From IMG/VR virus record IMGVR_UViG_3300045120_000265, positions 1-27,606 of that record: a stretch of 27,606 nt of DNA. One strand, 5' to 3'. This DNA comes from a virus. Made by a program: the position numbers and the translations under genes. Under the pieces are notes generated by a model. That model made no database searches and was not told where the DNA came from. It worked only from the letters and a program-made list of their open reading frames with translations. Below are positions 1-27,606 of the stretch, in pieces (within the stretch, counting starts at the first letter, position 1; every line of letters begins with the position of its first letter).

Positions 1-193
1 CGGTGTCGATCTGGAGTATCCATGCCGAGTTCAGCGTGCCAGCGATGGGCGAGTACCACGGCGCTGTCGGCAGCGTGACGGAGTTCACCGCGCAGAGTTG
101 ACGAACTGCGAGATCGAGTTGCCCCCAGTAGGCCGGCGCAAGCGTTCCGTAGTCCAATTGATACCAGTACAGTGTCGGTGGTGAGACGGTCAT
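1..193 (-). CDS. partial gene downstream of the HNH endonuclease, cut by the left edge
   Basis: An open frame begins at ATG 193-191, which overlaps the HNH stop codon as ATGA, and stays open for 64 codons to the window edge. The visible start reads MTVSPPTLYWYQLDYG and is rich in Tyr, Trp and Pro, with no recognisable domain. Its place just after the portal and HNH genes suggests a virion or assembly protein. That function is inferred from position only. Confidence 0.6.
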   Translation of the reverse strand, partial: MTVSPPTLYWYQLDYGTLAPAYWGQLDLAVRQLCAVNSVTLPTAPWYSPIAGTLNSAWILQIDT

Positions 194-822
194 GCCATGC
201 GCCCATCTAAGACAAGTATTTTCTCCATGGCCTGCTGGTGTGTAATACCGTGTTTGTGGACCTGCCAATAAATTCGACGACTTGGAAAGCCAAGCTCATC
301 GGCCGCGCCTGTCACGGATACCCGATTTCCGTTCAGGTATACATATCCGACTGCTCTAGTATTTCTCATTTGCTCTTTGTGGGTTGCCCATCGGCAGTTT
401 CCCGGCTCATACCCGCGCTCATTGTCAATGCGGTCAAGCGTCTTATCTGGCGGACGCACACCCATGTCGGCCAAGAAGTTTGCAAACTTCAGCCAGCGTT
501 CGCAGACCTTAATTCCGCGCGCCCCGTAATATTTGTAGACTGGCTGCCTGGGATTGGTGCATCGCTGAAGCATGTCGGCCCAAGTTCGGTATTCCCGCGT
601 TTCAGTCCCGCCAACGCACTTCCCATGCTTGGGGATACGCTTCAAGGAAGCTGCATGACAACCACAGGAAACAACGCGGCCACTGATAATGCTGTCACAT
701 CGTAGATTTTTCTCAACGCCACATGAGCACCGAGCATTGCAGAACGAATGTTTTCCGTCTCTGGTTTTGGGCGACGATAAAATCGTCAAGCGCCCATATA
801 CTCCGCCAATTTCTAGACTCAT
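190..822 (-). CDS. HNH homing-type endonuclease
   Basis: This 210-residue protein is a free-standing HNH nuclease. Residues 28-55 hold a Cys-rich cluster (CNARCSCG, then SCGC) that probably binds zinc. Residues 97-155 carry the phage HNH signature: YKYYGARGIKVCERW, then LDRIDNERGYEPGNCRWAT, in which D130, D133, N134 and the NCRWA segment form the metal-binding and catalytic core. The C-terminal 45 residues (ITHQQAMEKIL region) look like a small helix-turn-helix for DNA recognition. ATG 822 overlaps the portal stop as ATGA and its own stop overlaps the next gene, so it sits inside the morphogenesis operon without breaking coupling. Such nucleases normally cut an allele lacking them, or help terminase cutting; which applies here cannot be told. 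Confidence 0.9.
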   Translation of the reverse strand: MSLEIGGVYGRLTILSSPKTRDGKHSFCNARCSCGVEKNLRCDSIISGRVVSCGCHAASLKRIPKHGKCVGGTETREYRTWADMLQRCTNPRQPVYKYYGARGIKVCERWLKFANFLADMGVRPPDKTLDRIDNERGYEPGNCRWATHKEQMRNTRAVGYVYLNGNRVSVTGAADELGFPSRRIYWQVHKHGITHQQAMEKILVLDGRMA

Positions 823-2651
823 GCCGCGCCTCCGGCCTGTCCAGCTAAAAGTCCCAAAGCTGTTGAGCCGCCGCCGAGATCGGTTTTTGAAAGCGTCGCC
901 GCGCCCTCAACCATCGCCTGAAGGTCTTGCGTTTGCTTTGCCTCGGCCGCCTGTTGCGCCATCTGCTGCATCATCTTGTCCACTGTCTCGTCGGAGTTCA
1001 GCAACCGGCGCGATAGGCCGATCTGATCCGCATACTCGTTCATAAATTCGAGCGGGTTCAGCTTCATCTTCGCTTCTGGGTAGACCGCTCCCAAATTTCC
1101 AGCGATCTGCGCAAACCGTTCCATCGTCGCCGTCGAAGCTGCCTTCTGCGCGAGCGACATTAGCGACACATAGGAAATGTCGAGAGAGACCCCCCGCAAT
1201 GCCGCAGGCAGCGGCGGCAGCAACTGCTTGCGCTCCATGATGCGGAAGATTCGTTTGATCGCAGGCGATGCCGCCTCGTTCTGGAACCGCTCGACGACGG
1301 GGCCGAGCACTTGCAGCTTTTCCAGCGCCTTCTGCGCGTTCTCATACGCCGTGCGCCGGTCGCCTTCTTGCTGCGAGAACATCAGGAACAGGTCGTTGAA
1401 GAACCCGCGCTTGACGCGCCCCTGGACCTCCATCAAATCCTTCATCATCTGGTCAATCTGAGGATTGACGGTATAGCTCGGGCGCATACCTTTCTCGGGG
1501 CCGAGCTGCGCAACGTAGGTGACGTGGCCGGGGAGAATAGACGACGGCTCGTTCTTCATCTCCATGCTTGCGAGCATGGGCGGGCGAACCATCTTTTCAA
1601 TCGCCTCAGCCTTGCGCGCCGTTTCGACCTGAAGCTGCATTATGTCCGGCAGCGCATCCATTCCCGCCGACCGTCCGTATGCGTCGTTCGACGTGACGGC
1701 CCAGCGCGGACAGATGAACGGCGGATCTTTGAATCCGCGCATAGAGAGTGGGATTGACGACGCCTTGCCCCAGAGCCAGTAACACTCGCGCCATGTGTAG
1801 TCGCCCGGCACGACGCCGATGTCGTTGCCGTATCCGCCCACCGGGAAGTTTGGCTCGATCGCGTGCGCGACAATAAACTCGACTTCAAGCGAGCCGCCCT
1901 TGGTCTGCCATAACCCTTGAACGTCCGGCGGGCAGTTCTCCAGATTGAACATCTCGACGATCTGCGAGACCGTCATCACGAACAGGCGGTAGAGCGACTC
2001 GACGCGGAACGCATTGGACGACGCTGCAAAATACTCGCCTGGACACGGATTGTAGCAGCGGATGATGTCCTTCATGTCCTCGTAGATGATGACCGGCGCC
2101 GTGCCAAACGTCACGAGGTCTTCAAACATTTGCGCGCCGGAGTCGTAGAAGTTCGACCGCGCCATGACCTGATACATCAGGTCTTCCACATCCTCGAACC
2201 AATGCTCGACTTCTTCGCCAAGCGCGCCGCGTTCCGTCATTGCGGGCTTGAGTTTGAACCACGGACGGCCGGGCGACATGAGGCCGCCCATCATGCCGGC
2301 GGCGCAGATGCGCATGGCTTGGGTGCCGGTGGGGTCCAGAATTGATTGATTGATTGGATTTCCTCGCGACTGGTTATTGGGAACAGGCGAGGATGTATTT
2401 ATGAAAATCCCCCGGCGCGGGAGGATATAGGTCTCAAGTAGCTGCCAATGGAGAGACCACGAATTTCGCCAATTCCGCAACATCGCCAAACGCGCTTCGG
2501 AATGACCCTGAAGTATCCGCCACGGAGTAACGACGGTGGGCACCGATTTATTTTTTAGCTGCGCGGGCTGGCGCGCAAGCTGCTCAGGCCCAGACGTTTC
2601 GTATGCGGCTATGCGGGCAGCGCGTGATTGGCGTGCAACTGCTTGGGCCAT
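819..2651 (-). CDS. phage portal / head-to-tail connecting protein
   Basis: This 610-residue protein matches the podovirus head-to-tail connector family (T7 gp8-like, Pfam Head-tail_con) in length and motifs. It forms the dodecameric ring at the capsid vertex through which DNA is packaged and to which the tail binds. After about 42 variable residues come the conserved entry segment (W61-R80), the motif LDPTGTQAMRICAAGMMGGL (residues 106-125) followed by SPGRPWFKL, and a later segment with RWAVTSNDAYGRSAGMDALP. A Gln/Ala-rich helical tail ends the protein. ATG 2651 overlaps the upstream stop as TAATG, and its stop overlaps the HNH start. Identification is by recalled family resemblance and its place after terminase. 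Confidence 0.93.
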   Translation of the reverse strand: MAQAVARQSRAARIAAYETSGPEQLARQPAQLKNKSVPTVVTPWRILQGHSEARLAMLRNWRNSWSLHWQLLETYILPRRGIFINTSSPVPNNQSRGNPINQSILDPTGTQAMRICAAGMMGGLMSPGRPWFKLKPAMTERGALGEEVEHWFEDVEDLMYQVMARSNFYDSGAQMFEDLVTFGTAPVIIYEDMKDIIRCYNPCPGEYFAASSNAFRVESLYRLFVMTVSQIVEMFNLENCPPDVQGLWQTKGGSLEVEFIVAHAIEPNFPVGGYGNDIGVVPGDYTWRECYWLWGKASSIPLSMRGFKDPPFICPRWAVTSNDAYGRSAGMDALPDIMQLQVETARKAEAIEKMVRPPMLASMEMKNEPSSILPGHVTYVAQLGPEKGMRPSYTVNPQIDQMMKDLMEVQGRVKRGFFNDLFLMFSQQEGDRRTAYENAQKALEKLQVLGPVVERFQNEAASPAIKRIFRIMERKQLLPPLPAALRGVSLDISYVSLMSLAQKAASTATMERFAQIAGNLGAVYPEAKMKLNPLEFMNEYADQIGLSRRLLNSDETVDKMMQQMAQQAAEAKQTQDLQAMVEGAATLSKTDLGGGSTALGLLAGQAGGAA

Positions 2652-2833
2652 TATTGCTCGGCCTTAATGCGGCGAAATTCAGTACGCACGCCGACATGCA
2701 CACGATTATTAAACTTGTCGATGCGGCTCAAAACATCGCCCGCCCTTAGCCAAGAGTCTCTTGGCCAAAACTCCCGTTGCAAATTCCGCGCGAATCGCCT
2801 CACTGCTTCGTCTATCATCTGTTCGCGCGTCAT
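2651..2833 (-). CDS. small hypothetical protein between portal and Ala-rich protein
   Basis: A 60-residue charged protein, MTREQMIDEAVRRFARNLQR onward, predicted helical at the N-terminus with no Cys cluster or membrane segment. The start ATG 2833 overlaps the upstream TGA as TGATG, and the stop TAA overlaps the portal start as TAATG. Translation is therefore coupled on both sides, which supports a real gene. I do not recognise a family; in this position a head-completion or assembly role is possible. Confidence 0.75.
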   Translation of the reverse strand: MTREQMIDEAVRRFARNLQREFWPRDSWLRAGDVLSRIDKFNNRVHVGVRTEFRRIKAEQ

Positions 2834-3390
2834 CAGTACAAACTCGCCTTCGCCAAGCGAGCGCGGCTGCCGGTGCCGAGATCAATCCCCTGCGCCCCAC
2901 CTTTATTCTTCACCGTGCCGGAGAATCCAGCGACTGCTCCAGCCGCGGCAGCAGCGCGAGCTTGCTGGTCGAGAGAGACGCCGGACGTGCGCGCATCGGC
3001 GAGCGTTGGCGGATTGGGCGGCGTCGGCGGCTTCGCAACGTCGGGCATGCCGCGCGTCGCCTGGATGATGCCCGCACCGGCCGAACCGACGGCAGCGGCG
3101 GTGGCGAGATTTGATGCGGTGAACAGCCCCCCACCAGCAGCAGTGGCGGCTTCGGCAGCAGTCCCCCCGGCCGCCGCTCCGAGCGCTGTCGTGTCGATGC
3201 CGGATGCGATGAGCAGTTCTGGAGTCAGTCCCGTTGCCGCACTCGCAGCTCCAGCGGCAGCGGTCGATCCAGCCCCCGCGGTGGTCCCAGCGAGAGAGCC
3301 GATAGCGCTTGCGCCAGATGCAACCGTAGAGCCAACCCACGTCGCGGCTTGCGACAGTGCCGTCAGTAGCGCCGCGGTTGCCGTTGCCAT
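2833..3390 (-). CDS. Ala/Gly-rich conserved phage protein
   Basis: A 185-residue protein. Residues 1-115 are almost entirely Ala, Gly, Thr and Ser with mild hydrophobic character. A Pro-rich linker follows (KPPTPPNPPTLADAR), then a tail with DQQARAAAAAGAVAGFSGT. This resembles the small proteins found near the portal in many podoviruses, which have low-complexity N-termini and a conserved C-terminal patch. ATG 3390 has a good Shine-Dalgarno sequence (GAGGGG, about 6 nt upstream). Function is not known. The low complexity could mean a minor or internal virion protein, but that is inference. Confidence 0.75.
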   Translation of the reverse strand: MATATAALLTALSQAATWVGSTVASGASAIGSLAGTTAGAGSTAAAGAASAATGLTPELLIASGIDTTALGAAAGGTAAEAATAAGGGLFTASNLATAAAVGSAGAGIIQATRGMPDVAKPPTPPNPPTLADARTSGVSLDQQARAAAAAGAVAGFSGTVKNKGGAQGIDLGTGSRARLAKASLY

Positions 3391-3426
3391 GAATTTCCCC
3401 TCGGAAGTCGCACGCTTATCACAAGC

Positions 3427-4263
3427 TCAGCGATTAAGGTAGGGCGAATGCGGCATGTACGAGCGAGATTGCTGCGGCTGACCGAGCGCGGAGCCCTGCT
3501 GCTGAGACTGTGGAGACCAAGCGGCAGCCATGGGGTCGTAGGAAAATTCGTGCTTCGTCTTCCGCGTCATCATCGGCATCCACTGATCCGGTGGACGCTG
3601 CGCCGCAAGTGCGATGCCTGTCATCACGCCGTAGCGCTCGCAATCCATAAGGTGATCGTTCTCTTTCACCCGCTTTCCGTTTTCGTCACGGCGATAGATG
3701 CGGTGCTCGGCGAGATAGTTATGCAGCGTGCTGAAAACCTTTAGCCGCCCAGTACTTTTGCGCGTCCACACCGCGTAGATGCCTGCCTCCACCGCATTGT
3801 CGGCCTTGACCAGATGCAGACCGAGTTGCGTGTACTGCGTGAGCAGAGCATCGCCATCTTTCTGGCTACCGATCCGCGATGCTGGGTCGATCACTCCAGG
3901 CATCCAATCACCCCGAGCCTTCACGGCTGCGGCGTGAATTGGGGGCTCGGCCTGCCCACGATAGTATTCCCCGTGCCAGTAGAGGATGTCGTGCTCGGGG
4001 TCTACGGCGCCCCATAGAACCGCCGTTCGCTGCCAACCTACGTCCATTGCGTAAAAGAATTTATACCAAGCCGGAAACTCGAACGGCTCGCACACGAAGT
4101 CTGATTCCGGCACAGGATAGATCGCGCCAGCGCCAAGCGACGGAATGCCGCGCACACGAGCATCGCGCTCGTGCGGCATATACGACGCTTCCATCTCCGC
4201 CTGTGCGTTCGGATCAATGTGAGGAACATCGCTCCACGAGGCTTGAATTGACCATTTCGTCAT
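3427..4263 (-). CDS. terminase large subunit, nuclease half (split gene)
   Basis: This 278-residue ORF carries the RNase H-like headful nuclease of a large terminase, which cuts concatemeric phage DNA at the start and end of packaging. Acidic residues expected of the fold are visible: D74 (YAMDVGWQRTA), D126 (PGVIDPASR) and D207 (DHLMDCERYG). The first 45 residues (WSIQASWSDVPHI, then HERDARVRGIPSLGAGAIYP) normally belong to the end of the ATPase domain. The last 40 residues are Gln/Ser-rich. ATG 4263 overlaps the ATPase-half stop as ATGA and has a good Shine-Dalgarno (GGAGG, 9 nt upstream), so independent translation is plausible. The two halves total 524 residues, a normal terminase length. 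Confidence 0.93.
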   Translation of the reverse strand: MTKWSIQASWSDVPHIDPNAQAEMEASYMPHERDARVRGIPSLGAGAIYPVPESDFVCEPFEFPAWYKFFYAMDVGWQRTAVLWGAVDPEHDILYWHGEYYRGQAEPPIHAAAVKARGDWMPGVIDPASRIGSQKDGDALLTQYTQLGLHLVKADNAVEAGIYAVWTRKSTGRLKVFSTLHNYLAEHRIYRRDENGKRVKENDHLMDCERYGVMTGIALAAQRPPDQWMPMMTRKTKHEFSYDPMAAAWSPQSQQQGSALGQPQQSRSYMPHSPYLNR

Positions 4264-5000
4264 GCGGCTTTCCCTCCAGGCAGATACGATAGCACGACGC
4301 CGCTTAGCCCTTTGAGCGGAGTGAAGCTACACATCACCAGCCCGGATGGCTGGCCAGGAACGGTACTGAGTGTGCGCGTGTGGCCCTCCGTGTAAATCGC
4401 CATCGGCGGCTCCTCATCGAAGACCATGATGTCGATTGCGGCGGCCTGGAAAGATTCGCGGCCCTGATCGTAGGTCTTGAACAGCACACGAGAATTTCCG
4501 CCATGGTCGCTCTTGACCGTTACGGCATCGACGGCCTCCGGCACACCAGCTCGCGCGGTTGTTGAGACGATGGAGTCGCCGGGTATGAGCCCCGTGCCCG
4601 GAGCCGACGGCGGACCAAGCAACGTCACCTGCAAAGATTCGCGCACAGCCTTAGCGTCCTCGCCAGCGGCCCACGCCACAACCGGACGATTAAATCGCCG
4701 TCCTGCCCACCAATGCGGATAGGCGCCGGTCAGATGGCAAGTAAGTTCGTAACAAACCGCGAGAGTTTTTCCGACCCGGTTCCCGGCGATAAAAGCGCGC
4801 TCTTGGTTGTCGGCTCCGGCCGCAAAGAACGCGAGGTGTTTTGGATATAGCTCGCGGCGGAGCGGGCCGGTATCAGGGTAAATCGTCCACAACTTCCGGC
4901 GCGACTCGGCGCGTTTAATTCGGTTTCTTAGTTCCTCCGCCAGTTCCGCCCGAGACTCCGGCGAGATCGTCGATAGCTGCGAGGAGAGCGCGTTGCTCAT
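4260..5000 (-). CDS. terminase large subunit, ATPase half (split gene)
   Basis: This 246-residue ORF is the packaging-motor half of the large terminase. Walker A is GNRVGKT (residues 73-79). Walker B is IMVFDEEPP, with D195 and E196 as the acidic pair. The coupling motif SFTPLKG lies at 225-231. It stops at TGA 4262-4260 soon after motif III, where related terminases continue without a break. The start ATG 5000 lies 86 bp inside the small terminase gene and has no clear ribosome-binding site. No ATG lies further downstream within the overlap, and the N-terminal segment resembles related terminases, so I keep it. The motor would hydrolyse ATP at the portal ring during packaging. Confidence 0.9.
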   Translation of the reverse strand: MSNALSSQLSTISPESRAELAEELRNRIKRAESRRKLWTIYPDTGPLRRELYPKHLAFFAAGADNQERAFIAGNRVGKTLAVCYELTCHLTGAYPHWWAGRRFNRPVVAWAAGEDAKAVRESLQVTLLGPPSAPGTGLIPGDSIVSTTARAGVPEAVDAVTVKSDHGGNSRVLFKTYDQGRESFQAAAIDIMVFDEEPPMAIYTEGHTRTLSTVPGQPSGLVMCSFTPLKGLSGVVLSYLPGGKAA

Positions 5001-5403
5001 CTAGGTCCATCTTGTCGAGTATCGAGAGGTCGATTTGCTTGCGATCAATGAACATCGACAATTCTTTGCCGATCAATTCCGACGCTCGCACGGCGGCGCT
5101 TGCCTGACCAGTGGCACGGGCAAGTTCGCGGTCGCGAATGAGCATGGAGAGAACGGTCTGCTTGTCCACCTTGCGCGGATCAATGCGCGGCTCGGCTTCG
5201 GCGGCCGGCGCGGATGTCGTAGTGACGCCACTGCTCTTTAGCTGGGCCACCCTCGCCACCACGTCGGGATGCCGCACGGCCTGGCTCACACTGCACGCGA
5301 GCACCGAGCCGATGCCGGACTTGGTGTACGCCTCGGTCTCGGCGACGCCGGTTGCGAGCAGGCGGGCGAAGGTGTCTACGGCGGCGATAGTGGGGTTAGC
5401 CAT
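4915..5403 (-). CDS. terminase small subunit (probable)
   Basis: A 162-residue protein directly upstream of the large terminase, where the small subunit is expected. Residues 10-55 fit a helix-turn-helix of the terminase small-subunit type (LATGVAETEAYTKSG, then VSQAVRHPDVVARVAQL). Residues 80-125 form a helical region (DKQTVLSMLIRDRELARATG) suited to oligomerisation, and the tail is Gly-rich. It would recognise the packaging site and bring the motor to DNA. The 3' end overlaps the large-subunit start by 86 bp. The start ATG 5403 overlaps an upstream TGA as TGATG. Assignment rests on position and general shape more than on a strong motif. Confidence 0.8.
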   Translation of the reverse strand: MANPTIAAVDTFARLLATGVAETEAYTKSGIGSVLACSVSQAVRHPDVVARVAQLKSSGVTTTSAPAAEAEPRIDPRKVDKQTVLSMLIRDRELARATGQASAAVRASELIGKELSMFIDRKQIDLSILDKMDLDEQRALLAAIDDLAGVSGGTGGGTKKPN

Positions 5404-5533
5404 CAGCCCTCAATGCTGCGTGCTGGGCGCCACTCCAGCGTATTGACCGCTACGTCCCGCGACACGGTGGCTCGGTGGAACGCTTTACCGCAGCGCGGCG
5501 AGTATTACGCCGAGGGCGGCGAGGGGGCAAGGG
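5404..5533 (-). other. unresolved 130-bp stretch with only very short frames
   Basis: Between the terminase small subunit and the 55-residue membrane protein no convincing gene is seen. Three short minus-strand candidates exist. A 10-codon frame starts at ATG 5537, overlapping the upstream stop as ATGA. A 20-codon frame starts at GTG 5465 and ends in the TGATG at the terminase start. A 40-codon frame (5485-5607) starts at ATG 5607 inside the upstream gene and ends with a hydrophobic run. The first two share one reading frame, interrupted by a single TAA, so a gene broken by a nonsense change is possible. Confidence 0.35.
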
Positions 5534-5701
5534 TCATCGACGACAGGCGCGCGTCTCGCCTGCGTATGGGTAGCATGGATGCGACGGCGGCAAGTGCGAA
5601 AGCCCATAGATCGCCAGCGCACAAATGATGATGCCCCAAAACATCATCCACAGACCGATGCCAAACTGAACTACATCGCGCAGGCGGCGCAGCCAGTTCA
5701 C
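5534..5701 (-). CDS. small single-span membrane protein (lysis candidate)
   Basis: A 55-residue protein starting at GTG 5701, which overlaps the upstream TGA as GTGA. Upstream in-frame ATGs would overlap the neighbouring gene heavily, so this start is preferred. A short basic N-terminus (MNWLRRLRDVV) is followed by one strong membrane segment at residues 12-34 (LWMMFWGIIICALAIYGL) and a Pro/Cys-containing tail. Size and topology would suit a holin or other lysis factor, and in T7 the lysis genes also lie next to terminase. No family match is recognised, so the role is inference. Confidence 0.6.
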   Translation of the reverse strand: MNWLRRLRDVVQFGIGLWMMFWGIIICALAIYGLSHLPPSHPCYPYAGETRACRR

Positions 5702-5844
5702 CTCGGCCACATCTTCCACATCGTCACGGCCAGAGCGCCGATGAACCACAGCGCCTGATAGCCAACGAACCACCACGCGAACGCGGCTGGGCTCATGCGC
5801 GAGACGATGCGGCCGAGGCGCGTGGCACGGAGGGCGGCGATCAT
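5698..5844 (-). CDS. small single-span membrane protein (lysis candidate)
   Basis: A 48-residue protein: MIAALRATRLGRIVSRMSPA, then one membrane segment at about residues 21-43 rich in Trp and Phe (WWFVGYQALWFIGALAV), then a short basic end. Start ATG 5844 overlaps the upstream stop as ATGA, and its stop TGA overlaps the next GTG start. The pair of adjacent, coupled membrane proteins beside terminase is what one expects of a phage lysis module, but no endolysin is visible in this window. Confidence 0.6.
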   Translation of the reverse strand: MIAALRATRLGRIVSRMSPAAFAWWFVGYQALWFIGALAVTMWKMWPR

Positions 5845-6098
5845 CTAATCATCCTTCCATACGCCTGAAGATCGCGCAGTTCACTCTCGACAACATCGAG
5901 CGCCACTAACGATCCTGGGCAGCCGAGCGGATTGACGCCCATGAACCACTCTATCGCAACCTGACAGCGCTCGACGCGGCGGCGAAATTCTGGGTCGACG
6001 TTCGGACGCGCGAGCCAAAAGCTCATCTTGATATGCGTCTTCGTCAAGATGAACAGCGCCCACAGGATGCGGAGCGCTGATCGTGTGCGTGGACTCAT
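5841..6098 (-). CDS. hypothetical phage protein
   Basis: An 85-residue protein of unknown function. Residues 8-20 are moderately hydrophobic (ALRILWALFILTK) but the rest is soluble and charged, including VDPEFRRRVERCQVAIEWF. The ATG at 6098 has a strong Shine-Dalgarno sequence (GGAGG) about 7 nt upstream. The stop overlaps the next start as ATGA. It lies between small unknown genes and the membrane protein pair. Confidence 0.7.
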   Translation of the reverse strand: MSPRTRSALRILWALFILTKTHIKMSFWLARPNVDPEFRRRVERCQVAIEWFMGVNPLGCPGSLVALDVVESELRDLQAYGRMIR

Positions 6099-6120
6099 CC
6101 CATCCTCCGTGTGCGGCGCA

Positions 6121-6366
6121 TTAGCCCATTTCCTTGTTGTTATACAATTCCCACAACTCGACAGTTACGAGCCTGCCGTTCGGCATGCGCACATGCGGCC
6201 TTGAACTACTAACCAGCGGTGGATTGACCGCAGCCTCAGCAGCCCGCGCCTCCGCCAACGCCTGAACACGGGCCTGCTGCTCCACGGTACTCAGCCGCGT
6301 GATCGCTTCGGACGCCTCCAAGACGCTCAATGATTGGCCAAAGAAGAACTCGCGCCACCAACCCAT
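6121..6366 (-). CDS. hypothetical phage protein
   Basis: An 81-residue protein starting at ATG 6366, which overlaps the upstream stop as TGATG. A longer in-frame start at 6447 would run over the upstream gene and is rejected. The N-terminus MGWWREFFFGQSLSVLE is followed by an Ala/Glu-rich helix (STVEQQARVQALAEARAAE) and a short C-terminal strand region (MPNGRLVTVELWELY). No family is recognised. Confidence 0.65.
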   Translation of the reverse strand: MGWWREFFFGQSLSVLEASEAITRLSTVEQQARVQALAEARAAEAAVNPPLVSSSRPHVRMPNGRLVTVELWELYNNKEMG

Positions 6367-6533
6367 CACTGCCACCCCACCGGATCGCCCGGCCGCAACT
6401 CTCGCACCCGTTCCGCCCGATCTATCGCAGCCTCGGCCAGCGCGCACAGCCGATCACGTTCCGCCGTGTCGCCGCGAAGGAGCGCTTGGAAAGCAGCGCG
6501 GAGCAGAGCTTCTGGGGTGTCGGGGTCGGTCAT
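6366..6533 (-). CDS. small helical hypothetical protein
   Basis: A 55-residue protein, MTDPDTPEALLRAAFQALLR onward, predicted to be almost all helix with many Arg and Glu residues. It was found by following the overlaps: ATG 6533 overlaps the stop of the 127-residue gene as ATGA, and its TGA at 6368-6366 overlaps the next start as TGATG. Coupling on both sides makes it credible despite the size. Function is unknown. Confidence 0.65.
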   Translation of the reverse strand: MTDPDTPEALLRAAFQALLRGDTAERDRLCALAEAAIDRAERVRELRPGDPVGWQ

Positions 6534-6913
6534 CTCGCGCCCTCCGGCGGCGCCGGTATCGGTCGCCAGTGCGTAGCCCGATAGTCCATCCAGTCCAGCA
6601 TCACTTTATCGGCGTAATACTGCCCGAAGCCCTCGACCCACATTTCTGTGTTGCCGTCTTCGCCGCTTTCCCACCAGCAGTCCGTAGCGCGGAAACCATC
6701 GCCAGCCGGGCCGACAACCCAGAGGTCGAGGCGGAATGTGTGTGTCCATTCGTCGATGCGGGGCGCAGTGCCGATCGGATGCCAAGTATCCGCGAACTCT
6801 GTACGGCAGACTTCCATACAGGTCTCGACCTGAGCCTTGGCCTCGTCCCACATTTTGGCCTGGATCCGCTTGGCGAGTTTGCGCGCGGCGATGTCTATGG
6901 CTCGGTCACTCAC
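6530..6913 (-). CDS. conserved phage protein, DUF551-like
   Basis: A 127-residue protein. The central and C-terminal part has the pattern of small phage proteins of the DUF551 type: WHPIGTAPRIDEW, then LDLWVVGPAGDGFRATDCWW, and ending ATHWRPIPAPPEG. The N-terminal 35 residues form a basic helix (AARKLAKRIQAKMWDEAKAQ). Members are widespread in phages without a known function. Start and stop both overlap neighbours as ATGA. Confidence 0.75.
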   Translation of the reverse strand: MSDRAIDIAARKLAKRIQAKMWDEAKAQVETCMEVCRTEFADTWHPIGTAPRIDEWTHTFRLDLWVVGPAGDGFRATDCWWESGEDGNTEMWVEGFGQYYADKVMLDWMDYRATHWRPIPAPPEGAR

Positions 6914-7122
6914 TCGATGCCCCGCGGTTCAAACCATGTGACATTTATCAACTCCCCGCCACCAATCCACTCCAGCGGGGTATGCGAGCCGTCGGGCTCG
7001 ATCATGAACGGCGGGCGCTCGGGATGCACGACGATCACGCGGTCGCCGAAGACGCGCCAGCGTTCGCCATCCTTCAGCGTGTACAGGTGCGTCGTGCCAG
7101 GGCGGGTCAGCGGCTCGCTCAT
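6910..7122 (-). CDS. hypothetical phage protein
   Basis: A 70-residue protein with a beta-rich pattern (TTHLYTLKDGERWRVFGDRV, then PLEWIGGGELINVTWFEPRG). No Cys clusters, membrane segments or known motifs are visible. Both ends overlap neighbours as ATGA, so it belongs to the same translationally coupled chain. Function is unknown. Confidence 0.7.
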   Translation of the reverse strand: MSEPLTRPGTTHLYTLKDGERWRVFGDRVIVVHPERPPFMIEPDGSHTPLEWIGGGELINVTWFEPRGIE

Positions 7123-7307
7123 CTCACCCAGCCCTGCGCCGAGCGCGCGATGTAGTGGTCGAGGGCGGAGGCGATTCGGTCTCTCGCAGCATCCAATGCC
7201 TCCAAGGACGATTGCCCGTGAAGGAAGTCCTCGATGGCCGCCGCGATCTCACTCGCCGCCGATCTGCGCTCAGCCTGTACATCTGCCGCTCGCGTGTCGC
7301 CGCTCAC
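7119..7307 (-). CDS. small helical hypothetical protein
   Basis: A 62-residue, Ala-rich helical protein (AASEIAAAIEDFLHGQSSLE, then DAARDRIASALDHYIARS). Start and stop overlap neighbours as ATGA. No family is recognised. The composition would suit a coiled-coil or helical-bundle protein. Confidence 0.65.
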   Translation of the reverse strand: MSGDTRAADVQAERRSAASEIAAAIEDFLHGQSSLEALDAARDRIASALDHYIARSAQGWVR

Positions 7308-7645
7308 TCCCTACCTCCCCGTGCGGCCTTCGCCGCCGCCCGCAGCCCAGCCTGATAACCTCGCGCGTACGCCTTCCGCAGCTCCACGTCGCGGCCTTTC
7401 CCATGCTTGACCGGCGCCGGTGTCGTGAAGTGCCCCTTCACCGCAGGTGCCGATCGTGTCTGTACCTGGGGCGGCGGCGGCTCGCTCCACTGCGGCCCCG
7501 GATCCACCCTACCCCGCGCCTCCACGTACTGCACCCCCGCCCGCTGCGGCACGCCGGCAACCATCCGCACCTGCGACGGGCGGGTCACGCTGGACACCGG
7601 GCCTGGACTCGGCGGGCCGGACGTGGGGTTGCCGTAGCGGGTCAT
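7304..7645 (-). CDS. Pro-rich hypothetical phage protein
   Basis: A 113-residue protein starting at ATG 7645, which overlaps the methyltransferase stop as ATGA. A longer start at 7681 would overlap that gene by 40 bp and is less likely. The first 70 residues are low-complexity and Pro/Gly/Val-rich (MTRYGNPTSGPPSPGP), probably disordered. The last 35 are basic and helical (VELRKAYARGYQAGLRAAAK). The shape suggests a disordered arm with a nucleic-acid- or partner-binding helix. Function is unknown. Confidence 0.6.
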   Translation of the reverse strand: MTRYGNPTSGPPSPGPVSSVTRPSQVRMVAGVPQRAGVQYVEARGRVDPGPQWSEPPPPQVQTRSAPAVKGHFTTPAPVKHGKGRDVELRKAYARGYQAGLRAAAKAARGGRE

Positions 7646-8229
7646 TGAGACCACCGCCGTATCCACGACTCGCCCCAGCAACCTTGCCAGTCCGCTCGGC
7701 GACCATATTTCCGCTTGAGCCGTGTCATCTCCGGCAAATTATCGGCGCAGAGGTCATCCCAGATGTCGTGCCACACCGCGCCATAGCGGACGCCTTTCGG
7801 CGGTTTGAAGCCAAAAGCATCGACGACGATAATCTCGACCCTCTTATCCGCGAGGTAGTGCGGCCCAACGAGCGCGGCCACGTCGGGATCAATCTCAACG
7901 ACAGTCACCCGCGTTACCCGCTCTACCTTCAGAACGCCGCCAAGCACCATGCCGATACCCAGGCCGTTCAGCAGAACATGGCCGTTGGCATGGAAAACCG
8001 CCGGATAGTGATCTCGCATCTCATCCGGTGTGTCGGACATGACCAAACCGCGCCGATCATGCCGAAGCTGGGTATAGGTTCCCGGCGCAATCCCGCCGCG
8101 CCCTCGACCGCCGATTGCAGCCCGGAGGTTCCCAAATCTCGCATCAGCTTCCGAAACCTCAAACCGGGCGACCGACCACGGGCCGACCCGCCCCTCCGGC
8201 ACACTCACCCGCTCCAGCAGCCCACCCAT
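7642..8229 (-). CDS. small SAM-dependent methyltransferase, spermidine-synthase-like fold
   Basis: A 195-residue protein with a class I methyltransferase core. The glycine motif is HVLLNGLGIGMV (residues 84-95). The acidic ribose-binding strand is VTVVEIDPDV (108-117). A third strand VVDAFGFKPP has D137, and AVWHDIWDD (151-159) sits where spermidine synthases carry their active-site loop. The end is basic and aromatic. ATG 8229 was chosen because it overlaps the upstream stop as TGATG; the frame is open 84 codons further, but that would overlap the next gene fully. Substrate is unknown. Similar stand-alone genes occur in phages and are usually annotated only as methyltransferases. Confidence 0.8.
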   Translation of the reverse strand: MGGLLERVSVPEGRVGPWSVARFEVSEADARFGNLRAAIGGRGRGGIAPGTYTQLRHDRRGLVMSDTPDEMRDHYPAVFHANGHVLLNGLGIGMVLGGVLKVERVTRVTVVEIDPDVAALVGPHYLADKRVEIIVVDAFGFKPPKGVRYGAVWHDIWDDLCADNLPEMTRLKRKYGRRADWQGCWGESWIRRWSQ

Positions 8230-8504
8230 CACCGCTCCCCACCCTCCGTCAGCGCGGCGTCGAGCATGGCCCGCCATATCTCCGGCAAATCCGCCCGCGG
8301 CAACTGATGGTTCCATTCCAGGCCAGCCTCGATCATGGTGGGGCTCGGCTCCCGCAGCGCGGCGAGGACTGCGCGGGCAGCCAGCCGACACAGCGTAGCC
8401 CGCTCTTGGTCCGCTCGCTCCCACGGCACCGCGTGCTTGAACGCAGCGTAGGGTATCGCCTCGTGGACCGCCCTCGCGCACCGCTCTACCGACGTGTCAG
8501 TCAT
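8229..8504 (-). CDS. conserved hypothetical phage protein
   Basis: A 91-residue soluble protein of a type common in phage accessory regions: a helical start (VERCARAVHEAIPYAAF), an acidic/Arg middle (RLAARAVLAALREPSPTMIE) and an end with EIWRAMLDAALTEGGER. No catalytic motif is visible. It is coupled to its neighbours by an ATGA at its start and TGATG at its stop. Function is unknown. Confidence 0.7.
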   Translation of the reverse strand: MTDTSVERCARAVHEAIPYAAFKHAVPWERADQERATLCRLAARAVLAALREPSPTMIEAGLEWNHQLPRADLPEIWRAMLDAALTEGGER

Positions 8505-8734
8505 CTGAACGTCTCCCGCACCAATCGTTCCGCCGCCTGAACCACATGCTCGTCATGCTCACGCCTCGTCTTATCCTGCCACAACGGCACGTCCGGTATT
8601 CCAAGCTGCGCCATGGCTTCAAGCGCCCGCTTCGGGCAATCCGCGCACTGCGTGATACACGGGTTCAAGCCCCAGTTCCCGCAGAACAGGTCGGCGGCAA
8701 CGACTTCGTGCAACCGGACGGGCGCGCTCATCAT
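8501..8734 (-). CDS. small Cys-containing phage protein
   Basis: A 77-residue protein starting at ATG 8734 (or the next codon, also ATG), which overlaps the GIY-YIG stop as ATGA. A longer frame upstream is ignored because it lies entirely over the nuclease gene. Cysteines at about positions 18, 26, 30 and 33 (FCGNWGLNPCITQCADCPKR) suggest a small metal site. The C-terminal half is helical and charged. Function is unknown. Confidence 0.65.
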   Translation of the reverse strand: MMSAPVRLHEVVAADLFCGNWGLNPCITQCADCPKRALEAMAQLGIPDVPLWQDKTRREHDEHVVQAAERLVRETFR

Positions 8735-9207
8735 GGCCGTATCTTCCGCTTCCCGTCCGGCGTGCGAAGGCCGTTCCTGATTTCCGCTTGTTCTCGCCCA
8801 GCCTCGACCGAAGCCCACTCTTCTGCGGAAATCACCCGCTTCCTTGCCGCTAAAAATTCTTCCCATGCGGCCCATCCATCGCACAAACCGCCCCGGCCAG
8901 AACACGAACACCACGGACGCCCACCTCGGCGATGATTTTCAAGGTAGGGTCTTTCAAAAATTGCCTGCCGCTCAAAGGCAACCGCCTCATCCAAAACAAT
9001 AAAAGCGTCAAGTAATTCAAGTCGGCACTCTAGCCCCAATCGCTTCAAGCAGCGCAGGCGACCATTGGCCGCACTAAACCAATCAGCTTTATGAGAGAGA
9101 AGGCGACGCTTAGGGTTTGACGAACAACCGACGTAGAACGCCTCATCGGTACGCGGATCGACCAGCGCGTATACCCACCAGAAATCTGCGTCGTATTTAT
9201 GCCCCAT
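8731..9207 (-). CDS. GIY-YIG nuclease family protein
   Basis: A 158-residue protein with an N-terminal GIY-YIG domain: WVYALVDPRT (residues 11-20), FYVG (24-27), then NPKRRLLSHK with the conserved Arg, and FERQAI with a candidate metal-binding Glu at 79. The C-terminal half has a Cys/Trp-rich patch (RPWCSCSGRGGLCDGW) and a basic tail that may bind DNA. ATG 9207 is preferred; a GTG at 9219 would add four residues. Such genes act as free-standing homing nucleases or DNA-processing enzymes in phages. It sits early in the long minus-strand operon. Confidence 0.8.
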   Translation of the reverse strand: MGHKYDADFWWVYALVDPRTDEAFYVGCSSNPKRRLLSHKADWFSAANGRLRCLKRLGLECRLELLDAFIVLDEAVAFERQAIFERPYLENHRRGGRPWCSCSGRGGLCDGWAAWEEFLAARKRVISAEEWASVEAGREQAEIRNGLRTPDGKRKIRP

Positions 9208-9379
9208 CCTCACCCCCACCTGTTTCCGCTAACTTGCGAGCCGCACGCTCCATCCGTAAACGACGCATCCCCTCACGGCTCGTCTTCCGCTTCAGTTCCA
9301 AATCTCGCCGCTCAATCAACACGTTCTCCGGCGCAATCTCCTTGCGCGGACCAGTCGGCTCGTAGGGTTTCCTACTCAC
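9197..9379 (-). CDS. basic small hypothetical protein
   Basis: A 60-residue, strongly basic protein starting at GTG 9379, which overlaps the upstream TGA as GTGA. Residues 25-55 form an Arg/Lys-rich helix (RRDLELKRKTSREGMRRLRM). It could bind DNA or RNA, but no family is recognised. Its 3' end overlaps the GIY-YIG start by 11 bp. Confidence 0.6.
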   Translation of the reverse strand: MSRKPYEPTGPRKEIAPENVLIERRDLELKRKTSREGMRRLRMERAARKLAETGGGEDGA

Positions 9380-9570
9380 ATGCACCCCGCATCTTCAACC
9401 GGGCGCTCCAGCAGCGGAGACTGCCGACAGATCGGGCAATGCTCCGGCCGAATATCGCCATGCATAATGAACCGACCAGTCGTCCCAGTCTCATAGTGGC
9501 CGTAAACCCAATCGCCAGAACGATAATCCGCCGAGCAGCGGTAACAGTGTGTGAGGTCGTGTCGTCTCAT
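9376..9570 (-). CDS. small zinc-ribbon protein, first gene of the leftward operon
   Basis: A 64-residue protein with two CxxC knuckles, CYRC (residues 9-12) and CPIC (45-48), spaced as in a zinc ribbon. It is the first gene of the minus-strand operon. The ATG at 9570 lies directly against a palindromic operator and has no Shine-Dalgarno sequence, so the message may be leaderless. Function is unknown; a first-gene zinc ribbon could be regulatory. Confidence 0.65.
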   Translation of the reverse strand: MRRHDLTHCYRCSADYRSGDWVYGHYETGTTGRFIMHGDIRPEHCPICRQSPLLERPVEDAGCM

Positions 9571-9608
9571 GTGTTACCGCTAACACGCCACAGTGTTGGC
9601 GTCAACAG
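9571..9608 (-). promoter_or_regulatory. twin palindromic operators over a probable leaderless promoter
   Basis: Two related palindromes lie 22 bp apart centre to centre: GTGTTACCGCTAACAC (9571-9586) and TGTTGGCGTCAACA (9594-9607). Both fit TGTTR-4-YAACA, with perfect arms. On the minus strand a TTGACG (9605-9600) in the second site, 17 bp from TAGCGG (9582-9577) in the first, could form a promoter whose start would fall at or near the ATG at 9570. A dimeric repressor on both sites would then block the whole leftward operon. The palindromes are seen; the promoter and regulation are inferred. Confidence 0.6.
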
Positions 9609-10013
9609 ATCAAATTTGGTGGCTCCACGCGAAGTACCTCCCACCACGCGCGCGATGGGCGCGGATTGGGGGAGGTGGGGCCTCGCCTGGCGCACGCGCA
9701 CAAAATCTTGCGACTGGCGGAGAGATCGGCCATGATGCCATGCAGCTCGCATGCCCAGGCATTACCTCGACGAGCGCACATCTACCTCGCGCATGTTTAC
9801 ACTGTATATTTCCCATAATGTGGCTTATCATGCAGCGTAAGCCATTGATATCATTACAAGTGTATCGGTAGTTGCATTATCAGTCGCGCGAGTTTCCCGC
9901 ACAGGTTAGCGGAATCAACGCCTAGACCGCGCCAGCGCCGGCCAGATCGGCCTCGACCTCATAACAACGCCAGAGCGTTATGACCCCGTTGAGACGGCTT
10001 GTTGCGACCGGCT

Positions 10014-10176
10014 GTTATGTCTCTTTATATAATACAATCAAATAGTTAGTAGTAGTAGTAGTAGAAGACATAACTGTAAAACGTACACACACATATACAC
10101 GCATACACGCACACGCACACACACGTGCGCGCACACGTGAGGCATATGTGTGTAGCCCTATTTTGCGTTATGTCTC
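10014..10176. repeat. dispersed GTTATGTCT repeats
   Basis: GTTATGTCTC occurs at 10014-10023 and 10167-10176. The inverted form AGACATAAC lies at 10066-10074, and a partial copy (CACATAAC) overlaps the end of the 13-bp tandem repeat near 10230-10237. A related inverted pair, ATAAC and GTTAT, lies at 9961-9981. The copies are interleaved with the GTTGAGAC sites, so two different binding proteins may share the region. Confidence 0.45.
10081..10139. repeat. 59-bp perfect alternating purine-pyrimidine tract
   Basis: Every base from 10081 to 10139 alternates purine and pyrimidine, mostly AC and GC steps. Such DNA readily adopts the Z form under negative supercoiling and can unwind or hinder polymerases. 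ACACACATAT at 10087-10096 is an exact inverted repeat of ATATGTGTGT at 10144-10153, so a hairpin is also possible. The tract sits in the middle of the control region, between the repeat copies. Confidence 0.75.
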
Positions 10177-10346
10177 GCTAAGTATCTGATAGTGTTGGGA
10201 TAAAAGTCTCAACGGGCAGTCTCAACGGGCACATAACAGGAAATCGCTGTTGAGACCCGATCGTTTAAAATCAAAGGCTTAGGTATTTGCGCTGGACTGG
10301 TCTTGGCTTGATTTGGCTGTTTTTGAGGTGACCTAGGTTAGAAGCT

Positions 10347-10416
10347 CCAGACATGCGAACGGCGCCGATCAGGATTGTCCTGAGGCGCCGTTGCGGCGAA
10401 TAGGCTCACAGTCTGG
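10347..10416. repeat. large nested hairpin
   Basis: An inner stem pairs GGCGCC (10361-10366) and TCAGGA (10369-10374) with TCCTGA (10378-10383) and GGCGCC (10384-10389) around a TTG loop, with a two-base bulge. An outer pair CCAGAC (10347-10352) and GTCTGG (10411-10416) may close it further. No U-run follows, so it is not a typical terminator. It lies upstream of the first rightward gene and could be a leader RNA structure or a protein site. Confidence 0.5.
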
Positions 10417-10469
10417 TCTGATGTTCAACGGCCGGAGTGTATTTGTAATCTGTCTGTAACCTCCCGTAC

Positions 10470-10508
10470 AGGACACACGGACAGAATAGGACTACATAGG
10501 ACACACGG
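10470..10508 (+). repeat. direct repeats AGGACACACGG upstream of the early operon
   Basis: AGGACACACGG occurs at 10470-10480 and 10498-10508, with another AGGAC and ATAGGAC pair between them. The repeats lie 30-70 bp before the first rightward gene, where an activator or promoter-proximal site would be expected. No clear -35/-10 pair is seen here. Confidence 0.4.
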
Positions 10509-10537
10509 CGCTAGGCCGAATTGGAGGAGTCCAGACA

Positions 10538-10834
10538 ATGACACAGGCAGAGATCACCCCGGTAATCTTCCGCAAGTTCAGCGACGGTGACATTATCGCG
10601 CTATTCCCGGCAATGGTCGGCGATAACAGTCCGCGCACCTGCGGATCGTACATGCACATAGGCCAGCATGGCGCGGCCGATCCTGGCCTAGTTGAGAGCA
10701 CGCGCCTGGCGAAGCCGGATGAATATGCGGCGCTTCAGTCCGAGCTGGAGTCCATCGGCTATCGCTTGAAGGTCTATCGTCGCTTTCAAAGTCGCTGGCA
10801 TGCCGAGCGGAAGGCGCAAATCGACCACGCCTAG
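10538..10834 (+). CDS. conserved early phage protein
   Basis: A 98-residue protein of a widespread phage family without known function. The recognisable parts are PVIFRKFSDGDIIALFPAM near the start, CGSYMHIGQHGAADPGLVE in the middle, and PDEYAALQSELESIGYRLKV near the end. It is the first gene of the rightward operon, with a strong ribosome-binding site (GGAGGAG) 10 nt before ATG 10538. The leader around the site recurs before 11415. Confidence 0.8.
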   Translation: MTQAEITPVIFRKFSDGDIIALFPAMVGDNSPRTCGSYMHIGQHGAADPGLVESTRLAKPDEYAALQSELESIGYRLKVYRRFQSRWHAERKAQIDHA

Positions 10835-10844
10835 CCTCGCAGCC

Positions 10845-10871
10845 TAGCGCCATGGTCCGCCCGTGGCGCTA
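10845..10871 (+). repeat. intergenic hairpin with 8-bp perfect stem
   Basis: TAGCGCCA (10845-10852) pairs perfectly with TGGCGCTA (10864-10871) across an 11-nt loop, directly after the first early gene. There is no U-run, so RNA processing, stability or partial termination between the two genes is more likely than classical termination. Confidence 0.5.
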
Positions 10872-10912
10872 TACGGCGATGTTTGGCCGGAACATGGGAA
10901 GGAGTCCTGACG

Positions 10913-11203
10913 ATGGATACGCTTGAAGGCATGACGTGGGATAAATGGCGCGTTCTTCCAGAGCACAAACGCGCACCTTTGCGCGACTTATCCGGCCTAG
11001 AGCCCCAATTGATCGGGCTCGAAGGCAAGCGAGTCGAGGTGGTGGATTTTTGGGGCGAGAAACGGCGTTTCTACGTTGGCAAATCTACAGGTTGGCGGCC
11101 GATCCATCTGGAAATTGCGCGAGTCGATTCAAGTGGTGGCGGCGGTGTCACGGGAACGCCCTTTAAGTCCGTCCGCGTGATCCATGGAAAGCGGCGGTAT
11201 TAG
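10913..11203 (+). CDS. conserved early phage protein
   Basis: A 96-residue protein. ATG 10913 is chosen because GGAAGGAG lies 10 nt upstream; an in-frame start at 10883 has no such site. The sequence LIGLEGKRVEVVDFWGEKRR, then FYVGKSTGWRPIHLEIARVD, matches a beta-rich small protein family I recall from many phages, always with unknown function. Residues with Gly/Ser (SSGGGG) form a loop before the basic C-terminus. Confidence 0.75.
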   Translation: MDTLEGMTWDKWRVLPEHKRAPLRDLSGLEPQLIGLEGKRVEVVDFWGEKRRFYVGKSTGWRPIHLEIARVDSSGGGGVTGTPFKSVRVIHGKRRY

Positions 11204-11206
11204 GCC

Positions 11207-11374
11207 ATGCCCGCCCCTGACCGTTTCGAAACCCACCTCTACCTTTCCCGCGCCGAGCATGAGGCTATACGCGCGTATGCCGACAGGGAACACCGCAGCG
11301 TCACGGCGCAGATTCGCTGGATCGTGGCGCGCTGGATGGAATCGCAGACTGAGACTGAGCGCGCGGCCCGCTAG
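11207..11374 (+). CDS. ribbon-helix-helix DNA-binding protein
   Basis: A 55-residue protein that fits the ribbon-helix-helix (Arc/CopG) fold. A short beta strand (FETHLYLS, residues 7-14) is followed by helix 1 (RAEHEAIRAYADRE) and helix 2 (SVTAQIRWIVARWME). These dimers bind operators through the strand pair and usually repress transcription. It starts at ATG 11207, three bases after the preceding stop. It is a candidate repressor for the nearby palindromes, though no link can be shown here. A longer frame across this region in another phase is rejected. Confidence 0.75.
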   Translation: MPAPDRFETHLYLSRAEHEAIRAYADREHRSVTAQIRWIVARWMESQTETERAAR

Positions 11375-11414
11375 GCCGCAGGCGGCTAGGGCCGCAAACT
11401 GGAGGAGTCCAACT

Positions 11415-11918
11415 ATGGCACACTATTTCAAAGGTAAGTCAGATGGTCGCATCATCGAGACCGATAACCCGGAGTATTGGCGCGGGGCCGAATACGAAGC
11501 GCTCAGCAAGAAGGCTGGAAGCATCGCCGCACAAGAGCAGGCGCGCGACGACCTGCGCAAAATCATCCCGCCCGGATCCACGGTGACGTGCATCCTGCGG
11601 CATGTGTCCCGTTCGGGCATGTTTCGCATCATTGCGCTTTGTGTCTGTGACAACGGGGAGCCGCGCGATATTTCCAGTCTGGCAGCCAAGGCCACGGGCA
11701 TCGGCTATGATGACAACCGCTATGGTCTCAAGATGGGCGGTTGCGGAATGGATATGGGATTTGCAGCCGTCTACGACCTGAGCCGCGCGCTGTACCGGGA
11801 CAAATTCCAGTGCATCGGGGAAAAATGCCCGAGCAACGATCACAGCAATGGCGACCGTAACCGCAAACCGCACATGCACAGCGACGGCGGCTATGCGCTC
11901 AGGCACCGGTGGCTCTGA
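11415..11918 (+). CDS. conserved early phage protein with C-terminal Cys/His patch
   Basis: A 167-residue protein. ATG 11415 is chosen for the strong GGAGGAG site upstream; the frame is open earlier but overlaps the ribbon-helix-helix gene. Conserved-looking segments are VTCILRHVSRSGMFRIIALC, then GLKMGGCGMDMGFAAVYDLS and a Cys/His-containing end (CIGEKCPSNDHSNGD, then HMHSDGGYALRH) that could bind metal. I recall this family as frequent in phages, without known function. The stop overlaps the next start as TGATG. Confidence 0.8.
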   Translation: MAHYFKGKSDGRIIETDNPEYWRGAEYEALSKKAGSIAAQEQARDDLRKIIPPGSTVTCILRHVSRSGMFRIIALCVCDNGEPRDISSLAAKATGIGYDDNRYGLKMGGCGMDMGFAAVYDLSRALYRDKFQCIGEKCPSNDHSNGDRNRKPHMHSDGGYALRHRWL

Positions 11919-12202
11919 TGACCGACACACAGGGAACCAAGCCGGCATTGAGATACACGGCCGGAGAGTGGGACCACTACGGCACGACCACAATTCGCAG
12001 CGCGAGCGGCAAGCTAATTGCTGAAGTCTACGACGGCGACGACGGGACCGAAGGAGAGGCAAACCGCGACTTGATAAGCGCCGCGCCCGATTTGCTGAAG
12101 GCGTGCCAAATTGCGGTGTCAAATCTCGCGCCGCTGTACCCGTCGGATCATCTCGTGATGAAGCGACTCCGCGCCGCGCTCGCCAAGGCAGGCGTGCCAT
12201 GA
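11918..12202 (+). CDS. hypothetical phage protein
   Basis: A 94-residue protein starting at ATG 11918 (TGATG overlap). The first half is beta-rich (GTTTIRSASGKLIAEVYDGD). The second half holds the pattern EANRDLISAAPDLLKAC, which is very common in small phage proteins of unknown role. Its stop overlaps the following membrane peptide as ATGA. Confidence 0.7.
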   Translation: MTDTQGTKPALRYTAGEWDHYGTTTIRSASGKLIAEVYDGDDGTEGEANRDLISAAPDLLKACQIAVSNLAPLYPSDHLVMKRLRAALAKAGVP

Positions 12203-12291
12203 CTCCAGAGAGCGTCACCGTTCTCCTCCTCGCCGTCGCCGCGTGGTATGGCGCGATTGTGGTCTATGTCGCGTGGATCGGGCGGCCATGA
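12199..12291 (+). CDS. 30-residue single-span membrane peptide
   Basis: A very short gene bounded on both sides by ATGA overlaps (ATG 12199, stop TGA 12289-12291). The peptide starts MTPESVTVLLLAVAAWYGAI and is essentially one membrane helix with a short polar end. Coupling to both neighbours argues for a real gene. Small membrane peptides in phage early operons often alter host envelope functions or transport, but the role here is unknown. Confidence 0.55.
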   Translation: MTPESVTVLLLAVAAWYGAIVVYVAWIGRP

Positions 12292-12551
12292 CGCTCACAA
12301 AGCTACCGATCATCGCTTGGACCGAGGCCGAAAAGGTCTCGGCTCAAGCATTGTACAAAGGCGGCATGACCGCGCCCGAGGTTTACCTTGTGCTCTTGAG
12401 CGCCAGAGTTGACGCGCTCAAAGCTGTGCTCTTGGCCGCGCGGGAGAAGCTGACCCTCTATCGCGCGCAACACTCAGGCGAATACATCGGCGGCGTGGAA
12501 TACGTCATGCTCATGGACATGATCGACCGCGCGCTAGGATCCAAGCCATGA
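12288..12551 (+). CDS. hypothetical phage protein
   Basis: An 87-residue protein starting at ATG 12288 within an ATGA overlap. It is largely helical (RVDALKAVLLAAREKLTLYR) and has no Cys cluster or membrane segment. The stop overlaps the next gene as ATGA. No family is recognised. Confidence 0.65.
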   Translation: MTLTKLPIIAWTEAEKVSAQALYKGGMTAPEVYLVLLSARVDALKAVLLAAREKLTLYRAQHSGEYIGGVEYVMLMDMIDRALGSKP

Positions 12552-12856
12552 CCGCCCCAGGGAACCAGCCGCCGGGCAAATGGGTCAAGTTCGCGCCCGG
12601 CGCGTGGGAACGAAGGCCGCGCGCAGAGCCTCAGGGACGGGCAAGCGCGTCAGGGGGTCATATTCGATGCCCGGACCCCGTTTCGCGGCTGGGCGAGGCT
12701 ACGCAAGGCGATCTGGAGCCAACCAAGCCGACTTTGAGAGGCGCAGCCGCGCTACGGAAGGCGCCCGCTGGCACGGGGCCGTCTGAGCCTCGATTGCCGA
12801 CCGTGGGCACGGGCGAGGCTGGGCGGGCTTCTCAGGAGGTGTTGAACAATGACTAA
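12548..12856 (+). CDS. low-complexity hypothetical protein
   Basis: A 102-residue, Pro/Gly/Arg-rich frame starting at ATG 12548 in an ATGA overlap and ending 8 bp into the next gene. The start MTAPGNQPPGKWVKFAPGAW looks like a real phage leader, but the rest has poor protein character and would be disordered. A competing frame (12580-12786) looks no better. The first codons are probably translated; the full length is uncertain. Confidence 0.45.
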   Translation: MTAPGNQPPGKWVKFAPGAWERRPRAEPQGRASASGGHIRCPDPVSRLGEATQGDLEPTKPTLRGAAALRKAPAGTGPSEPRLPTVGTGEAGRASQEVLNND

Positions 12857-13280
12857 AACCTTGGACGACTCATTCATCGACTGGGAAGGCGAAGCGTTCG
12901 GCTTCGGCTATGGAAGCGGCGAGGAACATACCTTGGGCGCCCTCAAGCAATTCTTCGGGCTGCTCGAAGATGGTCGGTCATACGATTACCGATGCTTGGA
13001 ACGGGAAATGACGCCTACCGTCGCATGGCTGATGATTAACGCCCTTTGCCGCGACGGAATAATCGACTACGGCGTGTCGCCTCGGCATGGCTGGTTGGCC
13101 GAAAACGGTCAACGGCTGAAGACTTATGTTGACGGGAAAACTCTGGCCGAGTTGCAAGCCGTTTTGCACGTCGGCCAAGATCACATCCATTGTTACAAGG
13201 ACGCCTGTAACTGCGGGCCGAACGGCTACGAGAAGGGCCGCGTGTGCGCCAATCCGTTTTGGAGGCGGTATCCGCTGTGA
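12849..13280 (+). CDS. conserved phage protein with winged-helix-like core
   Basis: A 143-residue protein of a family common in phages: DSFIDWEGEAFGFGYGSGEE at the start, LEREMTPTVAWLMINALCRD and DYGVSPRHGWLAENG in the middle, and a Cys-rich end (CYKDACNCG, then CANPFW). The middle reads like a winged-helix module and the end like a metal site. The function is unknown. ATG 12849 has a GGAGG site 10 nt upstream. Confidence 0.8.
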   Translation: MTKTLDDSFIDWEGEAFGFGYGSGEEHTLGALKQFFGLLEDGRSYDYRCLEREMTPTVAWLMINALCRDGIIDYGVSPRHGWLAENGQRLKTYVDGKTLAELQAVLHVGQDHIHCYKDACNCGPNGYEKGRVCANPFWRRYPL

Positions 13281-13564
13281 CTCCCGACACCCTCCGCCGC
13301 TTCGGCCGTGCAATGTTCGGCCGAGACTGGCGCTTCGCTCTGGCTTATGAGCTGGGTGTCGAGGTCAGAGTCGTGGAACGCCTAGCCTCGGGCGTCTTTG
13401 AGATGCCGCCGGCCATGGCCGAGGAACTAAGGGAACTGCTCGCGCACCGCATTGAGATGACGGGCAAGCTCGCGACGCTGTACGCGGCGAGGCTGGCGGT
13501 GCTGAGGGAGCTAGCTACCGATAGCGGTGTCGCAGGGAACTTGGCACAAGCGCCCACAAAATAA
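13277..13564 (+). CDS. phage helix-turn-helix protein
   Basis: A 95-residue protein starting at GTG 13277, which overlaps the upstream TGA as GTGA. The first half, TLRRFGRAMFGRDWRFALAY, then ELGVEVRVVERLASG and MPPAMAEELRELL, follows the small phage helix-turn-helix family in which a Trp-containing helix precedes the recognition helix. The C-terminal part is helical. It is probably a DNA-binding regulator. A longer start at 13244 would overlap the upstream gene. Confidence 0.7.
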   Translation: MTPDTLRRFGRAMFGRDWRFALAYELGVEVRVVERLASGVFEMPPAMAEELRELLAHRIEMTGKLATLYAARLAVLRELATDSGVAGNLAQAPTK

Positions 13565-13579
13565 ACCTAAAAAGCCGAT

Positions 13580-13595
13580 TGTTTCACGTGAAAGA
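13580..13595. promoter_or_regulatory. parS-like centromere site
   Basis: TGTTTCACGTGAAAGA matches the bacterial chromosomal parS consensus TGTTTCACGTGAAACA at 15 of 16 positions; only the C at position 15 differs. ParB binds such sites and spreads along DNA. It lies in the 93-bp gap before the small helix-turn-helix gene ahead of the primase. Outer arms AAGCCG (13572-13577) and CGGCTT (13596-13601) make a larger hairpin possible. No ParA or ParB gene is seen in the window, so host ParB would be the reader. Confidence 0.65.
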
Positions 13596-13657
13596 CGGCT
13601 TGACACCGTTGTTGTTTCATTTGAATTTTACGGCCCTTCGAGGGCGGCGTTTTATCC

Positions 13658-13864
13658 ATGGAACCGGAGCAATTTCGGTCCCTTGCCATTGAGATATATG
13701 GCAAGTGGGGCCACCAACGTCACATGGCACGCGAGCATAAAGTCGCGCAAACTATCGTGCGGCGTTGGTGCCTTGGGCAACTGCCAATTCCACAAGAAGT
13801 CGTAGCAAGACTGCGTAAAGACGCAGCGAAGAAGCTAGGCGCGGTAGGCGATCTGCTCGCATGA
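13658..13864 (+). CDS. small helix-turn-helix protein
   Basis: A 68-residue protein, MEPEQFRSLAIEIYGKWGHQ onward. It has the same plan as the gene at 13277: a helix with IYGKWG, then a turn and recognition helix (HKVAQTIVRRWCLGQLPIP). It probably binds DNA. The stop overlaps the primase start as ATGA, so it is co-translated with the replication enzyme. Confidence 0.7.
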   Translation: MEPEQFRSLAIEIYGKWGHQRHMAREHKVAQTIVRRWCLGQLPIPQEVVARLRKDAAKKLGAVGDLLA

Positions 13865-16497
13865 CATCCACCCCCGCCCAGATCGAGTCCATCAGACAAA
13901 CCACGGACATCGTGGCACTGGTCCGGTCGAGCGTGAAGCTAACCCGCAAGGGCGACGTGTTCTGGGGGCTTTGTCCGTTTCATGGCCCGGAGAATACCGC
14001 GTCGTTCAAGGTCGATAACATCCGGCGCAGGTTTCACTGCTTCGCGTGCGGGGCCGATGGTGACGCCTTCAAATGGGTACAGGAAACTGAGCATCTGACA
14101 TTCCCCGAGGCGGTGGACTGGCTGAGCAACGGCCATGCGCCCAAGGTCAAAGCCAACGGTCACGCTGCACCCCATAAGCCGCCGCGCCCAACGCCGACGG
14201 CAATCATGCCTGTGCCGGCCGATGCTCCAGCGCCAGTGTTCGAGCACCCAAGACACGGCAAACCCAGCCAAACTTGGACTTACATGGGCAGCGCGGGCGA
14301 GCCGTTGGCCTATGTCGCGCGCTTCGACACGGCCGAAGGGAAAGAGATTATCCCTCGCGTCTACACCGCGACGGGCTGGCGCTGGCAGGGCTTACCTAAG
14401 CCGCGCCCGCTGTACGGGCTGGACCGCTTAGCCGCACGCCCTGACGCGCCTGTGGTCGTGGTCGAGGGCGAGAAATGTGCGGACGCGGCCGTTACGCTCT
14501 GCCCGAATCATGTGGTCGTGACGTGGTGCGGCGGCGTTGGTGCGGTCGAGTACACCGACTGGGCACCGCTGGCTGGCCGCAACGTGATGATCTGGCCGGA
14601 TGCCGACGATCCCGGCGTTAAGGCTGCGCACGCGATCAGGCAAATCTTAGGGAAGCAAGCCAAGACGGTTATGCCGCCGGATGATGCCGCGAAGGGCTTT
14701 GATGCTGCCGACGCGCTGGCCGAGGGCTGGGACTGGCCGCGCGTCCAAGACTGGCTCCTTCGCCGCCGCATCGGCGAGCCCCACGTCCATCGGCCGAAGA
14801 AGGAGAAGAAAGCTCGCGGCCCAATCCCCGAATCGGACAGCGACGGCGCCGATCCTATGCAGGGCGAAGGACTGCCCGCGCCGCTGCCGGAGCCGGAAGG
14901 TTGGCCGTTTCAGGTTTTAGGCCACTATCGCGGAACGCATTTTTATCTTCCGAACTCGGGCGGCACGATCATTACCCTATCTGCGTCGGCACATGTCCCA
15001 AAGAATTTTTACGATCTGGCCCCGCTAAACTTTTGGGAAGCCCAGTTCGGATGCAGGGAGCGGGCCGGGTGGGAAGCGGCGGCAAACGCGCTGATACAAA
15101 CCTCACTGAGGGTCGGCATCTATGACCAAACGCGGCTCCGCGGGCGCGGCGCATGGTGGGACGATGGCCGGGTCGTGGTTCACCTGGGAGATCGCCTAGT
15201 CGTGGACGGGATAGTGACGCCGATCCGCCAACATAAATCCGACTACTTTTACGAAGTCGGGGCCAAGATCAAATTTGCCTCGGGGCAACCACTCTCGAAC
15301 GCCGAGGCGTCGAAGCTGCTGGACCTCTGCAAGATGCTGGCATGGGAGCGCCCACTATCCGCCTACCAGCTCGCGGGCTGGATTGCCGGAGCACCGATCT
15401 GCGGCGCGTTGAAATGGCGCCCACATATTTTCGTGTCGGGAGTCGCAGGCGCGGGGAAAAGTTGGATTTATCAAAACATCATCGTGCGGGCGATCGGAAA
15501 CGCAGGATGGCCCCTTGCTTCCAGCGTCACTGAGCCAGGCATCCGCCGCGTTCTTGGGTCTGATGCGCTACCAGTTATGATTGACGAACTTGAAGCAAGA
15601 GACGAGCGCGGAGTTCAGCGCGTCGAGGGCATCATGGGCTTGATGCGCTATTCGTCCAGCGAAACCGATGCGATCATCGTCAAGGGCACACAGGGCGGCG
15701 GCGGCGTCGATATGTTCCGCATCCGCTCGATGTTCTGCATCTTGGCGATTGGTTCGATCATCAAGGACTATGCCGACACAACACGCATCAGCACCTTGTC
15801 GCTCAAGGCAGTAGCTGGCGCGGCAGGCGCCGAGCGCTTCGCGCGTATCGAAAGCGCAACGCGAGAGCTGCTGACCGATGATTGGATCGACCGATTGCAC
15901 TCGCGGATTGTCGGGCTCATTCCAGTGATTCGCCATAATGCTGAAGTGTTCGCGGTAGCGGGCGCGCAAGTCCTCGATACGAGGCGTTTGGGCGATCAGA
16001 TCGGAACGCAACTCGCCCTGGCTTACGCACTGACCAGCATAAAACAAATCACGCCAGCCGATGCAAAAGCGTGGCTTGAAAGTCAGGACTGGACAGAGGA
16101 GCGCGAAATCACCCAGGACACCGACGGGCCGATGTGCTTGGCGAAAATACTTGAGCACCAAATCTCGGTCGAGACCGCAGGGCGCGGATCGGTCAAGCGC
16201 ACCATCGGCGAACTGATCGTGCTGTCGCGCCACACGATGTACCAAACGGACGAATTTATCTCATCCGACACCGCAGGCTCAGCGCTGAAGCGGCACGGGA
16301 TTGCCCCCATGAAAGGCGACTATGAGGGGTTTGTGGCTATCTCGAACACACACTCGGCCATCGGAAAAATTCTGTACGACACGCCGTGGGCAAGCAATTG
16401 GAGCCGCCGGCTGGCCGTGATTCCCGAAGCACTCAAGCACGATAAGGCGATCTATTTTGCCGGGACCGTCAGCCGCGCCGTGCTGGTTAAGGTTTAA
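13861..16497 (+). CDS. primase-helicase (CHC2 zinc finger, TOPRIM, ATPase)
   Basis: An 878-residue replication protein. Residues 1-90 form a CHC2 zinc-binding primase domain with ligands C38, H41, C60 and C63 (CPFH and CFAC). A Pro-rich linker leads to a TOPRIM-like region (VVVVEGEKCADAA with E202, and IWPDADDPG with D247 and D249) expected to hold catalytic metal. After a second linker (310-345), residues 350-700 resemble the DUF927-type helicase: Walker A GVAGAGKSW at 527-534 and Walker B VMIDELEARD near 572-581. It would synthesise primers and unwind the phage fork. Convergent stop codons overlap with rusA (TTAA). Confidence 0.92.
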   Translation: MTSTPAQIESIRQTTDIVALVRSSVKLTRKGDVFWGLCPFHGPENTASFKVDNIRRRFHCFACGADGDAFKWVQETEHLTFPEAVDWLSNGHAPKVKANGHAAPHKPPRPTPTAIMPVPADAPAPVFEHPRHGKPSQTWTYMGSAGEPLAYVARFDTAEGKEIIPRVYTATGWRWQGLPKPRPLYGLDRLAARPDAPVVVVEGEKCADAAVTLCPNHVVVTWCGGVGAVEYTDWAPLAGRNVMIWPDADDPGVKAAHAIRQILGKQAKTVMPPDDAAKGFDAADALAEGWDWPRVQDWLLRRRIGEPHVHRPKKEKKARGPIPESDSDGADPMQGEGLPAPLPEPEGWPFQVLGHYRGTHFYLPNSGGTIITLSASAHVPKNFYDLAPLNFWEAQFGCRERAGWEAAANALIQTSLRVGIYDQTRLRGRGAWWDDGRVVVHLGDRLVVDGIVTPIRQHKSDYFYEVGAKIKFASGQPLSNAEASKLLDLCKMLAWERPLSAYQLAGWIAGAPICGALKWRPHIFVSGVAGAGKSWIYQNIIVRAIGNAGWPLASSVTEPGIRRVLGSDALPVMIDELEARDERGVQRVEGIMGLMRYSSSETDAIIVKGTQGGGGVDMFRIRSMFCILAIGSIIKDYADTTRISTLSLKAVAGAAGAERFARIESATRELLTDDWIDRLHSRIVGLIPVIRHNAEVFAVAGAQVLDTRRLGDQIGTQLALAYALTSIKQITPADAKAWLESQDWTEEREITQDTDGPMCLAKILEHQISVETAGRGSVKRTIGELIVLSRHTMYQTDEFISSDTAGSALKRHGIAPMKGDYEGFVAISNTHSAIGKILYDTPWASNWSRRLAVIPEALKHDKAIYFAGTVSRAVLVKV

Positions 16498-16925
16498 GGC
16501 TCAGCGCCAAATCGTCTGATTTCCACGCGGCAGCCCTGTGCGGAAGCGCACCAGGCCAGTGTGATTTTTCTAACATACCGCCTATCATCCCCCTCGATGA
16601 CCTGATGCTCAACGCACAGGTCCAAAACGGCCTTGGCGAGTCCGTCAAGATCCAGCCGGCGCGCGTGCTGGGGTTCCTCAAAAGTAAGGGTGACGTCTAC
16701 TTTTCCAAAAACACAGCCTAAACGCTGCCTCATCAGTTCCAAACCAGCCAAAAACCGCCATTTTTTGTAGACGTCGGTTATTGCCCGACCACCGCGCTGT
16801 CCTGGCACATTGAAGAACAGATTGTTGAGCGACGGCGGGAACGGCAACACGAGCACAACTTGATCCGCAGGCTTCCGCCATGGCCGTAACGCGGCCTCTT
16901 TCATCTGGAGCTGGGCGCGCGTCAT
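16494..16925 (-). CDS. rusA: RusA-family Holliday junction resolvase
   Basis: A 143-residue protein of the RusA endodeoxyribonuclease family, which cuts Holliday junctions and branched replication intermediates before packaging. The typical entry motif LPFPPSLNNLFF is at residues 27-38. The acidic active-site region is ARRLDLDGLAKAVLDL, with D92 and D94, followed by EGDDRRYV with D113 and D114. Length fits the family. It is the last gene of the minus-strand block that begins with the methyltransferase, and it converges on the primase with overlapping stops. Confidence 0.88.
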   Translation of the reverse strand: MTRAQLQMKEAALRPWRKPADQVVLVLPFPPSLNNLFFNVPGQRGGRAITDVYKKWRFLAGLELMRQRLGCVFGKVDVTLTFEEPQHARRLDLDGLAKAVLDLCVEHQVIEGDDRRYVRKITLAWCASAQGCRVEIRRFGAEP

Positions 16926-16936
16926 GGCGGCGTTTC

Positions 16937-17326
16937 CTATAGATTTGGTGCGCGACGTTTTGTTGAGGCTTTGAGCTTATTGACATAGCGCCTGGCGCCG
17001 TCGTGAAAGTACCCCATGCAGGCCCATGACTTCGGCCAGAACTCCGCATATTGATACGCCCGCCCCCGGTAGGGCTTAAGCGATTTTCTGCCGCCCAACC
17101 CTTTGAAGAAACCATGCGGCACCCAGCACAACGCTTCGTCGGGTTTGTTGAAATGCCGCACCGACCGAAGCGACTTGTAGTGCCGATTGCGAGCCAATTC
17201 CTCGCCGTGCTTTAGCGGGTAAAAACCGTCAGTCGAGACAATCCCCCAAAAGCGGAAGTCGTCCATCGCGTCCTGATGGCTATGCCGCCTATACGGCCAA
17301 TTAAGAACGGGGCGGTATTGGTCCAT
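16937..17326 (-). CDS. hypothetical protein
   Basis: A 129-residue, aromatic and basic protein (MDQYRPVLNWPYRRHSHQDA at the start, YQYAEFWPKSWACMGYF later). There are many Tyr, Trp, Phe, Arg and Lys residues and no recognisable motif or membrane segment. It lies 11 bp upstream of rusA in the same operon, which suggests a DNA-related role, by context only. Confidence 0.65.
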   Translation of the reverse strand: MDQYRPVLNWPYRRHSHQDAMDDFRFWGIVSTDGFYPLKHGEELARNRHYKSLRSVRHFNKPDEALCWVPHGFFKGLGGRKSLKPYRGRAYQYAEFWPKSWACMGYFHDGARRYVNKLKASTKRRAPNL

Positions 17327-17337
17327 CGGTTCGGGGT

Positions 17338-17568
17338 CTATCGCTCAGTTTGTGAAAGGGCTGTTTCGATCAGGGAAACGCGACCGCCGGCATCTACGCC
17401 TAACCCGGCGAGGGTCGCCTTCGCGGCTTGGCACGCACCGCGCAATAGCTCCAGCTCATCGGCGGCGCGGCGCAAGAGCGCTACATCGCCACCGTTTAGA
17501 TGGTCGTGCTCAGAGGCCAGAAAACGGAGGCTGGTGGCGGTGCTCATAGTTCGGCGTCTATTGGACAT
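17338..17568 (-). CDS. small helical hypothetical protein
   Basis: A 76-residue helical protein (LRRAADELELLRGACQAAKA). The ATG at 17568 overlaps the end of the upstream gene; an alternative ATG at 17547 would remove seven residues. Neither has a strong ribosome-binding site. Function is unknown. Confidence 0.55.
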   Translation of the reverse strand: MSNRRRTMSTATSLRFLASEHDHLNGGDVALLRRAADELELLRGACQAAKATLAGLGVDAGGRVSLIETALSQTER

Positions 17569-17803
17569 TTGCCAAGACGCCGCCCCAGATGACCTTTTCG
17601 GCCTCCTCCTGGGTTAGCGCCCTGACGTTATCATTGTATTGATTGCACTCGGGCCGGTAGCCATCACTGATGCGAAAGGCGACCGATGTTTTTGAATCGT
17701 GGGCGTAGGGTGCGCCGAGAAAAATGTCACCGGCTTTCATCCCGAACCGGGCGTCGTCCCTCTTGAGCACGTACAGCGAATAATCGCTCAGCTTGTTGCG
17801 CAT
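17558..17803 (-). CDS. hypothetical phage protein
   Basis: An 81-residue protein (NKLSDYSLYVLKRDDARFGM, then AGDIFLGAPYAHDSKTSVAF) with a beta-rich first half and an acidic helix near the end (LTQEEAEKVIWGG). No family is recognised. Its start overlaps the upstream gene by 16 bp. Confidence 0.65.
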   Translation of the reverse strand: MRNKLSDYSLYVLKRDDARFGMKAGDIFLGAPYAHDSKTSVAFRISDGYRPECNQYNDNVRALTQEEAEKVIWGGVLANVQ

Positions 17804-18084
17804 TGTCTGGCCTCCGTTTTCAACCGCTCAATCTCAGCTTCAAGCTTGCGGCTTTCTTCCCATGAGAGCGTGCGGACGCTTGTACTGTGCGTCCGGCCCG
17901 TGCTCCAGCAAAGATCATCCGTGACCCAATAGCCGCCCGAGCCGTTGTAGCCTTTGATCGTGGTGAACCAGTTCCACCACATCTCGCGCCCGTCCACATG
18001 GGACTTCCACGTCGCACTCTGTTTTGACAGTGCGCGCGTGCCTATCTCCAGGCATTCAGGGCGTTCGGTGCGAAGATCAAGCAT
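17788..18084 (-). CDS. hypothetical phage protein downstream of the methyltransferase
   Basis: A 98-residue protein from ATG 18084. A TTG at 18096 that overlaps the methyltransferase stop would add four residues and is possible. The middle is Trp-rich (GREMWWNWFTTIKGYNGSGG) and the end is a charged helix (EESRKLEAEIERLKTEARQ), probably a coiled coil. Function is unknown. Confidence 0.6.
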   Translation of the reverse strand: MLDLRTERPECLEIGTRALSKQSATWKSHVDGREMWWNWFTTIKGYNGSGGYWVTDDLCWSTGRTHSTSVRTLSWEESRKLEAEIERLKTEARQCATS

Positions 18085-18092
18085 GGCGGGCG

Positions 18093-19034
18093 TCAAAAGT
18101 AGTTTTGGGTTTCAGCGGCCATTATGGCTTCGCCGATGATTTGCGGGATTTGCGGGACGACGGCATTTCCGAGGCTCCTAAGACGGTCCACCCTGCCGGG
18201 AACCCCATGAGCCACTCTACCCACGTCGGGTTCAGTTGCCCACCATTCCCTTCCAGAGCGATCTTGTCGTTCAGGTTGCGCGTGCCCTGGCGGCGCTCCC
18301 AATGCGCTTTCGAGCCCGAGCGATAGTCTCTCGCTGTCGGCGTCGGGTACATCGCGGCCATGCTCGAAAGGCTCGGAGAGTTGCGCCGACGTTCCGCGGG
18401 GCAGTCCGCAGTCGCTCGCGCCGTTGGCGTCGGCCACATCTTCACAGCCTGGGCCAAATCGACCTGAACCTTCTTGCCATTGTGATAGGCCGTCCGCCCA
18501 CGCCAATCGTTGACGTGCGCCACCGATCGTCCGCCGTTCGGGACCATGGGGGTAGGCCACAATCCAAACTCGGTCTCGTCTGTGAGGGGCACCAACGGCG
18601 GAAGCTGGAATGCATTGCCATTCCGCATCAAACCCGATCTTGGCCAAGTCTCTGAGAACCGTTTCCAGCCCTCTAGTAAGCAGCGCTGAGACGTTCTCCA
18701 CGATTGCATATCGTGGTCGTAGCTCGCCAATGAGGCGGGCGTATTCGCGCCATAGGCCGCTGCGCTCGCCCTCAATGCCAGCCTGTCGGCCGGCAGCGCT
18801 GATGTCCTGGCAGGGGAAGCCTCCGCAGATGATCTCGGGATCAATTCCATCTGCTCGGAGTCGTTCGGCTGTGAGAGCTCGCACGTCGTCGTAGGCGGGG
18901 ACGTTGGGCCAGTGTTTTCGGAGGACGGCGCGGCAGTAAGGATCAATCTCGCAGAATGCGACAGTTCGCATCCCGGCCCGCTCGAGCCCGAGACTGAATC
19001 CGCCAATTCCGCTGAAGAGGTCCAGTACACGCAT
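18093..19034 (-). CDS. C5 cytosine DNA methyltransferase
   Basis: A 313-residue enzyme that transfers a methyl group from SAM to cytosine C5 in DNA. Motif I is DLFSGIGGFSLGLERAG (residues 5-21). Motif IV is GGFPCQDIS with catalytic C75. Motif VI is the ENV at 113-115 (IVENVSALL). Motif VIII is CIPASAVGAPHRRDRVW. Motif X is LGNAVVPQI near the end, and a Gly/Asp-rich target-recognition region lies between VIII and X. ATG 19034 has CGGAG upstream and begins right at motif I; a longer frame from 19085 is unlikely. No matching restriction enzyme is visible, so it probably protects phage DNA or changes expression. A second long frame runs through it. Confidence 0.92.
   Translation of the reverse strand: MRVLDLFSGIGGFSLGLERAGMRTVAFCEIDPYCRAVLRKHWPNVPAYDDVRALTAERLRADGIDPEIICGGFPCQDISAAGRQAGIEGERSGLWREYARLIGELRPRYAIVENVSALLTRGLETVLRDLAKIGFDAEWQCIPASAVGAPHRRDRVWIVAYPHGPERRTIGGARQRLAWADGLSQWQEGSGRFGPGCEDVADANGASDCGLPRGTSAQLSEPFEHGRDVPDADSERLSLGLESALGAPPGHAQPERQDRSGREWWATEPDVGRVAHGVPGRVDRLRSLGNAVVPQIPQIIGEAIMAAETQNYF
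18122..19030 (-). other. 302-codon second frame inside the methyltransferase gene
   Basis: The same strand has another frame open for 302 codons, from GTG 19030 to the stop at 18122, almost the whole methyltransferase. Its translation has segments I recall from many database proteins: RFSETWPRSGLMRNG, FGLWPTP, WPTPTARATAD, and LNPTWVEWLMGFPAGW. These correspond to methyltransferase motifs VI-X read in the other phase. It may be a by-product of a conserved gene in GC-rich DNA, or an overprinted second gene. Translation is unproven; the methyltransferase frame is the certain one. Confidence 0.35.
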
Positions 19035-19046
19035 CAATGCTCCGTA

Positions 19047-19066
19047 GGCTGCCAATTTAGGCAGCC
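19047..19066. promoter_or_regulatory. perfect palindrome in the methyltransferase leader
   Basis: GGCTGCC (19047-19053) and GGCAGCC (19060-19066) form a perfect 7-bp inverted repeat around AATTTA, 12 bp before the methyltransferase start. It could be an operator for autoregulation, which is common for C5 methyltransferases, or an RNA hairpin that limits translation. Confidence 0.5.
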
Positions 19067-19075
19067 CGCGGACGA

Positions 19076-19125
19076 TTGTCCACACACAAAACTACAGAAT
19101 TTCTATAATCTACTTTTGTCCACAC
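19076..19125. promoter_or_regulatory. divergent promoter region with two DnaA-box-like sequences
   Basis: TTGTCCACAC occurs at 19076-19085 and 19116-19125, exactly 40 bp apart. Its first nine bases differ from the DnaA box TTATCCACA at one position. A perfect TATAAT lies between them at 19104-19109, pointing toward the recombinase, without a good -35. The region separates the leftward methyltransferase operon from the rightward recombinase. It may be co-regulated or DnaA-responsive. Confidence 0.5.
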
Positions 19126-19171
19126 GGAAAATGGATAGATTTGGATTTTCCGGCGTGCTACACCTTTGCTA

Positions 19172-19834
19172 ATGAAACACGACAAAACCGCGAAATTCAC
19201 CCCGCCGCCGCCCAGGAAGGGCGATTACATCGGCTATGCGCGGGTCTCGACGCAGGAACAAATCCTCGATCTCCAGCTTGATGCGCTCAAAAAAGCGGGC
19301 TGCGTCAACATCTACGAGGAGAAGGCGTCGGCCGGCGGCAAGACAAAACGCCCGCAACTCGACCTCGCCATCAAGGAATTGCAGCCAGGCGATACGCTGG
19401 TCGTGTGGCGTCTCGACCGCCTCGCGCGCGGCATGGACGAGTTCTACACCCGGATGCGGGCAATCCGCGGCGCTGGGGCCGAGTTCAAAAGCCTCACGGA
19501 AAACTTCGATTTTACAACGGCTATGGGCGAGTTCGTCCTTATCATCCTGGCTGCCGTCGCCCAGCTTGAGCGCCAGCTCACACAGTACCGGACCAAGGCG
19601 GGCCTGGATGTTGCCCGCGCCAAGGGCAAGAAGCTCGGCGCCGAGGCGAAGATCAACGACGCCATGAAGCTGCGGATTCAGAAGAAAGCTGCGCTCGAAG
19701 GCAAAGCGAAGATGACCCTGCAAGCGATCGCGGACGGCGAGGACATCGCCCTATCTTCGATCTTCAACGTTTTCAAAGGCGGCAGGAAGGCCATCGCGAA
19801 ATGGCGACCTGTCAAGAAACCCGTAGCTAAGTGA
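19172..19834 (+). CDS. serine recombinase, resolvase/invertase family
   Basis: A 220-residue small serine recombinase. The catalytic segment GYARVSTQEQ (residues 21-30) carries S26 with R24. The conserved VVWRLDRLARGM supplies further active-site Arg residues, and the long helix region (LIILAAVAQLERQL) mediates dimerisation. A C-terminal helix-turn-helix (MTLQAIADGEDIALSSIFNV) would recognise DNA. ATG 19172 is preferred to an in-frame TTG at 19166. It could resolve multimers, invert DNA or act as integrase; its size fits resolvases better than large serine integrases. Divergent from the methyltransferase. Confidence 0.92.
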   Translation: MKHDKTAKFTPPPPRKGDYIGYARVSTQEQILDLQLDALKKAGCVNIYEEKASAGGKTKRPQLDLAIKELQPGDTLVVWRLDRLARGMDEFYTRMRAIRGAGAEFKSLTENFDFTTAMGEFVLIILAAVAQLERQLTQYRTKAGLDVARAKGKKLGAEAKINDAMKLRIQKKAALEGKAKMTLQAIADGEDIALSSIFNVFKGGRKAIAKWRPVKKPVAK

Positions 19835-19846
19835 GGAGCCAGAAAA

Positions 19847-20050
19847 ATGAAGCGGACAGCGCAAGAGATTGTCAGCGTCATGGATAAGTTGAGCGACGTT
19901 GCCGTGATTAATCGAGGGCGCGCACTCCCCCATGCTGAGTTTCAAGATCGTCTGTGGCAGAAAATTGATCTTGTTGCTGAGTGCGTCCGCGACCTTGCTA
20001 GGATCGAAGCCGAGCGCTCGCGTTCCATTTCTTCAACCTCCAACGGATGA
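19847..20050 (+). CDS. small hypothetical protein
   Basis: A 67-residue helical, charged protein (TAQEIVSVMDKLSDVAVINR, then DLVAECVRDLARIEAERSR). GAGGAG lies about 8 nt before ATG 19847. It follows the recombinase closely and its stop region leads into the next gene. Function is unknown. Confidence 0.65.
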   Translation: MKRTAQEIVSVMDKLSDVAVINRGRALPHAEFQDRLWQKIDLVAECVRDLARIEAERSRSISSTSNG

Positions 20051-20058
20051 GAAGGCCG

Positions 20059-20244
20059 ATGACCCGCAACGTAGCCGAAGCCGCGAAGCGCATCCTCAGC
20101 ATGAGCGATGACGAGATTGCTCTGTTCGCGAAGCGCGACCCGGACATGATCCGCGACATCGCGCGCCCGCGTGCGCCGTACCCCGTCATCGAACTGGCCG
20201 ACGATTGGAATGTGATGCTTGCGCCAATTCAACCCTCTACATAG
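20059..20244 (+). CDS. small hypothetical protein
   Basis: A 61-residue helical protein (NVAEAAKRILSMSDDEIALF). ATG 20059 is preferred because GAGAAGG lies just before it, in a cassette that recurs before 21884; ATG 20047 is possible and overlaps the upstream stop. The last codons, encoding QPST and the stop, are part of a 23-bp repeat shared with 25524-25546. No function is known. Confidence 0.65.
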   Translation: MTRNVAEAAKRILSMSDDEIALFAKRDPDMIRDIARPRAPYPVIELADDWNVMLAPIQPST

Positions 20245-20251
20245 GACGAGC
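20229..20251 (+). repeat. 23-bp exact repeat, copy 1 (second copy at 25524-25546)
   Basis: The two copies are identical over 23 bp, beginning TCAACCCTCTACATAGG and ending with a ribosome-binding segment GACGAGC. Each is followed by a GTG start. Both also supply the last codons (QPST, stop) of an upstream reading frame. The pattern suggests a duplicated gene junction rather than a chance match. Confidence 0.8.
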
Positions 20252-20255
20252 GCCC

Positions 20256-20591
20256 GTGAGCGACGGAAAATGCTTTGAGTGCGAGACGCCGCTGGTTCCG
20301 TGGTGCCCTAAGTGCAACGCGCCAGAGGTGGCGGGCAATGTCTTCTACGGCTGGCTGGACGATCCGACGCAAAGCGTGCCGAGCTACGATCCGCCCCATA
20401 ACGCGCCATGCCCTTTTTGCGGTCTGCCCGTCCACGCTGATGACGTGCGGACGCACTGTGTAATGTATCAAGGCCAATATGCGGCACGCTCGTATTTCTA
20501 TCGCACGCATCGAACGTGCGCCGAAAAAGACCCGACGCACACCGCCATGGACGGCTTTGTTCTCGACATGATCGCGCGCAATGGCGACTAA
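20256..20591 (+). CDS. zinc-finger-rich phage protein
   Basis: A 111-residue protein starting at GTG 20256 behind AGGACGAG. Three Cys pairs are visible: CFEC (residues 6-9), CPKC (18-21) and CPFC (51-54), with further Cys and His residues at THCVMY and HRTCAE. It should bind two or more zinc ions, like small rubredoxin or zinc-ribbon proteins. The role is unknown. The longer upstream frame is rejected because the repeated ribosome-binding cassette marks the GTG. Confidence 0.7.
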   Translation: MSDGKCFECETPLVPWCPKCNAPEVAGNVFYGWLDDPTQSVPSYDPPHNAPCPFCGLPVHADDVRTHCVMYQGQYAARSYFYRTHRTCAEKDPTHTAMDGFVLDMIARNGD

Positions 20592-20760
20592 AGTGAAATG
20601 GACGGCAGCGCTGATGAAGCGCATTGTCGAGATGCGTGGCGAGGGACTGTCACCGAGCCAAATCCGCTTTGCGTTGTTCGATGAGCTTGGAGCCGTCCCG
20701 TCGCGCAAAGCTATCGTTTCTGCCCTTGCGCGGGCAGAGTTGCAACCTGACCATACCTAG
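20581..20760 (+). CDS. GcrA-like small helix-turn-helix protein
   Basis: A 59-residue protein. The pattern WTAALMKRIVEMRGEGLSPS, then QIRF and PSRKAIVSALARAEL, follows the N-terminal helix-turn-helix of GcrA (W-T, helix, G-L-S-x-S-x-I, then S-R-x-A-V/I). GcrA is an alphaproteobacterial regulator that works with CcrM-methylated GANTC sites and sigma70. It starts at ATG 20581, overlapping the previous gene by 11 bp. The C-terminal sigma-binding part of GcrA is missing, so it could act as a decoy or a simple repressor. Assignment is from pattern only. Confidence 0.6.
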   Translation: MATKVKWTAALMKRIVEMRGEGLSPSQIRFALFDELGAVPSRKAIVSALARAELQPDHT

Positions 20761-20817
20761 CTAGGAGATGAGACAAGATTATGGGCCTTTCGCACAAGCG
20801 GATAACAGCCGGCCGCG

Positions 20818-21051
20818 TTGCGAGCCGCGCTGGAAGGGTTGGAGATATTCCGGCCGAGGCCCACCAACCTTTTCCGCGTGGGATTTCTGATGTGCTCGGT
20901 TTTGCCAGCGGCGCGAACGCCGGGCAAAGTGGTTACGATCTTCAGCGCGAGCGAGTTTTTCTTTGAAGGCATCCGGTTTGATCCTGGCACTTACGAAATT
21001 CGCAAGGTGCCGGAGAAAGCCAAAAGTTCCGAAAGCGAACCACCTTTTTAA
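20818..21051 (+). CDS. uncertain small protein, start unclear
   Basis: The frame gives up to 77 residues with a protein-like C-terminal half (GKVVTIFSASEFFFEGIRFD, then PGTYEIRKVPEKA). The first codon would be TTG 20818 with no clear ribosome-binding site. An ATG at 20781 in another frame, reading MGLSHKRITAGRVASR, sits closer to GGAG, so a frameshift between the two frames is possible. The stop lies just before a strong ribosome-binding site for the next gene. Confidence 0.45.
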   Translation: MRAALEGLEIFRPRPTNLFRVGFLMCSVLPAARTPGKVVTIFSASEFFFEGIRFDPGTYEIRKVPEKAKSSESEPPF

Positions 21052-21061
21052 GGAGTTTTCA

Positions 21062-21235
21062 ATGGGCCAAACCGACAACCGCGCGTTGGGCATCATCTCG
21101 CCAGAAGCGAGGGAGCGGATTCGCGCCTGCCATCACGAACACACCAACGGCGTCGGGCACGGTTATGCACATTGTCAGGACTGCGGCGCGCTCTTGCCTG
21201 ATGAAGACCCTGACCTATTGGCGAAATGCCCATGA
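21062..21235 (+). CDS. small Cys/His protein
   Basis: A 57-residue protein from ATG 21062, preceded by a strong TTTAAGGAGTTTTC leader that recurs before 22317. It contains CHHEH and HCQDCG, a likely zinc site. Its stop overlaps the next start as ATGA. An upstream in-frame extension is rejected because the leader marks the start. Function is unknown. Confidence 0.7.
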   Translation: MGQTDNRALGIISPEARERIRACHHEHTNGVGHGYAHCQDCGALLPDEDPDLLAKCP

Positions 21236-21864
21236 TCGCGGCGCTCTTTGTCGAGACCAATGGCTGCTACTTCGGATTGTCCGGAGTGGACCCATGGGAC
21301 GAAGCGCGGGACGCTCGGCTGTACAAAGGCCCGCATCCGGTCGTGGCGCATCCGCCGTGCCAGCGCTGGGGGCGGTTCTGGCACGGCAGCACGCGCAAGC
21401 CGCATCAGTTCAAACTCGGAGATGATGGCGGATGCTTCAATGCGGCAATGTACGCCGTGCGAAGTTGGGGCGGAGTTCTAGAACATCCGGCTGACAGTCG
21501 CGCCTGGGAAGCCTGGGGCCTTCGCAAGCCGCGCCGCGGTGGCGGCTGGATCGAAGCTGACTCGTGGGGCGGCTGGACCTGCTACGTCGAGCAAGGTCAC
21601 TACGGCCATTTCTCGCGCAAGCCAACCTGGCTCTACGCTGTCGGCGCCGCTCTGCCGGAACTGAACTGGACCCGTGGCGCTCAGCGCCTTCATCCTATCG
21701 CATTGAAGAAATACGGCTACGCGAAAGCGCGGCGCATCGGCATGGCGGCAATGATCGGCGGCAAGGACAAGACGCGGATCAGGAACGCCACGCCTCTGGA
21801 ATTTCGCGATCTGCTACTGTCGATCGCGCGCACTGTAAACCCGGCCGTGTCAGTAGCGGCCTAG
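21232..21864 (+). CDS. conserved phage protein with PPC and LEHP motifs
   Basis: A 210-residue protein from ATG 21232 (ATGA overlap). It matches a family I recall from many phages, of unknown function. The segments AHPPCQRWGRFWHG (residues 39-52) and GGVLEHPADSRAW (80-92) recall motif IV (PCQ) and motif VI (ENV) of cytosine methyltransferases. The end, RIRNATPLEFRDLLLSIAR, is similar to the last helix of such enzymes. There is no clear SAM glycine motif, so it may be a degenerate or unusual methyltransferase relative, or unrelated. Conserved aromatic residues (WGGWTCYVEQGHYGH) are also notable. Confidence 0.8.
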   Translation: MIAALFVETNGCYFGLSGVDPWDEARDARLYKGPHPVVAHPPCQRWGRFWHGSTRKPHQFKLGDDGGCFNAAMYAVRSWGGVLEHPADSRAWEAWGLRKPRRGGGWIEADSWGGWTCYVEQGHYGHFSRKPTWLYAVGAALPELNWTRGAQRLHPIALKKYGYAKARRIGMAAMIGGKDKTRIRNATPLEFRDLLLSIARTVNPAVSVAA

Positions 21865-21883
21865 TACAAGGGACGAGAAGGCC

Positions 21884-22072
21884 GTGACCCGCGAGGAAGC
21901 CGCTAAGTTGATCCTGGGCCTGCGCGAAATGGCCGAGCGCGTCGGGCATGAGTTCGTTCCCGATGAGGAGAAGTTGGAGGCGCTAGGGTTCTCCAGCGAG
22001 GACATTGACGTGATTTGGGATGCCGTCCAGCGCGTTGAACGTTTCAGCGAAGTCACGCTGGCCGGTCTATAG
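21884..22072 (+). CDS. small acidic hypothetical protein
   Basis: A 62-residue acidic helical protein (EEAAKLILGLREMAERVGHE, then SSEDIDVIWDAVQRVERF). It starts at GTG 21884 behind GAGAAGG, in the same cassette as the gene at 20059. Function is unknown; acidic and small proteins of this kind can be DNA mimics, but nothing here shows that. Confidence 0.65.
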   Translation: MTREEAAKLILGLREMAERVGHEFVPDEEKLEALGFSSEDIDVIWDAVQRVERFSEVTLAGL

Positions 22073-22086
22073 TAGGGGCGTTTTTC

Positions 22087-22332
22087 GTGAGCGACCCCTT
22101 CCCGCGCTTCTATGTCCAGGGCGAAACTGTCCGGGGAGAGCCGCGCGTCTATTGGGTCGTAGACCGGCGGGCGGAGAAGATCATCACGCGAGCAACCCGA
22201 GACCGCCGACAGGCTTGGCGCTGGCGGGACAAATTGGCGGCTGGCGTGGTCCCCGATGGATGCGGATTCACGCCATATCGTGCCTTTTCAACAGCATCTT
22301 CTTTAAGGAGTTTTCGATGCGCGAGCCGCTGA
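22087..22332 (+). CDS. basic hypothetical protein
   Basis: An 81-residue basic protein starting at GTG 22087. The first 55 residues (FYVQGETVRGEPRVYWVVDR, then RDRRQAWRWRDKLAAG) look like a real protein. The last 15 residues overlap the leader and start of the next gene. No domain is recognised. Confidence 0.55.
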   Translation: MSDPFPRFYVQGETVRGEPRVYWVVDRRAEKIITRATRDRRQAWRWRDKLAAGVVPDGCGFTPYRAFSTASSLRSFRCASR

Positions 22333-22508
22333 TTGCCCTGGTCGATGATGAGATCGCAGCCATACCCTATTCGGCCGCGACCGTGGAGCAGCTCCGCGCC
22401 CGTGCTGCGGGCAAGCAGATTTACAAGGGCAGCACTTGCAACGATCACTACGACCCCGATTTCAGACGACGCTACGCGGCCCTGCTGTTGCAGGAACGCG
22501 GGCTATAG
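22317..22508 (+). CDS. small hypothetical protein
   Basis: A 63-residue protein from ATG 22317, preceded by the TTTAAGGAGTTTTC leader also seen before 21062. The sequence is acidic at first (REPLIALVDDEIAAIPYSAA), then basic and helical (FRRRYAALLLQERG). Function is unknown. A longer upstream frame is rejected for the same reason. Confidence 0.65.
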   Translation: MREPLIALVDDEIAAIPYSAATVEQLRARAAGKQIYKGSTCNDHYDPDFRRRYAALLLQERGL

Positions 22509-22522
22509 CGAGGGAGACCAAA

Positions 22523-22585
22523 ATGCCCATCAGCGCTGAGTGCAACCATCGGTCCAGGTACTTCGCCAAGGACGAAAATGAGTGA
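22523..22585 (+). CDS. 20-codon remnant or micro-gene next to the IS region
   Basis: ATG 22523 follows GAGGGAG and encodes only 20 residues (MPISAECNHRSRYFAKDENE). The good ribosome-binding site and abrupt end exactly where the leftward passenger genes begin suggest a phage gene truncated by insertion. It could equally be a genuine short peptide. Confidence 0.4.
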   Translation: MPISAECNHRSRYFAKDENE

Positions 22586-22605
22586 GAACTTGGATTGTAG
22601 CGACG

Positions 22606-23445
22606 CTAATCAGCCTCATTGCCGTCAGCGTGGGAAGTGAAGGATTCAAGCCCGAAGTTCCCGCCAATGTAGTGGCGAAAATTTGTGCGGTGGTTGAAGC
22701 CGAAAACATCCCTATAGGCAATGTAGCCAAACAGAAAGATGGCGTGTGTTTTTGCGGCCAGAGCGCTGTAACGATCAAACCCCAGCAGCCCGTCCCATAC
22801 CTGCGTGATGTGGCGTTCTATTCCCGGCCCAACCGTTTCCCTACTGACATGCTCGGCCTTATCGAGCGTGAGTCTTTCGCTAAGTGGGAATGGGGCAAAC
22901 CCCATGCGTATGTAGGATGTAAGGTCTTGGGCTGGCGTTTGTCCGGCATTCTTAAGAAACAGTTTGGCCTCTGGAATGGTGGCGGGGCCGATGTTTCTCA
23001 CTTCAATGCGCACGACCATTACATACGCGCGCAACTGTTGGCGGTTGTACGTTCGGGTCTGCCAGATTGTAATGAGGGTAAGGCCAATAACGACAAGAAG
23101 GCCCGCTACCTCCGCACCCGTTATGAGATTTTGCAGCCAGATCAGGTCGAGTTGTTTGTACGCCGCGTCCGCCATGGCCCGCTGAGCGCAGTAGTCGGCT
23201 TCGTCGTGATCGGCGGGGCTGGCACAGTTGGGCTGATATATGGCGGGTTGTGGTGTTTGTTCGGGCGCGATGATAGGCGCGGGAGTCGGTGGGGCGCTTT
23301 GTTGCTGTTGTTGGGGTTGCTGTGGTGGTGCGGCTTTCTGTGGTTCGGCTGGCGTCTGAGCGACGGCATGTACAGCCATCAGCAACAAGACAATGCTCAG
23401 GCATCGTCCAGCCGCACGGTATGAGCGCCGATAGCTTCGAAACAT
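22606..23445 (-). CDS. membrane-anchored passenger protein
   Basis: A 279-residue protein with a signal-like N-terminus (LSIVLLLMAVHAVAQT, cleavage after AVA plausible). A Pro/Gln-rich low-complexity stretch follows (residues 30-70), then NCASPADHDEADYCAQ and one membrane segment near 110-127 (VAGLLVVIGLTLITI), then a soluble C-terminal domain beginning RAYVMVVRIEVRN. I recall this architecture as common beside IS1595 transposases. Function is unknown. A 280-codon frame on the opposite strand is its shadow. Confidence 0.75.
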   Translation of the reverse strand: MFRSYRRSYRAAGRCLSIVLLLMAVHAVAQTPAEPQKAAPPQQPQQQQQSAPPTPAPIIAPEQTPQPAIYQPNCASPADHDEADYCAQRAMADAAYKQLDLIWLQNLITGAEVAGLLVVIGLTLITIWQTRTYNRQQLRAYVMVVRIEVRNIGPATIPEAKLFLKNAGQTPAQDLTSYIRMGFAPFPLSERLTLDKAEHVSRETVGPGIERHITQVWDGLLGFDRYSALAAKTHAIFLFGYIAYRDVFGFNHRTNFRHYIGGNFGLESFTSHADGNEAD

Positions 23446-23651
23446 TCGATTAGAAATGCCGCCGTGAATCCCCCGCGACTGATCTTATTCGCAAGGTTCC
23501 GCTCTGTCTCACTAACACCGATGTCCCTCAGCTTTTCGACAAGCTCGGCATATGTGATGCCCTTCCGCTTTAGCTCCCCTTTGAGCAGATTCTTGGCCTT
23601 TTCCTCGTATTCTGCGGTTAAGGGATTGTCTTTAAAGGCATTTTTCGGCAT
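23397..23651 (-). CDS. DUF6471-like small protein, IS1595 companion
   Basis: An 84-residue protein. The core KAKNLLKGELKRKGITYAEL, then SETERNLANKISRGGFTAAF and CFEAIGAHTVRLDD, matches a helix-turn-helix-like family (DUF6471, from memory) regularly encoded beside IS1595 transposases. It probably binds DNA and may control transposition. The start faces the transposase across a 100-bp divergent region, and its 3' end overlaps the membrane protein gene by 49 bp. Confidence 0.75.
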   Translation of the reverse strand: MPKNAFKDNPLTAEYEEKAKNLLKGELKRKGITYAELVEKLRDIGVSETERNLANKISRGGFTAAFLIECFEAIGAHTVRLDDA

Positions 23652-23752
23652 GGGAAGCCCCGGTAAATATCATCACATGCGATGAAGATATTACTTGCTT
23701 CCAGTTATGTCTATCTCTATATCCAGTGTAGAACATCACTGGATGCGATGAC
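23652..23752. promoter_or_regulatory. divergent promoter region of the IS element
   Basis: The 101 bp between the two divergent genes are AT-rich and hold a perfect inverted repeat, ATCCAGTG (23721-23728) and CACTGGAT (23737-23744). CATCACATGCGATG lies nearer the DUF6471-like gene, and GATGCGATGACATGTG overlaps the transposase start. These related motifs could be operators for the small companion protein. Confidence 0.5.
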
Positions 23753-24775
23753 ATGTGCCAACATTTTCTGCTTTCCGCCAAGGCCCGGACACTCAGCCTC
23801 GCGACCGTTCTTCGTATGTCGGACGATGAGGCTTTCGAGGCGTTCAAAGCTATCCGCTGGTCCGACAATGACGGCGAAGCCTATTGCCCGAAATGCGGCT
23901 GCACGGCGGTTTATCAGTACACGGCGCGTCGCATCTTCAAATGCAAAGGCTGTGAGGCGCAATTCTCGCTCACCTCCGGCACGATCTTCGCCAGCCGCAA
24001 GCTGTCGCTGCAAGACATTCTTGGCGCTATTGCGATCTTCGTGAACGGCGCGAAGGGTCACAGCGCATTGCAGCTCAGCCGCGATTTGGATTGCCAGTAC
24101 AAAACGGCGTTCGTGCTGTCGCATAAAATCCGCGAAGCACTCGCGTCCGAAATGAACGGCAAGACGTTGAACGGCGTTGTCGAAATCGACGGCGCGTATT
24201 TCGGCGGCTATGTGAAGCCTGAGAACCGCAAGGAAGATCGTAAAGACCGCCGCTTGCTGGAGAACCGTTCCGGCAAGCGCAAATGCGTTGTTGTCATGCG
24301 TGCGCGTAACGGTCGCACGCTTCCGCACGTTTGCGAGTCCGAAGATGAAGCGGTGCCGGCAATCCTTGCGCGCGTTGAAACTGGCAGCACGATCCATGCC
24401 GATGAAGGCAGCGCGTGGGACGTTCTGCACGGCAGCTACAAGGCGCATCGCGTCAATCACAGCATTGCGTTCTGGGATAAAGGCGCTTGCACCAATCAAG
24501 CCGAGTCGTTCTTTTCGCGTCTTCGCCGCGCTGAGATCGGCACGCATCACCACATCAGCGGCAAGTATCTTCATCAATATGCGAACGAAATGGCGTGGCG
24601 TGAAGATCACCGCCGCCAGAGCAATGGCGCGCAATATCTGATGACGGTCGGCGCTACGCTGGCTCACCCGGTTTCGAGGAACTGGAAGGGTTACTGGCAG
24701 CGGGCGGTTGCGTTAGTCCGTCCAGTGATGGTTCCTGGTAACGCCCCTGACGCATCTGCTCTAGACGCTGAGTGA
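23753..24775 (+). CDS. IS1595-family transposase
   Basis: A 340-residue transposase. The N-terminal zinc ribbon has C45, C48, C64 and C67 (YCPKCG and KCKGC). The DDE-like domain is visible as VEIDGAYFGG with D146, HADEG with D217, and TNQAESFFSRLRR with N248 or E251, followed by the family signature GTHHHISGKYLHQYANEMAW. Length is full, with no frameshift, so it may be active. The 3' end overlaps the leftward 85-residue gene by 122 bp antisense. Confidence 0.93.
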   Translation: MCQHFLLSAKARTLSLATVLRMSDDEAFEAFKAIRWSDNDGEAYCPKCGCTAVYQYTARRIFKCKGCEAQFSLTSGTIFASRKLSLQDILGAIAIFVNGAKGHSALQLSRDLDCQYKTAFVLSHKIREALASEMNGKTLNGVVEIDGAYFGGYVKPENRKEDRKDRRLLENRSGKRKCVVVMRARNGRTLPHVCESEDEAVPAILARVETGSTIHADEGSAWDVLHGSYKAHRVNHSIAFWDKGACTNQAESFFSRLRRAEIGTHHHISGKYLHQYANEMAWREDHRRQSNGAQYLMTVGATLAHPVSRNWKGYWQRAVALVRPVMVPGNAPDASALDAE

Positions 24776-24911
24776 GCAGGTACAGGGCTACGTCATTTTC
24801 GGACTTTCCCAGCATCGTATTGGCCTTCAGATGGGCCAAATAGGCATAAAGGCCCGCAGAAACCCTTATGCGGAGCAGCTTTGTGCCCGGTTTTTTAGGA
24901 GCCCCCGCCAC
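24654..24911 (-). CDS. small ribbon-helix-helix-like regulator
   Basis: An 85-residue protein starting at GTG 24911. The core LLRIRVSAGLYAYLAHLKAN, then GKSENDVALYLLTQRLEQM, suggests a ribbon-helix-helix or similar small DNA-binding fold. The C-terminal 27 residues are Pro/Ser-rich and lie antisense to the transposase end. A 16-bp inverted repeat stands only 8 bp upstream of its start, as expected for an autorepressor. Confidence 0.6.
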   Translation of the reverse strand: MAGAPKKPGTKLLRIRVSAGLYAYLAHLKANTMLGKSENDVALYLLTQRLEQMRQGRYQEPSLDGLTQPPAASNPSSSSKPGEPA

Positions 24912-24918
24912 GATCCCT

Positions 24919-24955
24919 AAGCATTTTTATGTCTTATTTAGACATTAAAATGCTT
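24919..24955. promoter_or_regulatory. 16-bp inverted repeat, probable operator
   Basis: AAGCATTTTTATGTCT (24919-24934) and AGACATTAAAATGCTT (24940-24955) are inverted repeats matching at 15 of 16 bases around a 5-bp AT spacer. They sit directly before the leftward small regulator. The best reading is an autoregulatory operator; an element terminus is an alternative. Confidence 0.6.
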
Positions 24956-24988
24956 GTACGGCTGAGTCGAATCAGTAATGGTCCCTGT

Positions 24989-25030
24989 GGCGAATCGGCG
25001 ATTCACCCTTGTCAACGGTCTTCGTATAGG
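24989..25030 (+). promoter_or_regulatory. inverted repeat over a weak rightward promoter
   Basis: GGCGAATCG (24989-24997) and CGATTCACC (24999-25007) match as an inverted repeat at 8 of 9 bases and contain two GANTC sites. TTCACC (25002-25007), 17 bp before TATAGG (25025-25030), could be a weak promoter for the 56-residue gene at 25075. CTGA and TCAG arms at 24963-24976 enclose two more GANTC sites. Confidence 0.4.
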
Positions 25031-25074
25031 CTTTAGGAAGCGGCCCGCGCGGGGCAGGTAAAGGAATACCCACA

Positions 25075-25245
25075 ATGCCTAGGCGGCAAATTCCCAAGTA
25101 CGAGGAGATAAAGTACCTCGACGGAATGCTGCATAACATGGCGCAGCAGGGCGGAAATCAAAACTACGGCTATTCACTGAACCACCCCCCACATGATGGC
25201 GGCGGCGCGCGGACCGTCAAGTCCATACTCGACCTCATAAAATAA
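25075..25245 (+). CDS. small hypothetical protein
   Basis: A 56-residue protein, MPRRQIPKYEEIKYLDGMLH onward, with a polar Gln/Asn/Gly-rich middle and a short amphipathic end (ARTVKSILDLIK). AAAGGAA lies about 9 nt before ATG 25075. No family is recognised. The coding sequence contains a hairpin near its start (CGAGG and CCTCG arms). Confidence 0.55.
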   Translation: MPRRQIPKYEEIKYLDGMLHNMAQQGGNQNYGYSLNHPPHDGGGARTVKSILDLIK

Positions 25246-25274
25246 TCGGAATCCGGCGGATAATCAGCTAAGCA

Positions 25275-25349
25275 GTAGCCCTACGCTAGGGTTACGACCG
25301 ATGCAGATTGACGGCACCACGCTTCCGTCCCGCCTAAAAACCCTTTAGG
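25275..25349 (+). repeat. two intergenic hairpins
   Basis: GTAGCCCTA (25275-25283) and TAGGGTTAC (25287-25295) form a near-perfect inverted repeat. CCTAAA (25333-25338) and TTTAGG (25344-25349) form a perfect short one. Neither has a U-run. They flank the gap after the 56-residue gene and may be operators or RNA structures. Confidence 0.4.
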
Positions 25350-25539
25350 TGTGTCTGCTACCTAATGCCGAAGATTTCGTTGAGTGTCCCCAATGCGAGG
25401 CCGAGATAAAGGCGAGGCAACGGCGGGCGAACGCAATCGGAGATGCTGCGTGCCTGAGCAGTTTCAGGACCAATGCGGGCAATGTAACGGGACCGGCTAC
25501 GTGATTGTAACCAGTGAATCAGATCAACCCTCTACATAG
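25349..25539 (+). pseudogene. probable frameshifted small zinc-ribbon gene
   Basis: One frame from GTG 25349 reads NAEDFVECPQCEAEIKARQR and ends at a TGA near 25502. The next frame over, ending at TAG 25537-25539, reads FQDQCGQCNGTGYVIVTSES. Joined, they would give one small protein with two CxxC knuckles (CPQC and CGQC), a normal zinc ribbon. The break lies near 25430-25470. It may be a true frameshift mutation, recoding, or a sequence error. The alternative is a 48-codon gene from ATG 25393 carrying only the second knuckle. Confidence 0.45.
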
Positions 25540-25546
25540 GACGAGC
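25524..25546 (+). repeat. 23-bp exact repeat, copy 2 (first copy at 20229-20251)
   Basis: Identical to 20229-20251. It carries the end of the zinc-ribbon frame (QPST, stop) and the ribosome-binding segment for the GTG start at 25553. The IS element lies between the two copies, about 5.3 kb apart. Confidence 0.8.
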
Positions 25547-25552
25547 CGGGCC

Positions 25553-25723
25553 GTGACCGACCTTGAAGATGCCGCCCATGCAGCCTGCTTCCACTATTTC
25601 AACTGCATGAACGAGTGCCCCAAGGCGCGGTTGGCAATGGCGAAGCTCGCGCAGGTCTCCGGCTACACCGATCCTGCCGTTGACGATGAAATAGCTGAGT
25701 TGCTTAAAGCCGATACCCACTAA
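25553..25723 (+). CDS. small hypothetical protein
   Basis: A 56-residue protein starting at GTG 25553 after the repeated AGGACGAG site. It is mostly helical (EDAAHAACFHYFNCMNECPK, then AVDDEIAELLKADTH) and contains Cys at three positions. An upstream ATG at 25514 is rejected because the repeat cassette defines the GTG. Function is unknown. Confidence 0.65.
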   Translation: MTDLEDAAHAACFHYFNCMNECPKARLAMAKLAQVSGYTDPAVDDEIAELLKADTH

Positions 25724-25735
25724 AGGAGACCGACG

Positions 25736-25888
25736 ATGACGGCGTACTGCATCCGTTGGAAAAAGACCGGTGAGCTATGCACGGTGACGATGGCTAACGC
25801 TCTGGCGATCTTCCCAACGCGGAAAGAGGCGCTCGCCTTTCGAGTTCATGGAGCCAAGGTTGTTCCGATAGCCCTGCCAGACAAGTGA
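25736..25888 (+). CDS. small hypothetical protein
   Basis: A 50-residue protein, MTAYCIRWKKTGELCTVTMA onward, with a mixed alpha/beta pattern (IFPTRKEALAFRVHGAKVV). AAAGGAGA lies about 7 nt before ATG 25736. Its stop overlaps a possible GTG start of the next gene. No family is recognised. Confidence 0.6.
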   Translation: MTAYCIRWKKTGELCTVTMANALAIFPTRKEALAFRVHGAKVVPIALPDK

Positions 25889-25896
25889 CGAGCGCC

Positions 25897-26100
25897 ATGC
25901 GCCTTGCCGTTCTCAGAGCCCTAGTCGATGCCGCAAACCCGCTAACGGCTGCGGATGTCTGCGAACGCATAGGCAAGTCGCCTTGGGCTGATCGTGAGGC
26001 GGTAAGATCGTCACTTAATCGCCTCGTCAAGGCTGGCGTTGCCACAAGGACGGAAGGCAGACCACCCGCCCCTGTCTATTATTCATTGGTGAAGCCATGA
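25897..26100 (+). CDS. winged-helix DNA-binding protein
   Basis: A 67-residue winged helix-turn-helix. VLRALVDAANPLTAADVCER forms the first two helices, DREAVRSSLNRLVKAGVATR the recognition helix and start of the wing, and RPPAPVYYSL the wing strand. It is a probable small transcription regulator. ATG 25897 with GACGAG upstream is preferred to GTG 25885, which overlaps the upstream stop. The stop overlaps the next start as ATGA. Confidence 0.75.
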   Translation: MRLAVLRALVDAANPLTAADVCERIGKSPWADREAVRSSLNRLVKAGVATRTEGRPPAPVYYSLVKP

Positions 26101-26303
26101 AATACGAAGCCATCATCAATGATGATTGGTTTGAGCCGAAGCCTCAACGCGGCCACCGGATGCGCTGCTGCGATTGCGGTCTCGTGCATGTGATGAACTT
26201 CCGCGTGAAGAACGGGAAGGTTCAGATACAGCCGCGCCGGGACAACCGAGCTACCGCTGGGGCGAGAAAACGTCTTCGTATCAAACTAACGACTTCCGAC
26301 TAA
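26097..26303 (+). CDS. conserved phage zinc-site protein
   Basis: A 68-residue protein of a type common in phages: YEAIINDDWFEP, then HRMRCCDCGLVHVMNFRVKN and RRDNRATAGARKRL. The CCDCG and neighbouring His suggest a small metal-binding motif, and the end is basic. Function is unknown. Coupled to the winged-helix gene by ATGA; converges on the next gene with a 6-bp gap. Confidence 0.75.
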   Translation: MKYEAIINDDWFEPKPQRGHRMRCCDCGLVHVMNFRVKNGKVQIQPRRDNRATAGARKRLRIKLTTSD

Positions 26304-26309
26304 GGAGCA

Positions 26310-26885
26310 CTACTCAGCCGCCGCCAGTTGCTCGCGGAGCCGCTGGAAAGCGTTGCAAAGACTCGAATGATCGTAACCCGCGACCATACCAATCCCAGTC
26401 GTGGAATATCGGCCTGTATCGTAGAGCGTTTTCCACGCACGCCAGCGAACATGGACAATCTTCCGCTTGCGACTGCATCCGAGCAGTGTGTCAACCGCGA
26501 TACCGGCGGCGTCGGCCTCGACTTGAAGCGCGGCAAGATAGAGCCGGCGTGATGGCCTGCCCGCCTGCCTTTGATAAACATAAACGCCGATCTTCGTCGC
26601 CTGTATCCTGCACGCATGGGCAGAGCGCCCGAGAACCGATGCGCAGTGCCGAGCGCCCTTGTGCATATAGTTCTGGCGCAGGTAGTCATATTCTTCCGCA
26701 GTCCACGAGCTTTTGCGGAGAGGCGAAGGCGGCAAGCGAAGCTGGTTAGTCTTGGTCTGGACCGCATATTTTGAACGCCCAAGGCGGCGAGCAATCTCGA
26801 TCTTAGGTACGACATTCCGCCATTCTCGCAGTTGCGCGATTTCCTCGTCGGTCCACCATCGGCGATCCGTTTTCTTCTTGCTCAC
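26310..26885 (-). CDS. SANT/GcrA-like repeats fused to a DnaA domain IV-like region
   Basis: A 191-residue protein. Residues 10-50 (WWTDEEIAQLREW, then IARRLGRSKYAVQTKTNQL) and 60-100 (WTAEEYDYLRQNY, then CASVLGRSAHACRIQATKIG) are two SANT/Myb or GcrA-like helix-turn-helix units. Residues 122-185 follow DnaA domain IV: AAGIAVDTLLGCSRKRKIVH, then a basic helix, GIGMVAG and YDHSSLCNAFQRL, where DHSS matches the DnaA signature that reads the DnaA box. There is no AAA+ domain, so it cannot initiate replication like DnaA but could occupy DnaA boxes. Confidence 0.75.
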   Translation of the reverse strand: MSKKKTDRRWWTDEEIAQLREWRNVVPKIEIARRLGRSKYAVQTKTNQLRLPPSPLRKSSWTAEEYDYLRQNYMHKGARHCASVLGRSAHACRIQATKIGVYVYQRQAGRPSRRLYLAALQVEADAAGIAVDTLLGCSRKRKIVHVRWRAWKTLYDTGRYSTTGIGMVAGYDHSSLCNAFQRLREQLAAAE

Positions 26886-27058
26886 GACTCCTCCGCACGA
26901 CGCAGCACCGTCAACAGCGTAAGCACCCCCGCCGCCGTTTCCGTCTTGGCCTCTTTCGTTTCGAGCATCTTGAGCATATTGCCGATGCGGTAGGCTAGCT
27001 CTCGCAGCGCCGCCAGTTCGGAGCGGCTGACGCGGACTTCAACTATTTCAGCGCTCAT
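26882..27058 (-). CDS. small helical hypothetical protein
   Basis: A 58-residue protein from ATG 27058. A short strand (EIVEVRVSRSE) is followed by a long helix (LAALRELAYRIGNMLKMLE), so a small coiled-coil or ribbon-helix-helix-like dimer is possible. Its stop overlaps the next gene as ATGA, and the start overlaps the upstream gene by 11 bp. A longer in-frame start at 27136 is rejected. Confidence 0.6.
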   Translation of the reverse strand: MSAEIVEVRVSRSELAALRELAYRIGNMLKMLETKEAKTETAAGVLTLLTVLRRAEES

Positions 27059-27392
27059 GAGACCGCCATTGGTTGCGGAGGCCAACAAGCAGCCGACCGT
27101 ATAGCATGTAGCCGCCACTCTCACGCCACTCCTCATTTAGTTCTTCGCGCAACTCACCAAAGGCTGCGGGGCAGTCGCATTCGGAGTTGTGGAATAGGAC
27201 TTCTCGCGCAAATTCGCACTGCCAGCAATTTGCAAATGACCTGACATAGCCGTCCCACTTGCCGCTGATCCGGTGATAGCGCTCGCCCTTTGCAATCTCG
27301 CGGCGACAGTCGTCACACCTGTGCGGCTTTCGCGCCCTAACCCAATCGGCGTTATAAAACTCTGGTACGTCCGCGTCGCAGCTACACATCAT
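27048..27392 (-). CDS. zinc-binding phage protein
   Basis: A 114-residue protein. CSCD at the start, HRCDDCRREIAKGERYHRIS (residues 24-43) and CWQCEFAREVL form Cys pairs typical of a phage zinc-binding family I recall, of unknown function. CDCPAAFGELREELNEEW adds two more Cys. The start overlaps the upstream gene as ATGA. Confidence 0.75.
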   Translation of the reverse strand: MMCSCDADVPEFYNADWVRARKPHRCDDCRREIAKGERYHRISGKWDGYVRSFANCWQCEFAREVLFHNSECDCPAAFGELREELNEEWRESGGYMLYGRLLVGLRNQWRSHER

Positions 27393-27556
27393 TTCTTCCC
27401 CGCGCGCTTGCGGAGACGCCAGCGGCCGACCTTGCGCTTGGGCTTTACCGGATCAACACGCATCCGCACCGTCGTATTGGGATTTGCCCGATAATGCACA
27501 ATCGAGACAAAGCGGCCAGTGATGGCGCTGATGTAGACGTATTCGTGTTTAGCCAT
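27389..27556 (-). CDS. small basic protein
   Basis: A 55-residue protein: MAKHEYVYISAITGRFVSIV, then a very basic tail (VKPKRKVGRWRLRKRAGKK). CGGAG lies about 7 nt upstream of ATG 27556. The tail suggests nucleic-acid binding. It was found by following the ATGA overlap with the next gene. Confidence 0.65.
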   Translation of the reverse strand: MAKHEYVYISAITGRFVSIVHYRANPNTTVRMRVDPVKPKRKVGRWRLRKRAGKK

Positions 27557-27570
27557 GTCGGCTCCGTTGG

Positions 27571-27606
27571 TTATAAGTCTGACGGTTCCGCTTCCACAAG
27601 GTCACC
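27571..27606 (-). CDS. possible 3' end of a gene cut by the right edge
   Basis: A minus-strand frame enters at the window edge and ends at TAA 27573-27571, leaving 11 codons (GDLVEAEPSDL). The distance to the next start is short and fits the operon pattern. The fragment is too short for any assignment. Confidence 0.3.
   Translation of the reverse strand, partial: GDLVEAEPSDL

Follow-up and report, generated by a model that had tools for sequence, protein, structure and literature searches.

Large terminase genes of the window

In the window, by which we mean the whole stretch of 27,606 nucleotides of viral DNA analyzed here, the large terminase (TerL) is encoded on the minus strand by two ORFs. 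TerL-N (4260..5000, 246 aa) is the ATPase half and carries the ASCE core with Walker A, Walker B, and motif III; TerL-C (3427..4263, 278 aa) carries the C-terminal part of the ATPase domain (the lid region), the linker, and the RNase H-like nuclease. A first-pass annotation had reported an ATPase ORF and a nuclease ORF overlapping by ATGA, with GGAGG 9 nt upstream, and its coordinates were exact when compared with the sequence and the ORF list. The TerL-N stop is TGA 4262-4260, and the TerL-C start is ATG 4263; the resulting ATGA stop/start overlap (4260..4263, minus strand) and the ribosome-binding-like GGAGG 9 nt 5' of the TerL-C ATG (4273..4277, minus strand) were both read from the sequence. 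The junction sequence is GGAGGGAAAGCCGCATGACG. No canonical -1 slippery heptamer lies in frame at the junction, as that annotation had also observed; the TerL-N frame there reads GGA GGG AAA GCC GCA TGA, and the TerL-C frame is open 5' of its ATG up to about nt 4326. A stop and a start thus separate the two ORFs, and the two domains are not on one polypeptide in the window.

The pair sits in a packaging operon with the order probable small terminase (TerS), TerL-N, TerL-C, small ORF, portal, and HNH endonuclease. The probable TerS (4915..5403, minus strand) overlaps the TerL-N start and has the position and overlap of the annotated TerS in JF412294 and NZ_CP103299; it had no family match of its own in Pfam or PHROG. 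The portal, or head-to-tail connecting protein (819..2651, minus strand), matches Head-tail_con (2e-129), and directly 3' of its gene is the HNH endonuclease gene (190-822, minus strand; phrog_374, 6e-56), some 2.6 kb away from the two terminase ORFs. Elsewhere in the window are genes for an 878-aa primase-like protein with a DnaG-type zinc ribbon and DUF6371 (13861-16497, plus strand) and for a C-5 cytosine DNA methyltransferase (18093-19085, minus strand; PF00145, 1.2e-43).

Both ORFs could be assigned to the TerL family. TerL-N matches the Pfam family Terminase_6N (E = 3.1e-14), and the two ORFs cover consecutive parts of phrog_2, with TerL-N at positions 265-403 and TerL-C at positions 424-594. 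TerL-C also matches phrog_5653 (5e-20), and its profile matches a solved TerL nuclease (4dkw, 5e-35) and, from chain residue 201, the D6E TerL (5oe8). The ATPase-half profile gave no terminase match in the PDB, and the NCBIfam models gave no match to either half. We considered phrog_31467 and phrog_5653 as families of the split halves and dropped them; phrog_31467 extends about 20 residues beyond the cut. Each of these two PHROGs covers one part of TerL, and other TerL splits or truncations may exist in reference phages.

The ATPase motifs had been described as intact in the first ORF, and we found them so: Walker A is GNRVGKT (residues 73 to 79), Walker B is FDEE (D195 and E196), and motif III is SFTPLKG. 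They are conserved among relatives, with K78, D195, E196, and T227 invariant. In TerL-C, the nuclease acidic residues D74, D126, and D207 are conserved. Split loci keep the Walker A lysine, the Walker B DE, the motif III threonine, and the nuclease aspartates, as fused loci do.

The window ORFs are complementary, are both conserved, and together correspond to an intact TerL homologue. From TerL-N residue 236 to TerL-C residue 6 there are 15 aa in the window, whereas fused relatives have about 12-29 aa there (median, 19). Because this stretch falls inside the fused-relative length range, no coding sequence is missing, which bears out the earlier claim that nothing is absent between the halves; alignment to intact terminases, which had been proposed as a check, likewise showed that the window halves make up an intact TerL without loss.

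Position of the cut in the protein

To place the cut, we used the D6E TerL, in which the P-loop partner N169, the lid residue Y213, R224, and the linker at 230-241 have been described (PMC5727402). The first TerL-C residue corresponds approximately to chain residue 193 of 5OE8, a position good to several residues only because the alignment is weak there (E = 7e-07); the fused EBPR TerL aligns to D6E consistently with this placement. N169 therefore precedes the cut, and Y213, R224, and the linker come after it. This agrees with the suggestion that the split falls within the last part of the ATPase domain and not in the ATPase-nuclease linker. On this mapping, a division of the ATPase domain between its ASCE core and its lid is predicted, and the lid would belong to the nuclease chain. 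Because the cut follows motif III and precedes the lid and linker, the chains would have to meet inside the ATPase domain, which supports the proposal that two chains must assemble.

Split and fused terminases among related loci

Relatives were collected by tblastn of the halves in phages and then by scanning both viral contigs and bacterial genomes, and a locus was counted if both halves were on one strand. Of the 299 distinct loci obtained, 164 are fused and the other 135 carry the split at the same loop; this proportion (45%) is not a population frequency because sampling was biased towards the queries. A break elsewhere within either half was seen in only 1 of the 299 loci, which makes the loop a strong hot spot. 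L005 and L006, which are closest to the window (61-65% identity) and come from different metagenomes, carry the same ATGA split; a base error is therefore not its cause. Since the split recurs at exactly that place, chance or error is excluded, and the earlier reading of a genuine split, for which the same split in related phages had been the suggested check, holds for these two relatives and for many further loci. Unbroken relatives, which had been named as a possible refutation, do exist (EBPR podovirus 1 and Chlorobiaceae phage CV-1-33), but they are placed beside many split ones. One deposited phage genome, Podoviridae sp. ct2G2228 (MW202785), is annotated with two "large terminase protein" CDS.

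The matched parts are separated by gaps of between -1 nt, in the window, and 2785 nt, and the spacers extend from the 4-nt overlap up to 2.8 kb. The -4 ATGA-type overlap is the commonest single class (28 of 120 scored split loci), and all three relative frames of the halves occur (59/52/24).

The split is also present in cultured bacteria, among them Halomonas sp. McH1-25, Kushneria aurantia, Chromohalobacter canadensis, Litchfieldella, Sphingomonas melonis, Acetobacter musti, Azospirillum (three), Phenylobacterium deserti, and Neptunomonas marina. All eight cultured-host genomes that we tested contain one copy of the nuclease half per genome. A closed circular phage-plasmid of Endozoicomonas gorgoniicola (54 kb) encodes TerS, the ATPase half, the nuclease half, a portal-position gene, and a capsid gene. 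There, the ATPase half is annotated as "terminase family protein" and the nuclease half as "hypothetical protein," and no other annotated terminase is present in the 50 kb listed of the 54 kb.

In 88 of 131 split loci, but in 0 of 144 fused loci, the residue aligned with the beginning of the nuclease half is encoded by a start codon, a comparison with a mild bias in that the aligned position was defined by the window protein. Shine-Dalgarno (SD)-like matches of at least 4 nt are found before 48% of nuclease-half starts, only about half of them, compared with 28% of internal start-like codons (Fisher p 1e-5). For close split pairs, the median dN/dS was 0.11 and 0.09 for the two halves, and for close pairs of fused loci dN/dS was 0.07 and 0.04; close pairs were used because distant pairs made up most of a set in which dS was the only filter. 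These low values indicate that both halves are under purifying selection, which is somewhat weaker in the split set.

The split/fused state has changed repeatedly across the tree. In a tree of 191 rows, the split label requires at least 28 changes, 8 of which are forced by well-supported branches, and none of 200 bootstraps of a local tree, built for the clade of the window, recovered a single origin. The tree is compatible both with repeated splitting and with some re-fusion.

Contents of the gap

Endonuclease-type genes occupy 7 of the 63 spacers of 180 nt or more, and none is present at the window junction. They belong to several classes: HNH_3-NUMOD4 (L085 and L094), HNH_3-AP2 (L384), HNH (L203), Endonuclease_7 (EndoVII; L152 and L403), and T5orf172 (L101). 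In addition, the gap of L001 contains an AP2-like remnant with 41% identity to the L384 enzyme. Most long spacers hold other cargo or nothing recognizable. This cargo includes a Tad2-like (Thoeris anti-defence 2) domain protein in an Azospirillum agricola prophage (L170:2819-3409, plus strand), a HipA-like gene on the strand opposite to the TerL halves (L418:5228-6763, minus strand), beta-helix or tail-like genes, and small recurring ORFs.

Some further features of these loci were noted in passing. Beside the HipA-like gene is a smaller ORF that looks HTH-like by eye. A small ORF of about 65-100 aa recurs between the halves of Halomonadaceae-type loci (L160:1357-1554, L193:3771-4001, and similar); it has a motif like RDxLxxxxxERGIxxGTLxxxIARxxxP, and no Pfam match was seen. 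Within the ATPase of another TerL of the same gene family (L114, about 3836-5001; also L116 and L119), an in-frame insert of 1.16 kb just before Walker B matches LAGLIDADG_3 (9e-10) and, weakly, Intein_splicing (2.5e-4) and is a probable intein.

Discussion

We consider it likely that the window TerL is a genuine two-gene, two-chain enzyme, a "gene in pieces" whose products assemble non-covalently and whose division is probably endonuclease derived. The sequence anatomy, the recurrence of the split, the conservation of both halves, the separate start codons, and the endonuclease inserts in some members all point in this direction. In such an enzyme, TerL-N would supply the ASCE ATPase core; the lid region that ends the ATPase domain would come from TerL-C, along with the linker and the nuclease. 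The halves would be translated as separate but coupled ORFs by way of the ATGA overlap and a Shine-Dalgarno sequence belonging to TerL-C, and the chains would most likely join at the ASCE-lid interface to give one functional TerL subunit of the packaging ring. The cut loop varies in length and tolerates interruption. Chain assembly, packaging activity, and the endonuclease origin of the window split are predictions from sequence. A broader reading, which seems to us unlikely, is that a large family of podovirus-like phages shares a stable two-subunit packaging motor whose ATPase domain is divided, the lid being carried by the nuclease chain. Having separate chains might then bring its own benefit, for example, if the nuclease-lid chain exchanges between cutting and packaging phases, and the gap would be a docking site for mobile and anti-defence genes.

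Endonuclease insertion is most likely a repeated source of the splits in this family, and for the window's own split it is the source that we infer. In a plausible sequence of events, of which only the endpoints are seen, a homing endonuclease gene would insert into the permissive loop of terL, a start codon would arise for the downstream part, the endonuclease gene would be lost or replaced, and the halves would tighten to an ATGA overlap; the window would represent the stage reduced to the overlap. The alternative that survives best concerns this origin alone and leaves the two-chain enzyme the same: a neutral history of indels or recombination in the permissive loop, without homing endonucleases. 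Most spacers have no recognizable endonuclease, Tad2-like, HipA-like, and tail-like genes are among the cargo, and the -4 overlap outnumbers every other single split class, all of which such a history could accommodate. However, the cut is the exact site of seven endonuclease-type genes, drawn from several classes, and of one remnant, and homing endonuclease genes are known to split nrdA (PMC2988022), so that we regard a neutral origin as possible but doubtful.

The remaining alternatives would restore a single chain or deny a functional one. Rejoining of the halves by RNA splicing (a group I or II intron) or by protein trans-splicing (a split intein) has precedent in that terL introns with nearby endonucleases are known (PMC10448857, PMC7344957, and PMC12363816) and an intein lies elsewhere in the same TerL family (L114). 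However, an Rfam scan of the window and of 14 split loci detected neither group I nor group II introns, a 4-nt overlap is too small for any intron, and the halves end and start beside conserved TerL sequence without intein parts; splicing is accordingly very unlikely. We hold programmed -1 frameshifting or ribosomal bypassing, which would yield one full-length TerL, to be just as improbable. The window frames do overlap, and that of TerL-C is open upstream of its ATG, but there is no in-frame slippery heptamer, every one of the three relative frames occurs among the relatives, and the nuclease half begins with a start codon of its own, often with an SD; nor can this mechanism account for the spacers, up to 2.8 kb long, that contain whole genes. 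Least credible is that a sequencing or assembly error, or decay into a pseudogene, broke an intact gene by one base change: a one-base shift would unite the window frames and fused relatives exist, but the identical ATGA split in the closest relatives from other metagenomes, the 135 split loci with cultured isolates and a closed replicon among them, the conserved motifs, the purifying selection on both halves, and the start codon at the junction leave it barely tenable.

One question in viral DNA packaging is how the ATPase core, lid, and nuclease of TerL are coupled. A two-chain TerL, with its natural separation of the ASCE core from the lid and nuclease, lets this coupling be probed by mixing, titrating, and mutating the halves. 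The split is also a warning for annotators and for TerL-based phylogeny, in that RefSeq labels the nuclease half "hypothetical protein" and NCBIfam misses both halves. Beyond what the first-pass annotation had seen, the split is widespread and recurrent, and selfish endonucleases occupy the gap in some relatives; together, these loci offer material for studying the repeated fission of an essential gene at a single spot.

The TerL proteins of EBPR podovirus 1 (JF412294), Stenotrophomonas phage StenR_269, and CV-1-33 belong to the same family as the window TerL, share its motifs, and have roughly 45-53% identity to its halves, but each is encoded by a single uninterrupted gene. Phage ct2G2228 resembles the window in that its terL is cut at the same place into two CDS; unlike the window, it has a 133-nt spacer with an AP2-like remnant. 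We found no comment on the ct2G2228 split and, in the open-access literature, no published terL that remains in two chains without an intron. Interruption of terL by mobile elements, introns or inteins, is known from Vibrio phage ICP1 (PMC10448857), Pectobacterium phage CB7 (PMC7344957), the Jug phages (PMC12363816), and Microcystis phage Mic1 (PMC7156551), and in this the window TerL is similar. In ICP1, CB7, and the Jug phages, the gene is rejoined by RNA splicing (PMC10448857, PMC7344957, and PMC12363816). Unlike these terL genes, which are spliced to one chain, the terL described here has no intron or intein that we could find, and its second half has its own start codon.

The split but functional phage enzymes include NrdA of Aeromonas phage Aeh1 (mobE), the T4 topoisomerase (mobA), and the gp43A/B polymerase, and for NrdA and DNA polymerase the split chains give active enzyme (PMC2988022). 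The present case differs from these in that the gene is terL, one loop has been cut many times across a broad family, most split members have no endonuclease, and the assembly of the chains is predicted from sequence. Like the Aeh1 nrdA and T4-like genes in pieces, however, it is an essential enzyme gene in two separately translated ORFs, with a homing-endonuclease-type gene between them in some relatives.

Follow-up and report, generated by a model that had tools for sequence, protein, structure and literature searches.

A phage protein coupling two SANT/Myb-type units to a DnaA domain IV-like domain, a candidate transcription regulator

A 191-residue protein encoded in a 27,606-base virus record (the whole stretch of DNA analyzed here, called the window below) consists of two SANT/Myb-type units followed by a domain, residues 113-190, that sequence profiles and the predicted fold both identify as DnaA domain IV. 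These three predicted DNA-binding modules take up all 191 residues. Phage proteins that carry DnaA domain IV without the DnaA motor are already known; what is new is the SANT-SANT-DnaA-IV arrangement. The likeliest role for the protein is that of a phage-encoded, sequence-specific transcription regulator, a reading to which we assign a probability of about one half, rather than specifically that of a competitor of host DnaA.

The window represents a tailed phage, with genes for an epsilon15-type head-tail connector, terminase, primase-helicase, RusA, C5 methyltransferase, and serine recombinase. The connector protein has distant relatives in 173 named phages, and none was found in viral_contigs. 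The large terminase may be divided between overlapping ORFs at 3427-4263 and 4260-5000 (minus strand), by a natural split or by a frameshift; the upstream ORF matches Terminase_6N and the downstream one has no Pfam match. An IS1595-family transposase gene (ISXO2-like DDE domain, E=2e-43) lies inside the phage record at 23753-24775 (plus strand). Close to the point where gene direction changes from leftward to rightward, the region 9977-10237 holds an inverted repeat, with 32-base arms that are 81% complementary and 197 bases apart, and repeated GTCTCAACGGG words. An exact 23-base repeat, TCAACCCTCTACATAGGACGAGC, occurs at 20229-20251 and at 25524-25546, each copy shortly ahead of a possible GTG start (of MSDGKCFEC... 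and MTDLEDAAH...), in the manner of a duplicated translation-start leader.

The ORF for the 191-residue protein occupies positions 26310-26885 on the minus strand, stop codon included. Its GTG start follows a GGAGGAG ribosome-binding site at 26888-26894 by two bases (GGAGGAGTCGTGAG) and shares four bases with the stop of a small upstream ORF of the same operon, 26882-27136 (minus strand). The ribosome-binding site and the overlap make 26310-26885 a credible gene. Its product carries a net charge of about +20 at pH 7, and every one of its modules is positive. Converging on this gene is a plus-strand operon that includes a 71-residue winged-helix-like protein (25885-26100; TrmB/MarR-like, E=4e-5).

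The N-terminal half is built from tandem W-T-x-E-E units at residues 9-52 and 59-102 (26730-26861 and 26580-26711, minus strand), the second of which repeats the W-T-x-E-E ... G-R-S pattern of the first. PHROG 323 ("transcriptional regulator, D5-like") matches residues 3-119 with an E-value of 1.3e-14. The Pfam GcrA model finds unit 1 at E=0.015 (residues 11-55, 16.1 bits against a cut-off of 26.9), matching at profile positions 3-49 only, out of 155. In the AlphaFold model, helices span residues 13-22, 28-35, and 39-50 in unit 1 and residues 63-85 and 89-98 in unit 2. When modeled unit 1 is aligned with the DNA-binding domain of Caulobacter GcrA (5yiu), the Z-score is 7.2 (32% identity, 2.5 A across 47 residues), and it superposes at similar Z on Myb, Cdc5, and homeodomain units, so "SANT/Myb-type" is a safer name than "GcrA", which is a cofactor of sigma70. 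Homologous double SANT units are widespread across phages and plasmids.

The C-terminal domain (26316-26549, minus strand) is recognizable by sequence profile. Pfam model Bac_DnaA_C (PF08299) matches residues 124-181 with E=3.5e-4 and 21.0 bits, under its gathering cut-off of 31.5. A scan of viral_contigs for DNA encoding I-G-x3-G-x-D-H-[ST]-[ST] returned 49 stretches, 45 of them DnaA-IV-like ORFs, with 37 distinct domain sequences. Against the profile built from these 37 viral domains, residues 122-188 score 39.4 bits (E=7e-10 at Z=25,000). Because the scan pattern was modeled on the protein itself, the match was retested with the 12 motif residues masked; the masked domain scores 13.0 bits, while the best of 4000 shuffled sequences scores 9.6. 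In a tblastn search of phages and plasmids with the domain by itself, no match had an E-value better than about 1; a plasmid dnaA was among those obtained. The D-H-S-S signature (residues 172-175; 26361-26372, minus strand) aligns with DHTT, DHST, or DHSS in 17 viral domains and is the counterpart of D-H-T-T in DnaA. Residues matching the DNA contacts of DnaA are largely kept: R139 and R147, which we take from the alignment and the E. coli numbering to be the equivalents of R399 and R407 in E. coli DnaA, and D172, H173, S174, and S175, presumably equivalent to D433, H434, T435, and T436. In DnaA, residues R399, S400, T435, R442, and K443 contact DNA (PMC9638019). Since Q181 stands in place of R442, the specificity of the module may differ from that of DnaA.

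Structure prediction against DnaA domain IV, the check named in the initial annotation, does show the fold. The AlphaFold model has a pLDDT of 85 overall and mostly 89-98 over residues 112-191, the DnaA-like domain coming after a linker of low model confidence at residues 107-109. Model residues 112-191 superpose on domain IV of DnaA from Bacillus subtilis (8btg, Z 11.9), Mycobacterium tuberculosis (3pvp, Z 11.2), and E. coli (1j1v, Z 10.9), with rmsd values of 1.9-2.3 over 78-79 residues, and the next unrelated structures match at a Z of about 7, well under these values. The alignment used for folding contained DnaA-IV relatives, so the fold and the profile match are not wholly independent evidence. 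A Foldseek search with the whole model gave modest E-values (best 0.028), as the model is multidomain and it is the domain-level alignment that counts; phmmer of the protein against the PDB gave no meaningful match. The architecture described in the initial annotation is thus borne out, namely two SANT/GcrA-like units, a DnaA domain IV with the DHSS signature and the basic helix, and the lack of an AAA+ motor, for which Pfam, PHROGs, and NCBIfam give no match in the protein. The DnaA-like region is indeed C-terminal, but it comprises about 78 residues (113-190) rather than the 65 originally given.

Phages commonly carry short DnaA-IV proteins that lack the motor. A single narrow DNA pattern is enough to find the 37 distinct domains, similar proteins are annotated in named, cultured phages such as those of Rhizobium and Pelagibacter, and they turn up repeatedly among BFVD matches. 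UniProt proteins of 150-190 residues with the annotation "DnaA C-terminal", such as A0A6J5KSA9, A0A6J5MPW1, and A0A6J5NR91, are candidates for further SANT and DnaA-IV fusions. None of the 37 pattern-found viral relatives has SANT units ahead of DnaA-IV. A targeted DNA pattern run over 2.9 million viral contigs gave a second case of the fusion, L055:839-1276(-) in IMGVR_UViG_3300036831_000125, a protein of 145 residues in which DnaA-IV comes after just one SANT unit. Against the profile of viral DnaA-IV domains it reaches 31.2 bits, and a model of it aligns with DnaA-IV at Z 8.4-8.8 and with Myb/GcrA units at a Z of about 7. A search for its relatives in viral_contigs returned only itself, a serine variant of the fusion pattern gave no further case, and the pattern W-T-x-E-[ED] ... 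G-x-D-H in genome_contigs matched 95 stretches but no DnaA-IV ORF in any of them. The fusion therefore looks rare, with one more clear case among 2.9 million viral contigs; the patterns used are narrow, so the true count is probably higher. Peptide patterns found no full-length relatives of the 191-residue protein in viral_contigs or genome_contigs, and the named phages provide one partial match, to the SANT half only.

The assignment as a transcription regulator draws on the GafA and GafY activators, on the D5-like N-terminal half with its superposition of unit 1 on GcrA, on the DnaA-IV fold and sequence, and on the positive charge of the protein. In Rhodobacter capsulatus, activation of gene transfer agent (GTA) promoters by GafA requires its DnaA-like N-terminal domain (PMC9638019). 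GafY of Caulobacter crescentus, formerly HdaB, is a homologue of DnaA domain IV that binds GTA promoters (PMC9632790), at sites far upstream of -35 and with a need for IHF (PMC9632790, PMC11150451). As phages often have DnaA-tip proteins and the relatives studied in most depth act as gene switches, the protein is most likely a regulator of phage genes. Its DnaA-IV module would read some 9-12 bases resembling a DnaA box, with the bases next to them held by the SANT pair. Once bound, the protein would turn promoters of the phage (or host) on or off in the fashion of GafA, GafY, and the D5-like regulators. Lacking AAA+, the protein cannot itself melt DNA as DnaA does. A more elaborate version, which we consider quite improbable, makes the protein a three-headed initiator/regulator whose SANT units steer DnaA domain IV toward novel composite sites, bringing phage or host DnaA-box elements under phage control, with SANT plus DnaA-IV a recurrent, convergent phage design, as two dissimilar cases might suggest.

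Gene neighborhoods tell against the regulator reading to some extent, as DnaB-type helicases, O-like and other initiation proteins, and HNH nucleases are same-strand neighbors of other phage DnaA-IV genes. The main rival is accordingly a replication-origin binder, a tentative and rather less probable reading in which DnaA-IV and the SANT units mark the phage origin and help to seat the phage primase-helicase, much as lambda O places DnaB at an origin. The phage has its own fused primase/helicase (878 residues, encoded at 13861-16497), and of 48 genes neighboring DnaA-IV genes on other viral contigs, 3 encode DnaB-type helicases and 2 match replication initiation families, in a tally made without a background set. 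The DnaA-IV gene of Rhizobium phages has DNA polymerase I or a DUF1376 protein for a neighbor, an arrangement just as consistent with a function in replication. Set against this, 10 kb separates the gene for the 191-residue protein from that for the primase-helicase, which belongs to a different operon, and no box array typical of an origin was found in the window, the sequence TTGTCCACA occurring just twice in 27.6 kb.

The initial annotation had proposed that the protein competes with host DnaA or redirects it, a claim for which we found no direct support, and its motor-less kin are common, with the characterized ones (GafA and GafY) activating transcription. Such a protein would hold the DnaA boxes of the host origin or draw DnaA and replication proteins to phage DNA. 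The strong fold match to DnaA domain IV and the mostly retained DNA-contacting residues are consistent with this, and there is a prophage precedent in YfdR, from a cryptic E. coli prophage, which is reported to bind DnaA (PMC4776307). We nonetheless regard this reading as unlikely. GafY/HdaB was itself at first assigned to replication, before it was found to work by activating GTA, and its authors propose that it does not act on replication from oriC (PMC9632790). The repeats flanking TIRYT transposases with a DnaA-IV domain do not resemble DnaA boxes (PMC6006769), which argues that the specificity of the domain drifts. Moreover, DnaA boxes are not in excess on phage contigs bearing DnaA-IV (2 found in 324 kb of other such contigs, 2.55 expected), and their use as a signature of these phages was rejected on this count.

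In the window itself, a box search finds candidate DnaA-box-like sites at 19076-19084 and 19116-19124 (plus strand), the second TTGTCCACA a direct repeat of the first 40 bases on. Both lie between the divergent C5 methyltransferase (minus strand) and serine recombinase (plus strand) genes, in an intergenic region (19036-19171) where the inverted repeat GGCTGCCAATTTAGGCAGCC occupies the left end and a TATAAT-like box is also present. A pair of this type within 60 bases appears in only 1 of 1500 shuffled windows, so the pair is probably meaningful. As a special case of regulation, the 191-residue protein might bind this pair and control the divergent recombinase and methyltransferase genes. The rarity of such a close pair and its position between divergent genes favor that proposal, but 7 kb separates the sites from the gene for the protein, and host DnaA, which should bind such sites as well, could equally be the ligand, which leaves local control of these two genes a long shot.

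Motor-less DnaA-tip proteins of phages are annotated as "chromosomal replication initiator", a label that may suggest the wrong function. If the 191-residue protein binds promoters, the large phage DnaA-IV population would be better read as regulators of the GafA/GafY type; if it binds origins, then phages do tamper with the sites of DnaA. With its two additional SANT/GcrA-type units, the protein offers a clean test case for the function of DnaA-IV in phages.

Compared with known systems, the C-terminal domain resembles Bac_DnaA_C in its fold, in the R...R pair, in the I-G-x3-G-x-D-H-S-S signature, and in the basic helix, while the protein differs from full-length DnaA in having no AAA+ domain, D-H-S-S in place of D-H-T-T, and one residue fewer before the signature. 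Proteins QIG67322.1 of Rhizobium phage RHph_TM3_3_3 and UWJ04142.1 of Pelagibacter phage Skadi-4 are likewise small, motor-less, and built on DnaA-IV. GafA and GafY, from phage-derived elements of Alphaproteobacteria, also have a DnaA-IV-like domain and no AAA+. GafA, however, has its DnaA-like domain at the N terminus and a sigma-like DNA-binding region at the C terminus, whereas here DnaA-IV is C-terminal, after two SANT units. Pfam and NCBIfam scans of the 191-residue protein found no sigma-like domain. The other fusion, L055:839-1276(-), has the same order of SANT and then DnaA-IV but resembles the 191-residue protein in short stretches only. The tandem SANT/Myb-like units are shared with the D5-like regulators of PHROG 323 and the DNA-binding domain of GcrA, although the match to GcrA is weak and limited to the first 50 or so residues, and the double-SANT phage and plasmid proteins that we retrieved were found to have no DnaA-IV domain. 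Phages of the phiCbK type carry homologues of GcrA (PMC3556154), a further precedent for phages taking up cell-cycle DNA-binding modules.
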